Assembly (NCBI RefSeq): GCF_902459525.1
Contig: NZ_LR699166.1
Coordinates: forward strand, 2,616,501 to 2,680,500
Source of the DNA: Sideroxydans sp. CL21
Lineage (GTDB): Bacteria > Pseudomonadota > Gammaproteobacteria > Burkholderiales > Gallionellaceae
DNA: 64,000 bases
Reading direction: 5' to 3'
The notes under the pieces are model-generated. The model saw only the letters and a program-made list of their open reading frames with translations. It was not told where the DNA came from and ran no database searches. The position numbers were made by a program, and so were the translations under genes. Shown piece after piece: positions 1-64,000 of this stretch; position 1 is the first letter of the stretch; each line of letters opens with the position of its first letter.

Positions 1-744
1 TCCTGCTTCGCTGATATAGCCTGTCTTGCTGATACCGATCTCCCATTGGGAGTTCCTCACCAGGGGATTGGTATTGCTGAAATGCAACGTACGGCGCTCG
101 TCCACTTGCACAATGTGAGAACCCGTCGTGGTGCAGCGCTGGATATCCGGGTAGCCCTGCGCTGCCATGACCATTTTGACCAGATCCTGCGCAGTCGAAA
201 CATTGGTGCTGGTCAATCCTGTCGGGTCAAAGAAATGGGTCGAATTCATTCCCAATTCGCGCGCCTTGGCGTTCATCATCGCCAGCATCACCGGAGTTCC
301 ACCCGGATAGGTGCGCGCCAAAGCTGCGGCTGCACGATTCTCGGAAGCCATCAAAGCCAGCTTGATCAGTTCTTCACGCGTCAACGTCATGCCGTTGCGC
401 ATGCGTGATCGTGTCCCTTTCAAATGATCCCGGTCTTCCGCACTGATGCTGATCAGTTCGTCCATCGGCAGTTTTGCATCCAGGACCACCATTGCCGTCA
501 TCAGTTTGGTGATGGATGCAATGGGCACGACATTTTCGGAGTTCTTGGAATAGATCGGGCGCTGATCCTGCTCATCATAGATCATGGCGATGGCAGACTG
601 CAGCCTTGGAGCCGGCATACGACTGTATGCTGCGCTGGCTGACTGGTCGTCGCGCACTATCGTCGTGTCAGTGCCTTCATTGTCAGCTGCATGTGCCAGC
701 AACACATGACCGAGCAAAGCCAGCATGATGATCTTTTTACGCAT
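1..744 (-). CDS. pbpG: D-alanyl-D-alanine endopeptidase (PBP7 type), C-terminus cut by window edge
   Basis: Periplasmic serine peptidase of the S11 family that cuts D-Ala-meso-DAP cross-links in murein. My translation of the complement gives 248 residues starting MRKKIIMLALLGHVLLAHAA, a signal peptide. All three active-site motifs are visible: SITK at 77-80 (nucleophile Ser), SEN at 134-136 and KTG at 240-242. The E. coli homologue is about 310 residues, so about 60 residues lie beyond base 1. The family assignment is firm; PBP7 rather than a DacA-type carboxypeptidase is inferred from overall resemblance. It lies 70 bp downstream of the ABC exporter on the same strand. Confidence 0.88.
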   Translation of the reverse strand, partial: MRKKIIMLALLGHVLLAHAADNEGTDTTIVRDDQSASAAYSRMPAPRLQSAIAMIYDEQDQRPIYSKNSENVVPIASITKLMTAMVVLDAKLPMDELISISAEDRDHLKGTRSRMRNGMTLTREELIKLALMASENRAAAALARTYPGGTPVMLAMMNAKARELGMNSTHFFDPTGLTSTNVSTAQDLVKMVMAAQGYPDIQRCTTTGSHIVQVDERRTLHFSNTNPLVRNSQWEIGISKTGYISEAG

Positions 745-814
745 GATTCCCCTTTGATTCTTGAATATGACTCGGAGGATACCTTAAAAAATCAATAAGA
801 TTCAACGAGTGTGA

Positions 815-2701
815 CTAAATGGCCAAAGGCTCTTCCTGCTGCTGCAAGGCCCACATCTGGGCATAAATTCCCTGTTTTTCCAATAAGTTACGATGTGTTC
901 CGCGCTCGATAATACGGCCTTTGTCCATCACAAGAATCTGATGAGCGTCAACGATAGTCGACAGACGGTGGGCAATTACCAGCGTGGTACGGTTCTGGGC
1001 GATGTTGCGCAACTCGTCCTGTATGGCTTTTTCGGACTTGGAATCCAGAGCCGAAGTCGCCTCGTCAAAGATAAGTATCGCCGGATTTTTGAGGATGGCA
1101 CGGGCGATGGCGACACGCTGCTTCTCCCCGCATGAAAGCTTCAGTCCGCGTTCTCCCACCATGGAATCGTAACCCTGCGGCAGGGATTCGATGAATGTAT
1201 GGATATGTGCCGACTGTGCGGCAGAAATCACTTCCGCGCGGGTGGCATTCGGTCGACCGTAGGCTATGTTGTAATAGATGGTGTCGTTAAACAGCACGGT
1301 ATCCTGGGGCACGATACCGATGGCCGCGCGCAGGCTCGTCTGTGTTACGTTGCGGATATCTTGTCCGTCTATCGAGATGCCTCCCCCATTCACATCGTAG
1401 AAACGGAACAGCAGGCGCGACAGGGTGGATTTGCCCGCCCCGCTAGCGCCCACCACCGCGATCGTGTGTCCTGAAGGAATATCGAAGCTGACATCGTGCA
1501 ATATCTCGCGCGCCGGATCGTACGAGAAATTGACGTGCTCGAAGCGCACCCCCGACACGTTACTGACGAAGTCAGCCGTTTGCGGGAGGGGGTGCGATGC
1601 GGCCACTCCCGCACTCGTCGGCTCCGCCGCACCGTGTCGTGGCCGCACTGCAGCACCGTTCAACCTGAGCGGCAGTGCATGCTGCGCATCCTGCACTTCT
1701 CGATTCACGTCCAGCAGACGGAACATCTTCTCCATATCGGCCAGGGCGTTCTTGATTTCACGGTAGACGAAGCCCAGAAAATGCAGCGGCATGTAGAGCT
1801 GCAGCATGTAGACGTTGACCAGAACCAAGTCGCCGATGGTCATGGTGCCCTTCACGACCCCGTCCGCCGCCAGCAGCATGAGCAGAGTCACGCCGATGGC
1901 GATGATGATGCTCTGCCCGGCATTGAGCGTCGCCAGCGAAGTCTGGTTGCGCACAGCAGAGACTTCCCAGCGTTGCATCTGTTCGTCGTAACGCTCGACT
2001 TCGAAATTTTCATTGCCGAAGTACTTGACCGTCTCGTAATTGATCAGACTGTCGATGGCGCGCGTGTTGGCTTTTGAATCCATGTCGTTCATGGTACGGC
2101 GGAACACCATGCGCCATTCGGTGATGGTCAGGGTAAAAGCGATGTAGAGCACCAGCGTGGCAAACGTGATGATGGCAAACCACGGGTTGTATTTGTAAAA
2201 CAGGACACCCGCCACCAGACCTATCTCCAACAGCGTCGGCAGGATGTTGAACAACAGGAAGGTAAGCAGGAAACTGATGCCGCGCGTACCGCGTTCGATG
2301 TCGCGCGACACTCCGCCGGTTTGCCGTTCCAGATGAAAACGCAAACTCAGGCTGTGCAGGTGCTCAAAAACCTGCAGGGCAACCCGCCTGATGGCACGTT
2401 GCGTGACCTTGGCAAACAGGGCATCGCGCAACTCACCGAAAAGCGTACTGAACAACCGCAACAAACCATAGCCCACGACCAAAAACACCGGAATGGCAAG
2501 CATCGCCTTGGGCTTGCCCATTGCATCCACGATAGACTTGAGCACGAGCGGCACAGCGACGTTGGTCAATTTGGCCAGCACCAACAGCACGATCACCGCC
2601 GCCACACGGACTTTGAATTCCATTAGATAGGGGAGCATGCTGCGAATGACCCGCCAATCGGTGCGCGTTGGGGCGGATGAAGAACTCGAATAATGTTTCA
2701 T
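815..2701 (-). CDS. Atm1/HMT1-type ABC exporter (fused permease-ATPase) with in-frame palindromic insert
   Basis: Half-transporter of 628 residues: an N-terminal six-helix exporter domain (about 25-335), a linker, and a C-terminal nucleotide-binding domain (from about 385). It resembles the Atm1/ABCB7 family, which exports glutathione-linked sulfur or metal species from the cytosol. Walker A (GASGAGKST), the Q-loop (VPQDT), Walker B (ILIFDEATSALD) and the H-loop (IAHRLST) are present. The ABC signature reads LSCGE (residues 522-526) instead of LSGGE. Residues about 352-381 are encoded by a 90-bp palindromic repeat also found in folK, and this makes the protein about 30 residues longer than relatives. 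It is followed by pbpG. Confidence 0.9.
   Translation of the reverse strand: MKHYSSSSSAPTRTDWRVIRSMLPYLMEFKVRVAAVIVLLVLAKLTNVAVPLVLKSIVDAMGKPKAMLAIPVFLVVGYGLLRLFSTLFGELRDALFAKVTQRAIRRVALQVFEHLHSLSLRFHLERQTGGVSRDIERGTRGISFLLTFLLFNILPTLLEIGLVAGVLFYKYNPWFAIITFATLVLYIAFTLTITEWRMVFRRTMNDMDSKANTRAIDSLINYETVKYFGNENFEVERYDEQMQRWEVSAVRNQTSLATLNAGQSIIIAIGVTLLMLLAADGVVKGTMTIGDLVLVNVYMLQLYMPLHFLGFVYREIKNALADMEKMFRLLDVNREVQDAQHALPLRLNGAAVRPRHGAAEPTSAGVAASHPLPQTADFVSNVSGVRFEHVNFSYDPAREILHDVSFDIPSGHTIAVVGASGAGKSTLSRLLFRFYDVNGGGISIDGQDIRNVTQTSLRAAIGIVPQDTVLFNDTIYYNIAYGRPNATRAEVISAAQSAHIHTFIESLPQGYDSMVGERGLKLSCGEKQRVAIARAILKNPAILIFDEATSALDSKSEKAIQDELRNIAQNRTTLVIAHRLSTIVDAHQILVMDKGRIIERGTHRNLLEKQGIYAQMWALQQQEEPLAI
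1559..1648 (+). repeat. Palindromic element copy A1, in frame inside the ABC exporter
   Basis: This 90-bp unit begins GTTACTGACGAAG and ends GTGGCCGCAC. By hand alignment it matches 33055-33144 (opposite window strand) at about 74 of 90 positions without gaps. It holds nested inverted repeats: TGCGGGAG with CTCCCGCA, and GCGGCCAC with GTGGCCGC. The host gene reads the reverse of the unit, with no stop, as residues about 352-381 between the membrane and ATPase domains. It is probably a REP/MITE-like mobile hairpin domesticated as a linker. Confidence 0.8.
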
Positions 2702-2753
2702 CTGGGCATTACATTAAATGACAGCAGGCATTATAGCCTGCCGCCCTCCTCCC

Positions 2754-2782
2754 AAAAAAATGGGCATCCGCGAGGATGCCCA
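2754..2782 (-). terminator. Intrinsic terminator of the candidate sRNA
   Basis: The 9-bp stem TGGGCATCC / GGATGCCCA with a GCGA tetraloop (2761-2782) is followed on the minus strand by seven T (2760-2754). It ends leftward transcription from glk or the sRNA promoter before the ABC exporter. Confidence 0.85.
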
Positions 2783-2835
2783 AATACAGGAGGAGATACA
2801 TGAAAGCGGTGAGTGGAGCCTCGAGTCCGCCCTCG
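2754..2835 (-). ncRNA. Candidate sigma-54-dependent small RNA with anti-Shine-Dalgarno motif
   Basis: An intergenic transcript of about 82 nt is predicted from a -24/-12 promoter (2846-2862) and an intrinsic terminator (2754-2782). The predicted start is near 2835. The 5' part can fold through CGAG/CTCG. The middle is CU-rich and contains CUCCUCCU (2788-2795), complementary to Shine-Dalgarno sequences. The 3' end is a 9-bp hairpin followed by seven U. A dyad of NtrC type lies about 90-110 bp upstream of the start. No protein-coding capacity is apparent. By analogy with CU-rich trans-acting sRNAs, it may block ribosome binding on target mRNAs when nitrogen is limiting. Expression is untested. 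Confidence 0.6.
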
Positions 2836-2845
2836 GATAATTTAT

Positions 2846-2862
2846 AGCAAGCACCATGCCAA
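2846..2862 (-). promoter_or_regulatory. Sigma-54 (-24/-12) promoter
   Basis: On the minus strand the sequence is TTGGCATGGTGCTTGCT. This fits TTGGCAyG-N4-TTGCw, with GG and GC exactly ten bases apart. It points away from glk into the sRNA candidate. I see no sigma-70 hexamers at proper spacing here. Confidence 0.65.
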
Positions 2863-2945
2863 TCTTGCTTAGCCTTGATTCAAAAAGGATTATGCCTTTG
2901 CGGAATGAAGGATGTTGAAATGAACTGCTCCAAAATGTCGCCTAA

Positions 2946-2962
2946 TGCACCTCCGCCGTGCA
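2946..2962. promoter_or_regulatory. NtrC-type enhancer dyad
   Basis: TGCACCTCCGCCGTGCA has perfect TGCAC arms separated by seven bases, the known NtrC half-site geometry. It lies just after the glk stop, about 110 bp upstream of the predicted sRNA start, the usual enhancer distance for a sigma-54 promoter. Confidence 0.5.
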
Positions 2963-3943
2963 TCATTCCGGGCGTGTAGCGCGGAGTGCCGGACCATATA
3001 ATGCAGCCCGCTCGTTCAAAATGACCCGCACCGGCATCGCCTCCAGCACATGGCGCATTCGTCCTTTGCCGAGGAATGCCTCAATGAACGTGCCGCGCTG
3101 CAACATCGGCAATATCTTGGGCGCGATGCCGCCCCCAACATACATTCCACCGCGGCTCATGGCCTTCAGCGCGAGATTGCCTGCCTCCGCGCCATAAAAT
3201 TGCACAAAGCGATCCATCGTCTCGATACAGATATCATCACTACCAACCGCAGCAGCCCTGGAAATTGCGGCTGCCGCATCTCCCGCCCGCATTTCATCGG
3301 ACAACCACGGTGGCACGGCTGATTTGCGGTAGGCGCACAAAAACTGATGCAGTTCGACCAGCCCCATGCCGGAGACGATGCGCTCCCAACTGACATGCCC
3401 GTACAGGCGCTGCAAATATCGCAACAAATCGATTTCCAGATCGTCTTGCGGACAGAAACTGGTGTGCCCCCCTTCCGTGGCAAAGGGATGGTGCCGTTGC
3501 CCGTCCCAATAAAGGCCCGCTTCACCCAGTCCCGTTCCGGCGGCGATGATGGCGGCATTGCCTCGGGCATCTGCGTCTCCTTGCTGCAAGCTCGACAGGT
3601 CTGCATCTCCCAGAGCCGCGAGTCCGCAGGCGATGGATTCCAGATCGTTAAGTAATGTGCAAACCTTGAAACCAAAGCGCTGCTGCAATACGTCAGCGTC
3701 GATGTACCAAGGCAGATTGGTGGTGCGTACAGCCCTGCCCTGCACCGGCCCGGCTATGCCGAATGCCGCATGCGCAGGCACTTGCATGCCTGTCAGAAAA
3801 TCCGCCAGCAGAGTCTCAAAAGTGGCGAAGTCGCGACTGGGATAGATGATCTCTCGCTCGATACTCACCCGAGTACCGACGACCCGGACGATTGCGAGTC
3901 GCGTCTTGGTTCCCCCGATGTCGCCTGCGACTGCCCTGCTCAT
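2963..3943 (-). CDS. glk: Glucokinase
   Basis: ATP-dependent glucose phosphorylation to glucose-6-phosphate in the cytosol. The 326 residues begin with the phosphate-binding motif GDIGGTKTRLA (about 7-17) and include AAGTGLGEAGL. Length and motifs fit the bacterial glucokinase (Glk) family rather than ROK repressors. The start overlaps the glgP stop by four bases (ATGA), so the two are translationally coupled. Together they would convert glycogen to glucose-1-phosphate and recover free glucose. Confidence 0.9.
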   Translation of the reverse strand: MSRAVAGDIGGTKTRLAIVRVVGTRVSIEREIIYPSRDFATFETLLADFLTGMQVPAHAAFGIAGPVQGRAVRTTNLPWYIDADVLQQRFGFKVCTLLNDLESIACGLAALGDADLSSLQQGDADARGNAAIIAAGTGLGEAGLYWDGQRHHPFATEGGHTSFCPQDDLEIDLLRYLQRLYGHVSWERIVSGMGLVELHQFLCAYRKSAVPPWLSDEMRAGDAAAAISRAAAVGSDDICIETMDRFVQFYGAEAGNLALKAMSRGGMYVGGGIAPKILPMLQRGTFIEAFLGKGRMRHVLEAMPVRVILNERAALYGPALRATRPE

Positions 3944-6426
3944 GGAATATCGATCTTTCCTGTCGGTTCTATCGGAGCGACATGCCAGATGCGTTCTGCA
4001 TATTCGCGTATGGTACGGTCACTGGAAAACTTCCCCATTGCGGCCACGTTGAGGATGGCGCGCCTCGCCCATTCATTCTGGTCGCGAAACAACTCTCTCA
4101 CCTTGTCCTGGCAGGCAACATAGGAAGCGTAGTCTGCAAGCACCAGGAAACGGTCGCGTGTGAGCAGCTCATCGACGATATCCCGATATCGCCCGGCATC
4201 GTCCGGACAGAAATAGCCCGACGCAACCATATCCAGTGCCTGTTTCAACTCTGCATTGCCGTCGTAATATCCGCGGGGGTCGTAACCCTGCCTATGCAGC
4301 ATTGCGACTTCCTCGGCAGTCAGGCCGAACAGGAAGAAATTCTCCGCACCTGCCTCATCGCGTATCTCGATGTTGGCGCCGTCCAGCGTGCCAATGGTGA
4401 GCGCCCCGTTCAACGACAACTTCATGTTGCCTGTGCCCGAAGCCTCGGTACCGGCAGTGGATATCTGTTCGGAAAGATCGGCAGCCGGCACAATGTGCTC
4501 GGCTTTCGATACATCATAGTTGGGTATGAACACGAGCTTCAGTTTGCCGCCCATCTGCTGGTCGTTGTTGACAATATCCGCGACATCGTTGATCAGCCGG
4601 ATGATGAGTTTGGCCATCGCATAGCCGGGTGCCGCCTTGCCCGCGAAGATCACGGTACGCGGTACGAAATCGGAATGGACGCCGCTACGGATCCGGTTAT
4701 ACAAGGTGATGACATGCAACACGTTGAGCATCTGCCGCTTGTATTCGTGTATGCGTTTGACCTGGATATCGAACAGCGAAGCGGGATCGACCTCGATACC
4801 GAGCTTCTTTCTTATCAGCCCCGCCAAGCGTTCCTTGTTCGCCAGTTTGACGGCACGGAACTGCTGCTGAAACCCGGCCTCATCCGCATACTCGTGCAAT
4901 CTCTTTAATTGGTCGAGGTTGGTCAGCCATTCGTTCCCGATCCGTTCGGTGATCAGCCTGGCCAGGCCCGGATTGGCCTGGTTTAGCCAGCGGCGCGGCG
5001 TGACGCCATTGGTGATATTGATGATTTTGCCCGGCGAAACGCGTTCGAAGTCGGCAAAAATAGTGCGTTTCATCAGTTCGGTGTGCAGTGCGGCAACTCC
5101 GTTCACCGTGTGGCTGCCGATGATGGCAAGATGGGACATGCGCACATGGCGGCCATCGCGCTCGTCGATGATGGACAAGCGTTGCAACAAGTCGCCATCG
5201 CCGGGAAACTGGTGCATCACCTGCTGCAAAAAGCGGTGGTTGATCTCGTAGATGATCTGCATGTGCCGCGGCAACAGGCTCTCTATCATCGCCACCGGCC
5301 AGGTTTCCAGCGCCTCAGGCATCAGCGTGTGGTTGGTGTAGGAAAAGATGCGGGTAGTCAGACTCCACGCCTGATCCCATGTCTGGTGATGGACATCGAC
5401 CATCAGGCGCATCAACTCTGCAACGGCGATGGACGGATGCGTATCGTTCAGTTGCACTGCCAGTTTTTCCGGCAGTAGATCCCAGCTGTCGTGGTTCTTC
5501 TTGAAGCGGAACAGCATGTCCTGCAGCGAAGCACTGACGAAGAAATACTGCTGCTTCAAGCGAAGTCCGCGCCCCATCTCATTGGAGTCATTCGGATACA
5601 GTACCTTGGACAGATTCTCCGACTCGTTCTTGTCGGCGACGGCCTGAATGTAGTTACCTTGGTTGAAATAGCGCAAATCGAAATCGCGCGAGGACTTCGC
5701 CGCCCACAAGCGCATGTTGTTGACCGTCTTGCCGCCATAGCCGGGGACCGGGGTGTCATAGGCCATCGCCATCACATCATCGGTATCGACCCAGTGATGT
5801 CGCAATAGACCGTTTTCATGCTTGTACTCCACCACGCAGCCGTGGAACTTGACCGGGTACAACAATTCGGGACGTGGGAACTCCCACGGATTGCCGTAAC
5901 GCAGCCAGTTGTCCGGATGTTCCATCTGTACGCCGTTTTCAATGCTCTGGCGGAACATGCCGTATTCGTAGCGAATGCCATAGCCGTAGCAAGGCAGGTC
6001 TAGCGTAGCCATGGAATCGAGGAAGCATGCAGCCAAACGGCCGAGTCCGCCGTTGCCCAGCGCCGCGTCGGTCTCGATCTCGGAGATCGCCTCGAATTCA
6101 AGTCCCAATTCAAAGAGAGCAGCCTTGCATTGCTCTTCGATGCCCAGATTGAGCATGGCATTGCTGAGCGTACGCCCCATCAGGAATTCAAGGGACAGGT
6201 AGTAAGTGCGCTTGACGTCCTGCTCGTAATAACGTTGCATGGTTTCCATCCAGCGCTCTACCAGGCGGTCACGCACGGTCAGCGCCGTGATCTGGAACCA
6301 GTCGAACGTGGTGGCATCGGTGTGGTATTTGCTGCTGGTGTAGATCAGGTGATCGACAAGCGAGTCTTCAATCGCCTCCTTGTTCATGCCCGCGTTTCGA
6401 TGTTGCGGTGCCGCTTTGCTTCTCAT
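3940..6426 (-). CDS. glgP: Glycogen/maltodextrin phosphorylase
   Basis: PLP-dependent GT35 enzyme releasing glucose-1-phosphate from alpha-1,4-glucans. The PLP-lysine motif EASGTGNMKLSLNGA and the downstream GTLDGANIEI are intact. I start at the ATG at 6426 (828 residues), preceded by GGGGAAAGCG, rather than at an in-frame TTG at 6471 that lacks a ribosome site. The size matches the family (about 800-830). It is the first gene of a two-gene operon with glk. Confidence 0.93.
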   Translation of the reverse strand: MRSKAAPQHRNAGMNKEAIEDSLVDHLIYTSSKYHTDATTFDWFQITALTVRDRLVERWMETMQRYYEQDVKRTYYLSLEFLMGRTLSNAMLNLGIEEQCKAALFELGLEFEAISEIETDAALGNGGLGRLAACFLDSMATLDLPCYGYGIRYEYGMFRQSIENGVQMEHPDNWLRYGNPWEFPRPELLYPVKFHGCVVEYKHENGLLRHHWVDTDDVMAMAYDTPVPGYGGKTVNNMRLWAAKSSRDFDLRYFNQGNYIQAVADKNESENLSKVLYPNDSNEMGRGLRLKQQYFFVSASLQDMLFRFKKNHDSWDLLPEKLAVQLNDTHPSIAVAELMRLMVDVHHQTWDQAWSLTTRIFSYTNHTLMPEALETWPVAMIESLLPRHMQIIYEINHRFLQQVMHQFPGDGDLLQRLSIIDERDGRHVRMSHLAIIGSHTVNGVAALHTELMKRTIFADFERVSPGKIINITNGVTPRRWLNQANPGLARLITERIGNEWLTNLDQLKRLHEYADEAGFQQQFRAVKLANKERLAGLIRKKLGIEVDPASLFDIQVKRIHEYKRQMLNVLHVITLYNRIRSGVHSDFVPRTVIFAGKAAPGYAMAKLIIRLINDVADIVNNDQQMGGKLKLVFIPNYDVSKAEHIVPAADLSEQISTAGTEASGTGNMKLSLNGALTIGTLDGANIEIRDEAGAENFFLFGLTAEEVAMLHRQGYDPRGYYDGNAELKQALDMVASGYFCPDDAGRYRDIVDELLTRDRFLVLADYASYVACQDKVRELFRDQNEWARRAILNVAAMGKFSSDRTIREYAERIWHVAPIEPTGKIDIP

Positions 6427-6572
6427 CGCTTTCCCCGTGTGGTGTGCAAGCGTTAGTTGGATGTGAGACAACTCTCGTCCGGATTCTCCGCGCGGCGCAA
6501 GGCAGTGTCAATTCGGGGAGCGAAGCCGGTTGCTTTGCCGCTGCGAACCGACGATTCCTTTCGCCAGTTCCA

Positions 6573-7739
6573 TCAGTGCCTCTTGGAGAGGCCCAGAACT
6601 CCAATGATGAAACGTATCAGTCCGTAACTCATCAGTGACAAAAAGCGCGTGGCGAGGTTGGGGCGAGCAAGATTCACACGCCGTCCATCGCGCTTGACGG
6701 AATCCATAAGACTGCCGAGCAAATCACCGGCAAAACCCGCGTCATTGACGGCCAGGTTTGCCTCGCGCGCCAACAACAGGCTGAACGGATCGATATTGAA
6801 AGAGCCTACCGTCGCCCACTCGCCATCAATGACCGCGACTTTGGCGTGCAAATAACTGGCGTGATATTCGTAAATCTCCACGCCCGCATCAAGCAAGCGC
6901 CCGTACAAGGCAAGGGTCGCATAATGCTGCAAGCGGTATTCCACTTTGCCCTGCACCACCACTACCACACGCACGCCGCGCCGCGCCGCATGAATCAGTG
7001 ACCGTAGAAACAGGCGCCCCGGAAGAAAGTAGGCGTTGGCGATGACAACCTCGCGTTTTGAACCCGTAATGGCTTTGAGGTAGGTGCGCTCGATGTCGCG
7101 CCGATGCCGCACGTTGTCGCGCAATACCAGTTTTACATTGGAATCCGGGCGCTGTTTGACCCGATACAGGCGCCATCCCTCTTCCTTGACGCGCTTGCGG
7201 AATGCAGCCCAGGACACCATCTCCCACAGGCGCTGCATCACTGCCTGCACTTCGCCCGCAAGCTCCCCCTGTATTCTCACTGCGTAATCCAGACGCGGTG
7301 CATCGAAGTCCAGTTTCGCGGGAATATCGTGGATGATGTTGATGCCGCCAACGAAAGCCACTTTCCCATCCATTACTGCGAGCTTGCGATGCATGCGCCG
7401 CAGGCGGCGCATGCGGCTACGGCGCATGGTAAAAGGTGAAATCTCGCGCCTGAACCATTGCACTTCCACCCCTGACTTGCGCAAACCATCCACAAAAGAT
7501 GCCGGCAACTCGGCGGAGCCAAAGCCGTCAAGCAATACCCGCACCACCACGCCGCGCTCTGCAGCCTGTTGCAAGGCGAGTCCAACCTGATGCCCGATCA
7601 CATCGGAGGCAAAGATATAACTTTCCAGATAGACGGAATGTTTTGCGGTATCGATATCGGCGCATAGCTGAGGGAAAAATGCCACTCCGTTCTGCAGCAG
7701 CGTCAGTTCGTTGTCCGATACCCGGTGGATACGATTCAT
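6573..7739 (-). CDS. clsB: Cardiolipin synthase B-type phospholipase D protein
   Basis: Membrane-associated PLD-superfamily transferase of 388 residues. It carries two HKD motifs: HRKLAVMDGKVAFVGG in the N-terminal half and HAKVAVIDGEWATVGSFN in the C-terminal half. ClsB-type enzymes make cardiolipin from phosphatidylglycerol and a second phospholipid. The ATG at 7739 overlaps the stop of the preceding EEP gene (ATGA) and has GGAAAG upstream. The pair mirrors the E. coli ybhP-clsB (ybhO) neighbourhood, which supports the assignment. Confidence 0.85.
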   Translation of the reverse strand: MNRIHRVSDNELTLLQNGVAFFPQLCADIDTAKHSVYLESYIFASDVIGHQVGLALQQAAERGVVVRVLLDGFGSAELPASFVDGLRKSGVEVQWFRREISPFTMRRSRMRRLRRMHRKLAVMDGKVAFVGGINIIHDIPAKLDFDAPRLDYAVRIQGELAGEVQAVMQRLWEMVSWAAFRKRVKEEGWRLYRVKQRPDSNVKLVLRDNVRHRRDIERTYLKAITGSKREVVIANAYFLPGRLFLRSLIHAARRGVRVVVVVQGKVEYRLQHYATLALYGRLLDAGVEIYEYHASYLHAKVAVIDGEWATVGSFNIDPFSLLLAREANLAVNDAGFAGDLLGSLMDSVKRDGRRVNLARPNLATRFLSLMSYGLIRFIIGVLGLSKRH

Positions 7740-8479
7740 TGTCTTTCCAATTGCGCGGAAAGCGCGGCGTGGTCGGATAACCGCAGCCATTTACCGCCAA
7801 TATGCACATCGCATCCTTGTACACTGAAACCGCGCACGTAGATGCGGTCCAGCCTGAAGAGCGGGACTCTGGATGGGTAGCTGCGCGCTGGCTTTCCTTC
7901 CTGCAGGTCAAACACGTCTTGCACGCCAAGTTCTTGGGCCAGCGTTAGACTCAGCTGGTTGCGCCAGTCGTTGAAGTCGCCCGCGATGAGCAGCGGGGCT
8001 CCGGAGGGGATCTCGTTCAGGACATATTCGACCAGAGCGCGCATCTGCACGCGCTTCCCCTTGGCGAACAAGCCGAAATGGGCGCACAGGCAATGCACGC
8101 GCAGCCCTTCCATATCCACTTCGCAATGCAACAAGCCACGACTCTCGAAACGATGTGCGGAAACATCCTTGTTGAAAGTCTGCACAATGGGGAAGCGGCT
8201 GAGAATAGCGTTGCCATGATGTCCTTCATCGTATGTCGCATTCATGCCGTAAGCATGGTGCGCCCAAAATTCATCGGCAAGAAACTCATGCTGCGGACCG
8301 GAAGGGTAATCGGCATGACGCTGTACATGACCCGCATGCGCACCCTGCACCTCCTGCAAAAACAGGATGTCGGCATCCAGTTCGCGCAATCGTTCGCGCA
8401 ACTCGTGCAGCACCACGCGGCGATTGAACTGCGAGAAACCTTTATGAATGTTGTAGGTGGCGATCTTGAGCGTGGTCAT
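7736..8479 (-). CDS. Endonuclease/exonuclease/phosphatase family protein (YbhP-like)
   Basis: About 247 residues of the EEP fold: LKIATYNIHKG at the start, FLQEVQGAH (metal-binding Glu), GDFNDWRNQ in the middle and LSDHAALSAQL at the end, which are the four conserved family blocks. Substrate is unknown; neighbours suggest a phospholipid or phosphodiester role alongside ClsB. No candidate start has a strong ribosome site. I use the ATG giving MTTLKIATYN because it matches the domain boundary. Confidence 0.8.
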   Translation of the reverse strand: MTTLKIATYNIHKGFSQFNRRVVLHELRERLRELDADILFLQEVQGAHAGHVQRHADYPSGPQHEFLADEFWAHHAYGMNATYDEGHHGNAILSRFPIVQTFNKDVSAHRFESRGLLHCEVDMEGLRVHCLCAHFGLFAKGKRVQMRALVEYVLNEIPSGAPLLIAGDFNDWRNQLSLTLAQELGVQDVFDLQEGKPARSYPSRVPLFRLDRIYVRGFSVQGCDVHIGGKWLRLSDHAALSAQLERQ

Positions 8480-8536
8480 GCACGCCATTCTACCCAATCA
8501 GCGTTTGAACGTGCGCCAACCTCGCGCCCGGTACTG

Positions 8537-9634
8537 TCAGGCGTTGCCGATTCCGCTGGTCGGGAGTTTGATCAGCTTGGCAAAATCCAGCATGCGCCGG
8601 ATCGGCAACACCGCACGCGGAATGATGGCAGGGTCGACATGGATCTCGTTGTTGCCGCGCTCCAGCACTTCCGCCAGATTGATCAAGCCGTTCATCGCCA
8701 TCCACGGACAGTGGCTGCAACTGGTGCAGTTCGCACCGACCCCGGCGGTGGGCGCTTCGAGGAATATCTTGTCAGGACACAGGGTACGCATCTTGTGCAG
8801 GATGCCGTTGTCGGTGGCCACGATGAACTCTCTGGCGCCGGAACCCTGTGCCGCCTTGATCAGCTGCGTGGTGGAGCCGACCACATCGGCCAGTTTGATC
8901 ACGGCACGCGGCGACTCCGGATGCACCAATACTTTGGCCTGCGGGTGCAGCATTTTCAACTCGACGAGTTCTTTCGCCTTGTATTCGTCGTGCACGATGC
9001 ACGAGCCTTGCCAGAGCAGCATGTCCGCCCCGGTCTGTTCCTGCACGTAGTTGCCGAGGTGGCGATCCGGCGCCCACAATATCTTCTTGCCCTGTTCCTT
9101 GAGATGCTTGACCACCGGCATTGCGATCGAACTCGTCACCATCCAGTCGGCCCGTGCCTTGACTGCTGCGCTGGTGTTGGCATACACCACCACGGTACGG
9201 TCGGGATGGGCATCGCAGAAGGCGGCAAACTCGTCTGCGGGACATCCCAAGTCCAGCGAACATTCCGCTTCGAGATCAGGCATCAGCACGCGCTTTTCCG
9301 GATTCAGTATCTTTGCGGTCTCTCCCATGAAGCGCACGCCTGCAACAACAATCGTTTTGGCCGGATGCTGGTGGCCGAAGTTGGCCATATCCAGGGAATC
9401 CGAAACGATCCCGCCCGTCTGCTCCGCCAGATCCTGCAGGTCCGAATTTACATAGTAATGCGACACCAGCACGGCATCCTGTTCCTTCAACATGCGTTTG
9501 ATGCGTGCGATCAACTCGGCCTTTTCGGCCGCATCCGGCTCACGCGGCTTTTTCGCCCATGCATGTGCCGTGCTGCAACTGGTCTGGGCGGCATCGGGAT
9601 GATCGTAAGCGATGGAGATGATGTTTTCAGCCAT
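8537..9634 (-). CDS. nadA: Quinolinate synthase A
   Basis: Iron-sulfur enzyme that condenses iminoaspartate with dihydroxyacetone phosphate to quinolinate, the NAD precursor. The 365-residue form starts [13 protein letters not shown]. The motif [14 protein letters not shown] near the C-terminus contains a cluster-ligand cysteine, with two other conserved cysteines upstream (in [10 protein letters not shown] and GSCIVHDEY). The start overlaps the end of nudB by eight bases. It was chosen over an in-frame upstream extension that is only shadow coding. Confidence 0.93.
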
Positions 9635-10076
9635 GTTGGATACGTTCCGGTAGTTGCAGGATCGCCGCACGGTTGCTCGGCGAAAATACCTTGTCCGCCG
9701 CAACGTCCCAAGGCAACCACTGGTAGTTCAGGTGTTCGCGCGGCGATAGTTGGACTGCGACTTGTTGCGGGAGTTGCAAACCGAACACATGCTCGGTGTT
9801 ATGAGTTGTTCCGGGAGCATAGCGATGCGCCCACCGAGGATAGATCTCGTACACATTCTGCTCCTGCCAGTCGGTGAGCACATAGCGCGCCGCGTCCAGT
9901 CCGGTTTCTTCTTTCACTTCGCGTATCGCGGTCTCGCGCAAGGTCTCTTCATCATCGCGGCTGCCGGTCACCGATTGCCAATAACCCGGATAGTCGGCAC
10001 GCTCCATCAGCAGCACGTCGAGCGCCGAAGTATGGATGACGATCAGCACCGAGATGGGTTGTTTATATGCAGGCAT
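9627..10076 (-). CDS. nudB: Dihydroneopterin triphosphate diphosphatase (Nudix)
   Basis: Nudix hydrolase of 149 residues that likely removes pyrophosphate from dihydroneopterin triphosphate in folate synthesis. The Nudix box runs [23 protein letters not shown], matching GX5EX7REUXEEXGU. The position downstream of aspS is the usual place for nudB in betaproteobacteria. Its ATG overlaps the barstar stop as TAATG. Confidence 0.88.
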
Positions 10077-10450
10077 TATGCGATGAACACCCAGAACGCT
10101 TTGTCCTGCAGCTTCCAGAACGATATGGTGGCGTCGAGGATGTCATCCAGCACTGCCTCGCCTGACGGATCGCCCTGCAGCAGCAATACATATCCGGATG
10201 CGGGGCACCAGGAAAGATCGCCCAATGCATCGGCCAACGCATCCCAGTTGTGACCGAACCAGTCTGGTGCCGCTATCGCGCGCGCCAACTCTGCCAGCAC
10301 CTCACCTTTGCCGCTGGCATTCGCGATATCCGCCTCGAACACGGCGAATCCGCCTTCCGTCGCGCTGGCGCGCAAATCCTCCAGGGAACAATTGAGGCGA
10401 TATACCCCAGCCTCGCTCACGCTCTGCAGCCGCTTGCACAAATCGCTCAT
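10076..10450 (-). CDS. Barstar-family ribonuclease inhibitor
   Basis: Cytoplasmic protein of 124 residues from ATG 10450, preceded by AGGGAG. The C-terminal two thirds carries barstar-like blocks: FAVFEADI, a helix with PDWFGHNWDALADALGDLSW, and FWKLQDKAFWVFIA. Barstar proteins plug the active site of barnase-type RNases. The gene begins two bases after the stop of an exported barnase-like RNase, so this is a likely enzyme-immunity pair. Confidence 0.85.
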   Translation of the reverse strand: MSDLCKRLQSVSEAGVYRLNCSLEDLRASATEGGFAVFEADIANASGKGEVLAELARAIAAPDWFGHNWDALADALGDLSWCPASGYVLLLQGDPSGEAVLDDILDATISFWKLQDKAFWVFIA

Positions 10451-10452
10451 GC

Positions 10453-10941
10453 TCACTCCCTGATACGACGGAAAGAACGGTAATGATCGTCGGAGTAATA
10501 GCACTCCGGCAGTGCGAATGGGTCGCTGCGCAGCAGCGGGGCTGCGCCAAGATCGCCCGGAGGGCGAGTGTCTGGCGGCGTACCCTTTACGGGTAAACCC
10601 ATCGGCCTACCCCTTGCGGGTGCGATGCCGCAGACGATGCGCCGTGCACCCCGATTGCGTGCGCCCGGCGATTTCACGGTGTATTCGTGGTAATAACCTC
10701 GTTGCTGCTGCGGCAGCACGTGTTCGTAGTTGCTGAACACCACGCCGTCGCGCGAATAAGGGAAAGGACCATTGTTCTTGATGAGTTGCAGGGTATTGCG
10801 CGCTTCCGTTGGCAGCTCGGCAAGGCTGATGGGTGCGTTAGCAACGGAACCATGAGAATGATGGCTGCGCGCCTGCGCAAACGGCAAGCACAGCAGCAAG
10901 CCAATCAGCAGCCACCACTGCGCTCGAGTCACGCGCGGCAT
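10453..10941 (-). CDS. Exported barnase-like guanyl-specific ribonuclease with in-frame insert
   Basis: 162 residues with a signal peptide (about 1-24). The catalytic set of barnase-type RNases can be placed: Glu73 in FSNYEHVLP, Arg in GARRIV (about 98-103) and His153 in SDDHYRSFRRI. Residues about 106-145 are encoded by a hairpin-rich 120-bp insert. Without them the protein would be about 122 residues, normal for the family. The insert falls between the Arg-bearing and His-bearing strands, which form a hairpin in barnase, so activity may survive. It sits between aspS and its barstar-like inhibitor. Confidence 0.85.
   Translation of the reverse strand: MPRVTRAQWWLLIGLLLCLPFAQARSHHSHGSVANAPISLAELPTEARNTLQLIKNNGPFPYSRDGVVFSNYEHVLPQQQRGYYHEYTVKSPGARNRGARRIVCGIAPARGRPMGLPVKGTPPDTRPPGDLGAAPLLRSDPFALPECYYSDDHYRSFRRIRE
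10507..10626. repeat. Hairpin-rich 120-bp element B, in frame inside the RNase gene
   Basis: This segment interrupts the conserved RNase sequence between RIVCG and ECYYSDDHY. It holds a string of small inverted repeats: GCGCAGC/GCTGCGC, CGCCC/GGGCG, TACCC/GGGTA and ACCC/GGGT. It has no stop in the host frame and a length divisible by three. I found no second copy in this window. It differs in sequence from element A. Confidence 0.6.
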
Positions 10942-10943
10942 CC

Positions 10944-12740
10944 TTATTCCTTGGGCGCCTCGGTCGCCGCTGGCTGGCGCAAACGGATGTGCAGTTCGCG
11001 CAGTTGTTTCTCATCCACCGGTGACGGCGCCTGGGTCAGGAGGCATTGTGCACGCTGCGTCTTGGGGAAGGCAATCACGTCTCGGATGGATTCGGAGCCG
11101 GTCATCATGGTGACGATGCGATCAAGGCCGAAGGCCAAGCCGCCGTGAGGCGGTGCGCCGTATTGCAATGCATCCAGCAGGAAACCAAACTTGAGTTGGG
11201 CCTCTTCCGCGCCAATATTGAGCGCGCGGAATACTTGGCTCTGCACCGCTTCTTTGTGGATACGCACCGAGCCGCCGCCGATCTCGGAACCGTTCAGGGC
11301 GAGGTCATAGGCTTTGGCCAGGCATTTGCCCGGATCGCTTTCCAGCATGGACAGATGCTCGTCCTTGGGCGCGGTGAACGGGTGATGGCAGGCGTTCCAG
11401 CGCTTGGCTTCGTCGTCGTATTCGAACATCGGGAAGTCAACCACCCACAGCGGCTCCCACGCCTTGCCGTTGGTGTAGCCTTTCTCGTGGCCGATCTTGC
11501 TGCGCAAAGCGCCCAGCGCGTCGTTGACGATCTTTGCCTTGTCCGCACCGAAGAAAATGATATCGCCATTCTGAGCACCAGTGCGCTCGATGATGATCTT
11601 CAGCGCGGCTTCGTTCAGGTTCTTCACGATCGGCGATTGCAGGCCGGTCTCGTTCAGTTGCGTAACGTCGTTGACCTTGATGTAAGCCAGCCCCTTGGCA
11701 CCGTATATGCCGACAAATTTTGTGTATTCATCAATCTCGCCGCGCGTGAACGTGCCGCCGTTAGGCACGCGCAAAGCCGCCACGCGGCCATTCTCGGAGT
11801 TGGCGACACCGGCAAACACCTTGAACGCGACATCCTTCACGGCGTCGGTCACCTCGGTGATCTCCAGCGTCACGCGCAGGTCGGGCTTGTCCGAACCGAA
11901 ACGGTTCATCGCTTCCGCATAGCTCATGCGCGGGAACGGGTTGGGCAGCGCCACGTTCAGCACTTCCTTGAACACCGTGCGGATCATTTCTTCCATCAAC
12001 TCCATGATCTGCTCTTCGGTCAGGAAGGATGTCTCGATATCCACCTGGGTGAATTCGGGCTGGCGGTCGGCGCGCAAGTCTTCGTCGCGGAAACATTTGG
12101 TGATCTGGTAGTAACGGTCGAAGCCGGCCACCATCAGCAGCTGTTTGAACAATTGCGGCGACTGCGGCAGGGCAAAGAACTCGCCGGCATGCACACGCGA
12201 CGGCACGAGGTAATCGCGGGCTCCTTCGGGTGTGGACTTGGTCAGCATCGGCGTTTCGATGTCGATGAAACCCTTGTCGTCCAGGTAGCGGCGGAATGCA
12301 CGGGCCGTCTGGTAACGCAGCATCATGTTCTTCTGCATCTGCGGACGGCGCAAATCGATCACACGGTGCGTGAGGCGTACGTTTTCGGACAGGTTCTCGT
12401 CGTCCAGCTGGAACGGCGGCGTGACGGCGACATTCAGCACTTCGATTTCATGGCACAGCAGCTCGATCTCGCCGCTGGGAATGTTCTTGTTCTCGGTGCC
12501 TTCCGGGCGGCGGCGCACGCGGCCAGTCACTTTCAGCACGTACTCGTTGCGCACCGATTCGGCAATCTTGAACATGTCTGCGCGATCCGGGTCGCACACC
12601 ACCTGTGCCAGGCCTTCGCGGTCGCGCAGGTCGATGAAGATTACACCGCCGTGATCGCGGCGGCGATGTGCCCAGCCGCACAGGGTGACGGTCTGGCCGA
12701 GGTTGGAAACATTGAGTTGCCCGCAGTAATGAGTTCGCAT
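10944..12740 (-). CDS. aspS: Aspartyl-tRNA synthetase
   Basis: Class II synthetase of 598 residues, bacterial type. It has an N-terminal OB-fold anticodon-binding domain (about 1-105), a catalytic core with motif 2 ([22 protein letters not shown] region), a GAD insertion domain, and motif 3 ([11 protein letters not shown]) near the C-terminus. Whether it is discriminating or also charges tRNA-Asn cannot be settled by eye. Only two bases separate its stop from the RNase start. Confidence 0.96.
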
Positions 12741-12783
12741 AGATGATTCAGTTCAGATTGATCAAAAAAAAACAAAAGGGAAA

Positions 12784-13404
12784 TTACTTATTCGGTTTGG
12801 CCGGTTTGGCCGCCGTTTCAGGTGTGGTAACCACACCCATCGAAATGATGGCCTTGAATGCCGCATCCACGTTGATGTCCAGCTCGATAGTCTCGGACTT
12901 CTTTACGTAAAAATAGAAACCGTTCACCGGACTGGGCGTGGTCGGCACGAATACGCCGACATACTCGTCACCTGCCAGGACGCGCGTCACTTCCCCGGGC
13001 ACGCTGGTCTGGAATGCCAATGACCATGTCTGGGGATGCGGGTAGCGCACCAGCAATACTTTGCCGAAAGCGCTGCCGCTCTCCGACAGCAGCGTATCGC
13101 TGACTTGCTTGACACTGTTGTAGATGGCATTGACGAAAGGGATACGGCGCAACAGGCCATCCCAATAGGTCAGTAGGCGCTGGCCGAATACGTTACGAAC
13201 GAGCAAACCGGTAGTCAGCACGACGACTACTGTCAGAATGACGCCCAAGCCGGGAATGTGGATGCCCAGCAATTCATCCGGATGCCAATGCCTCGGCAAC
13301 AAGGTCAGAGTCAGGTCCAGAGTGCTGATGATGAGGTTCAAGACCCACAGGGTGATGCCCAGCGGCACCCAGACGAGTAAACCTGTCAGCAGGTATTTCT
13401 TCAC
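12784..13404 (-). CDS. DUF502 membrane protein
   Basis: 206 residues from a GTG start that overlaps the fmdB stop (GTGA). Two N-terminal membrane segments (about 5-30 and 55-80) precede a soluble region with RRIPFVNAIYNSVKQV and GEYVGVFVPTTPSPVNG-like blocks typical of DUF502. Biochemical function is unknown; the gene is commonly adjacent to fmdB and aspS in betaproteobacteria. The C-terminus is Ala/Lys/Pro-rich. Confidence 0.85.
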   Translation of the reverse strand: MKKYLLTGLLVWVPLGITLWVLNLIISTLDLTLTLLPRHWHPDELLGIHIPGLGVILTVVVVLTTGLLVRNVFGQRLLTYWDGLLRRIPFVNAIYNSVKQVSDTLLSESGSAFGKVLLVRYPHPQTWSLAFQTSVPGEVTRVLAGDEYVGVFVPTTPSPVNGFYFYVKKSETIELDINVDAAFKAIISMGVVTTPETAAKPAKPNK

Positions 13405-13646
13405 GAATGAGTGCCTGCAGCCGGACAGGCCGAGCAGGCTGACGGCTCGCACTGAACTGCTGGCTTGTTCTTGAAATCGGTGGCGTAGTAACCGCTACCT
13501 TTTAGCTGAAAGCCAGCCGCGCTGATCTGCTTGGCGAAGGCTTCCTGGCCGCATTCCGGGCATTTTGTCAACGGTGCGTCGCTGATCTTCTGCATCACAT
13601 CTTTTTGTGCGCCACAGCTGCTGCAACGATATTCATAGATGGGCAT
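13401..13646 (-). CDS. FmdB-family zinc-ribbon protein
   Basis: 81 residues starting MPIYEYRCSSCG, the family hallmark. Two Cys pairs (CSSC and CPEC) form a predicted zinc ribbon. A Cys-rich tail (CEPSACSACPA) may add a metal site. Function is unknown; regulatory or metal-handling roles are suggested for the family. It is first of the run fmdB-DUF502-aspS. Confidence 0.9.
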   Translation of the reverse strand: MPIYEYRCSSCGAQKDVMQKISDAPLTKCPECGQEAFAKQISAAGFQLKGSGYYATDFKNKPAVQCEPSACSACPAAGTHS

Positions 13647-13674
13647 GTCCTGCTCCTGCATTTGAAAGGCGCGC

Positions 13675-13680
13675 ATTATA
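13675..13680 (-). promoter_or_regulatory. Candidate -10 box for the fmdB-aspS run
   Basis: On the minus strand the hexamer is a perfect TATAAT, about 29 bp upstream of the fmdB ATG. I see no good -35 at 16-18 bp, so an activator or a weak -35 is implied. Confidence 0.4.
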
Positions 13681-13845
13681 CCCCGCGCCCCCGAATAGGA
13701 AGAAGCTGGTTTATCGCAGCAGCATTTCAACGATACTAACTCATGCCATGCGCCTGCACCCTGTTCCATTTGCAGCGGATATATCTGGAATATGCATTAA
13801 TCAGGACGAGCATCCCGTTCATCTATTCATCTGCGCAGGGTGAAT

Positions 13846-13968
13846 TCAAAAGTGCCCGCTCCCCGCAAAAACGGTGTACTCAGCCGATACTTCCTCAGCT
13901 GCGTAACTTTTCATGGAAAACAAGCCGTACACAAGAATAAAAATAATCCCAAGCCAAATCGGTTTCAT
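13846..13968 (-). CDS. Small membrane or exported protein, 40 residues
   Basis: ATG at 13968 preceded by GGAGG with good spacing. The start MKPIWLGIIFILVYGLFS is a hydrophobic helix followed by MKSYAAEEVSAEYTVFAG, so a signal peptide (cleavage after SYA) or an N-terminal anchor. I do not recognise it. The surrounding 13969-14150 and 13681-13845 hold no other supported gene. It is too short for a homology judgement by eye. Confidence 0.5.
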   Translation of the reverse strand: MKPIWLGIIFILVYGLFSMKSYAAEEVSAEYTVFAGSGHF

Positions 13969-14150
13969 GCATCCTCCATTCGCTCGCTCCCGCATAACCG
14001 GAATCGTCGAATTTAGTAATGCAACAGCTGTGCCAAAGCTGAAATTGTCTGTCCGCAAAGGGCAAGACCGACGGTTTGATGGAATATTGGCGAAGGAATG
14101 ACAACAACTGACGACAGGCAGACAACCATAAATCCATACTAAAAACAATG

Positions 14151-14693
14151 TTATATATCGGTGCCAGACCATTTTCCTGGTGCAATCCCGTCCAGTGACC
14201 ATTCCCCGATCCCATGACGTATCAAGCGCAAGGTAGGAAAGCCGACTGCAGCCGTCATGCGTCGAATCTGGCGGTTCTTGCCTTCGCGTATGGTGAGTTG
14301 CAGCCAGCAGGTAGGAATGTCTTTGCGAAAGCGAACCGGCGGGTCGCGTGACCAGAGGTCGGCAGGCTCTTCCATCAGACTTGCTTGTGCCGGAAGGGTC
14401 AACCCATCCTTCAACTGCACACCGCCTCGCAAGCGTTCCAGAGCCGCTTCGTCTGGAATACCTTCCACTTGCACCCAATAAGTCTTGGGCAGTTTGTGAC
14501 TTGGATCGGTAATGCGATGTTGCAGCTTGCCGTCGTCAGTGAGCAACAACAGCCCCTCGCTGCCGGTATCCAAACGACCTGCGGGATAGAAACCCGGAGC
14601 TGTAATGTAATCCGCCAATGTCGGATGCAGACCGTCGCGGCTGAATTGGCAGATCACTCCATACGGCTTGTTGAACAGCAAAATCCGACTCAT
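14151..14693 (-). CDS. rluE: 23S rRNA pseudouridine synthase, RluE type
   Basis: 180-residue member of the RsuA/RluB/E/F family. The catalytic motif GRLDTGSEGLLLL is intact (Asp at about 43), as are KTYWVQVEG and REGKNRQIRRM near the C-terminus. It lacks the N-terminal S4 domain of RsuA/RluB, which points to RluE. RluE modifies uridine 2457 of 23S rRNA in E. coli. It is probably monocistronic. Confidence 0.85.
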   Translation of the reverse strand: MSRILLFNKPYGVICQFSRDGLHPTLADYITAPGFYPAGRLDTGSEGLLLLTDDGKLQHRITDPSHKLPKTYWVQVEGIPDEAALERLRGGVQLKDGLTLPAQASLMEEPADLWSRDPPVRFRKDIPTCWLQLTIREGKNRQIRRMTAAVGFPTLRLIRHGIGEWSLDGIAPGKWSGTDI

Positions 14694-14769
14694 TTTCTAC
14701 TTACGGCACAGCAATGCCGTGTTTTCCATAAAGAACCGCAATGTTCCGGCAACTCAAATGTAATGTGAT

Positions 14770-14803
14770 AAAAAAGCCCGCCACTTTCGTGGCGGGCTTT
14801 TTT
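14770..14803. terminator. Bidirectional intrinsic terminator after the cold-shock gene
   Basis: A 10-bp stem AGCCCGCCAC / GTGGCGGGCT with a TTTC loop is flanked by A-run and T-run. It lies 17 bp beyond the cold-shock stop codon on the minus strand. Confidence 0.88.
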
Positions 14804-14819
14804 ACAACTCAAACAGGGA

Positions 14820-15023
14820 TTAACCCGCTTGAATGTTGGAGGCTTGCTTGCCCTTTGGTCCTTGAACAACTTCGAAAGTCACTTTCTGACCTTCTTTGAG
14901 AGACTTGAAGCCGCTCATGTTGATCGCGGAGAAATGCGCGAACAAATCTTCGCTGCCATCATCGGGAGTAATGAAACCAAAACCCTTTGCATCGTTGAAC
15001 CATTTAACAGTACCGTTTGCCAT
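14820..15023 (-). CDS. cspA: Cold-shock domain protein
   Basis: 67 residues: [20 protein letters not shown], then DLFAHFSAI, the RNP1 and RNP2 nucleic-acid-binding motifs of the CSD fold. It is an RNA chaperone by family. An untranslated leader of roughly 120 nt is implied by the promoter at 15150-15179, as in cold-inducible csp genes. A strong terminator follows. It is divergent from clpS. Which Csp paralogue it is cannot be told. Confidence 0.93.
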
Positions 15024-15149
15024 GCTTAACTTCCTTACAAAAAACAACGGGTGGAATCCCGTCAAATTGTTTGAATTCCAAGATCGCAAATGGGACCGCA
15101 CATGGCAAAACCAGCACTAGCAGATACTTTGATTCAAACACCCGAACGC

Positions 15150-15179
15150 TTTTTACCCCACTTGAACTTACAACGTCAA
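15150..15179 (-). promoter_or_regulatory. Candidate sigma-70 promoter of the cold-shock gene
   Basis: On the minus strand, TTGACG (15179-15174) and TAAAAA (15155-15150) are separated by 18 bp. The predicted leader to the ATG at 15023 is about 120 nt, typical of cold-shock mRNAs. Confidence 0.45.
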
Positions 15180-15269
15180 GGGCAAAATACAATTTATTAG
15201 CGAATTGACTTGAAAAACCCGCGTTAATCGTCAAATATGGAGTTGTGCACCGGGTGAGAATAGCAAACA

Positions 15270-15572
15270 ATGGCAACCAAGCAAGAAAACGTAAACCTGC
15301 TGGAGCGCAGCAAAACCAAGCCGCCCAAGCTTTATAAGGTGATTCTGTTCAATGATGATTTCACCACTATGGAGTTCGTCATTGAGGTTTTGAGGACTTT
15401 TTTTTCGATGGGTCAGGAACGCGCGACGCAAGTCATGCTCCAAATACACAATAAGGGTTCCGCCGTATGTGGCGTGTACCCAAAAGACATCGCTGAAACC
15501 AAGGTATCTCAGGTATCGGCGTTTGCAACGCAGCATGGACATCCTTTACGATGTCATACGGAGGAAAACTAA
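15270..15572 (+). CDS. clpS: ClpAP adaptor protein ClpS
   Basis: 100 residues. The unstructured N-terminal tail is followed by the ClpS core: [20 protein letters not shown] (N-degron pocket) and the block [16 protein letters not shown]. ClpS hands N-end-rule substrates to ClpAP. Its TAA is immediately followed by the clpA ATG, and GGAGG for clpA lies inside clpS, so the two are coupled. Confidence 0.95.
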
Positions 15573-17831
15573 ATGATCGCGCAAGAACTGGAAGTCAGCC
15601 TGCATCTGGCATTCGTCGAAGCCCGCCAGAAACGGCACGAATTCATCACCGTCGAACACCTGTTGCTCGCGATGCTGGATAATCCTTCCGCTGCGCACGT
15701 GCTGCGTGCCTGCGGGGCGGACATTGAGGAGTTGCGCGCCGTGCTGGTGCAACATATCGAGACTCATACCCCGGTCGTCCCCGGTATCGGCGAGGTGGAC
15801 ACTCAGCCCACTGTAGGTTTCCAACGCGTAATTCAGCGTGCCATCCTGCATGTGCAGTCCACCAACAAGAAAGAAGTGACCGGAGCAAACATTCTGGTTG
15901 CACTGTTCGGGGAAAAGGAGTCCCACGCGGTATATTTCCTCAACCAGCGCGCGGTCACCCGTCTCGACGTGGTGAATTACATCGCGCATGGCATCAATAA
16001 GACTGCCGAAATCCAGCCCTCCACGCAAAAAACCGCGAACGAATCGGATGCCGAGCAGGAAAACAGCAGCGACAGTGCGCTCAAAAATTACACTCTGGAT
16101 CTGAACGCCCATGCCTTGGCAGGCAAAGTCGATCCGCTCATAGGTCGCGATGTTGAACTGGAGCGCGTAATTCAGACTTTGTGCCGCCGCCGCAAGAACA
16201 ACCCGCTGCTGGTAGGTGAAGCCGGCGTGGGCAAGACGGCAATAGCCGAGGGACTGGCGCGCAACATAGTTGAAGGCGACGTACCGGATATTTTGAAAGA
16301 TGCGCATGTCTACTCGCTGGACATGGGTTCATTGCTGGCCGGGACCAAATACCGCGGCGATTTCGAGCAACGCCTGAAAGCTGTGCTTAAAGAACTCAAA
16401 GACGCCCCCAACGCGGTGCTGTTCATTGACGAAATCCACACGTTGATCGGAGCCGGCGCCGCTTCCGGCGGCACAATGGACGCCTCCAACTTGCTCAAAC
16501 CCGCACTTTCCAGCGGCGCGTTGAAGTGCATCGGCGCCACGACCTATCAGGAATATCGCGGCATCTTCGAGAAGGATTCGGCGCTATCTCGCCGTTTCCA
16601 GAAGATTGACGTGTCAGAGCCGTCTGTAGAACAGACCATCGAGATTCTCAAAGGTCTGAAATCACGTTTTGAAGTACACCATAGTATCAAGTTCAGCGCC
16701 GCCGCCATCACCAGCGCCGCCGAATTGTCTGCACGCTTTATCAACGATCGCCACTTACCGGACAAGGCCATTGATGTATTGGACGAAGCAGGAGCAGCCC
16801 AACGCATCCTGCCCAAGTCCAAACAGAAAAAGGTCGTGGGAAAGCACGAAATCGAAGAAATTATTGCCAAGATTGCGCGCATCCCGACGCGCACCGTGTC
16901 GCATGATGACCGCAATGCCCTGAAAAATCTGGATAGGGACCTGAAAGCCACGGTATTCGGCCAAGACAAAGCCATCGATGCACTCGCACGTGCCATCAAA
17001 ATGTCGCGCAGCGGCCTCGGCAACCCGCAAAAACCAATCGGCAGCTTCCTGTTCTCCGGTCCCACCGGCGTCGGCAAGACCGAAGTGGCGCGTCAGCTTG
17101 CCTACATCATGGGCATGCCGATACACCGCTTTGACATGTCAGAATACATGGAGCGCCATGCCGTGTCGCGCCTGATCGGCGCGCCTCCCGGCTATGTCGG
17201 TTTCGACCAGGGCGGGCTGCTCACCGAAGCCATCAGCAAGCAACCGCATAGCGTGCTGCTGCTGGACGAGATTGAAAAGGCGCACCCGGACATCTTCAAC
17301 ATCCTGTTGCAGGTGATGGACCACGGCACGCTCACCGACAACAACGGGCGCAAATCCGATTTCCGCAACGTGGTTATCATCATGACCACCAATGCAGGCG
17401 CCGAAGCTTTGAACAAGACGCAGATCGGCTTTACCCAGGTTACGTCTGCCGGTGATGAATTGGTCGATATCAAGAAGATGTTTACACCGGAATTTCGCAA
17501 CCGTCTGGATGCAATCGTTTCCTTCGCTTCTTTATCCAAGGAAGTCATTCTGCGCGTGGTGGACAAATTCCTCATTCAGTTGGATGAACAATTGCACGAT
17601 AAAAAAGTGGATGCGATGTTCACCGACGCGCTCAAGGAATACCTCGCCGAGAACGGTTTCGATCCGCTCATGGGTGCACGCCCAATGGCACGCCTGATCC
17701 AGGATACCATCCGCTCCGCGCTGGCAGACGAACTGTTGTTTGGCAAGTTGGCGAATGGCGGCAAGGTCACGGTGGATGTGAAGGACGGCAAGGTAGTGCT
17801 GGAGTTTGAGGAAGAAACTGTCCCCGTCTGA
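15573..17831 (+). CDS. clpA: ATP-dependent Clp protease ATPase subunit ClpA
   Basis: 752-residue Hsp100 unfoldase. It has an N-terminal Clp_N repeat domain (1-145), AAA-1 with Walker [10 protein letters not shown] (about 215), AAA-2 with Walker [10 protein letters not shown] (about 497), and a C-terminal D2-small domain. The IGF/L-type ClpP-binding loop appears as KTQIGFTQ (about 612). It unfolds substrates for ClpP. The operon order clpS-clpA is standard. Confidence 0.96.
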
Positions 17832-18741
17832 TTCCGGTTACCGGGGGCGCTTCGCCCCCTCCCCTACCGGCCATCTCCACTTCGGTTCGCTGGTGGCCGC
17901 TGTCGGCAGCTATCTCGATGCGAAATATCACCACGGCACCTGGCTGGTACGCATGGAAGACCTCGATACACCGCGCTGTGTAACAGGTGCGGCAGATAAC
18001 ATCCTGCGCACTCTGGATGCATTTGGGCTGCATAGCGATGAGCCCGTTCTCTACCAGAGCCAACGAACAGCTGCTTATGAGGACGCGCTGCGCATGCTGC
18101 AATCCAATGGTGCGGCCTATCCGTGCTGTTGCACGCGCAAGGAGATTGCGGATTCGGCTTTGAACGGTATTGAGGGGCCGGTCTATCCCGGCACTTGTCG
18201 CAATGGCATTCCGATTGGTCGAGAAGCACGGGCTTGGCGAGTACGTACGAACAACGAAGCGGTTGAGTTTGATGACGTACTTCAGGGTTGCTGCACCCAA
18301 TACCTTGAAAACGAAATAGGCGACTTCGTGGTAAAGCGGGCGGATGGTCTGTTCGCTTATCAACTTGCGGTGGTAGTTGACGATGCATTCCAGTGCATCA
18401 CGCACATCGTGCGCGGTGCAGACCTGCTGGACTCCACTCCGCGCCAGATATACCTGCAGCACTTGCTCGGCCTGCGCATTCCGCAATACTTGCACTTACC
18501 TGTCGCGGTGAACGAGTCGGGGGAGAAGTTGAGCAAACAAACCCTGGCTGCTCCGGTCGATGAGACGCATCCTGCGCCAACGTTGCTAAGAGTGTTAAAT
18601 TTCCTGAAGCAGCAACCGCCAACGACGATGGCCGGTAGCAGTGTGGAAACGGTCCTGGAGTGGGCAATTCAGAATTGGCATCCTGAAAGGCTTATCGGAA
18701 TACGAGCATTGCCATCTTCAGACGCTGCCACAATGAAATAA
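17806..18741 (+). CDS. gluQ: Glutamyl-queuosine tRNA(Asp) synthetase
   Basis: Truncated GluRS-like enzyme of about 311 residues that attaches glutamate to queuosine-34 of tRNA-Asp. It carries GRFAPSPTGHLHFGSL (HIGH-type motif) and GEKLSKQT (KMSKS-type). Cysteines in YPCCCTRKE and YPGTCR match the zinc-binding insertion. There is no anticodon-binding domain. No ATG lies upstream of the first motif: a TTG at 17806, inside clpA, is the only reasonable start. queA and tgt, which make the queuosine substrate, are about 4 kb away. Confidence 0.88.
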   Translation: MRKKLSPSDSGYRGRFAPSPTGHLHFGSLVAAVGSYLDAKYHHGTWLVRMEDLDTPRCVTGAADNILRTLDAFGLHSDEPVLYQSQRTAAYEDALRMLQSNGAAYPCCCTRKEIADSALNGIEGPVYPGTCRNGIPIGREARAWRVRTNNEAVEFDDVLQGCCTQYLENEIGDFVVKRADGLFAYQLAVVVDDAFQCITHIVRGADLLDSTPRQIYLQHLLGLRIPQYLHLPVAVNESGEKLSKQTLAAPVDETHPAPTLLRVLNFLKQQPPTTMAGSSVETVLEWAIQNWHPERLIGIRALPSSDAATMK

Positions 18742-18744
18742 GGC

Positions 18745-19371
18745 TTACCTCGCTTGCCTGCGATGCTTGATGTATTCGCGGAGCGCGGGAATGAACGAGA
18801 TGAAGATGATGCAGATGATCAGCAAGGTGAGGTTATTCTTGATGACAGGAATGTTACCGAAGAAGTAACCGGCCAACGTGAGGCTGCCAATCCAGGCAAT
18901 GCTGCCCAATGCGCTGAACATAAGAAACAAACGATAGCTCATGCTGCCGATACCCGCCACGAACGGGGCAAAAGTGCGGATGATGGGAAGAAATCGCGCA
19001 AAGATGATGGTCTTGCCGCCGTGCTTCGCGTAGAAAGCCTGGGTCTTTTCCAGATGCTCATGCTTGAAAAAACGCGAGTCGTGTTTGAACAGCTTGATAC
19101 CGAAGTGCCGACCGATCCAGTAGTTGGTGTTGTCCCCGCCGAAAGCCGCCAGCATCAAAAGCGGCATCAGCACCTGCAGTTCCAGCGAACCCATACCGCA
19201 CAATGCCCCCGTGACAAACAGGAGCGAATCACCGGGCAGGAATGGCGCGACAACCAAACCGGTCTCTGCAAAGATGATGGCAAACAGGATGGCATAGACC
19301 CACATGCCATAGTCGTGCACCAATGCCAGCAGATGCGCGTCCAGATGCAGGACGATATCAAGCAGGATCAT
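18745..19371 (-). CDS. DedA-family membrane protein
   Basis: About 208 residues with several membrane segments. The DedA hallmarks are visible: ETGLVVAPFLPGDSLLF and an arginine helix FARFLPIIRTFAPFVAGIG. DedA proteins are thought to act as lipid flippases supporting envelope homeostasis. The start may be ATG 19371 or GTG 19377. It lies eight bases after the secF stop and is convergent with gluQ. Confidence 0.88.
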   Translation of the reverse strand: MILLDIVLHLDAHLLALVHDYGMWVYAILFAIIFAETGLVVAPFLPGDSLLFVTGALCGMGSLELQVLMPLLMLAAFGGDNTNYWIGRHFGIKLFKHDSRFFKHEHLEKTQAFYAKHGGKTIIFARFLPIIRTFAPFVAGIGSMSYRLFLMFSALGSIAWIGSLTLAGYFFGNIPVIKNNLTLLIICIIFISFIPALREYIKHRRQAR

Positions 19372-19379
19372 GCTCACGG

Positions 19380-20312
19380 TCAGGGCAACACTTCTTCAAC
19401 TTCAGCTTTTTCCGGCTTGATGAAGTCTTCACGCGATACGCCGAACATCAGCAGCAGCGGGCTCGCAACCAGCACCGAAGAATAGATACTGAAAAGAATG
19501 CCGATCGTCAATGCCAGTGCGAAATAATGCAGCGTCTCGCCCCCCAGGAACAGCATGGAAGTGACCATCATCTGCGTACAGGCGTGGGTGATCACGGTGC
19601 GGGACATGGTACGGGTGATAGCGTTGTCGATGATCACGTTGACTTCGGTCTTGCGCATCTTGCGGAAATTCTCGCGGATCCGGTCGAATACCACCACCGA
19701 TTCGTTCACTGAATATCCCAGCACCGCCAGTACTGCCGACAATACTGTGAGCGAGAATTCCCACTGAAAGAAGGCGAAGAAGCCGAGGATAATGACCACG
19801 TCGTGCAGGTTGGCGATGATCGCAGCCAGCCCGAACTTCCACTCGAAACGTAGCCACAGATAACCAACGATCCCCAGCGAAACCAGCAACAGCGCCATCG
19901 CGCCGTTCTCGACCAGGTCCTTGCCCACTTGCGGCCCGACGAACTCGACACGGCGCAGTTCGGCACTGGCATCCTGCTGATGCAAAGTTTCCATCACTTG
20001 ATCGGACAGCTTCGAACCCGCCTTGTTCTGCTTGAGCGGCACTTGAATCAGCACATCCTTGCTGGAACCGAAATTCTGAACCTGCGCAGTGTTCAGTCCA
20101 ATACTGTCGAGTTGCCCGCGCACCTTGTCCAGTTCGGCCGATTGCGCGTAGTGCACTTCCATCACCGTACCGCCGGTAAAGTCCACGCCGAAATTCAACC
20201 CCTTGGTAGCAAGGAAGAACACCGCAAACAGGAAGGTCACCAGCGAGATAGTCGTGGTGTAACGACCATAGCTCATGAACGGGATGTCTTTTTTGATTCT
20301 GAAGAGTTCCAT
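19380..20312 (-). CDS. secF: Protein translocase subunit SecF
   Basis: 310 residues, six membrane segments with one large periplasmic loop. Signature blocks GVDFTGGTVMEV and LGYSVNESVVVFDRIRE are present. With SecD and YajC it forms the proton-driven complex that aids late steps of Sec export. It lies 36 bp downstream of secD. Confidence 0.96.
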   Translation of the reverse strand: MELFRIKKDIPFMSYGRYTTTISLVTFLFAVFFLATKGLNFGVDFTGGTVMEVHYAQSAELDKVRGQLDSIGLNTAQVQNFGSSKDVLIQVPLKQNKAGSKLSDQVMETLHQQDASAELRRVEFVGPQVGKDLVENGAMALLLVSLGIVGYLWLRFEWKFGLAAIIANLHDVVIILGFFAFFQWEFSLTVLSAVLAVLGYSVNESVVVFDRIRENFRKMRKTEVNVIIDNAITRTMSRTVITHACTQMMVTSMLFLGGETLHYFALALTIGILFSIYSSVLVASPLLLMFGVSREDFIKPEKAEVEEVLP

Positions 20313-20348
20313 GTCTTATTCCCTTATGCGTCTCGCTACGCGAGCGGA

Positions 20349-22160
20349 CTAACCTATCGCGACCTTGTTAAGGCGTGCTTTGCGGCCATAGATCAGATTA
20401 ACCAGCAAACGCGAGACCAGCACCGCGCTGAAGATCGAAGTCAGGATGCCAAGGCACAGCACCACTGCAAACCCTTTGACCGGCCCCGAACCGAACATGA
20501 ACAGCGCAACGCCCACGATCAGCGCGGTGATGTTGGAGTCCAGTATGGTGGCAAAAGCATGCTCGTATCCCTCGTGTATCGCCGTTTGCGGAGGCACGCC
20601 GTTGCGCAGTTCCTCGCGGATGCGCTCGTTGATCAGCACATTGGAGTCGATCGCCATACCCAGCGTCAGCGCAATACCCGCCATGCCCGGCAGTGTCAGC
20701 GTGGCTTGCAGCATGGACATCAGCGCCACCAGCAACAGCAGGTTGGCGCCCAGCGCCAGCACGGAAACACCGCCGAATATCAGGTAATAGATGACCATAA
20801 ACACGGAGATGGCCACGAAGCCGATTTTGGTGGAGTCGAAGCCGCGCTTGATATTGTCCGCACCGAGACTGGGGCCGACGGTACGCTCTTCGACGATCTC
20901 CATCGGCGCAGCCAGGGCACCGGCGCGCAACAGCAGCGACGTATCCTTGGCCTCTTCCGTGTTCATCTTGCCGCTGATCTGCACACGCCCGCCGCCGATC
21001 TCCTCGCGTATCACCGGCGCGGTGACGATCTCACCCTTGCCCTTCTCGAACAGGATGATGGCCATGCGCTTGCCGACATTTTCCCGTGTCGCTTCCTTGA
21101 ACTTGCGCGCGCCGATCGCATCCAGATTGATGTGCACCGCCGGCTCGTTGTTGCGGCTGTCGAAACCGGGTTGCGCATCATTGATGCGCTCGCCGGTCAG
21201 GATCACGGACTTCTTCACCAGCAGCGGAGTGCCGTCGCGATCCTTGAAAACTTCGGTGCCGAAAGGAATGATCCCTCCCTCGGCATAATGATGCTCGTCA
21301 TCCACCAAACGCACTTCCAGCGTGGCGGTACGCCCAAGAATATCCTTGGCGCGCGCGGTGTCCTGCACTCCAGGCAGTTGCACCACGATGCGGTCCGCAC
21401 CCTGCTGCTGAATCACCGGTTCGGCCACACCCAATTCATTCACGCGGTTGCGCAACGTGACCAGATTCTGCTGTACGGCAGACTCCTGAATGCGTATCTG
21501 CTCTTGCTGCCTGAATCGGGCGAGCAACAAGAATTCCCCGCTTTCCTCGCGCGTGCTGAATTCCAGTCCGCTGAAACGCTGCTTGAGTTCCGCCTCGCCT
21601 TTGTTGCGCGAGTCGGCATCGCGAAACCTGGTGGTAATCATGCTGTCGTCGCGACTCACGCCGGAATAGGGGATATTCGCCTCACGCAGGGAACTGCGTA
21701 TATCGCTGGAATCCGACTCCAGGGATTTATCCAGCGCGCCTTTCATATCGATCTGCAACAGAAAATGCACACCGCCGCGAAGATCCAGACCGAGGTACAT
21801 GGGCAATGCATTCATGCTTGTCAGCCACTGCGGCGAACGCGCCAACAGATTGAGCGCCACCATGTAGTCGTCACCCAGCTGCGCGTGCAGCACATCTTTC
21901 GCCTTGATCTGGGTGTCGGTGTCATTGAAACGGGCCTTGACGCTGGTGGCATCCAGCGACATGGCGTCCGGATTCAATTGTGCAGCCTTCAGTATATCTT
22001 CCACACGCGCCAGCAACGCCGCATCCGCCTTCAGGTTGGAACGTAGCGGCAACACTTGTACAGCAGGCGCTTCACCGTAAAAATTGGGCAGGGTATATAC
22101 AAAACCCAGCACCAGCACGGCTAGTACCAGCAGAGTTTTCCACAGCGGATAGCGGTTCAT
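20349..22160 (-). CDS. secD: Protein translocase subunit SecD
   Basis: 603 residues. An N-terminal membrane helix is followed by a large periplasmic domain beginning LGLDLRGGVHFLLQID (D1 motif), then five C-terminal helices with TLPGMAGIALTLGMAIDSNV and ANILIYERIREEL-like sequence (here NVLINERIREEL). It is a partner of SecF in the yajC-secD-secF operon. Confidence 0.96.
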   Translation of the reverse strand: MNRYPLWKTLLVLAVLVLGFVYTLPNFYGEAPAVQVLPLRSNLKADAALLARVEDILKAAQLNPDAMSLDATSVKARFNDTDTQIKAKDVLHAQLGDDYMVALNLLARSPQWLTSMNALPMYLGLDLRGGVHFLLQIDMKGALDKSLESDSSDIRSSLREANIPYSGVSRDDSMITTRFRDADSRNKGEAELKQRFSGLEFSTREESGEFLLLARFRQQEQIRIQESAVQQNLVTLRNRVNELGVAEPVIQQQGADRIVVQLPGVQDTARAKDILGRTATLEVRLVDDEHHYAEGGIIPFGTEVFKDRDGTPLLVKKSVILTGERINDAQPGFDSRNNEPAVHINLDAIGARKFKEATRENVGKRMAIILFEKGKGEIVTAPVIREEIGGGRVQISGKMNTEEAKDTSLLLRAGALAAPMEIVEERTVGPSLGADNIKRGFDSTKIGFVAISVFMVIYYLIFGGVSVLALGANLLLLVALMSMLQATLTLPGMAGIALTLGMAIDSNVLINERIREELRNGVPPQTAIHEGYEHAFATILDSNITALIVGVALFMFGSGPVKGFAVVLCLGILTSIFSAVLVSRLLVNLIYGRKARLNKVAIG

Positions 22161-22202
22161 TGCGACACCTTAATTTTGCAGCGTTAGAAGGACTTCGGCT
22201 TT

Positions 22203-22547
22203 TCAGAGCGACTTGATCGTACCCTTGGGCAGGACATTCTGAACTGCGGCCTTTTGCACCTGAACAACGACGTTGTCGGCGATCTCGATGGCAATGTTGT
22301 CTTCACTGACCTTGGTCACTTTTCCGAGTATGCCGCCCATGGTGGCGACTTCATCTCCCTTTTGCAGTGCCTCTATCATGGCCTTCTGCTCTTTCGCGCG
22401 CTTTTGTTGCGGACGCAGGATGAGAAAATAAAACACAGCCACCAAGCCAATCAAGGGCAGAAACTGCATGATATCGCTGCCTTGCGGGCCGGCAGCTGCA
22501 CCGTCCGCGTAAGCATTGCCGATAAACAATTCGCTGATGGAAATCAT
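22203..22547 (-). CDS. yajC: Preprotein translocase accessory subunit YajC
   Basis: 114 residues from ATG 22547, preceded by AGGAG. One membrane helix, FLPLIGLVAVFYFLILRPQQ, is followed by the conserved RPQQKRAKEQ and a cytoplasmic KOW-like tail (GDEVATMGGILGKV). It associates with SecDF. Confidence 0.93.
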   Translation of the reverse strand: MISISELFIGNAYADGAAAGPQGSDIMQFLPLIGLVAVFYFLILRPQQKRAKEQKAMIEALQKGDEVATMGGILGKVTKVSEDNIAIEIADNVVVQVQKAAVQNVLPKGTIKSL

Positions 22548-22633
22548 AATTACTCCTGTCAAAATTAGGGTTCAAAAATCAAAGGCGGGCATTCTATCAT
22601 GGAAGGCATGACTGTTTTGCTACGCACCGCCCC

Positions 22634-24753
<2,120 letters not shown>

Positions 24754-24793
24754 GAAAACCAAGGTGTAGTTGGAAGAAAAACGCGCATTGTAG

Positions 24794-24822
24794 TTGATGG
24801 GGACATGCGTTTCATGGATAAT
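24794..24822 (+). promoter_or_regulatory. Sigma-70 promoter of the tRNA-Leu transcript
   Basis: TTGATG (24794-24799), 17-bp spacer, GATAAT (24817-24822). The predicted start near 24829 is about ten bases before a degenerate tRNA-like copy and about 160 bases before the intact tRNA. Confidence 0.6.
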
Positions 24823-24837
24823 TCGCGCCCTTCCCTA

Positions 24838-24905
24838 GCCGGGGTGGTGTTACCGGTAGACGTTGTACCGGGCTCACCAGTGTCGCTTTCTGGCGACATG
24901 ACGCG
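24838..24905 (+). pseudogene. Degenerate 5' half of a tRNA-Leu
   Basis: The first 26 bases match the 5' end of the tRNA-Leu at 24988 at about 22 positions (acceptor strand and D-arm, including GGTAGACGT). A variable-arm-like hairpin TGTCG/CGACA follows. No T-arm or CCA end is present. It is probably a decayed tandem copy that still sits next to the promoter. Confidence 0.45.
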
Positions 24906-24987
24906 CAGGCCAACTTGCATAGCAAGTTAAAACCGCAAGAGCGGTGGTCATCGCGAAAAGCCGGTGCAGCATGGGAAATACACTCTT

Positions 24988-25073
24988 GCCGGGGTGATGG
25001 AACTGGTAGACGTGCCGGACTCAAAATCCGGTGCCTGAAAGGGCGTGGGGGTTCGATTCCCCCCCCGGCACCA
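24988..25073 (+). tRNA. tRNA-Leu (anticodon CAA)
   Basis: Class II tRNA with GCCGGGG at the 5' end, D-arm containing GGTAGAC, anticodon stem-loop CCGGA-CTCAAAA-TCCGG giving anticodon CAA (UUG codons), long variable arm, T-arm GGGGG-TTCGATT-CCCCC, and an encoded ACCA end. The run of eight C at 25059-25066 is one short of what a 5-bp T-stem plus a 7-bp acceptor stem would need. One pair at that junction is therefore missing or the run is miscounted. Confidence 0.93.
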
Positions 25074-25172
25074 AATTTCGATATTCGTGTCAACGCGACC
25101 AGAAGTCGCCGCGTTATAGGTTCCGACACAAGTAGTGTCATAAACGTTTATCAACTACTCATGGAGCCTCAA

Positions 25173-25382
25173 ATGAAACTGATGTCCACTCTGATCGCTG
25201 CTGTATTCGCCCTGGTTTCCTTCTCTGCTGTTGCTGCTGACGCTGCTGCTCCTGCTGCTGCTCCTGCTGCTGCCGCTGCTCCTGCTGCCGCTAAAGACGA
25301 AGCAAAGCCAGCAAAGAAAGCAAAGAAAGCAAAGAAAGCAAAGAAGTCCAAGAAAGCAAAGGCTGAAGCAGCTGCCAAGTAA
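25173..25382 (+). CDS. Small exported Ala/Lys-rich protein
   Basis: 69 residues from ATG 25173, with GGAG upstream. The signal peptide MKLMSTLIAAVFALVSFSA ends at AVAA. The mature part is an Ala/Pro run followed by repeated KKA units (KKAKKAKKAKK) and an AEAAAK tail, strongly basic and low-complexity. Function is not recognised; it may bind nucleic acid, polyphosphate or envelope anions. A perfect terminator follows, supporting a real monocistronic gene. Repeat structure suggests length variation between strains. Confidence 0.72.
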   Translation: MKLMSTLIAAVFALVSFSAVAADAAAPAAAPAAAAAPAAAKDEAKPAKKAKKAKKAKKSKKAKAEAAAK

Positions 25383-25396
25383 TAGCGCTTCACCCA

Positions 25397-25427
25397 AAAA
25401 AGGCAGGGGCGACCCTGCCTTTTTTTA
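25397..25427 (+). terminator. Intrinsic terminator after the Ala/Lys-rich gene
   Basis: An 8-bp stem AGGCAGGG / CCCTGCCT with a GCGA tetraloop is followed by seven T. It starts about 15 bp after the stop codon. Confidence 0.88.
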
Positions 25428-25446
25428 TTTCGTTTAAAATCCCGTC

Positions 25447-25893
25447 ATGATCTGGAAACCTCACGCCACCGTCGCCGCCGTCCTTGAACAGGATGGCAAG
25501 TTCTTGCTGGTGGAAGAACATACCCCGCAAGGCCTGCTGTTCAACCAACCCGCAGGACACTGGGAGCCGAACGAAACCCTCTCGGCCGGTGCCAGTCGCG
25601 AAGTCCTGGAAGAATCGGCCTATGAATTCGAGCCGCAATATCTGATTGGGGTCTATCGCTGGCATTCAACCGCTTCCGATATCACTTATCTGCGCTTTGC
25701 CTTTGGAGGGCGCATCCTGGCCCATCATCCCGAACGCTCCCTGGATAAAGGCATCGTGCGCGCCGTATGGATGACGCCGGAGGAGATCCGTGCCACACAA
25801 CAACGTCACCGCAGCCCGCTGATCCTGCGCTGTGTGGAAGACTATCTGGCTGGCAAACGTTACCCGCTGGAACTCATCACTCATTATGAGTAA
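25447..25893 (+). CDS. nudJ: Nudix hydrolase, NudJ-like
   Basis: 148 residues. Nudix box [25 protein letters not shown]: the usual EEXG Gly is Ala here, but the metal-binding REXXEE is intact. NudJ homologues hydrolyse thiamine pyrophosphate precursors and nucleoside triphosphates. It overlaps mnmA by eight bases, the classic nudJ-mnmA pairing, which is the main support for the name. Confidence 0.82.
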
Positions 25894-26962
25894 GCAATGC
25901 GTCGTCGTCGGCATGTCCGGCGGCGTGGACTCTTCCGTCACCGCACTCCTGCTGAAACAACAGGGTTACGAGGTCATCGGCCTGTTCATGAAGAACTGGG
26001 AAGACGATGACGATAGCGAATATTGTTCCTCGCGCCAGGACTTGATCGACGCCGTGGCAGTCGCCGATACGATCGGCATCACCATCGAGGCGGTAAATTT
26101 CGCCAAGGAATACAAGGATCGCGTGTTCAGCTATTTCCTGCGCGAATACGAAGCCGGGCGTACGCCGAACCCGGACATCCTGTGCAACTCGGAGATCAAG
26201 TTCAAGGCTTTCCTGGATCACGCCATCCGCCTGGGAGCGGACGCCATCGCCACCGGACATTACGCGCAAGTGCGCGAAGCGGACGGATCGTTCCAGTTGT
26301 TGAAAGCCAAAGACGGCAGCAAAGACCAAAGTTATTTTTTGCACAGGCTCAACCAGCAGCAACTGTGCAAAGCCATGTTCCCGCTGGGACAATTGCTCAA
26401 ATCCCAGGTGCGCGAAATCGCCCGCGAACACAATCTCGCCAACCATGCCAAGAAGGACAGCACCGGCATCTGCTTCATCGGCGAGCGGCCATTCCGCGAG
26501 TTCCTCAACCGCTACCTGCCGACAAAGCCGGGCGACATCGTAACGCCGGACGGCAAGGTGGTCGGGCAACACATGGGATTGTCGTTCTACACCATCGGCC
26601 AGCGCCAGGGACTGGGTATCGGCGGCTCGCGCGAAACGACAGGCGAACCATGGTTCGTTGCGGGCAAGGACATGCAGCATAACCGCCTGATCGTAGTGCA
26701 AGGACACGACCACCCTTTGCTGCTCAACCCAAAACTGGACGCGCTGGATATGCACTGGATCAGCGGCCATGCTCCGGATGCCTCACGTGGTTACGCCGCC
26801 AAGACACGCTACCGCCAGCAAGATGCAGCCTGTCGCATCGCGCTTGGCGCAGCCGATACAACGCACTTCGCCTTTGAAGAAGCCCAATGGGCGGTAACGC
26901 CCGGCCAATCCGTCGTGGTGTATGACGGTGAAATCTGTCTGGGCGGCGGTATCATCAAATGA
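25886..26962 (+). CDS. mnmA: tRNA-specific 2-thiouridylase MnmA
   Basis: 358 residues from [20 protein letters not shown] (PP-loop SGGVDSS). Catalytic cysteines lie in [12 protein letters not shown] and [12 protein letters not shown]. It thiolates U34 of tRNA-Lys, -Glu and -Gln. Its start lies inside the end of nudJ. Confidence 0.96.
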
Positions 26963-26978
26963 ACTCCAAGGTGACTTT

Positions 26979-28031
26979 ATGTCCGTCAATCTGAGCCCTG
27001 AAATCATCCGTTTGCTGCTGGTACTCGCTGCCACCATCGCTGCGCACTTCATCGCACGCCGTGCATTGCAACACGCCGAGATCATCGCGGCACGCACCGA
27101 AAATGTCTGGGACGATTCGCTGATCGCCGCGGCGCGCCGACCGCTGCCCGTGCTGATCTGGCTGGCCGGCATTTCCTTTGCGCTGCACCTGATCCACCGC
27201 CAGACCGGCGAACAATTGCTGGAATATATTCCGCCGGCCCGCGACATCGGCGTCGTGGTCTGCTCCGCCTGGTTCCTGTTCAAACTGATCCGCGAGCTGG
27301 CAAACAACGTGATTGCCGCAGGTGCCCAGAAGGGACAGGAAATAGATCGCTCCACGGTGGATGCGTTGAGCAAAGTCTCGCGTATCGTCGTGGTGATGGT
27401 TACAGTGCTGGCAGTGATGCAGACTCTCGGGTTCAGCATCTCCGGCTTGCTGGCCTTCGGCGGCATGGGCGGTATTGCCGTCGGTTTCGCCGCCAAGGAT
27501 CTGCTGGCAAATTTCTTCGGCGGCCTGATGATCCATCTGGATCGCCCGTTCAATGTGGGCGAGACGGTACGATCGCCGGACAAACAGATCGAAGGCAAGG
27601 TGGAACATATCGGCTGGCGCCAGACCCGTATCCGCTCGACCAACATGACGCTGATCTATGTGCCCAATGCCTTGTTCACCGCCAATGTGGTTGAAAACCC
27701 GTCGCGGATGTCGCACCGCCGCATCCGCGAGACCATCGGCCTGCGTTACGACGATCTGGACAAAATGAGTTCCATCGTCGAAGAAGTAAAATCCATGCTG
27801 AGCAACCACCCGCAGCTCGATCCCGGGCAGGACATGTTCGTCGCCTTCGATCAGTTTGCCGACTCCTCGCTCAATTTCATCATTCAGGCTTTCTGCAAGA
27901 CCACCAATCTGGCGCAATTCCACGCGATCAAACAGGAGGTGCTGCTCAACGTATCGGGCATCATCGCCAAGCATGGTGCCGAAATCGCCTTCCCGACGCG
28001 CACACTGTATTTGAATCAACCTGCTGCCTGA
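26979..28031 (+). CDS. Mechanosensitive ion channel, MscS family
   Basis: 350 residues from ATG 26979, preceded by AGGTGA. Several N-terminal membrane helices lead to the pore helix ISGLLAFGGMGGIAVGFAAKDLLANFFGG, the MscS TM3 signature, then the beta domain (DRPFNVGETVRSPD, TNMTLIYVPNALF) and a C-terminal cytoplasmic cage. It releases osmolytes on hypo-osmotic shock. It lies 16 bp after mnmA. Confidence 0.9.
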   Translation: MSVNLSPEIIRLLLVLAATIAAHFIARRALQHAEIIAARTENVWDDSLIAAARRPLPVLIWLAGISFALHLIHRQTGEQLLEYIPPARDIGVVVCSAWFLFKLIRELANNVIAAGAQKGQEIDRSTVDALSKVSRIVVVMVTVLAVMQTLGFSISGLLAFGGMGGIAVGFAAKDLLANFFGGLMIHLDRPFNVGETVRSPDKQIEGKVEHIGWRQTRIRSTNMTLIYVPNALFTANVVENPSRMSHRRIRETIGLRYDDLDKMSSIVEEVKSMLSNHPQLDPGQDMFVAFDQFADSSLNFIIQAFCKTTNLAQFHAIKQEVLLNVSGIIAKHGAEIAFPTRTLYLNQPAA

Positions 28032-28107
28032 CACTTGCGCGGGAATTGACTATTGCCTGTCTCGTTCGCCCTTTCTCCCGCGCGCGGGGAAAAGTTGGAA
28101 AGGGGGG

Positions 28108-28159
28108 CAACGGGCACAGCAAGCTCCCTTGCCAAGGTTAAGACATGCCGTGCCCGTTG
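28108..28159. repeat. Nested inverted repeat in the mscS-purB gap
   Basis: The outer arms CAACGGGCAC (28108-28117) and GTGCCCGTTG (28150-28159) are perfect complements. An inner GCAAG-CTCC-CTTGC hairpin sits at 28119-28132. No T-run follows, so it is not an ordinary terminator. It may be a REP-like unit or a leader structure of purB. Confidence 0.5.
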
Positions 28160-28188
28160 GCACGCTTTCACGTAAAATGCGCGCCTGA

Positions 28189-29583
<1,395 letters not shown>

Positions 29584-29656
29584 AGAAGCCGCTAACCATC
29601 CGACTGGCAGCAAGCTGCCAAGGCACCGATTAAGGTTATCGAAACGACGCCCAAAC

Positions 29657-29683
29657 AAAAGCCCCGCCGAAGCGGGGCTTTTT
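29657..29683. terminator. Bidirectional terminator between purB and panD
   Basis: Stem GCCCCGC / GCGGGGC with a CGAA loop, flanked by AAAA and TTTTT, lies between convergent purB and panD. Confidence 0.9.
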
Positions 29684-29686
29684 CAT

Positions 29687-30079
29687 TCAGGCTGCCGCCT
29701 GGGCTGCCTGGACGGGTATCTTGTCGCGTTTTCCGATAATGCCGTTCTTCTCATCCACGTAAACAAGTACGGGATGATATTTCTGCAATTCCAGTTCGGA
29801 GTAGATGGAGAACGTGGCGATGATCAGAATATCCCCGACATTGGCCTTGTGTGCTGCCGCACCGTTCACCGAGATGGTGCGCGAACCGCGCTCGGCTCGG
29901 ATGGCATAAGTGCTGAAGCGTTCGCCGTTGGTGACGTTGTAGATGTCGATCGCCTGGTATTCCTTGATACCGGCGGCATCCAGCAAGTCATCGTCGATGG
30001 CGCAAGAACCCTCGTAATGCAGTTCGGACTGCGTCACGCGTACGCGGTGCAATTTTGCCTGTAACATGGTTCTCTGCAT
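29687..30079 (-). CDS. panD: Aspartate 1-decarboxylase
   Basis: 130 residues from ATG 30079 (GGAGG eight bases upstream; nearby ATGs are badly spaced). It is a pyruvoyl enzyme making beta-alanine for pantothenate. The self-cleavage site Gly24-Ser25 is visible in [14 protein letters not shown]. It sits close to panC-panB but has its own promoter. Confidence 0.95.
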
Positions 30080-30241
30080 GGTCATTTCCTCCATAGCCCT
30101 CTCTCTAACTCTGATGTTCCTACTAGCCATCCGACTAAGCTGGCAAACAACGCCAGCCAAGTCGCTGGTTATCTCCCGCAGGCGGGAAAAAGAACAAACG
30201 AGAAAAGCAATTTTCAACTCTGCCCATGATCCGGGGCGCGC

Positions 30242-30269
30242 ATTATAAACTTCCGGACGTCAAAGACAA
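30242..30269 (-). promoter_or_regulatory. Candidate sigma-70 promoter of panD
   Basis: On the minus strand TTGTCT (30269-30264), 16-bp spacer, TATAAT (30247-30242). It overlaps the 3' end of panC and implies a leader of about 155 nt that contains a CCCGC/GCGGG hairpin. Confidence 0.5.
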
Positions 30270-31087
30270 ACTTCCAGATTATCGATCAAACGGGTCTTGC
30301 CCAAACGCGCAGCCGCCAATATCACCAGCTTACGTTCCTCCATTCCCGGAACGCCCAGATCGGCTTGCTTGCGTACCGCAACATACTCCACTTGCCACCC
30401 GCGCTTGGCGAGCGCCGCACTTGCACCCTGCTCCAGCGCTGCATAGTCGGCAGCCCCACCCGCCAGCGCTGTTCCCATCCCACGTAATGTTTGACTCAGT
30501 AATACGGCTTCGGTTCGCTCGGCATCTGACAGATACTGGTTGCGCGATGAAAGCGCCAGCCCGTCCGCTGCGCGCGATGTCTCCGCGCCGACGATTTCGA
30601 TGGGGAGGTTGAGCTGGGTAACCATTTGTCGGATAACGGTAAGTTGCTGATAGTCCTTCTTGCCGAAGATGGCAACCTGTGGCTGCACCAGATTGAACAG
30701 CTTCAGCACGACCGTTGCCACGCCCTGAAAATGTCCCGGACGGAACTCGCCGCATAATTCCCTGGAAATGGGCGGTGGCTCGACAAAGATCGTTTGTTTT
30801 TCGGGATACATCTCCTCGACTGCCGGCGCAAACACGACATCAGCCAGCCCCTGCAGCTTCGCGCAATCTGCATCCAGCGTGCGCGGGTATTTGTCGAAGT
30901 CTTCGTTGGGGCCGAACTGTATCGGGTTGACGAAAATGCTGACAACAACACAGCTGCCGCGTTGCCGCGCAATGCGCACCAGTTCGATATGCCCCTCATG
31001 CAGATTGCCCATGGTTGGCACAAAGGCGACCGATTGCTCGCCCGCCAGTCTTGCGCGAAGTTCGGATACGGAATGAACGAGCTGCAT
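30260..31087 (-). CDS. panC: Pantothenate synthetase
   Basis: 275 residues. Ligates pantoate and beta-alanine with ATP. HIGH-type motif [16 protein letters not shown] near the N-terminus and GKKDYQQL in the middle fit the family, as does RNQYLS. It overlaps panB by one base. Confidence 0.96.
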
Positions 31088-31881
31088 CAGAAGCTATTTT
31101 CCACAGCGGGAAACGCACCAGACTTCACTTCGGCAACGTAGTTCGCCACTGCCTGCGCGATGGAAGTCGCACCCTGCATGTAATCCTTGACGAAGCGCGC
31201 CTTCTTGCCGGGATAGATGCCCAGTATGTCGTACACCACCAGCACCTGTCCGGAACAATCCGCGCCCGCGCCGATGCCGATGGTGGGAACGCCGAGTTGC
31301 GCGGTGACTTCCGCCGCCAGCGCGGCCGGTATGGCTTCCATCAACACCATGCCCGCGCCCGCCTGCTGCAGTGCCAGTGCATCCTGCAGCATTTTTTGCG
31401 CGGCAACATCGCCCTTGCCCTGCACCTTGTAGCCGCCCAGCTGGTGCACCGATTGCGGGGTAAGACCGAGATGGCTGCATACCGGGATGCCACGCGAAGT
31501 CAGGAAATGCACAGTCTCGACCATCTCTGTGCCGCCTTCGATCTTGACCATCTGCGCACCGGCCGCCATCAGCTGCGCCGCATACGCGAATGTTTCGCGC
31601 GGGCTGGCTTGCGAAGTACCAAAAGGCATATCGACGATAATGAATGCCTGCTCCGACCCGCGCACCACGCACTCCGTGTGGTAGACCATATCCTCGATAG
31701 TGACCGGCAGGGTCGTCTCGTGGCCCTGCAATACCATGCCGAGAGAATCGCCTACCAGCAGCACATCCACACCCTGCGTTTCGAGCAGCGTGGCAAAACT
31801 TGCATCGTAACAAGTCAGCATGGCGATCTTCTCGCCCTTGTTACGCATGGTCTGCAATGTCGTGAGGGTCTTTCGCATCAT
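31087..31881 (-). CDS. panB: 3-methyl-2-oxobutanoate hydroxymethyltransferase
   Basis: 264 residues. Forms ketopantoate from ketoisovalerate. Blocks [28 protein letters not shown] and [14 protein letters not shown] are typical. It is coupled to dNK upstream (four-base overlap) and panC downstream. Confidence 0.96.
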
Positions 31882-32519
31882 GCACCTACGTTGAAATATT
31901 CGCGGCGTCCGCGCATCCTGGATATGCGGTCCAGCAACAGATTGAAGTCATCGTCATTATCCACAAAATTCAGGTGTTCGCTATTCACCACCAATAGCGG
32001 CGCTTCGTCGTACTGGTGAAAGAACTCGCCGTAACTGTTGGCCAGGCGCGTCAGATAATCGTCCTGGAGGGTCCGCTCGTAACGATTCCCGCGCCGCCGC
32101 ACACGCTCGGACAAGGTGTAGGTGGGCGCCTGCAGGTAGATCACCAGATCGGGCGTGGGCGCCTGCGGCGACAGCCCCTGGTATATGGATTGGTACAGCT
32201 TGTATTCGTCGTCGCTCAGGGTCAGGCGCGCGAACAACTCGTCTTTTTCGAACAGGTAGTCGGAGACGGTGCGACTGCGGAACAAGTCCATCTGTGCCAG
32301 GTCGCGCGCTTCGTTGATGCGCTGGAACAGGAAGAACAGCTGCGTAGGCAGCGCATAACGCACCGGGTCCTGATAGAAGTTCGCCAAAAAAGGGTTTTCC
32401 TGCGGCTTTTCCAGCAAGGGCTGCACCTCCGCATAGTCTGCGAGACGCTGGGCAAGGCTGGTTTTGCCCACGCCGATGGGTCCTTCCACCACGATGTATC
32501 GATATTTTTCCAGAGGCAT
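31878..32519 (-). CDS. Deoxynucleoside kinase family protein
   Basis: 213 residues. P-loop [16 protein letters not shown] at about 13, the DRS-equivalent region [14 protein letters not shown], and a lid [10 protein letters not shown]. It phosphorylates deoxyadenosine/deoxyguanosine-type substrates by family. The gene commonly lies between folK and panB in betaproteobacteria. Substrate preference cannot be read. Confidence 0.85.
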
Positions 32520-32580
32520 TCTTCAAGAATCCTTCAAATCATGACCACAAGCGCGACTTGTCGCCCTGACATCTCCGTGG

Positions 32581-33162
32581 CTAAACCAACCGTTCCAGTT
32601 GCTGATCCTTGCATTGCCTTGCCGCGGCAGCTGCTGTCCCGACACCCGGAATGTCTCTTTCCGGCGCGATCTCCAGCAAAGGTTGCAACACGAATGCGCG
32701 CAGGTGCATCTGCGGATGCGGGATGGTCAAACCATGCTCGTGATGAATCAGATCGTCATAAAGCAATACATCCAGATCCAGAGTGCGCGGCGCGTTGCAG
32801 AATTCCCGCGTGCGCCCCTGTTCAAGCTCCAGTGCCAATAGCGCATCCAGCAAGGCGCGGGGGGATAGCCCGGTCTCCAGCTGTGCAACGGCATTGATGA
32901 AATCCGGCTGTGCCAGAAAACCCACCGGTGCGCTGCGATACAGCGAAGAGCGCCGCGCGACCCGCGACTGCGCCAAATGATCCAGCGCATCCAGTGCACG
33001 CGAAACCTGCGCGACCGGATCGGCAAGGTTGCTGCCCAGCCCGATGAACGCGGTGTGCGGCCACGACGCGGTGGGGCGGAGCCCTTCTGTGCGGGAGTGG
33101 CCGCGGGGCGCCTCCTCCCGCAAATGGCCGGCTTCGTCGGTAACCTGTTGGAGATGCTCCAT
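32581..33162 (-). CDS. folK: HPPK (folate synthesis) with N-terminal extension from a palindromic element
   Basis: 193 residues. 2-amino-4-hydroxy-6-hydroxymethyldihydropteridine pyrophosphokinase of folate synthesis. The normal fold begins at about residue 38 with TAFIGLGSNLADP and continues with FINAVAQLET and RTLDLDVLLYDD. Residues 7-36 are encoded by element A2, making the protein about 30 residues longer than usual. The start ATG overlaps the pcnB stop by one base (TGATG), so translation must read through the element to reach the enzyme, unless an internal start is used. Confidence 0.9.
   Translation of the reverse strand: MEHLQQVTDEAGHLREEAPRGHSRTEGLRPTASWPHTAFIGLGSNLADPVAQVSRALDALDHLAQSRVARRSSLYRSAPVGFLAQPDFINAVAQLETGLSPRALLDALLALELEQGRTREFCNAPRTLDLDVLLYDDLIHHEHGLTIPHPQMHLRAFVLQPLLEIAPERDIPGVGTAAAAARQCKDQQLERLV
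33055..33144 (-). repeat. Palindromic element copy A2, in frame at the start of folK
   Basis: 90 bp on the minus strand, beginning GTTACCGACGAAG and ending GTGGCCGCAC. It is gap-free with A1 (1559-1648). It has the same nested inverted repeats and no stop in the folK frame. Here the gene reads the forward strand of the unit, whereas the ABC exporter reads the reverse, so both orientations are open. Confidence 0.82.
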
Positions 33163-34508
33163 CACTCGATCGGCAGTTCAGATTGGGCGGCTGCACCGGG
33201 CTTCTTCGTGCGGCGGCGGCGTTTTTTGGGTCCGCCGGTATCCGGCAGCAACATCTCGGCACGGCGCTCGTCATTGGCATGCTGAAACTCTTCCCACCAC
33301 GTACCCAGTTCCTCTTCCACTTCGCCGCTCTGGCAACGCAACAGCAGGAAATCATAAGCGGCACGGAAGCGCGGCAACGCCAGCAGGCGTATCGGACGCT
33401 GCCCGCCGCGCTGCTCGAAGCGCGGCTGCAGCAGCCACAGCTCCTTCATCACCGTGTCGTAGCGGCGCGGGATGGCGAGTTGCGCCCGCTGCCGCTCCAG
33501 CACCTCGTCCATCGCCGCATGCATCGCACCGATCGGCTTCTCTCCCGCTTCTTGCCTGGTTTTCCATGCCGCCAGCACCTCATGCCACAACAAGGCGGCG
33601 AACAGGAATGCCGGAGAAACAGGTTTTTCCTCGGCGATGCGCTGGTCGGTGTTCTGCAACGCCAGCATGACGAACTTCTCGCCCATCGGCTGTTCCAGGA
33701 TCACATCCAGCATCGGCAACATGCCGTGATGCAGTTCCATGGCACGCAACTTCTTCACACAGGGCAAGGCTTGGCCGGACAACAACAGTTTGAGCATCTC
33801 GTCGAACAGCCGCGCTTCAGGCACATTGCTCAACAGCTCCTTCATTTTCGAGATAGGCGCGGCAGTGGACGGATCCAGTTTCATGCCCAGCTTGGCAGAG
33901 AGACGCACCGCACGCAGCATGCGCACCGGGTCTTCGCGGTAACGCACTTCCGGATCGCCGATCATGCGCAGGGTGTTGGCGCGGACATCTTCGTAGCCGT
34001 GGTGGTAATCGAATATCTCCTGCGTGGCGGGGTCGTAGAACAACGCGTTGGCAGTAAAGTCGCGGCGTGCCGCATCCTGTTTCTGGTCGCCGAATTCGTT
34101 GTCGCGCAGGATGCGCCCGTGTTCGTCCGTTTCCGCATCTTCCGCATCAATGGCGCGACGGAAAGTGGAAACCTCCACCGTCTCCTCGCCAAACATCACA
34201 TGCACCAGCCGGAAACGCCGCCCGATGATGCGCGCGCGGCGGAACACGCGCTTCACCTCTTCCGGAGTCGCATCGGTGGCCACGTCGAAATCCTTGGGTT
34301 GGCGGTTCAGCAACAAGTCGCGCACCGCGCCACCGACCACAAAAGCCTGGAATCCCGCTGCCTGCAGCCCGTCTGTCACGCGCTTTGCGCCGTAGCTGAT
34401 GCCGTCGCTGCTCACCTTGTGTTCGTCAAAGGGGATCACATGTGCCGCACCCACTACACGTACCGGAGCAGCTTTGCCGAATACCCGTTTAATCAGTCGT
34501 TTTATCAT
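33162..34508 (-). CDS. pcnB: Poly(A) polymerase I
   Basis: 448 residues from ATG 34508. Nucleotidyltransferase motif FVVGGAVRDLLLNRQPKDFD is intact, followed by RRARIIGRRFRLVHV and a basic C-terminus ending in RRRTKKPG. It adds 3' poly(A) tails that promote RNA decay. I prefer the inner start because a TATAAT -10 box (34565-34570) lies too close to the outer ATG at 34556. It is first of a pcnB-folK-dNK-panB-panC run. Confidence 0.9.
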   Translation of the reverse strand: MIKRLIKRVFGKAAPVRVVGAAHVIPFDEHKVSSDGISYGAKRVTDGLQAAGFQAFVVGGAVRDLLLNRQPKDFDVATDATPEEVKRVFRRARIIGRRFRLVHVMFGEETVEVSTFRRAIDAEDAETDEHGRILRDNEFGDQKQDAARRDFTANALFYDPATQEIFDYHHGYEDVRANTLRMIGDPEVRYREDPVRMLRAVRLSAKLGMKLDPSTAAPISKMKELLSNVPEARLFDEMLKLLLSGQALPCVKKLRAMELHHGMLPMLDVILEQPMGEKFVMLALQNTDQRIAEEKPVSPAFLFAALLWHEVLAAWKTRQEAGEKPIGAMHAAMDEVLERQRAQLAIPRRYDTVMKELWLLQPRFEQRGGQRPIRLLALPRFRAAYDFLLLRCQSGEVEEELGTWWEEFQHANDERRAEMLLPDTGGPKKRRRRTKKPGAAAQSELPIE

Positions 34509-34593
34509 CGTCAGTAAAAGTTGAAATCGCCGCGGGGGCGGCGATTCTATGGACATCAGGCTTGATTATACACCGCCGCCTTCCGGCAGCCTT

Positions 34594-35256
34594 TCAACGC
34601 AGCGAGATGACCGCCCAGCCTTGTTCTTCGGCATGAGCGCGCAAGGTCGCGTCGGGGTCGACGGCAACCGGCTGTTTTACTTTGGACAACAACGGCAGGT
34701 CGTTCAGGGAATCGCTATAGAACCAGGACTGATCGAAGCTCCCCCAGTTCCAGCCGCGCTCTGCCAGCCAGCTTTCCATGCGCACCACTTTCCCCTCGCG
34801 AAAACTCGGCACGCCGGCGACGCGTCCGGTGAATTCTCCGTTTATCTGTTCAGGATCGGTGGCGATCAGGTACTCCACGCCGAATTCCCGCGCGATGGGC
34901 CCGGTCACGAAACTGTTGGTGGCAGTGACGATCACGCAGACATCACCAGTCGATTGATGCCTGGATACCAGATCGCGTGCTGCCTGCCCCATCATGGGAC
35001 GCACCTTGCAACGCATGAACTCCTCGTGCCAACCATCCAGCACCTTGCGCGCATGGTGCGACAGCGGCTTGAGCTGGAAATCGAGGAATTCCGTGATATT
35101 CAGCGTGCCGGCCTTGTATTGCTCGTAGAACGCGAGGTTCTTCGCCTCGAACAGCTCGCGCTCAAGCACCCCCTGCTCGACCAGAAACTGCGACCACTCG
35201 AAATCGCTGTCGCCGCTCAACAGGGTATTGTCCAGATCGAATAAAGCCAGATTCAC
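34594..35256 (-). CDS. HAD-IB family phosphatase
   Basis: 220 residues. HAD motif I FDLDNTLL at the N-terminus, motif II VIVTATNSF, and motif IV YSDSLNDLPLL. Like SerB and related subfamily IB enzymes it has a helical cap. Substrate unknown: phosphoserine or a small phosphomonoester. It shares strand and order with pcnB. Confidence 0.82.
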   Translation of the reverse strand: MNLALFDLDNTLLSGDSDFEWSQFLVEQGVLERELFEAKNLAFYEQYKAGTLNITEFLDFQLKPLSHHARKVLDGWHEEFMRCKVRPMMGQAARDLVSRHQSTGDVCVIVTATNSFVTGPIAREFGVEYLIATDPEQINGEFTGRVAGVPSFREGKVVRMESWLAERGWNWGSFDQSWFYSDSLNDLPLLSKVKQPVAVDPDATLRAHAEEQGWAVISLR

Positions 35257-35273
35257 TGCTCTCTCCCAAAACA

Positions 35274-35309
35274 GGAAGCCAGGCCTGAACGCTACACGGC
35301 CTGGCTTCC
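35274..35309 (-). terminator. Hairpin after the outer-membrane protein gene
   Basis: A perfect 12-bp stem GGAAGCCAGGCC / GGCCTGGCTTCC with a 12-nt loop lies about 20 bp after the stop at 35330. Only TGTTTT follows, so termination may be moderate. Confidence 0.6.
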
Positions 35310-35329
35310 GAACAGCCTGCTTGATGAAT

Positions 35330-35983
35330 TTAGAATGCGTAACCGACGGCGACCGAAATCACCGGGTAGTACTTGAAGTTTTTCAGTTTGTCGTTCAGGT
35401 TGGCTTGTTCAACAGCCACTTGGCTATTGATCTGGGAAGCATTTCCGCCACCATTACCCGTATAGCTCAATGTTGCCTTGGGCGAGCCTTGGAACATGAC
35501 ACCGAAGTCGGACTTGAACGACAACCCCTTGTTTTTCGGTTGGCTGTTCCAGCCAAAACCCAGGTAAGGTGCGGCGCTGTTGAAAGCAACCTCGCCGTTC
35601 AATGTTCCAACTTGCGCGGCTGTAAAGGATTGTCCGTTAATCGTATAAGATCCGCCGGTGGGAGTGGCAGTCAAATTGAACTTGTTATTGTTGGACATGA
35701 TACCCGCAGTCAGGTGCGTCGCCCCTCCGAACAAATGCCAATCCAGAAGCGCATCCAGGCTGGAAAGTTTCAGCTTCCCGTCATAGTTCAAGCTGCCCGA
35801 AGACGTGCTGAAACTCTTGTTGAATTCGTTGAAACCGATTCGTGCCACGATGGTGTCGGTCGTCTGGAATCCCATCCCCAAGCCCAAACCCAAAGTGGAC
35901 ACATGAGCTTCGACATCAGTCCCCGCAAAAGCCGGTACCGAGACTGCCGCCATTACTGCCGCACACAAGATTTGCTTCTTCAT
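35330..35983 (-). CDS. Outer-membrane beta-barrel protein
   Basis: 217 residues. Signal peptide MKKQILCAAVMAAVSVPAFA, amphipathic alternating strands, and a C-terminal aromatic strand YPVISVAVGYAF, the usual outer-membrane barrel ending. Size suggests an 8-stranded barrel similar to OmpW-like proteins. Ligand unknown. The gene is monocistronic, with its own hairpin terminator. Confidence 0.75.
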   Translation of the reverse strand: MKKQILCAAVMAAVSVPAFAGTDVEAHVSTLGLGLGMGFQTTDTIVARIGFNEFNKSFSTSSGSLNYDGKLKLSSLDALLDWHLFGGATHLTAGIMSNNNKFNLTATPTGGSYTINGQSFTAAQVGTLNGEVAFNSAAPYLGFGWNSQPKNKGLSFKSDFGVMFQGSPKATLSYTGNGGGNASQINSQVAVEQANLNDKLKNFKYYPVISVAVGYAF

Positions 35984-36083
35984 AATTCAGTTACCCCCCC
36001 ATTTAAAAAATCAATTAATCATATTGGTTTTAATAAGTTGAACCCCCTCCGTAACCAATTCTCTCAGATTTGTAACGGAGTTG

Positions 36084-36746
36084 CTACACAGCCAAATCGC
36101 CGCGCATCACTTCCTTAAGCAACGGCACGGACGCGGCACGCTTCAGGCGCAGGCAATGTTCGTCCAGTGCATCCAGTGTCGCCAGCAAGGCAGGCAGATC
36201 GCGCCGCCCGTGGCGCAACAAATAGCTCGTCACTTCGTTCGGCAATTCGAAACCGCGTGCCCGGGCATGTTGCTGCAGGGCTTGCGCCTTTTCGGTATCG
36301 CTCAGCGCATGAACCTGATACACCAGACCCCAGCCAAGGCGGGTGCGCAAATCGTCGCGCAAGGACAGGAACGCGGGCGCTTGCATGCCGCTTGCGACCA
36401 GCATGCCGCCGCTTTCGCGCACCCGGTTATAGAGAGCGAACAAATCGATTTGCCTCCCCTCATCCAGCCTTTCAACATCGTCTATAGCGACTACCTGGGC
36501 GGCATCCGGCACTTCACCGCGGGCATAAAGCGCCGTCAGCCCCGATGCCCGTGCCTGTTCAACCACCGCCTGCAACAGGTGGCTCTTGCCGCTGCCGGTT
36601 TCTCCCCATATATACAGGCCGCGCTCGCCCTGCTCCGCTGCCGGCGCCCGGCGCAACACGGAAAGCAGTTCGACATTGCGCCCGGACACAAAATTGTCCA
36701 GTGTGGGTATCCATTCGGGGGCGATGCCCAGTAACAATTGCGTCAT
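36084..36746 (-). CDS. hda: DnaA regulatory inactivator Hda
   Basis: 220 residues from [20 protein letters not shown], excluding a shadow N-terminal extension. It is DnaA-like AAA+: Walker [15 protein letters not shown], Walker [11 protein letters not shown], sensor II region at the C-terminus. With the clamp it stimulates ATP hydrolysis on DnaA after initiation. It is divergent from purM. Confidence 0.9.
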
Positions 36747-36911
36747 GGCTTGTTGTGCAGCTCTTTCGTCCGACAGTGTCCTTGCGCACGGCACGGAACG
36801 GCAGAGAGGGCTTGGCATTGCAAGGCAGCAAAGCGGGATGGGGTCATTTCGGGTAAAATTCACGGCTTGAAAACGTGCCGCACTTTACCTTTAAGAAAGC
36901 GAGAACTCAAC

Positions 36912-37955
36912 TTGAGCCAGCCCACCAACAGCCTTTCCTACCGCGACGCCGGGGTCGACATCGACGCGGGCGACCAGTTGGTCGAGAACATCAAACCTTT
37001 TGCCAGGCGCACCATGCGCCCCGAAGTCCTCTCCGGTATCGGCGGTTTCGGCGGCCTGGTCGAGATCTCGAAGAAGTTCAAGGAACCCGTGCTGGTGTCC
37101 GGCACCGACGGCGTGGGCACCAAACTCAAACTGGCGTTCGAGCTGAACCGCCACGACACGGTCGGCATCGACCTCGTTGCGATGAGCGTGAACGACATCC
37201 TGGTACAGGGCGCAGAACCCTTGTTTTTCCTCGATTATTTCGCCTGCGGCAAGCTCGACGTGCCCGCCGCCACCGAAGTGATCAAGGGCATCGCAGCCGG
37301 CTGCGAGCAATCCGGCTGTGCCTTGATCGGCGGCGAAACTGCCGAGATGCCCGGGATGTATCCCGTAGGCGAATACGACCTCGCCGGTTTTGCCGTCGGC
37401 GTGGTGGAAAAGAGCAAGATCATCACCGGCGAGCATATTGTCGCGGGCGACGTGGTACTGGGCCTCGCTTCCAACGGCGCACACTCCAACGGCTACTCGC
37501 TGGTGCGCAAGATTATTGAACGCAGCAAACCCAACCTGAACGCCAAATTCGACGGCGAACGCACACTGGCGGACTGCATCATGGCGCCGACTCGTCTTTA
37601 CGTAAAACCGTTGCTGTCGCTGATGCAGCAGCTCACCGTGAAAGGCATGGCACACATCACCGGCGGCGGCATCACCGAGAATGTGCCGCGCGTACTGCCC
37701 GCCAACGTGGTCGCCGACATCGACTCCGCAACCTGGCAGATGCCCAAACTATTCCACTGGCTGCGCGAAGGCGGCAACGTCGAAGCGCAGGAAATGTTCC
37801 GCACCTTCAACTGCGGTATCGGCATGGTGGTGGTGGTCGGCGCGCAGGATGCGAATGCCGCGATCGGGCATCTGCAATCGGCCGGTGAAACGGTATCGCG
37901 CATCGGCGTCATCCGCGCACGCAACGGCGACGAGCACCAGACCCAAGTCCGCTAA
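36912..37955 (+). CDS. purM: Phosphoribosylformylglycinamidine cyclo-ligase
   Basis: 347 residues from a TTG start at 36912 ([20 protein letters not shown] follows). No ATG lies closer, and the only one upstream is within hda. It forms AIR in purine synthesis. Motifs [13 protein letters not shown] and [11 protein letters not shown] are conserved. purN follows after three bases. Confidence 0.95.
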
Positions 37956-37958
37956 GCT

Positions 37959-38597
37959 GTGAAAAATATCGTCATCCTCATCTCCGGCCGTGGCAGCAAC
38001 ATGCAGGCACTGCTGGAGGCGAACCTGCCATGCAAAATCGCGGCCGTCATCAGCAACCGTGCCGATGCGCAAGGGCTGGAGATCGCCAGAATGCACGACA
38101 TCCCGACCGCCGTCGTGGCCCACCGGGACTATCCGGACCGCGCATCCTTCGATGCCGCACTGGCGGCAGCGATCGACCGCCATGCGCCCGATGTGATTGC
38201 ACTGGCGGGTTTCATGCGCATCCTCACCGACCATTTCGTTGAACGCTACCGCGGCAAGCTGGTCAATATCCATCCTTCATTGTTGCCGGCTTATCCCGGC
38301 ATCGACACACATGAGCGCGCCCTGTCAGACGGCATCAAGATCCACGGCTGCACGGTGCACTTTGTCACGCCCACTCTCGATCACGGCCCCATCATCATCC
38401 AGGCGGCAGTACCGGTCATGCGAAGCGATACTCCGCAAACCCTGTCTGAACGCGTTTTGCACGAGGAACACCGCATCTATGCGCAAGCCATACGCTGGCT
38501 GTGCCGCGGCCAGGTTTGGTTGAATAAAGAAGGCCGTGTCTCCGGCAACCGTCTGGAGCAACCGGGCGCAGCACTCATCTTTCCGGGGTTGGAATAA
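37959..38597 (+). CDS. purN: Phosphoribosylglycinamide formyltransferase
   Basis: 212 residues from GTG. Transfers formyl from 10-formyl-THF to GAR. Catalytic blocks ISGRGSNMQALLEA, ALAGFMRILTDHFVERY and NIHPSLLPAYPG are present, with HGCTVHFV and the catalytic Asp in LDHGPII. It is co-transcribed with purM. Confidence 0.95.
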   Translation: MKNIVILISGRGSNMQALLEANLPCKIAAVISNRADAQGLEIARMHDIPTAVVAHRDYPDRASFDAALAAAIDRHAPDVIALAGFMRILTDHFVERYRGKLVNIHPSLLPAYPGIDTHERALSDGIKIHGCTVHFVTPTLDHGPIIIQAAVPVMRSDTPQTLSERVLHEEHRIYAQAIRWLCRGQVWLNKEGRVSGNRLEQPGAALIFPGLE

Positions 38598-38600
38598 GCC

Positions 38601-39305
38601 ATGCGCACACTCGTCGCACTATTGTTATGTTGTATCGCTCCCGCGCTGTTCGCCACCCCGGTTGCGCGGCAAATCGAAGCCTCTTACGAAGTAACCACCC
38701 GGGGCGTCAAGATCGCCCTGGTTACAGAAAAGTTCATACGCACAGGCAATCATTACCGCATCGAGAGTGCCACCAAACCGCTTGGCCTTCTTGCCGTACT
38801 CAAGCCGGAAACGATCGCTGTCGTCAGCGAAGGCGACGTTACCGCACATGGCCTGCGTCCGCACACCTACACCTATAAGCGTTCCAAGGAAGCAATCAAG
38901 AACACCGCAGCAACCTTCGACTGGAAAAAATCCAATCTGGCACTCAGCGACCAACAAGGTCAGCGCACCGAACACTTACCCCCCGATACGCAGGACCGTT
39001 TGAGCGTGCTGTACCAGTTCCGTTATGTTCCACTGCTGCAGCAGCACAAAGAATTGACGATGCATATCACCAACGGCAGCAAGATCGATACGCGCCATTA
39101 CCTGATACAAGCAGGGCAGATGCTGACCATCCCGACGGGTACCCTGGAGACACTGTACTTGAGCACCCCGGCGGAAGCGACTGCGTGGAAGACGGAGGTC
39201 TGGCTGTCGGTCAAGGACGGCAACTTTCCCTGCAAGATCATATTGACCGAGGATAACGGCGATCAACTGACCCAAGTCCTCACCGCGCTGAGCATCACGC
39301 AGTGA
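38601..39305 (+). CDS. DUF3108 protein, exported
   Basis: 234 residues with a signal peptide ending LFATPVA. The body shows the DUF3108 pattern: ASYEVTTRGVKIA, TYTYKRSKEA, DRLSVLYQFRYVP, TGTLETLYL, and a final IILTEDNGDQ. Function unknown. It overlaps a second DUF3108 gene (GTGA), so the pair likely works together in the envelope. Confidence 0.72.
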   Translation: MRTLVALLLCCIAPALFATPVARQIEASYEVTTRGVKIALVTEKFIRTGNHYRIESATKPLGLLAVLKPETIAVVSEGDVTAHGLRPHTYTYKRSKEAIKNTAATFDWKKSNLALSDQQGQRTEHLPPDTQDRLSVLYQFRYVPLLQQHKELTMHITNGSKIDTRHYLIQAGQMLTIPTGTLETLYLSTPAEATAWKTEVWLSVKDGNFPCKIILTEDNGDQLTQVLTALSITQ

Positions 39306-40357
39306 ATTTCAAGCTGGACACCGCGCCGCGCCGCGTCGCGTTTGCCATCGTCGTCTCCTTGCTGTTGCACAGCCTGGTACTGTGGGGACCGAACATGCAG
39401 TTGCCGAATTTCAACCCCTCGTTACCGCAACTGACTGCAAAGCTTGAGGCGCTGCCTTCCGCCCCTGCAAAACCCAAACCGAAACGCAAAACCAGACCTG
39501 CGGCACAGAAGATCGAGGCGGCTCCTGCGCCAGAACCCCAGCCAGAACCCCAGCCCGAACCGCTGCCACAAGCCGTCACTCCGGCAGCAAGCACACCTGT
39601 TGCCGCAAGCGAACCCGCTGTTGCCAGCGCGCCCGTCGACACGGCGACACTCGCCGCCGACACCGACAAACCGACCGACCGGCCGCCGTTACCCATGCAT
39701 GCACGCCTCACGTTTGCGATCAACAAGGGAACCAGCAACTTCCGTGTCGGCGAATCGATACACACGCTGGACATCGACGACGGCCGTTATGTGTTACAAG
39801 CCACAACCTCGACCGCCGGCATTGTCAAACTTTTCAAAAGCTACGAACTCGACCAGTACAGCAGCGGCCGCTACGGCAAGGACGGCCTGCAGCCGGATCT
39901 GTACTCGGAAGAGCGCAAGGAAAGGATCGGCAAGCAACGCAATGCGGTGGAATTCGACCACGCCACACAGCGCGCACGCTTCTCGAACGGCCTTGAAATG
40001 ACACTGCCGCCGGAAACCCAGGATATCCTGAGCGTCATGTACCAGTTCCCCCCGCTGGCCCATACGGAGATCGCCGCCGTCTCCGTCGGCAACGGCAAAA
40101 AGATCGAACATTATCAATTCGAGGTTGGCGTCGACGAAACCATCGACACGCCGCTCGGAAAACTGCTGACCGTGCATCTGCACAAGATGCATGCTGCCAA
40201 CGAAGAAGGCCTGGATATCTGGCTGGCACGTGAATACCGTTTGTTCCCGGTAAAATTGCGATTTACAGAAAAGAACGGCGAAGTCTCCGGCGAGGCTGTC
40301 ATCACCGACATCCGCGTGTCGGAAGAAGAAGGAGTGAGAAAAGATGTTGCTAACTGA
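39302..40357 (+). CDS. DUF3108 protein with membrane anchor and Pro-rich stalk
   Basis: 351 residues. An N-terminal helix VAFAIVVSLLLHSLVLW precedes a proline/lysine/glutamate-rich stalk (about 50-130) resembling TonB-type spacers, then a periplasmic DUF3108 domain (about 140-340). The architecture suggests an inner-membrane protein spanning the periplasm. The domain aligns with the upstream gene, so the two are probably tandem paralogues. It overlaps the methyltransferase start by 14 bases. Confidence 0.72.
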   Translation: MNFKLDTAPRRVAFAIVVSLLLHSLVLWGPNMQLPNFNPSLPQLTAKLEALPSAPAKPKPKRKTRPAAQKIEAAPAPEPQPEPQPEPLPQAVTPAASTPVAASEPAVASAPVDTATLAADTDKPTDRPPLPMHARLTFAINKGTSNFRVGESIHTLDIDDGRYVLQATTSTAGIVKLFKSYELDQYSSGRYGKDGLQPDLYSEERKERIGKQRNAVEFDHATQRARFSNGLEMTLPPETQDILSVMYQFPPLAHTEIAAVSVGNGKKIEHYQFEVGVDETIDTPLGKLLTVHLHKMHAANEEGLDIWLAREYRLFPVKLRFTEKNGEVSGEAVITDIRVSEEEGVRKDVAN

Positions 40358-41612
40358 ATACCGCCTCGACCTGGTCATACAGGCTTTGCGCAATGCGCTG
40401 AAAATGGAACATCCGGCCGATGCCGTGTTGCGCCATTTCTTCCAGGCAGAACGCATCGGTTCCAACGAGCGCTCGCTGGTGGCCGAAACCCTGTTCGGGG
40501 TATTGCGTCACCGCCTGTTGCTCGAATACGGCTGCACACTCGACAAAGGGCAGGCCACGGCACGCCGCATGACCCTGGCCTACTGGGTCAAGTTCGGCGG
40601 GTACAACCTGCGCGAACTGGAGCCGCTGCTCAAGGCGAAAGAAGCGGATTGGCTGGGCAGCGTAAAGAGCATCAACGCGAACGATCTGCCGCTTTCCATC
40701 CAGGCCGAGTTGCCGGAATGGATCGTCGACAAGCTGCGCACGCAACACAGCGACGCCGAGATCCTTGAACTGGGACGTTCCATGCAGCAGCCCGCCCCGC
40801 TCGATCTGCGCGTGAACACCCTGCTCGCCGGGCGAGACGAAGTGCTGCAGGCCCTGCAGGCTGACGGTCTGGATGCACAGGCCACGCCCTACTCGCCCAT
40901 GGGCATCCGCCTCAAATACAAACCGGCGTTGAACAAACATGCGCTGTTCCTCACCGGCAAATTCGAGGTGCAGGATGAAGGCAGCCAGATGCTGGGATTA
41001 TTGCTTGCCCCGAAGCGCAACGACATGGTGGTGGATTTTTGTGCCGGAGCTGGCGGCAAGACGCTGATGCTCGGCGCGATGATGAACTCGCAGGGACGCC
41101 TTTATGCCTGGGACGTTTCCGAGAAACGCCTCACCAACCTGAAGCCGCGCCTGAAGCGTTCCGGTCTGTCCAATGTGCAACCCCAGCTCATCGCGCACGA
41201 GAACGACAGCAAGGTGAAACGCCTGGCCGGCAAGATCGACCGCGTGCTGGTGGATGCGCCATGCAGCGGTTTGGGTACGCTGCGCCGCAACCCCGACCTG
41301 AAGTTCCGCCAATCGCCACAAAGTGTAGCCGAGCTGAATGTGAAACAGACAGCGATTCTGGATTCCGCCGCACGATTGCTGAAACAGGGCGGACGCCTGG
41401 TCTATGCCACTTGCAGCTTCCTGCACGAGGAGAACCAGGGCATCGTGCAGGCATTCCTCGCAACGCATCCCGATTTCGCCCTGCTGCCTGCAAGCGAAGT
41501 GCTACGGCAACAGCATATCGACCTCGCGATGGGCGACTATCTGCAGCTCAACCCGCAACAACACAATACCGACGGCTTCTTCGCAGCCGTGCTGGAACGC
41601 AAAGGTGCATAA
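40344..41612 (+). CDS. RsmB/NOP-family RNA m5C methyltransferase
   Basis: 422 residues. SAM-binding VDFCAGAGGKTLMLGAMM, catalytic VDAPCSGLGTLRRNPD and YATCSFLHEEN show both cysteines of the m5C family. It has an N-terminal NusB-like helical region. It is RsmB-like but may act on a different rRNA or tRNA position. Confidence 0.85.
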   Translation: MLLTEYRLDLVIQALRNALKMEHPADAVLRHFFQAERIGSNERSLVAETLFGVLRHRLLLEYGCTLDKGQATARRMTLAYWVKFGGYNLRELEPLLKAKEADWLGSVKSINANDLPLSIQAELPEWIVDKLRTQHSDAEILELGRSMQQPAPLDLRVNTLLAGRDEVLQALQADGLDAQATPYSPMGIRLKYKPALNKHALFLTGKFEVQDEGSQMLGLLLAPKRNDMVVDFCAGAGGKTLMLGAMMNSQGRLYAWDVSEKRLTNLKPRLKRSGLSNVQPQLIAHENDSKVKRLAGKIDRVLVDAPCSGLGTLRRNPDLKFRQSPQSVAELNVKQTAILDSAARLLKQGGRLVYATCSFLHEENQGIVQAFLATHPDFALLPASEVLRQQHIDLAMGDYLQLNPQQHNTDGFFAAVLERKGA

Positions 41613-41755
41613 AATACTGCTCGCCCCCAAGCACTTGTTGATTTAATTTATATATCAATCAGATAATTAGTATGCAGAACACGGTAAACTGGCCAAGGAC
41701 AAATCGCTAAAATCAAACGTAACATGCCCGCAGGGAGGAATCGGGCAGGTTTACC

Positions 41756-41863
41756 ATGAAAATTAAGGTACAGTTCGAAATCAATCTCGCGTCGACCCGG
41801 ATAGCGGGACTGCGACTTTCCAGCCGGATGCTGAACCTGGCTGCCAATATCTTCGGAAAATGA
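41756..41863 (+). CDS. Possible 35-residue protein or leader peptide
   Basis: ATG 41756 after GGCAGG; the stop at 41861-41863 overlaps the GGDEF/EAL start (ATGATG). The sequence is MKIKVQFEINLASTRIAGL then a hydrophobic/basic tail ending NIFGK. An upstream hairpin TGCCCG/CGGGCA encloses GGGAGG. Coupled translation suggests a role in setting expression of the regulator. Unrecognised. Confidence 0.4.
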   Translation: MKIKVQFEINLASTRIAGLRLSSRMLNLAANIFGK

Positions 41864-44361
41864 TGGTCATGGATATCTTCCCGAACTTGTCCGATTGGTC
41901 CCTGAGCAGGAAGCTCGTATTCCTCATCATGCTGAGCAGCACGATCTGTCTGCTGCTCGGCTTTTCCGCGCTGTTTGCCAGTTCCCTGCGCAGCAGCCAG
42001 AATGAATCGTTGCAACAGCTCTCCGGCATCTCCGAAATCCTGGCTGAGAATGCCCAGGCCGCACTGGTGTTCGACGACCGTAACGAAGCCAGGCGCATGC
42101 TCGAATCCCTGCAAGGCCATCGCGAGATCGACTCCGCATGGCTGCTGGATGCCAACGGCAATGCACTCGCCGCGTGGAGTCGCCATGGTGCAGCCAAACC
42201 GGCTCCTGCCGACTATCAAGTCGAAGCCCTGCAAACACGCTCCGAACTCTGGTCGAGGAGTGCCGACCTGTACCGCCCCATAACGCGCGACGGAGAACGG
42301 GTCGGCTACTTACTGTTGCATGCGGACCTTTCGGAGAGCTGGAACAACCATCTGATCGACCTGGAGACCGGGCTGGTCGTCGCAGCCCTGTCGCTGCTGG
42401 TGATCTACGTTCTGGCGATCCGTTTGCAAGGTGTCATTTCACAGCCCATACGGAACGTTGCCGATACGGCACGCACCATCGCCAGCGAAAAGACCTATGA
42501 ACTGCGCGTACCACAGCATACGAACGACGAGATCGGCGAACTGATCATGGCGTTCAATCACATGCTGAGCGAGATCCAGGATCGCGACGAGAGCCTGCTG
42601 CGCCATCAGGACAGGCTGGAAAGGGAAGTGGGTAAGCGCACGGCGGAATTGGCCAAGACCCATGACGAGCTGGCGTTGGCGGCAAAAATATCCAGCCTGG
42701 GATACTGGGAATATAACGTACTCACCAGCGAATTCACCTTCAACGACCAGTATTATTCGCTACACTCGACCACCGCCCAGGAAGTCGGCGGCTATCGTCT
42801 TTCCTATGAGGATTTCGCCAGACGCTTTGTCCATCCGGAAGATGCTCATCGCATCAGCGACCATATCCAGCTGGAGCTCGATTCCAGGGAAGCCGATTTT
42901 GTGGTTGAAACCGAGGTACGCACTCTGAACGCAGACGGCAATATACGCTGGATGAGAATCCGTTTTAAATCGTTGAACGATGAGCAGGGGTTCAAATTCA
43001 AGCTGACCGGCGTCAGCCAGGACATCACCGAGAAAAAGCGTTCGGAAGAAACAATCTGGAAACAGGCCAACTTCGACCCGCTTACCGCCCTGCCCAACCG
43101 CCGCATGTTCCAGGACAGGCTCGAGCATGAGATCAAAAAATCCAACCGCGACGGATCGCCGCTGGCGCTGATGTTCATCGACCTGGACAAATTCAAGGAG
43201 GTCAACGACACCCTGGGCCACGACAAGGGCGATATCCTGTTGGCGGATGCGGCACAACGCATCGCCGCATGCGTGCGCGAATCCGACACGGTCGCCAGGC
43301 TGGGCGGGGACGAATTCACCGTCATCCTGCCCGAACTAAACGACCCGACGTGCATTGAGCGTATCGCACAGGCCATCATAGACACGCTGGTGGCCCCGTT
43401 CAAGATAGGCGGAGATACTGCCTATGTCTCCGCCAGTATCGGCATCACGCTTTATCCCGATGACGCGGCCAATCTGGAAATACTGATGAGCAACGCGGAT
43501 CAGGCCATGTACGCCTCCAAGAGTGCCGGACGCAACCGTTACAGCTACTTTACCCACAGCCTGCAGGAAGCCGCATTGAAGCGCATGCACCTGATCAACG
43601 ATTTGCGCGGTGCGCTCTCCGGCAACCAGTTCCGCCTGCATTATCATCCCATCGTCGAAATGGCCAGCGGCAGCATTCACAAAGCCGAGGCACTCATACG
43701 CTGGCAACACCCCACGCGCGGGTTGATCAACCCGGTAGAGTTCGTCATGCTGGCTGAAGAATCGGGAATGATCGTAGAGATCGGCGACTGGGTGTTCAGG
43801 CAAGCCGCCGTCCAGGTGCAGCGCCTGCGTGAGACACATCATTCCGAGTTCCAGATCAGCGTGAACAAATCGCCGATCCAGTTCCGCAACGACGACCGCT
43901 ACTTCCAGGAATGGCTCCCCCATTTGCAGCAGCTGGGGCTGCCCGGGGAATGCATATCGATAGAGATCACCGAGGGGTTGCTGCTGGATGCAACGGACAA
44001 TGTTCAGGCAAAGTTGCTCGACTTGCGCGATGCCGGTATCCAGGTCGCGCTGGACGATTTCGGCACGGGTTATTCCTCACTGTCCTACCTCAAAAAATTC
44101 GACATTGACTACATCAAGATCGATCGCAGCTTCGTGCGCAACCTGACCGCCACCTCGGATGATATGGCTTTGTGCGAGGCCATCATCGTGATGGCGCACA
44201 AATTGGGACTGAAGGTGATCGCGGAAGGAATCGAGACCGCTACGCAGCGCCATCTGCTTGCCGCGGCAGGATGCGATTATGGGCAAGGTCATTTCTTCTC
44301 GCACCCGCTCCCGGCACACGAGTTCGAGGCCATGCTCAAGACCTCGACGTACTGCGCTTAA
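41860..44361 (+). CDS. Membrane-bound diguanylate cyclase/phosphodiesterase (HAMP-PAS-GGDEF-EAL)
   Basis: 833 residues. A helix at about 20-42, a periplasmic sensor (about 45-165), a second helix (about 170-192), HAMP, a coiled coil, a PAS-like domain (about 270-400), GGDEF (about 405-565, with RLGGDEFTVI intact) and EAL (about 580-825, with EALIRWQHP and DDFGTGYSSLSYL). Both catalytic domains look competent, so either synthesis or breakdown of c-di-GMP is possible. It may be coupled to a tiny upstream frame and runs into the convergent tolC end. Confidence 0.9.
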   Translation: MMVMDIFPNLSDWSLSRKLVFLIMLSSTICLLLGFSALFASSLRSSQNESLQQLSGISEILAENAQAALVFDDRNEARRMLESLQGHREIDSAWLLDANGNALAAWSRHGAAKPAPADYQVEALQTRSELWSRSADLYRPITRDGERVGYLLLHADLSESWNNHLIDLETGLVVAALSLLVIYVLAIRLQGVISQPIRNVADTARTIASEKTYELRVPQHTNDEIGELIMAFNHMLSEIQDRDESLLRHQDRLEREVGKRTAELAKTHDELALAAKISSLGYWEYNVLTSEFTFNDQYYSLHSTTAQEVGGYRLSYEDFARRFVHPEDAHRISDHIQLELDSREADFVVETEVRTLNADGNIRWMRIRFKSLNDEQGFKFKLTGVSQDITEKKRSEETIWKQANFDPLTALPNRRMFQDRLEHEIKKSNRDGSPLALMFIDLDKFKEVNDTLGHDKGDILLADAAQRIAACVRESDTVARLGGDEFTVILPELNDPTCIERIAQAIIDTLVAPFKIGGDTAYVSASIGITLYPDDAANLEILMSNADQAMYASKSAGRNRYSYFTHSLQEAALKRMHLINDLRGALSGNQFRLHYHPIVEMASGSIHKAEALIRWQHPTRGLINPVEFVMLAEESGMIVEIGDWVFRQAAVQVQRLRETHHSEFQISVNKSPIQFRNDDRYFQEWLPHLQQLGLPGECISIEITEGLLLDATDNVQAKLLDLRDAGIQVALDDFGTGYSSLSYLKKFDIDYIKIDRSFVRNLTATSDDMALCEAIIVMAHKLGLKVIAEGIETATQRHLLAAAGCDYGQGHFFSHPLPAHEFEAMLKTSTYCA

Positions 44362-45698
44362 TGAAGAGATTGGTTGACGCTGATCAGATCTGCCTCGGCA
44401 AGATTGCCAGCGGCTGCTTTCAATCGCAGCTGGCTGACCAGGTAGCTGTATTGAGCCTGGAATAAATCGCGCTTTGTCGAAAATAATTGTTGCTGCGCAT
44501 TCAGCACGTCCAGATTGGTGCGCACACCCACTTCATGTCCCAGCTTGCTGGCCTCCAACAGGCTTTCGCTGGATTTCAATGCCTGTTGCAACGCTTGTAC
44601 CTGGGCGATCCCGCTGACCACGCCCAGATAAGCCTGACGGGTTTGCAGTTCGATATTGCGGCGCGTACTTTCCAGATCCTGTTTGGCTTTTTCGCGATTC
44701 GACTCGGCCTCGCGCCACCTGGATTGTATCGCTCCGCCCTGAAATAACGGAACGTTAAGCTGCACACCTATCGCAGTGCTGCGGGTGTCCATGGCGCCAA
44801 ATACTCCGCCGGTCGCGGTGCTGGAACCGTAGCTCGCGACCAGATCTACCGTGGGCATGTCTCCGCCACGACTGCGCGCTACCTCCTGTTCTGCCAATTG
44901 ATAGGCCGCCTCAGCCTGGACGATCTGGAAATTTCCCTGCTGCGAAACGGCGACCCACTTCTGCACATCGGTCGGATCGGGGGTTTCAAGCTTGAACGCG
45001 CCACTCAACACATTCAGTTGGTTGACCTCGGCATTGATCAATTTTTGCAGGGTGCGACGCTTGATCTCGAGGTTGCTGGCGGCAGCCAGTTCCTGGGCAA
45101 CGATCAAGTCGAAACGCGCCTGCGCTTCATAAGTGTCCGTGACAGTGGCCGAACCCACCTCGAAGTTGCTTTTGGCCTGATCCAGTTGTTCCGCGATGGC
45201 GGTTTTCTGCGCCGCCGTCAGCTGCACAGTATCCTGGGCGATCAGCACGTCGAAATAAGTTTGCGCGCTGCGCATAATGACATCCTGCTCGGCGAGCTTG
45301 AACTGCGCTTCCGATATAGCCACCTGCAATTCGGACTGGTTGTATGCCGCCCAATTCTGCTCGCGGAACAGCGGTTGCACCAGATTGACGCCATAGCCGT
45401 GCGTGTTGTATCTCATACCCCCGCTTACGAAAATCGGAGACGCCGTGCCGTAGTTGATCGTCACATCGTTGCTGGTCGTATTCGCGTTGAAAGTGACGCT
45501 GGGCAGCAACAAGGAACGCCCTTGTATCAATTTCTCCATGCCCGCTTGCTGTGCGGCGCGGGCAGAGGCGAACACTGCGTCCTGATTTTGTGCCGCGCGG
45601 TAAATATCGACCAGATCAGCAGCTTGCGCCGGGGACTGCGTCCCCAGTGCCAGCAGGATGATCAATGTCACTTTGGTATATTTCAATGCGTGCTCCAA
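44358..45698 (-). CDS. tolC: TolC-family outer-membrane efflux channel
   Basis: 446 residues. Signal peptide then the tandem OEP repeats: ALQ-type coiled-coil blocks such as QAYLGVVSGIAQVQALQQAL and the start VDIYRAAQNQDAVF. The size fits TolC-type trimeric channel proteins. It is last of the tetR-adaptor-RND-tolC operon. Confidence 0.9.
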   Translation of the reverse strand: MEHALKYTKVTLIILLALGTQSPAQAADLVDIYRAAQNQDAVFASARAAQQAGMEKLIQGRSLLLPSVTFNANTTSNDVTINYGTASPIFVSGGMRYNTHGYGVNLVQPLFREQNWAAYNQSELQVAISEAQFKLAEQDVIMRSAQTYFDVLIAQDTVQLTAAQKTAIAEQLDQAKSNFEVGSATVTDTYEAQARFDLIVAQELAAASNLEIKRRTLQKLINAEVNQLNVLSGAFKLETPDPTDVQKWVAVSQQGNFQIVQAEAAYQLAEQEVARSRGGDMPTVDLVASYGSSTATGGVFGAMDTRSTAIGVQLNVPLFQGGAIQSRWREAESNREKAKQDLESTRRNIELQTRQAYLGVVSGIAQVQALQQALKSSESLLEASKLGHEVGVRTNLDVLNAQQQLFSTKRDLFQAQYSYLVSQLRLKAAAGNLAEADLISVNQSLH

Positions 45699-45719
45699 TC
45701 TTCAGGTCAGGCCAAGCGA

Positions 45720-48700
45720 TTATTGTGAAGCACGTGCCATGCTGAATCTTTTGACCCTGGACCGCATCCATTCGATCAGATCATCCACGTAAGTGAATAC
45801 CACCGGAATCACCAGCAGGCTCAGGAAGGTCGACGTGATCAGACCGCCGATCACCACGATCGCCATCGGCGAGCGGAAGCTGCCATCGCCCATGCCGAGG
45901 TCGAGCGCGACCGGCATCATGCCGGCACCCATTGCCATGGTCGTCATCACGATGGGGCGTGCGCGTTTTTTGCAGGCATCCAGCAAGGCTTCGCTGCGGG
46001 TCATGCCGCGTTCGCGATGCGAGACGATGGCGTATTCCACGAGCAGAATGGAATTCTTGGTGGCGATCCCCATCAGCATGATGATGCCGATCATCGACGG
46101 CATCGAGATCGCGGTGTGCGTCAGGAACAATGCCAGGAACGCGCCGGGAATCGACAGTATCAGCGCGCACAGTATCGTGGCTGGCTGCATGAAATCCTTG
46201 AACAGCAGCACCAGAACAATATAGATGCACATCACACCGGTGAACATCGCCAGGCCGAAGCTGGCAAAAAGCTCCTGCATCATTTCCGCATCGCCGACCG
46301 GTGCCAACTCCACCCCGGCGGGCATGTTTTTGATGGAAGGCAGGGCCAGCACCGCTGCCTGCACCTTGCCGAGAGGTTGCCCGGCCAGTTCGATTTCAAA
46401 GGAGATGTTGCGCTGGCGGTCGTAACGGTCGATCTCGGCAGGGCCGCTTTCCAGGCTGAGGGTCGCCACATTGCCGAGCAGCACCGGTCCGCGCGAGCCT
46501 TGCACCACCAGGTGCGACAACAACTGGATGTCCTGGCGTGCATCGTCGCGCAGCTTCACCACGATGGGCAGTTGCCGGTCCGGCAGGTTGAGCTTGGCCA
46601 GCGACTGCTCGTAATCGCCGCTGGTGGCCACGCGCAAGGTCTCGGCGATCTGACTGGAAGTCACCCCCAGATCGGCTGCACGGGCAAAGTCCGGGCGCAC
46701 CACCAGTTCCGGACGCAGAACGCTGGAATTTGAAACCACGTTGCCGATGCCCTGGATCGTGCGCAGCTCCTGCCCGACCTTCAGCGCGTACTGGCTCAAC
46801 AGTTCGCTGTTCTCGCTGGTCAATACAAGCTGGTATTTGTCCGAGGACGAACCCAGTCCGACCTTGAATCGCACACCGGGCAACACTCTCAACGCCTCGC
46901 GCAACTGATCCTCGATCTGTTGCTTGCGCAATTTTCGTTCTTTCCTGGGTTTCAACTGGATGGACAGCGTAGCCTTACGTACGTCAGACGCCCCGCTCGG
47001 CTCGAATACATTACCCCCTGTCGAGCCGGCACCAATGGCGGTATAGACCAACGTCACGTTAGGATTCTTGATGATGATATTGCGCGCCTGTTCGGCCAAT
47101 GCGTAAGTCTGGTCGAACCTGGTTCCCGGTGGCAGGGTCAGTGTCACTTGGGTTTGCGACAGGTTGTCCTTGGGCTGGAAAGCCGTCGGCAGGGTGCCGG
47201 CCAGCACGAACGAACCGACAAAGAACACAGCCGTCAGGGTCAGCGTCTTCAAGCGGTTCCCCAGACACCACTGCGCCCATTTGAGGTATATCTCTAGCCA
47301 TTTCGGCGTCGCGTGCAGCTCGCGCGGACGCAGAAAATAGGCCGACATCATGGGCGTCAGCAGGCGCGCCACGACCAGCGAGAACAGCACCGCCACGGCC
47401 GCCGTCCAGCCGAACTGCACGAAGAACTTTCCCGGTATGCCGCTCATGAAGGCCGTCGGCAGGAATACCGCGACCAGCGTGAAAGTCGTCGCGATCACCG
47501 CCATGCCGATCTCGTCGGCCGCCTCCATCGCCGCCTGGTAAGGCGTCTTGCCCATCTCCAGATGGCGCATGATGTTCTCGATCTCGACGATGGCATCATC
47601 CACCAGCACACCGACCACCAGCGACAAGGCAAGCAGCGTCACCAAATTGATGGTGAAACCGAACACATACATGACCGCGAAGGTGGGAATGACCGCCAGC
47701 GGCAAAGCGGTCGCTGCCACAATGGTGGCGCGCGTGTTGCGCAGGAAGAAGATCACCACGATCACCGCCAGCAGCGCGCCCTCGAAGATCATCTCCATCG
47801 AGCCCCTGTAGGTTTCGTACACCTGGTCGACCGTATTGAACACGCGTTCCACGGTGACCTGCGGGTGCGTCTGCTTCAGGGTTTCAAGCGCTTTCGCTAC
47901 GCCGTTTCCCACTTCGACATCGCTGGCGCCGAGCGAACGGACGATCTCGAAGCCTACCACTTCCCTGCCGTCATGCAGCGCGGCCGAGCGCCTTTCGGCG
48001 ATGGAGTCGCTGACATCGGCTATCTGATCGAGGCGTATGCGACGGCCGTCGCGGATGCTGATCTCCATCTGTGCCAGTTGTTCGGCAGTCTGCACCGTTG
48101 CCAGCGTACGCACGGATTGCTCCATGCCGCCGAGATCGGTTCGCCCGCCCGGCGCTTCCTGTTGTATCTTGCTCAGCTGGGTTGAAACCTCGGTGGCGGT
48201 AATGTTCAACGCCAGCAACTTGGCCGGATCGAGCTCGACGCGAACCTGGCGTGTCACACCGCCGACGCGGTTTACCGCCCCGACACCTTTTACGCCCAGC
48301 AGCAGCTTGGTGATGTTGTTATCGACGAACCAGGACAGCTCCTCCTCGTTCATCTCGGGGTCGGCGATGGTATAGGTCACGATCGGCTTGCCGCTCAGCT
48401 CCACCTTGGTGATGACCGGATCGAGCATCTCCTTCGGCAGATCGCTGCGGATGCGCGTGACCGTAGATCGCACGTCTTCCAGCGCCACGCGCGTATCCCG
48501 CTCCAGCCTGAATTCGGCGGACACGATGGCGGTTCCGTCGGTGACATGGGTGTAGAGGTGTTTCAATCCCTGGGCGCTGGCGAGCGCGTTCTCGATCTTG
48601 CGCGCCACTTCGGCTTCCATCTGGTCCGGCGACGCACCCGGCATCGAGGCCGTCACAGTGATCGTCGGCAGATCGATATCGGGGAACAACTGGATCTTCA

Positions 48701-48794
48701 TGGCCTTGAACGCCATCACGCCCAGAAAGGTGAGCATGATGAAGCCAAGAACCGCCGGAATGGGGTTGCGTATCGACCAGGCTGAAACGTTCAT
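45720..48794 (-). CDS. RND-family efflux permease
   Basis: 1024 residues with 12 helices and two periplasmic loops. It starts MNVSAWSIRNPIPAVLGFIM and has GVLVDDAIVEIENIMRHLE (central proton-relay helix) and FQPKDNLSQTQV. It is nearer to hydrophobe/multidrug or AcrB-like HAE members than heavy-metal pumps, since the DDA pair rather than DFG-type CusA residues appears. Substrate unknown. It overlaps the adaptor by four bases. Confidence 0.92.
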   Translation of the reverse strand: MNVSAWSIRNPIPAVLGFIMLTFLGVMAFKAMKIQLFPDIDLPTITVTASMPGASPDQMEAEVARKIENALASAQGLKHLYTHVTDGTAIVSAEFRLERDTRVALEDVRSTVTRIRSDLPKEMLDPVITKVELSGKPIVTYTIADPEMNEEELSWFVDNNITKLLLGVKGVGAVNRVGGVTRQVRVELDPAKLLALNITATEVSTQLSKIQQEAPGGRTDLGGMEQSVRTLATVQTAEQLAQMEISIRDGRRIRLDQIADVSDSIAERRSAALHDGREVVGFEIVRSLGASDVEVGNGVAKALETLKQTHPQVTVERVFNTVDQVYETYRGSMEMIFEGALLAVIVVIFFLRNTRATIVAATALPLAVIPTFAVMYVFGFTINLVTLLALSLVVGVLVDDAIVEIENIMRHLEMGKTPYQAAMEAADEIGMAVIATTFTLVAVFLPTAFMSGIPGKFFVQFGWTAAVAVLFSLVVARLLTPMMSAYFLRPRELHATPKWLEIYLKWAQWCLGNRLKTLTLTAVFFVGSFVLAGTLPTAFQPKDNLSQTQVTLTLPPGTRFDQTYALAEQARNIIIKNPNVTLVYTAIGAGSTGGNVFEPSGASDVRKATLSIQLKPRKERKLRKQQIEDQLREALRVLPGVRFKVGLGSSSDKYQLVLTSENSELLSQYALKVGQELRTIQGIGNVVSNSSVLRPELVVRPDFARAADLGVTSSQIAETLRVATSGDYEQSLAKLNLPDRQLPIVVKLRDDARQDIQLLSHLVVQGSRGPVLLGNVATLSLESGPAEIDRYDRQRNISFEIELAGQPLGKVQAAVLALPSIKNMPAGVELAPVGDAEMMQELFASFGLAMFTGVMCIYIVLVLLFKDFMQPATILCALILSIPGAFLALFLTHTAISMPSMIGIIMLMGIATKNSILLVEYAIVSHRERGMTRSEALLDACKKRARPIVMTTMAMGAGMMPVALDLGMGDGSFRSPMAIVVIGGLITSTFLSLLVIPVVFTYVDDLIEWMRSRVKRFSMARASQ

Positions 48795-49735
48795 GCCTGA
48801 GCTTTCACCACTTGAACGACATCACCCTCGGTCAGAAACGCCCCGCCGCTTTCGACAACCGGTTCATCCGGCTTGAGTCCCTGTTTGATCTCGACGCGAT
48901 CGCCATTGCGCTGCCCGACTTTCACCTCGCGTTCGTGCACATGGCCGTCCGCTCCCACCACCAGCACAAAAGTCATGCTGCCGCGCTGCAGGACAGCCGA
49001 CTGTGGCAATGACAGCAAGCTCCGCTTGCCGTTGCTGATATCGAATGTGCCATGCGCAAAAAGTCCGGCGATGATCCCCGTGCTGTCCGGCAGGGTGACC
49101 AGTGCGTAGCCGTAACGCGACTGCAAATTCACCGCCGGGGAAATGGCACGGACCGTGCCCCTGATGACGCGGCCCTCGCCCACAGCGACTTCAGCCGTCA
49201 TTCCCTTGCGCAACAGCATCAACTCTTCCGCAGTCAGCTCGGCGCGCCACTCCAGGCGTTCGTTGCGGATCAGCCGGAACAGTTCGGCACCAGGCTGGGA
49301 CATGGAACCGGAATTGGCACTGGCAGCCGATATGACGCCGTCATAGGGCGCGACGATGCGACCCTGCGCGGAATGGGTTGCCGCGGGGTCGTCGCCGAGG
49401 CGCGCAAAATTATCCAGCGTCACCAGCACATCGCCCTGTTTCACATGATCGCCGATGCTGACTTTGACCTCCGCAAGACGCACCCCTTGCACTTGTGCAC
49501 TGATGACGGCCTCCTGCCACGGCAGGATGCTGCCGTTGGCTGACAGCGTGCGTCCCCATTTGTCCTGCTGCAACACGGTCGTCCGCACCGTCAGCGCCGG
49601 ACGGCTTTCGGCAGGAACAGTCGGCTCGGCCTTGGCAGTACCGGTGTCGATCACCCACGCGCTACCGGCAGCCAGCGCCAAAGCCAGCAAAGCGATACTG
49701 ATGATCATGGGTTTGCGTTTGATATGCATGTTCAT
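48791..49735 (-). CDS. RND periplasmic adaptor with minimal hairpin
   Basis: About 314 residues from ATG 49735. N-terminal anchor ISIALLALALAAGSAWVI. The two lipoyl half-motifs (VISAQVQGVRLAEVKVSIGD and GRIVAPYDGVISA) are joined by only about 20 residues, where MexA-type adaptors have a 60-100-residue alpha-hairpin. The beta-barrel and membrane-proximal parts follow. Contact with TolC must therefore be tip-free or different. Confidence 0.85.
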   Translation of the reverse strand: MNMHIKRKPMIISIALLALALAAGSAWVIDTGTAKAEPTVPAESRPALTVRTTVLQQDKWGRTLSANGSILPWQEAVISAQVQGVRLAEVKVSIGDHVKQGDVLVTLDNFARLGDDPAATHSAQGRIVAPYDGVISAASANSGSMSQPGAELFRLIRNERLEWRAELTAEELMLLRKGMTAEVAVGEGRVIRGTVRAISPAVNLQSRYGYALVTLPDSTGIIAGLFAHGTFDISNGKRSLLSLPQSAVLQRGSMTFVLVVGADGHVHEREVKVGQRNGDRVEIKQGLKPDEPVVESGGAFLTEGDVVQVVKAQA

Positions 49736-49790
49736 TCCGGGGCTTCCTCTCAAAACAATTTTGGTGTCCGTGCAGGCAGGGCCAGGCCGC

Positions 49791-50507
49791 TTATTTGTCA
49801 GCGCCAGCCGCGGTTGCGCGTCTTTTGCGTTCTGCCTCGATCAACGCAACGGCGTATCCAACCAGTCTTTCCGTCATCGTCTCCCGTGCCTTCTGCCCGC
49901 TAATCAGGTTCGGCGCAAAATAATCGAGCGCCATTCGATTGTGAAAATAGAAAGTCGCCAGGCCGATGACTCCGAAAGTCAATCTGTCCAGATCTGCATC
50001 GGGTTTCTGCAGGCCGAACTCCCGGCACAACAAGGCCTGCATCTTTTCGTGATTCGGGCGGAACGCCTGCACCATGGCATCGCCCAGCACGCCGCTGGGC
50101 TCCGCGTCTTCGCGCGCATGCAACCGCATGAAGAGCTGCCGCATCGGGTCTTCCTCCACTGTCGGAGGAAACAGCCAGCCATAGAAAGACTGAAGCGCTA
50201 CCTCCAGGGATACCTGCGCGATGTCCAGCGTGGCAAAGGTATTGCATTCGTTCAGGAAAGGCAGGCGGAACACTTCGCGGTACAGTTCCGCCTTGTCGCC
50301 GAAGTAATAATGGATAGAGGCCAGATTGACCTCGGCCCGTTTGCAGATTTCGCGCGTGGTCGCGGCGTGGTAACCGACTTCGGCGAAGACCTCGGTTGCG
50401 GCTTGTAGCAGGCGCCAGCGCGTCTCTTCCTGCGCGCTGGGCTGATGGCCGAGCAGGCGTTGTGCTGTTTGCAGCAGCAGGCAGCGGGTTTCTTTCTCTG
50501 CGGTCAT
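49791..50507 (-). CDS. TetR-family regulator (CerR-like) of the efflux operon
   Basis: 238 residues. N-terminal helix-turn-helix (AATEVFAEVGYHAATTREIC, then RAEVNLASIHYYFGDKAELY) at about 33-80; the C-terminal domain resembles the CerR/DUF1956 type. It is first gene of the efflux operon, whose promoter overlaps a 35-bp palindrome, so autorepression with drug-induced release is likely. Confidence 0.88.
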   Translation of the reverse strand: MTAEKETRCLLLQTAQRLLGHQPSAQEETRWRLLQAATEVFAEVGYHAATTREICKRAEVNLASIHYYFGDKAELYREVFRLPFLNECNTFATLDIAQVSLEVALQSFYGWLFPPTVEEDPMRQLFMRLHAREDAEPSGVLGDAMVQAFRPNHEKMQALLCREFGLQKPDADLDRLTFGVIGLATFYFHNRMALDYFAPNLISGQKARETMTERLVGYAVALIEAERKRRATAAGADK

Positions 50508-50542
50508 GCCTCACCCCGGAATTGTTTGAATATTAAACAGAA

Positions 50543-50578
50543 TAATTCAGTCGGTTGATTAAGTCAATCGACTGAATT
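50543..50578 (-). promoter_or_regulatory. TetR operator palindrome overlapping the efflux promoter
   Basis: A 35-bp dyad (50544-50578, centre 50561) with 15 of 17 positions symmetric, arms AATTCAGTCG / CGACTGAATT. On the minus strand TTGACT and TATTCT, 17 bp apart, form a promoter lying within it. Confidence 0.7.
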
Positions 50579-50622
50579 ACTTTTATGACAGATTAATGCT
50601 TGCCCTTTGCCATGACCTGCTT

Positions 50623-51285
50623 CTACCGTTCGGAGATAGTCGGTGCCTTGCGAAAAGTGGCCGGGTCGTTCAGGCAATCGATCAGAAAGCGCGCCGTGTG
50701 CAGGCGCGAGATCGTCAGCGCCGGTTTCGGCTCGTTGTAGTAGCTCTCGACCAGTGTCTTGAGTCTCTTTCCGTTATTCAAGAGCGCCGCACGCACCGCG
50801 GTCCAGTCCATGCCCGACCTGCGCAACTCGGATTCCTGCGCATCGTGGTCCTGGAAGGTGTATTGCAGGTTGGTGTTACGGATCAGCCAGCGCATGACGA
50901 ACACCGCATCATCGAACGAGTCGTTCACACCAACCGAACTCAGCACCACGATGCGGCGCATGTCCATCTCTTTCATTGCCGCAAGACAAGTGCGTATCGA
51001 CTGCGTCATGAACAGAGACGGACTGAGCCGCCTGGCCCACGGATTATCCGAAGTGCGGTTGTTGTTCAGCGCACTGACCACCGCATCACAGCCCGCGATG
51101 GCTTTCCTGACATCGTCTGCATTCATCGGCGAACCTTCGACCACCGTGAGCTTGTCCGAGTGTACGGTGATCGCCGCCGCACGGCGTACCAGAGCAGCCA
51201 CTTCGATGCCTTGCGACAAGGCATACTCAAGGACGTGGCGTCCGGTCCGTCCGGTCGCCCCCAGCAACAGGATGCGCATGGTCAT
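50623..51285 (-). CDS. NAD(P)-binding oxidoreductase (NmrA/SDR-atypical)
   Basis: 220 residues starting MTMRILLLGATGRTGRHVLE, a Rossmann GxxGxxG. VVSALNNNR and VLSSVGVNDS fit atypical SDRs that reduce or sense NADP; the Tyr-Lys catalytic pair is not obvious. It is last gene after the ECF sigma operon, starting one base past the previous stop. Confidence 0.75.
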   Translation of the reverse strand: MTMRILLLGATGRTGRHVLEYALSQGIEVAALVRRAAAITVHSDKLTVVEGSPMNADDVRKAIAGCDAVVSALNNNRTSDNPWARRLSPSLFMTQSIRTCLAAMKEMDMRRIVVLSSVGVNDSFDDAVFVMRWLIRNTNLQYTFQDHDAQESELRRSGMDWTAVRAALLNNGKRLKTLVESYYNEPKPALTISRLHTARFLIDCLNDPATFRKAPTISER

Positions 51286-51286
51286 G

Positions 51287-51613
51287 TCATTCCTTGGCCG
51301 CAGCGTCTTCCTGTTTGCCTTTGCCGCACCAGCCGCGCATCCCGTTCTGGAATTTCTCGCGCTCTTCCGGCGTCATGTTTTCGAGGCGGTGCTGATGCCA
51401 TTTGCGATGCCCGCCGCAGTGCCCGCGAAATCCGCCGAACAATATCTTGCTCAGCAGCAGCACGCCCATCGCCTGCACATAATCGATTTCCCTGACGCCA
51501 AAGAACAAGGTCGGCAGCAACCAGTTCCACAACGCCATCACCACCCAGCCCAGCGCCGCGATGCCTGCCACCACCAATAAACCAATCTTCCAGCATTTTG
51601 CTTTGCAGTTCAT
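51287..51613 (-). CDS. Small two-helix membrane protein paired with ECF sigma
   Basis: 108 residues: MNCKAKCWKIGL with two cysteines, a helix (about 10-35), a second apolar stretch (VQAMGVLLLSKILFGGF), then a His/Cys-rich tail CGGHRKWHQH and MTPEEREKFQNGM. It resembles small membrane proteins often encoded beside ECF sigma genes. An anti-sigma or metal-sensing role is possible but unproven. Confidence 0.65.
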   Translation of the reverse strand: MNCKAKCWKIGLLVVAGIAALGWVVMALWNWLLPTLFFGVREIDYVQAMGVLLLSKILFGGFRGHCGGHRKWHQHRLENMTPEEREKFQNGMRGWCGKGKQEDAAAKE

Positions 51614-51651
51614 TTCATCTCTCCTTGAATATCCAATTCATTATGGCCGTT

Positions 51652-52227
51652 CTACAAATCAAACTCGTCGTAGATCGTTTGCAGGCGAGCCCGCAGATGG
51701 AGCACCGCATATCGCTTGCGTGCCAGCAGCGTGTTCACCGCCACATTTTTTTCGGCTGCCAATTCCTTGAAGCTGCGCCCGTCCAGTTCATGGGCGATGA
51801 ATACGTCGCGCTGTTCCCTGGGCAACTCCTCAAGCGCCGCAAACAGCTCTTCCTGCAGCACCGACCGCGCATAGGCCGCTTCCGGGCCTGCATCCGCCGA
51901 CGGCAGCACTTCGTCCAGCCAATGTCCGTCTTCTTCCTCGTCCGGCATCTCCGGCAATGCCACCTCGCGCTTCTTGCGAAAACGGTCGATGATGCGATTG
52001 CGCGCCACGCGGAACAGCCACGCACCCACCTGCTCTATCGGCTCGGGCAGCCGGTAAGCCTCGACATACTCGAAGAACACATCCTGCAGGATATCCTCTG
52101 CCTCGTTCGTGTCCGGCACGCGCCGCCGGATGAAATTCCGCAGCCGCCCGCGCTCTTGCGAGATGGTTTCGGTGATGCGTTTATCCTGTTCGGCCATCAG
52201 CGCATTCGCGGTTAGTGTCGTATCCAT
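51652..52227 (-). CDS. ECF-type RNA polymerase sigma factor
   Basis: 191 residues. Sigma-2 region (AEDILQDVFFEYVEAYR, then AWLFRVARNRIIDRFRKK) and sigma-4 helix-turn-helix (FKELAAEKNVAVNTLLARKRYAV). A short acidic linker lies between (DEEEDGHWLDEVLPS). The operon with a membrane protein and an oxidoreductase suggests an envelope or redox stress response. Confidence 0.88.
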   Translation of the reverse strand: MDTTLTANALMAEQDKRITETISQERGRLRNFIRRRVPDTNEAEDILQDVFFEYVEAYRLPEPIEQVGAWLFRVARNRIIDRFRKKREVALPEMPDEEEDGHWLDEVLPSADAGPEAAYARSVLQEELFAALEELPREQRDVFIAHELDGRSFKELAAEKNVAVNTLLARKRYAVLHLRARLQTIYDEFDL

Positions 52228-52332
52228 GCCTGTGAAGACGGATCACGGATGGGAATATTGTCGTGTTGTGAAAAAAATCTCAAAGCGCGCGTGTCCGGCC
52301 GTCTGGAGGCGACGGGTGAAAGCAATGTATCT

Positions 52333-53277
52333 TCAGTTTCTCTGCGACGGGAAGCCAGGGATCCCCTGCAGATATTTCTCACCGATCAGCTTGCTCTCCT
52401 TGTGCAGGAATTCCAGGAAGGCCAAAGCGACCACAGACAACTGTTTGTCTTTGGGGTAGGCCAGATACCAGTGACGCTGTATGGGAAAGCCCTGCACGTC
52501 GAGAATGGCCAGTTCCTCGCTGTTGCGGTCCAGCGTGAGCGTATGGGCCGACAACACGGCGATGCCCAGTTCGCTTGCTACTGCCTGCTTGATCGCCTCG
52601 TTGCTGCCCAGTTCCATCCTGACTTTCAGTTGCAGCCCGCGTTCGCCGAAAAACTGTTCGGTGGCCAGGCGGATACCGGAACCGGGTTCGCGCATCAGAA
52701 AGGGTTCTTCAGCCAGGCGTTGCGGCGAAATGTTCTTTTCCAAAACAAGAGGGTGATTGCTTGCAGCCAGCACCACCAGCGGATTTTCCAGGAAAGGTTC
52801 CACCTGTATGTCCATATCTTCGGGCGGAGTACCGAGCACATAGATGTCGTCCTGATTGTCGGCCATGCGCTGCAACACCCGCTCGCGATTGGTCACCTTG
52901 AGTGACACATCGATACCGGGAAAGCGTTGGCAGAACAGTCCGAGCAACCGCGGCACAAAATACTTGGCAGTAGTGATGACGGCCAGCCTCAGCTTGCCCG
53001 CCTTCACTCCCTTCATATCCGAGACCAGCATCTCGAAGCGGGACAGACCCTCGAAGATCTCGCGACAGACCTTGAGCAGCTCGCGTCCCGAGTCGGTCAG
53101 GTAGACCCGCTTGCCGATCTGTTCCAGCAGGGGCAGCCCGACGATATCGGTTAACTGCTTGATCTGTATCGATACTGTCGGCTGGGTCAGGTAGAGCTCT
53201 TCGGCGGCGCGGGTGTAACTGAGGTTGCGCGCAACCGATTCGAATACCTTGAGCTGGCGCAATGTTGCGTTTTTCAT
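52333..53277 (-). CDS. cbbR: LysR-type regulator CbbR
   Basis: 314 residues. N-terminal winged helix MKNATLRQLKVFESVARNLS with TQPTVSIQIKQL; a co-inducer domain follows. It is divergent from cbbL and matches CbbR in length and in RYTRAAEELYLTQP-like sequence (here SYTRAAEELYLTQP). It senses Calvin-cycle metabolites or NADPH in characterised relatives and activates cbb operons. Confidence 0.9.
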   Translation of the reverse strand: MKNATLRQLKVFESVARNLSYTRAAEELYLTQPTVSIQIKQLTDIVGLPLLEQIGKRVYLTDSGRELLKVCREIFEGLSRFEMLVSDMKGVKAGKLRLAVITTAKYFVPRLLGLFCQRFPGIDVSLKVTNRERVLQRMADNQDDIYVLGTPPEDMDIQVEPFLENPLVVLAASNHPLVLEKNISPQRLAEEPFLMREPGSGIRLATEQFFGERGLQLKVRMELGSNEAIKQAVASELGIAVLSAHTLTLDRNSEELAILDVQGFPIQRHWYLAYPKDKQLSVVALAFLEFLHKESKLIGEKYLQGIPGFPSQRN

Positions 53278-53300
53278 CATGTTCGTTTACTCAATAAACC

Positions 53301-53316
53301 ATAGATATAAGTCTAT
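53301..53316. promoter_or_regulatory. Candidate CbbR operator in the cbbR-cbbL gap
   Basis: The 16-bp dyad ATAGA-TATAAG-TCTAT lies about 25 bp from the cbbR start. LysR-type sites are AT-rich dyads of about this size. The rest of the 160-bp gap (53281-53441) is A+T-rich. Confidence 0.4.
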
Positions 53317-53441
53317 CGTTTGCATCGAAAATTACAATTATTATTTATGGTTGAACTTGTCTACAGTGGCGACACGCTCTTCGGAGCCATCAGTCTTCCA
53401 TAGCGGAGGATATCTGTTCAACCTGAAAGAAGGAGATTGCA

Positions 53442-54863
53442 ATGGCAGTCAAGACCTATAACGCCGGAGTCAAAGAATACCGGCAAACTTACTGGACGCC
53501 GGAATACACCCCGCTGGATACCGACATCCTCGCCTGTTTCAAGATCACCCCGCAGCCCGGCGTAGACCGCGAAGAACTTGCTGCTGCGGTCGCGGCCGAA
53601 TCCTCCACCGGCACCTGGACCACAGTGTGGACCGACCTGCTGACTGACCTCGATTACTACAAGGGCCGTGCCTATCGCATCGAAGACGTGCCCGGCGATG
53701 ATACCTGCTTCTATGCTTTCGTAGCATACCCGATCGACCTGTTCGAAGAAGGCTCCGTCGTCAACGTGCTGACCTCGCTGGTCGGCAACGTGTTCGGCTT
53801 CAAGGCGCTGCGCGCCCTGCGCCTCGAAGACGTGCGCTTCCCCATCGCCTATGTGAAGACTTGCGGCGGCCCTCCCCAAGGCATCCAGGTCGAGCGCGAC
53901 AAGATGAACAAGTACGGCCGCCCGCTGCTGGGTTGCACCATCAAGCCGAAGCTGGGTCTGTCCGCCAAGAACTACGGTCGTGCCGTGTACGAGTGCCTGC
54001 GCGGCGGCCTGGACTTCACCAAGGACGACGAGAACGTCAACAGCCAGCCGTTCATGCGTTGGCGCGACCGTTTCGAATTCGTGCATGAAGCCACACTGAA
54101 AGCAGAGCGCGAGACCGGCGAGCGCAAGGGCCACTACCTGAACGTGACGGCGCCGACACCGGAAGAGATGTACAAGCGCGCCGAGTTCGCCAAGGAGATC
54201 GGCGCACCGATCATCATGCACGACTACCTGACCGGCGGCCTGACTGCCAATACCGGTCTGGCCAATTGGTGCCGCAACAACGGCATGCTGCTGCACATCC
54301 ACCGCGCCATGCACGCCGTGCTGGACCGCAACCCGCACCACGGTATCCACTTCCGCGTGCTGACCAAGGTCCTGCGCCTGTCTGGCGGTGATCACCTGCA
54401 CTCGGGCACCGTGGTCGGCAAACTGGAAGGCGACCGCGAAGCAACGCTGGGCTGGATCGACACCATGCGCGACGAGTTCATCAAGGAAGACCGCAGCCGC
54501 GGCCTCTTCTTCGACCAGGACTGGGGCTCCATGCCCGGCGTCCTGCCGGTTGCCTCCGGTGGTATCCACGTATGGCACATGCCCGCGCTGGTGAACATCT
54601 TCGGCGATGACTCCGTGCTGCAGTTCGGCGGCGGTACGCTGGGACACCCGTGGGGCAACGCTGCCGGTGCGGCAGCCAACCGCGTCGCACTGGAAGCCTG
54701 TGTGGCAGCCCGCAACCAGGGTGTGGCCATCGAGAAGGAAGGCAAGTCCATCCTGACCGAAGCCGCAAAATCCAGCCCGGAACTGAAGATCGCCATGGAA
54801 ACTTGGAAAGAGATCAAGTTCGAATTCGACACCGTCGACAAGCTGGACGTGGCCCACAAGTAA
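53442..54863 (+). CDS. cbbL: RuBisCO large subunit, form I (IAq-like)
   Basis: 473 residues. Fixes CO2 onto ribulose-1,5-bisphosphate. Active-site blocks [16 protein letters not shown] and [16 protein letters not shown] (carbamylated Lys), HRAMHAV, and a C-terminal loop-6 region [15 protein letters not shown] are intact. The AAGGAG site precedes it. Form IA and, since cbbQ-cbbO follow and no carboxysome genes do, IAq type. It is the start of the carbon-fixation operon. Confidence 0.98.
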
Positions 54864-54957
54864 AAACGCAGGTCGGGCGGCGCGCAAGCGATGCCCGGCA
54901 ATTCAAAGAACGTTGGGTTACGGCTACGCCTGACCCAAGCTACAAAAGGATGGAATC

Positions 54958-55314
54958 ATGAGCGAAGTAATGGATTACAAATCACGTTTGTCCGACCCTG
55001 CCAGCCGCAAGTTCGAGACATTCTCCTACCTGCCGGCAATGACCGCCGACCAGATCCGGAAGCAGGTGGAATACCTGGTTTCCAAAGGCTGGAACCCGGC
55101 CATCGAGCATATCGAGCCGGAATACCTGATGGACTCCTACTGGTACATGTGGAAGCTGCCGATGTTCGGCGAAACCGACGTGACGAAGGTATTGGCCGAA
55201 GCGGAAGCCTGTCACAAGGCCAACCCCAACAACCACGTGCGCCTGATTGGTTATAACAACTTCAACCAGTCGCAGGGCGCGGCCATGGTGATCTTCCGCG
55301 GCAAGACGGTTTGA
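54958..55314 (+). CDS. cbbS: RuBisCO small subunit
   Basis: 118 residues, form IA type: [33 protein letters not shown] and [19 protein letters not shown]. It completes the L8S8 holoenzyme. There is a 94-bp gap from cbbL containing a weak hairpin; a terminator-like hairpin follows it. Confidence 0.97.
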
Positions 55315-55323
55315 TGCAGTACT

Positions 55324-55355
55324 CCTGCCGCGCCGGTTCGGGCGGCAGGGTTTTT
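55324..55355 (+). terminator. Attenuating terminator between cbbS and cbbQ
   Basis: Stem CCTGCCG / CGGCAGG with a 12-nt loop followed by GTTTTT. It would lower cbbQO relative to cbbLS, matching the different needs for enzyme and activase. Confidence 0.65.
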
Positions 55356-55445
55356 AACCGCGATCAGAAGTGTTTCGCATATGGACACAAGCGTCTGCGA
55401 GTCGGCCGCTTCTGCCCTTGTGTTAAACGATAGACGGAGACAAGA

Positions 55446-56249
55446 ATGAGCGACATCATCCAGCAGTACCGTATCGAAAAGGAACCCTATTACCGCGCCG
55501 TCTCGGACGAGGTGGAACTGTTCGAGGCCGCCTACACCGTGCGCATGCCGATGATGCTGAAAGGCCCCACCGGTTGCGGCAAGACGCGCTTCGTGGAACA
55601 TATGGCCTGGCGACTGGGCAGGCCGCTGATCACGGTGGCCTGCAACGAAGACATGACTGCCTCCGATCTGGTGGGACGCTTCCTGCTCGATGCCAACGGC
55701 ACGCGCTGGCAGGACGGCCCGCTCGCGCTCGCGGCCCGCCATGGCGCGATCTGCTATCTGGATGAAGTGGTCGAGGCACGTCAGGACACCACCGTGGTGA
55801 TCCACCCGCTGACCGACAACCGCCGTGTGCTGCCGCTGGAAAAGAAAGGCGAGCTGGTGCACGCCCACCCCGATTTCCAGCTGGTGATCTCCTACAACCC
55901 CGGATACCAGAGCCTGATGAAGGACCTGAAACAATCCACCAAGCAGCGCTTCGGCGGCCTCGACTTCAACTATCCCGAACACGCCGTCGAAACCGAGATC
56001 GTCGTGCATGAAACCGGCGTCAATGCGGAAACGGCCGGCAAGCTGGTATCGATCGCCGAACGCGCGCGCAACCTCAAGGGACACGGTCTCGACGAGGGTA
56101 TCTCGACGCGCATGCTGGTTTACGCGGGCAGCCTGATCGCAACGGGTGTCGATCCGGTCAAGGCTTGCCGCGTGGCACTGGTAAGGCCGATCACCGACGA
56201 CCCGGACATGCGCGATGCGCTGGACGCGGCGGTGACCACGTTCTTTTGA
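55446..56249 (+). CDS. cbbQ: RuBisCO activase ATPase CbbQ
   Basis: 267 residues, MoxR-type AAA+. Walker [16 protein letters not shown] at about 40-55 and Walker [16 protein letters not shown]. With CbbO it forms the hexameric activase that removes inhibitory sugar phosphates from form I RuBisCO. GGAGAC precedes the ATG. Confidence 0.96.
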
Positions 56250-56324
56250 TCATGCGGCACGCATCAGGCCGCACAGCGGCCAATCGAACCCGTATAACTT
56301 AATGTCTTTGGTGACGGAATAACC

Positions 56325-58664
56325 ATGGCGATCAATCTTGGAGACTATCAGGAACTGCTCGACACGCTCTCGCCGGAGTTGCAGGAAAGCCTGCGCGCCG
56401 CCTGGCCGGATGCAGCCAAAGTATTCAGTGCACGCGGCCTGGACAATTACCTGAAAGGCGCCGCAGCGCTGAAGAGTCTCGGCAAGGGAGATGAACTGGT
56501 TGCCACCTGGATCGACCACGCGCCGCTGGTGGCCAAGGAGATCGGCGAAGATGCCGTGCCGGACCTGGTGCAGATCGCACTGGCGCTGGCCTCCAAGACC
56601 TCGGGCGCCGTGATCGAACTGGTGCTCAGCACGGCGCCCACGGCGGCCAACCGCCTCGGCGATGAAGCGCTGTTCCGCGCTTACCTGCAGTTCCTCTCCA
56701 CGCTTCTGGCACAGGCGCCGCGCGGCGTGCGCCCGATGCTGGAGAACCTGGGAAAACTTTTCAGCCAGCTCACTCTGGGCGGCCTGCGCCGCTGGGCATT
56801 GTGGGGCGCGCATGCGCACCGCACCAACTATCCCGAGCAGGCCAACTACTTCAGCCTGCAGTCGAAGGAATCGCTGGCGATGCTGCAGAAGGAACGCAAG
56901 GGCACGCTCTTCATCGATGTGCAGCGTCGTATCAATATGTATCTGCGCGCACTCTGGGCCAGGGATTTCTTCATGAAGCCGACCTCCGGGGATTTCGAGT
57001 CGCGCGAGGGCTATCGTCCCTATGTGGAGGGTTACTTCATCCACCTCCCCGATGCCTACGATGATTTCACTATCGGTGAAACGAAGCTGCCGGGGCTTGA
57101 GTTATACCGTGCCGCGGCAGCGCACAGTGCGGCGCATCTCGTTTACACGCGCGAGCCGATCTCGGCCGAGGCGCTCAATCCATGGCAGATGGCGGTGATC
57201 AGCGTCATCGAGGATGCCCGAGTGGAAACACTGGCAGCGAACCGGTTCCCGGGCCTCAAGAAGCTGTGGGTGCAGTTGCACTCCATTGAGGCGGGCCAGG
57301 GCGAGTCGGCCGGCGATTATCTCAACCGCCTGGCGCGCGCCTTGCTGGACGAAAACTACCAGGACAGCGACCCGTGGATCGCGCAAGGACGCGTTCTGTT
57401 CAAGCAGGCCACGGATCGCCTCGACAGCAACCAGATATCCTGGGACATCGGTGTGCAACTGGCGCACGAGTTCCGCACCAAGCGCATCGCCTTCAACCCG
57501 CGCAGCGATGTGCTGACTGCGCCCTACCGCGACGACAACCGCTACTTCTGGGAATTCGAGGAATTCGATTTCGACAAGGCGATGGCGGCCGGTTATGAAG
57601 CACCGAAGCAGGTGCGAAAGCACGTCAGCCTGATGGAATTCGCCAACGAACTCGATGTCGAGACCGCGGGCGACGATGCGGAAGAGATCTGGGTGCTCGG
57701 CACCGAACTCTTCCCCTACGAGGACATGGGCAAGTCGTACAACGAACTGGAAGGCAAGGAGCCGGTCTCCGAACCGTACCACTATGCCGAGTGGGACTAC
57801 CAGATCCAGCTCGAGCGTCCGGGCTGGGCCACGGTGCTGGAGAAACGACCCAAGGCGGGCGACCTGCAGCTGATCGACAACATCGCCGCACAGCACAAAC
57901 GCACCATAGGCCGGCTGAAGTTCCTGCTCGATGCCCTGCAACCGCAAGGCGTGACGCGCATACGCAAGCTGGAGGACGGCGACGAGCTGGATGTCAATGC
58001 GGCGATCCGCGCCATGATCGATATCCGCATGGGAGAGCAGCCCGATCCGCGCATCATGATGCGCTCGGTACGCAAGGTGCGCGACATTTCGGTCATGGTG
58101 CTGCTAGACCTGTCGGAATCCACCAATGACAAGGTCAGCGGGCAGGATTACAGCGTGCTGGATCTGCAACGCCAGGCCACCGTGTTGCTGGCGGACGCCA
58201 TCCACAAGATTGGCGACCCGTTCGCGATCCACGGCTTCTGTTCCGACGGTCGCCACAATGTCGAATATGCCCGCTTCAAGGATTTCGACCAGCCCTATAA
58301 TGAAGTGCCCAAGTCGAGACTGGCGGGCATGAGCGGCCATCTTTCCACGCGCATGGGCGCGGCCATCCGTCATGCAGGGCATTACCTGAAGCTGCAGAAA
58401 TCGGCAAAGAAACTGTTGCTGGTGATCACCGATGGCGAACCGGCGGATGTCGACGTGCGCGATCCGCAGTATCTGCGTTACGACACAAAGAAAGCCGTGG
58501 AGGAAATGACGCGTTCGGGCGTGACGACTTTCTGCATGTCACTCGACCCGCGAGCGGACCAATACGTCTCGCGGATATTCGGGGCACGGAACTACATGGT
58601 CGTGGACCATGTAGAACGTTTGCCAGAGAAGTTGCCAATGCTTTACGCAGGACTGACGAGATGA
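56325..58664 (+). CDS. cbbO: RuBisCO activase adaptor CbbO (VWA domain)
   Basis: 779 residues: a long N-terminal helical region, and a C-terminal von Willebrand A domain starting about residue 590 with the MIDAS motif LLDLSESTND (DxSxS). It recruits CbbQ to RuBisCO in the relatives studied. It overlaps the next gene by four bases. Confidence 0.95.
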   Translation: MAINLGDYQELLDTLSPELQESLRAAWPDAAKVFSARGLDNYLKGAAALKSLGKGDELVATWIDHAPLVAKEIGEDAVPDLVQIALALASKTSGAVIELVLSTAPTAANRLGDEALFRAYLQFLSTLLAQAPRGVRPMLENLGKLFSQLTLGGLRRWALWGAHAHRTNYPEQANYFSLQSKESLAMLQKERKGTLFIDVQRRINMYLRALWARDFFMKPTSGDFESREGYRPYVEGYFIHLPDAYDDFTIGETKLPGLELYRAAAAHSAAHLVYTREPISAEALNPWQMAVISVIEDARVETLAANRFPGLKKLWVQLHSIEAGQGESAGDYLNRLARALLDENYQDSDPWIAQGRVLFKQATDRLDSNQISWDIGVQLAHEFRTKRIAFNPRSDVLTAPYRDDNRYFWEFEEFDFDKAMAAGYEAPKQVRKHVSLMEFANELDVETAGDDAEEIWVLGTELFPYEDMGKSYNELEGKEPVSEPYHYAEWDYQIQLERPGWATVLEKRPKAGDLQLIDNIAAQHKRTIGRLKFLLDALQPQGVTRIRKLEDGDELDVNAAIRAMIDIRMGEQPDPRIMMRSVRKVRDISVMVLLDLSESTNDKVSGQDYSVLDLQRQATVLLADAIHKIGDPFAIHGFCSDGRHNVEYARFKDFDQPYNEVPKSRLAGMSGHLSTRMGAAIRHAGHYLKLQKSAKKLLLVITDGEPADVDVRDPQYLRYDTKKAVEEMTRSGVTTFCMSLDPRADQYVSRIFGARNYMVVDHVERLPEKLPMLYAGLTR

Positions 58665-58963
58665 CACTACAGACATATATCGGGATCGACCAGGACACCA
58701 ATGCAGGTTTGACCCATCTGGGCCGACTCGTGCGCGATGCCTGGGTATTCGGCATCCTGCCGGAAACGGAAACCTGCGCGGGCTGGGATTCGGCACGCAT
58801 GCAGAACCTGTACGAAAAGGTGTACGCGGCCTGGGAGCCCTATGCGCATCTGCCCAGCCGTTTGCCGGAAGATCTGCGCGAACGCCATACGAAGTTATAC
58901 GCGACAGCCATCACCACGGCGCGAGACCGGGGATGGAATGCGGAGTTGGGCGAGGACGAATAA
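58661..58963 (+). CDS. Small cbb-operon protein, unknown
   Basis: 100 residues, starts within the cbbO stop (ATGA). Soluble; WVFGILPETETCAGW and ERHTKLYATAITTARDRGW are distinctive. I do not recognise the family. Tight coupling to cbbO suggests an activase accessory part. Confidence 0.65.
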   Translation: MTLQTYIGIDQDTNAGLTHLGRLVRDAWVFGILPETETCAGWDSARMQNLYEKVYAAWEPYAHLPSRLPEDLRERHTKLYATAITTARDRGWNAELGEDE

Positions 58964-58974
58964 GGTGGCGACGA

Positions 58975-59385
58975 TCAGTCGCGTTCGGGTGCAGTGAATT
59001 TAATGACTCGCGCGATGCCGTCGAAGCGCCCCTTGGCGGCGAGATCGTTCAGTGCGCGCGGCAGTTCTGCTTGCAGGCGTGCCATGAGTCCGGCTGCCGA
59101 GGGTTGATAGTAGACCGCTTCATAGGCAACCGGATCGTCCAGCGAGTTGCGCTGCTGCGGACGGAAGTTGCGCCAGGCGATGTCGATCCAGCACTTGCGT
59201 TCGCCGTCGAGGAATACGAGTTCTTCCGCATCCAGTATCGCCAGGTATTGCATGGCGCGGATCGGGATGAACAGGCAGCCGGAGCTCGTGCGCGACAGCA
59301 GCGTATGCGCCAGGTTATAGGTTGCGGCAGGCAGGGATCGCGGCTCGCGCGCGATCTCGGGATTGCGGTAGCAGGTGATTTCCAT
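58975..59385 (-). CDS. Uncharacterised protein divergent from the purE-like gene
   Basis: 136 residues from ATG 59385 with GGGGG upstream. Soluble, no signal peptide; blocks EITCYRNPEIAREPRSLP, GERKCWIDIAWRNF and AYEAVYYQPSAAG. Function not recognised. Convergent with the cbb operon, 11 bases from its end. Confidence 0.6.
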   Translation of the reverse strand: MEITCYRNPEIAREPRSLPAATYNLAHTLLSRTSSGCLFIPIRAMQYLAILDAEELVFLDGERKCWIDIAWRNFRPQQRNSLDDPVAYEAVYYQPSAAGLMARLQAELPRALNDLAAKGRFDGIARVIKFTAPERD

Positions 59386-59452
59386 GAACACCCCCAGGAA
59401 TGGCAGTCAGCAATAATTATCCATGTTTTGATCGATACACAGGAGAACACGA

Positions 59453-60001
59453 ATGACGAAAACAGCATCAGCGAAAACTACTTCCAGCAAACCGGCAGGG
59501 AAGATCCTGGTCGGCATCCTCACGGGCAGCCCCAATGACCTGCCCACCGTGGTCAAGGTGCGCGACACCCTGACCGAACTCGGCATCGCCAGCGAGATCG
59601 TGGTGGCTTCTGCCCACCGCACGCCGGACAAGGTATTGGCCTATATCCAGCGTGCGCACAAGGAAGACGTGCAGGTGCTGATCGGTTGCGCGGGCATGGC
59701 CGCCCACCTGGCTGGCGTGATCGCAGGCCACACCCGTCTGCCGGTGATCGGCCTGCCGCTTTCGGGCGGCGTCGTGTCCGGCCTCGATGCTTTGCTGTCC
59801 ACGGTGCAGATGCCGCCGGGCGTGCCAGTCGCCACGGTGGCGGTAGACGGCGCGAAAAATGCGGCCATGCTGGCCGCACGCATCCTCGCGCTGAAGTTTC
59901 CCGCCATCGATACTGCGCTGGAAGCCGCGGCGAAAAAGGAACGCGCGCGCTATGACCTGTCCGCGGACGAAGCACTGGCTAAACTGAACGCCAAGAAGTA
60001 A
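59453..60001 (+). CDS. purE: PurE-like AIR carboxylase/NCAIR mutase paralogue
   Basis: 182 residues. N-terminal Ala/Lys/Thr tail, then the PurE core: LTGSPNDLPTVVK (normal GSxSD, here GSPND), SAHRTPDKVL and SGLDALLSTVQMPPGVPV. The catalytic His in SAHR is intact. It adds CO2-derived carboxylate to AIR by family, though purK is not adjacent and a second housekeeping purE may exist. Ten bases separate it from the aldolase gene. Confidence 0.8.
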   Translation: MTKTASAKTTSSKPAGKILVGILTGSPNDLPTVVKVRDTLTELGIASEIVVASAHRTPDKVLAYIQRAHKEDVQVLIGCAGMAAHLAGVIAGHTRLPVIGLPLSGGVVSGLDALLSTVQMPPGVPVATVAVDGAKNAAMLAARILALKFPAIDTALEAAAKKERARYDLSADEALAKLNAKK

Positions 60002-60011
60002 GGACGCTGCC

Positions 60012-61244
60012 ATGCCCCTCGTTCATCTTGCCGACATCGTCAATCACGCCCACCGCCACAATTATGCGGTGGGTGCGTTTGGCGTGGCCAACCAGGATTT
60101 TCTGGAGGGCGTGATGCAGGCTGCCGAAGACAGCCGGGCGCCGGTGGTGCTGAACCTGATCGCATCGCATTTTTCCGGACACGATTTCGACCTGTTCGTA
60201 CCATCCGTGGTTGCGGTCGCACGGCGGGCAGCCGTGCCGGTGGCGATCAACTTCGACCACGGCACCAGTCAGGCATCTGCCGTGCACGCCATTGCGGCCG
60301 GCTGCAACGCGGTCATGGTGGATACTTCCATGCTGCCGTTCTCGGAAAATCTGCGGCAGACCCGCGACATCGTTGCCATGGCCCATGCCTGCGGCATCAC
60401 CGTGGAAGGCGAGCTGGGCTATGTGCCCGGCGTGGAGGGAGAAAGTGCCGAGGAACATCCGGGTGAGCTTGCATACACATCCGCGGTCGAGGCCAAGGCA
60501 TTCGTGGAGCGCACGGGCGTGGATTGCCTGGCAGTCTCGGTTGGCACGGTGCACGGTCGGATGAAGGGTACGCCGAAGCTCGATTACAACCGGCTGGACA
60601 AGATACGCGAAGCGGTTGATGTACCCCTGGTGATACACGGCGGTACCGGTCTGAGCGATGAGCAGTTCAGGCGGCTCATTTCTCACGGCATAGCCAAGAT
60701 CAATTACTACACAGGCCTGGCCGATGTCGCTGGCCGGCGGATCAGAGAGAACGCGGCAGCCAATACAGGCGACAGCTACAGCACGCTGATGACCGGCGTA
60801 CGCGAAGCCGTAAGCGAAGAGACCGAACGCTGCATCCGCATCTGGGGCAGCGGCGGACGGGCAGCGGAAGTGCTGGCGCAGTGCCGCCCCTGGCAGGAAG
60901 TGGAGCACATCGTCCTCTACAAAACTGCCAATGAAACCTCCGACATCGAGATCGCTTCCATCATGCGCGAGGGCAAGGCTGCCATGCTGACGATACCCGG
61001 CGTGCGCAACATCCGCATTGGACAGGCCCTGCAACCTGACGGCAAGTATCACTACTGCTGGTCAGTCACCCTGTCCAGCCAGTCCGCCATCGAGGTCTTC
61101 CAGAATCACGCGGCACAGCAGAGTTTTGCCCGCAAGGTCTTTCTCTCCGTTGCTACAGAATGGATCGCGCTGGATTTCGCGGAGATCCAGCCTCCGGCGG
61201 CCTCGTTCACGGCAGCGCCAGTCAAGCTCGCGGCAAGGGGCTGA
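60012..61244 (+). CDS. Class II aldolase (GatY/FbaA type) fused to a Dabb-like domain
   Basis: 410 residues. Residues 1 to about 285 form a class II aldolase barrel: NFDHGTS (zinc His, catalytic Asp), GTVHGRMKG and VIHGGTGLSD. Residues about 295-395 resemble a Dabb (stress-responsive A/B barrel) domain: EHIVLYKTANE, IPGVRNIRIG, HYCWSVTLSSQSAIEVFQNH. Likely a Calvin-cycle fructose- or sedoheptulose-bisphosphate aldolase, with the Dabb part possibly dimerising or binding ligand. Confidence 0.85.
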   Translation: MPLVHLADIVNHAHRHNYAVGAFGVANQDFLEGVMQAAEDSRAPVVLNLIASHFSGHDFDLFVPSVVAVARRAAVPVAINFDHGTSQASAVHAIAAGCNAVMVDTSMLPFSENLRQTRDIVAMAHACGITVEGELGYVPGVEGESAEEHPGELAYTSAVEAKAFVERTGVDCLAVSVGTVHGRMKGTPKLDYNRLDKIREAVDVPLVIHGGTGLSDEQFRRLISHGIAKINYYTGLADVAGRRIRENAAANTGDSYSTLMTGVREAVSEETERCIRIWGSGGRAAEVLAQCRPWQEVEHIVLYKTANETSDIEIASIMREGKAAMLTIPGVRNIRIGQALQPDGKYHYCWSVTLSSQSAIEVFQNHAAQQSFARKVFLSVATEWIALDFAEIQPPAASFTAAPVKLAARG

Positions 61245-61685
61245 GTCGATCTTGTCGTAATCAATTCGATCCCTACTTGCCGGGAGATAGGTCGATACAA
61301 AATATTTGCAGGCTCCCAGATCAAGAGAAAATCTTTCTCACAAAATAGGATTGACCGCCTGCATGAGCGCTTCAATCTGCACAGCATTGATAAATTGTTT
61401 GAGAACATGAATGACGGTTAATCCGTCGATGTCGACCGGTAGCTTTCGGGCAGTGATTGCTCAATGCCGACCTTCTTCTTTCGACAAGCAGAAGGTCACT
61501 CTTTCAATAATTTCTCTATGCGATGATTACTCAAAAAAGTTCTGCATGTGTACGCGCCAGCCATGGACGTTGCATGATGTACAACTCGTTTCGAAAGGAG
61601 TATAAATTCCCTAGCTAATGTCTTTTGACAGATTAGCTGGTCTTGAAATTAGTAGTTCTTACTAATGTCGAAGAAGGAGACGATC
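61245..61685. other. Non-coding A+T-rich gap of 440 bp
   Basis: No supported gene. It holds AGCTAAT / ATTAGCT (61613-61638), a TTGACA at 61625, and an operator-like dyad at 61648-61666. Composition is more A+T-rich than neighbours. Confidence 0.5.
61648..61666. promoter_or_regulatory. Perfect dyad before the small membrane gene
   Basis: ATTAGTA-GTTCT-TACTAAT overlaps the expected -10 position of a promoter with TTGACA at 61625-61630. Likely repressor or activator site. Confidence 0.45.
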
Positions 61686-61919
61686 ATGCACTCCATTCAT
61701 TTACACGATGTACATTTCTCCAGAAGCCCGAACTTGTTCGCTTTGTCCGTTGGAGAAGTAATCTGGTTTTCCATTGCCCTCTTCTTCTTTTTCGTATCTT
61801 GGATGATTGGCGGGGACGAATTCAAGGATTCTATTGGCGGAAATATCGGGTTGGCAGGATTGCTGATAGGACTGGCAATAGGCGCAATCTTATGTGGCGT
61901 TACCAAACCTGATAAATAA
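61686..61919 (+). CDS. Small two-helix membrane protein, 77 residues
   Basis: ATG 61686 with AAGGAG upstream. Histidine-rich N-terminus (MHSIHLHDVHFSRS), then helices VIWFSIALFFFFVSWMI and GLAGLLIGLAIGAILCGV. Unknown family. Precedes an even smaller membrane gene; both may serve a respiratory or cation complex. Confidence 0.62.
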   Translation: MHSIHLHDVHFSRSPNLFALSVGEVIWFSIALFFFFVSWMIGGDEFKDSIGGNIGLAGLLIGLAIGAILCGVTKPDK

Positions 61920-62001
61920 GTAAAAAGGTGTAGCCATCGAATGTTTGAACCGCATTCGATGGAGGCTGTTTGAAATTGGCTGATTAACAAGGAGAGTCAA
62001 A

Positions 62002-62136
62002 ATGTCTACTCTGAAATTTATTGCGCCTGAAGACGACGCAAATTTAAAAAATCGTGAACTTGTGTACGTGGCAGTTTTAATCATGGTGGGAATGGTGTTT
62101 GCTTTTTTGATTTTGTCGGGAGTATTGTTTCGATAA
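62002..62136 (+). CDS. Tiny single-helix membrane protein, 44 residues
   Basis: ATG 62002 with AAGGAG upstream. Charged N-terminus MSTLKFIAPEDDANLKNREL and a C-terminal helix VYVAVLIMVGMVFAFLILSG. Reading N-in. Similar in style to small subunits of membrane oxidases (CydX or CcoQ class), but no specific match by eye. Confidence 0.6.
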   Translation: MSTLKFIAPEDDANLKNRELVYVAVLIMVGMVFAFLILSGVLFR

Positions 62137-62289
62137 TAAGAAATACGTTTGGTTAAACTGAATCATCCAAACGGATCAAACTTGCCCATCAATGGCTCCC
62201 GGAGTTTGAAGAATCAACCCGTAAAATGTCGGTTACTGGCACAACGCGGAACTTCACGAACGGCAATGAGGTTTGCGGACCTTCAATAT

Positions 62290-62850
62290 TTACAGATCAA
62301 TGCTCCGGTAGACAACTTCAACCACGACCAACTCTTCGACACCATCGGGGAGTTGCAACATCACAGCGTCGTCCGCGCGCGCCTTGAGCAGCGTGCGCGC
62401 CAGCGGCGACACCCAGCTGATGCGCCCGCTGCCCACGTCCGCCTCGTCGATGCCGACGATGCTATAAGTACGTTCCGTGCCGTCGCCGTGGCATACCGTC
62501 ACCGTCGCACCGAAGAAAACCTGCTCGCAACCCTTGCGCTGCGCCGGGTCGATCACCTCGGAATTCTCCAGTCGCTTGGCAAGGAAGTGTAAACGCCGGT
62601 CGATCTCGCGCAGCCGCTTCTTGCCGTATATATAGTCCCCGTTCTCCGAGCGATCACCGTTGGACGCCGCCCAGGCGACGGTCTGCACCAGTGCAGGACG
62701 TTCCACATCCAGCAGCTGCATGTATTCCTCTTTCAGGCGGCGATAGCCCGCCGGGGTGATGTAGTTCTTGGTGCCGGCCGGAATCGCCGGCAATGGCGCC
62801 AGCTCATCGTCGTCTTCGTCATCGGTATCGCGTGTAAAAGCTTTGCTCAT
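62290..62850 (-). CDS. greB: Transcription elongation factor GreB
   Basis: 186 residues from MSKAFTRDTDDEDDDELAPL. GreA/GreB coiled coil with the acidic tip (NGDRSENGDYIYGKKRLREID) and a C-terminal FKBP-like domain. It rescues backtracked RNA polymerase by transcript cleavage. Divergent from the sigma-54 unit. Confidence 0.93.
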   Translation of the reverse strand: MSKAFTRDTDDEDDDELAPLPAIPAGTKNYITPAGYRRLKEEYMQLLDVERPALVQTVAWAASNGDRSENGDYIYGKKRLREIDRRLHFLAKRLENSEVIDPAQRKGCEQVFFGATVTVCHGDGTERTYSIVGIDEADVGSGRISWVSPLARTLLKARADDAVMLQLPDGVEELVVVEVVYRSIDL

Positions 62851-62911
62851 CGTTGTTGCATAACAGGTCTGGATTAACGGCTCAAATAGTAACTGAAAAG
62901 CACCCTCAACA

Positions 62912-62928
62912 TTGGTACGGATATTGCT
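62912..62928 (+). promoter_or_regulatory. Sigma-54 (-24/-12) promoter of the nifF unit
   Basis: TTGGTACGGATATTGCT: fits TTGGyACG-N4-TTGCw, GG and GC ten bases apart, about 40 bp from the ATG. No canonical NifA site (TGT-N10-ACA) within 200 bp upstream that I could find. Confidence 0.7.
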
Positions 62929-62968
62929 GAACACAAGGCTCCAACATTCTTTTACGACAAGGTGCCCC

Positions 62969-63526
62969 ATGCTATTCGACACATACGAACAAAAAGGTTT
63001 GCTGTTCAACATGAACTTCAAGGAAGCCGAAGCCGGTTATGCGGCTTACCGCGGCGATCTGGTGCTGGCACTGGGCGAGGTCGGCGATGCACTGGGTCAC
63101 CGCAAACCGCCTACGGCCACCATCAAGAACACCATCGTGCTGGCCGAGGAGGACAAGATCAAGCTCTACGTGGGCAGCCTTGATGAACTCGCCTTGCTGC
63201 CCAAGGTGCTGGCCTACTACCAGGCCGATTTCGCGCCGGACGTGCGCGTCATCCTGTTCGTGGTGAACATCAACAAGCCACTGGTGATCGAGGCCGGCGG
63301 CCTGAGCATCGCCGCCATCGGCATGCAGGAAGGCCTGATCTGGAACGAGCTGATCGACATCGCGGCGCTGGACAAGGGCGACTTCAAGGGCCAGTCCGCG
63401 ACCGAAAAGATCGTCACGGTTTACAAGGCACTGGCCGACTACAAGCCCAAGGGCGACAAAGTGTCGTTCGAGGAAGCGTTGACGCGGACGGTCGAACTGA
63501 AGCGCGCGGGACGCGGTCCGGTCTGA
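62969..63526 (+). CDS. Uncharacterised protein preceding nifF
   Basis: 185 residues from ATG 62969. Soluble; blocks GYAAYRGDLVLALGEVGDALG, LYVGSLDELALLPKVLAYY and ILFVVNINKPLVIEAGGLS. Not recognised. Shares the sigma-54 promoter with the flavodoxin, so probably tied to nitrogen fixation electron supply. Confidence 0.65.
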   Translation: MLFDTYEQKGLLFNMNFKEAEAGYAAYRGDLVLALGEVGDALGHRKPPTATIKNTIVLAEEDKIKLYVGSLDELALLPKVLAYYQADFAPDVRVILFVVNINKPLVIEAGGLSIAAIGMQEGLIWNELIDIAALDKGDFKGQSATEKIVTVYKALADYKPKGDKVSFEEALTRTVELKRAGRGPV

Positions 63527-63581
63527 TTCTTCTGTCGCATCACCTGTCGATTGTTGGATTCACAACAATCGGCAGCTTTAA

Positions 63582-64000
<419 letters not shown>

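Follow-up and report, generated by a model that had tools for sequence, protein, structure and literature searches.

A putative mobile double-hairpin palindrome lying in frame in conserved genes of Sideroxydans and its relatives

RESULTS

Two copies of a double-hairpin element in the window

The window (the whole stretch of DNA that was analysed, 64,000 nucleotides of Sideroxydans sp. CL21) contains two copies of a palindromic element, each lying within a conserved gene. The features are listed below with their strand.

815..2701, minus: host gene 1, ABC exporter with membrane domain and ATPase (Pfam ABC_membrane residues 34-306, ABC_tran residues 401-550)
1546..1646, plus: copy 1 of the double-hairpin element, in frame and antisense in the ABC exporter gene; net 99 bp over insert-free orthologues
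1546..1553, plus: copy 1, hairpin A outer arm L, GCACCCCC; 8 of 8 pairs with 1588-1595
1554..1587, plus: copy 1, hairpin A core, GACACG ... TGCGGGA (alignment of A units)
1588..1595, plus: copy 1, hairpin A inner arm L'; pairs with 1546-1553
1596..1598, plus: copy 1, 3-nt spacer separating hairpins A and B
1599..1606, plus: copy 1, hairpin B inner arm R'; 8 of 8 pairs with 1639-1646
1607..1638, minus: copy 1, hairpin B core, inverted relative to A (alignment of B units)
1639..1646, plus: copy 1, hairpin B outer arm R, GTGGCCGC; pairs with 1599-1606
32581..33162, minus: host gene 2, folK (TIGR01498 above cut-off); its ATG overlaps the stop of the upstream gene
33057..33157, minus: copy 2 of the double-hairpin element, in frame and sense at the folK N-terminus; A arm 6 of 8 pairs, B arm 8 of 8
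33065..33096, plus: copy 2, hairpin B core (alignment of B units)
33116..33149, minus: copy 2, hairpin A core; first motif degenerate, AACAGG

The original prediction had described two gapless 90-bp copies, alike at about 74 positions and translated without stops in opposite orientations in an ABC exporter gene and in folK. Both points were borne out: the stretches 1559-1648 and 33055-33144 are identical at exactly 74 of 90 positions, and both window copies are stop-free in the frame of their host gene. The similarity is far beyond chance, the folK copy matching the ABC copy with an E value of 9.7e-21 in a whole-genome search. When the 8-bp closing stems are taken as its ends the unit is 101 bp long, with the window copies identical at 81 of 101 positions; the repeat search of the window returned the pair as 103 nt at 81% identity. 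In the ABC exporter the insert occupies about residues 352-386, between the membrane domain and the ATPase domain, and in the GTG-started folK ORF it precedes the HPPK domain, which begins at residue 40. Four of the six reading frames are open in copy 1 and five in copy 2. We considered and rejected these open frames as an adaptation of the element, there being no clear enrichment over 5000 shuffles of copy 1, which mostly had two to four.

Architecture of the element

Hairpin A is composed of arm L, GACACGTTAC, an inner hairpin, ...TTGCGGGA and arm L'. Hairpin B follows the same plan with GACACGGTG ... GTGCGGGA and is inverted. The two hairpins differ but have GACACG...TGCGGGA in common, and a stem of 8 bp closes each of them. 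Among the 148 close pairs in the fetched loci, 145 were A-B pairs arranged head to head, the remainder being two B-A and one B-B, and the space between the arms was 2 nt in 36 and 3 nt in 109, together 145 of the 148. A further 86 hits in the fetched loci were scored as single, some of them since the partner failed the filter. Half elements were found in the same genome as the window (A alone in rdgB, B alone in trpE) and in genome G004 (B alone in cysN). The predicted fold of the whole element is a strong, stable double hairpin.

Other repeats were seen in the company of the element. A second small palindromic repeat of 54-60 bp, which begins TAACCAGC, is either nested in hairpin A or placed directly after TGCGGGA; it was found in the third copy at L005 and at L014, L059, L104, L119, L147, L283, L307 and L343, and keeps the frame in both genes in which it was seen (L005 and L059). 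An intergenic lineage with CATATG-like flanks (L008, L009, L013, L092-L094, L097, L098, L107, L108, L111, L115-L117, L120 and L130) apparently forms part of a longer repeat, the flanks being common to its copies.

Variable stems that stay paired around nearly fixed cores

The cores are nearly invariant, whereas the closing stems change from copy to copy yet stay paired. Standard pairs filled 97.2% of the stem cells in 66 distinct A units and 95.4% in 54 B units, all of them preselected for pairing at six or more of the eight stem positions, and every one of the eight positions in both hairpins has changes on both sides. The whole-structure covariation score was 0.446 for A and 0.557 for B, against shuffled means of 0.165 and 0.188, and was reached by none of 500 shuffles, which overstate the significance because the sequences counted are related; with the partner slid by 1-3 columns the score was at most 0.179. 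When the core was the only criterion of choice, the 153 A and 159 B units had 7.25 and 7.31 of 8 positions paired, compared with 4.67 and 4.42 after permutation. Pairing broke off sharply beyond the stem: position 8 still stood at about 0.9, position 9 at 0.44-0.58 and position 10 at 0.16. Low pairing was found in 16 A and 11 B units of this core-selected set; judged by eye, 12 of the 16 A units looked like a single lineage with a bulged stem and three were split by the second small repeat.

The original prediction of constraint on the hairpins thus stood, but its detail was inverted: it had arms conserved and loops varied, and we found conserved cores with closing stems that vary with compensation. 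Since the stems vary but remain complementary, a folded single strand, either ssDNA or RNA, would be what is kept. Comparison of G-U with A-C mismatches did not single out the functional strand, neither with both hairpins read on one strand (28 versus 15, p 0.066) nor with each hairpin read in its own sense (21 versus 22, p 1.0).

Complementarity of this kind could also arise without selection, if template switching during replication corrected imperfect palindromes. Such correction would fit near-identical units that carry wholly different yet matching stems, and it would fit sites where species differ in the two arms of a stem at once, as in the ABC exporter, a TolB-like gene, folK and also a BNR gene, the last being placed at the same site from its distance to the domain; these same-site differences could, however, reflect independent insertion at one hot spot. 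The sharp end of pairing at 8 bp is not predicted by correction alone, and the ABC exporter insert of genome G028 (L086) has decayed to 6 of 8 and 7 of 8 pairs and stands uncorrected. We regard template switching as an unlikely, though not negligible, source of the paired stems.

Spread in the genome, the genus and the order

The two window copies proved to be part of a dispersed family with about 15 sites in the genome when tandem copies are counted once. The genome is a single contig of 3,772,857 bp (3.77 Mb), in which copy 1 as query gave 28 matches with E values of 10 or less and 18 below 1e-4; the 18 include tandem copies and one match that overlaps another on the opposite strand. The pattern GACACG-N12-34-TGCGGGA matched 24 times, compared with three for the reversed control, and two of the 24 matches (at 823867 and 3367943) look like chance.

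The query copy matched 35 of 61 genomes, distributed as 31 of 34 from the genus, all three others of the family and one of 24 others of the order. The three genus genomes with no match were G009, G010 and G017, of which G010 and G017 are incomplete. A scan of 250 genomes of the order, run with stricter filters than the 61-genome search, used a covariance model of hairpin A and returned matches with E values no higher than 1e-4 in at least 22 genomes, four of them of the same genus, from at least 10 of 120 genera and at least eight families, with at least 23 matches in the richest genome; among the matches listed, none fell in the own-family genomes G149, G223 and G254. The A pattern was found in at least 120 stretches of named genomes, and the matches listed came mostly from Gallionella, Sideroxydans, Ferrigenium or bins of Gallionellales or Nitrosomonadales; the few from elsewhere include one labelled Sulfuricaulis. 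The plasmids and phages searched gave no match.

Four IMG/VR viral contigs (L440-L443) match the hairpin A pattern and may be proviral edges. Copies recur in many species in a presumed ccm neighbourhood (L014, L071, L102, L125 and others) and in a presumed tol neighbourhood (L004, L096, L123, L126 and others), which suggests old shared insertions or hot spots. At L005 (1399-1706) three tandem copies with a period of about 99 bp lie in one gene of no known family, which we guess to be TolB-like, and one or two copies occupy the place of this array in L060, L065 and L081.

Empty orthologous sites and the length of the insert

Orthologues that lack the insert were found for every host gene so compared. 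Among 29 orthologues of the ABC exporter in the genus, four have the full 99-bp insert, one has a 48-bp remainder and 24 are without it; the remainder, in L217, is a partial deletion that retained 48 bp and kept the frame. Thirty FolK orthologues read by eye comprised three with the full insert, three with apparent remnants and 24 without. The gene of family TIGR01777 carries 99 extra bp in one of its 25 orthologues, 159 bp in another, where the repeat is nested, and none in 23. Compared with eight insert-free orthologues in each case, MurG of two genomes has an additional 99 bp, MnmA 96 bp and GltD 99 bp; cysN has 99 bp in one case and 45 bp (a half element) in another, relative to seven insert-free orthologues. 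At every site with an empty orthologue to compare, the net length (99, 96, 48, 45 or 159 bp) was divisible by three. BioD of L149 was the sole dropout from these readings, its insert being judged by eye against the orthologues. The hosts had been expected to exceed their families by about 30 codons, and the comparison with insert-free orthologues gave about 33.

The element is repetitive and scattered over many loci unrelated to one another, and relatives lack it at the corresponding positions, so it has moved. Chance similarity and old gene duplication were ruled out by the genome-wide copies, the pattern control and the insert-free ABC exporters, and the insert-free orthologues showed that the insert is not a constant feature of the FolK or the exporter family. 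Inspection of the junctions by eye revealed a GCAC repeat at the ABC exporter site and a GCAC-like one at the TIGR01777 site, and no clean target duplication in MurG of L122 or in GltD; a loose-pattern scan for direct repeats was too noisy to use.

Search for a mobilising enzyme

On the loci compared, a Y1/RAYT transposase that travels with the element does not seem to be the mobiliser. The original prediction had named a REP-associated tyrosine transposase as the source, and the search did not support it. REPINs are pairs of inverted REP sequences that a RAYT (Y1 HUH) transposase mobilises; like the present element they are short (about 100 bp), scattered through the genome and built as inverted hairpin dimers, and Y1 matches do occur, two in the genome of the window and others in 10 of 12 unit-bearing relatives. 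However, the unit was absent from all 29 Y1 loci, some of them clipped by contig ends, where two single weak hits look like chance, and two genomes rich in units, G061 and G071 (98% complete, with at least 22 and at least 14 units), had no Y1 match with an E cut-off of 0.001. The RAYT-like gene of the same genome (L113, positions 2129550-2129906) lies near GTAGGTCGGGTTA GTAG hairpins, which belong to a separate REP family, and has these in its flanks and not the unit. Inspection by eye of the A consensus (66 units) and the B consensus (54 units) showed no GTAG or similar foot. With these observations set side by side, identity with a REPIN is improbable.

Among the 25 largest clusters of ORFs beside the fetched copies no transposase-like ORF was recognised by eye; the whole genomes were searched for Y1 only. 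We also considered, and rejected, a gene enclosed by A and B: pairs separated by 150-5000 bp were listed for the fetched loci, and to the eye these 25 recurrent clusters resembled orthologous neighbourhoods.

Host genes and reading frames

We collected 44 loci chosen for an ORF open across the insert, so that the count of in-frame copies is biased by that choice; hairpin A is in the sense orientation in 21 and antisense in 23. Family homology flanks the insert on both sides in 28 of the 44, in which pairs of the same gene may be single events. The 28 genes, named by their Pfam and NCBIfam matches and in part by symbols that we presume from the family names, are given here.

RdgB, TrpE, RecG, GreA, EarP, two M20 peptidases, ABC exporter, two MnmC
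two HemW-like, alcohol dehydrogenase, PurL, HrpA, NuoF, NuoC, PEP carboxylase
MurG, two RlmN, MurC, PrmA, CysN, GlnE, GltD, BioD, MnmA

The frames, read from the insert peptides with L121 (which has a long spurious match) and L145 assigned by eye, are used unevenly. The A-sense loci divide as 15:4:2 (chi-square p 0.0009), or about 12:4:1 with one of each same-gene pair dropped, and 22 of the 23 A-antisense loci use one frame. Translation and selection would leave such a skew, and a preference for one target phase might contribute. We infer that in-gene copies are translated, which would add about 33 residues to linkers, loops or protein ends.

Reading of the ORFs also placed copies between genes, upstream of gyrA and in the vicinity of ccm and tol genes. 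These positions and the stable predicted folds would be compatible with RNA regulators (a terminator, RNase site or attenuator) rather than mobile DNA, but the in-gene copies lie in both orientations in nearly equal number, presence is patchy, the host genes have no class in common, and no Rfam match covered the element in the three loci scanned, so we hold a regulatory role to be very improbable as the explanation. That scan, in which a known RNA family was considered and rejected, gave one sub-threshold match, outside the element. It is extremely improbable that the insert, like a tiny intron, is removed from the mRNA or bypassed by the ribosome: the strong predicted double hairpin and insertions within conserved domains, for example in the MsbA ORF of L090, whose best match to the family breaks off at residue 501 adjoining the insert, could be so explained, but not net lengths that were multiples of three at every site read, a partial deletion in L217 that preserves the frame, or the A-sense skew, with three frames open in copy 2 and two in copy 1.

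DISCUSSION

The element is probably a non-autonomous mobile palindrome made of two hairpins, A and B, placed head to head 2-3 nt apart; this reading draws on comparison of sequences throughout. An enzyme supplied in trans would move the folded single-stranded element; its copies, which lie in conserved genes in both orientations, would be translated in frame, and selection would have removed insertions in harmful frames or places. We put forward only tentatively, as possible rather than probable, the wider proposal of a new superfamily of double-hairpin elements that spans several families of the order, has a non-Y1 mobiliser and has its stems rewritten as a pair, through template-directed copying at insertion or correction in place, so that a translated insert in household genes would evolve as folded nucleic acid and peptide at once.

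The occurrence of the element in a free-living group with isolates makes protein-coding palindromic insertions testable. It opens the questions of whether the insert is translated, how MsbA, MurG or FolK tolerate about 33 extra residues, and which enzyme lies behind palindromes that have no transposase of their own. That the hypervariable stems change in pairs while the cores stay nearly fixed offers a clear handle on the mobile form.

No description of the element was found in the literature searched, whose scope excluded supplements and subscription journals. Coding palindromes are best known from Rickettsia-like obligate intracellular bacteria, and mobile sequences called double hairpins are present in mitochondria; the latter are organellar, and their likeness to the present element rests on name and description. 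The Rickettsia RPE and Wolbachia WPE resemble it in being inserted in frame in pre-existing genes and absent from other orthologues. They are set apart, by description, from an element whose host is a free-living member of the iron-oxidising Gallionellaceae, which consists of two distinct covarying hairpins 2-3 nt apart and which uses several frames. The RPE, in the available part of the source, are palindromic repeats of 100-150 bp, some of which lie in pre-existing ORFs with the frame intact (PMC3767692). In the part of a Gallionellaceae pangenome paper covered by a term search, the terms palindrom, transpos and mobile were absent (PMC10734462).

The original prediction knew such repeats from Rickettsia and Wolbachia and from no autotrophic betaproteobacteria. 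The kind is indeed known from those two, but the claim of novelty has to be narrowed: the accessible sections of two further papers describe in-gene palindromic repeats in free-living bacteria, including O. terrae, Thauera and Thioalkalivibrio (PMC3733652), and, in enterobacterial genes, the RU, small mobile repeats with open frames inside annotated genes (PMC2759123). The RU repeats measure 103-168 bp and are distinguished by a description that, in those sections, has no double hairpin.

The closest likeness in form is to REPINs and to dimers of the GTAG and CGTC REP classes, which are also short head-to-head dimers of inverted hairpins. According to the portion available, REP dimers are head-to-head hairpins of presumed transposition with some intragenic units; the CGTC class has no dedicated transposase and is recognised by a CGTC tag, an 8-9 bp stem beginning AT, a 4-5 nt loop and a CCA-like tail, and S. 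lithotrophicus is named among the CGTC-positive species (PMC3733652). In contrast, the element has neither tag, and the CGTC description, as far as that portion gives it, does not fit the consensus by eye. Within its variable 8-bp stem, each hairpin of the element holds an inner hairpin together with GACACG and TGCGGGA, and nearly all of the dimers are A-B heterodimers. Taken together, the comparison supports the view that the Gallionellaceae double hairpin is a variant, not found described, of an already known kind, the mobile coding palindrome.
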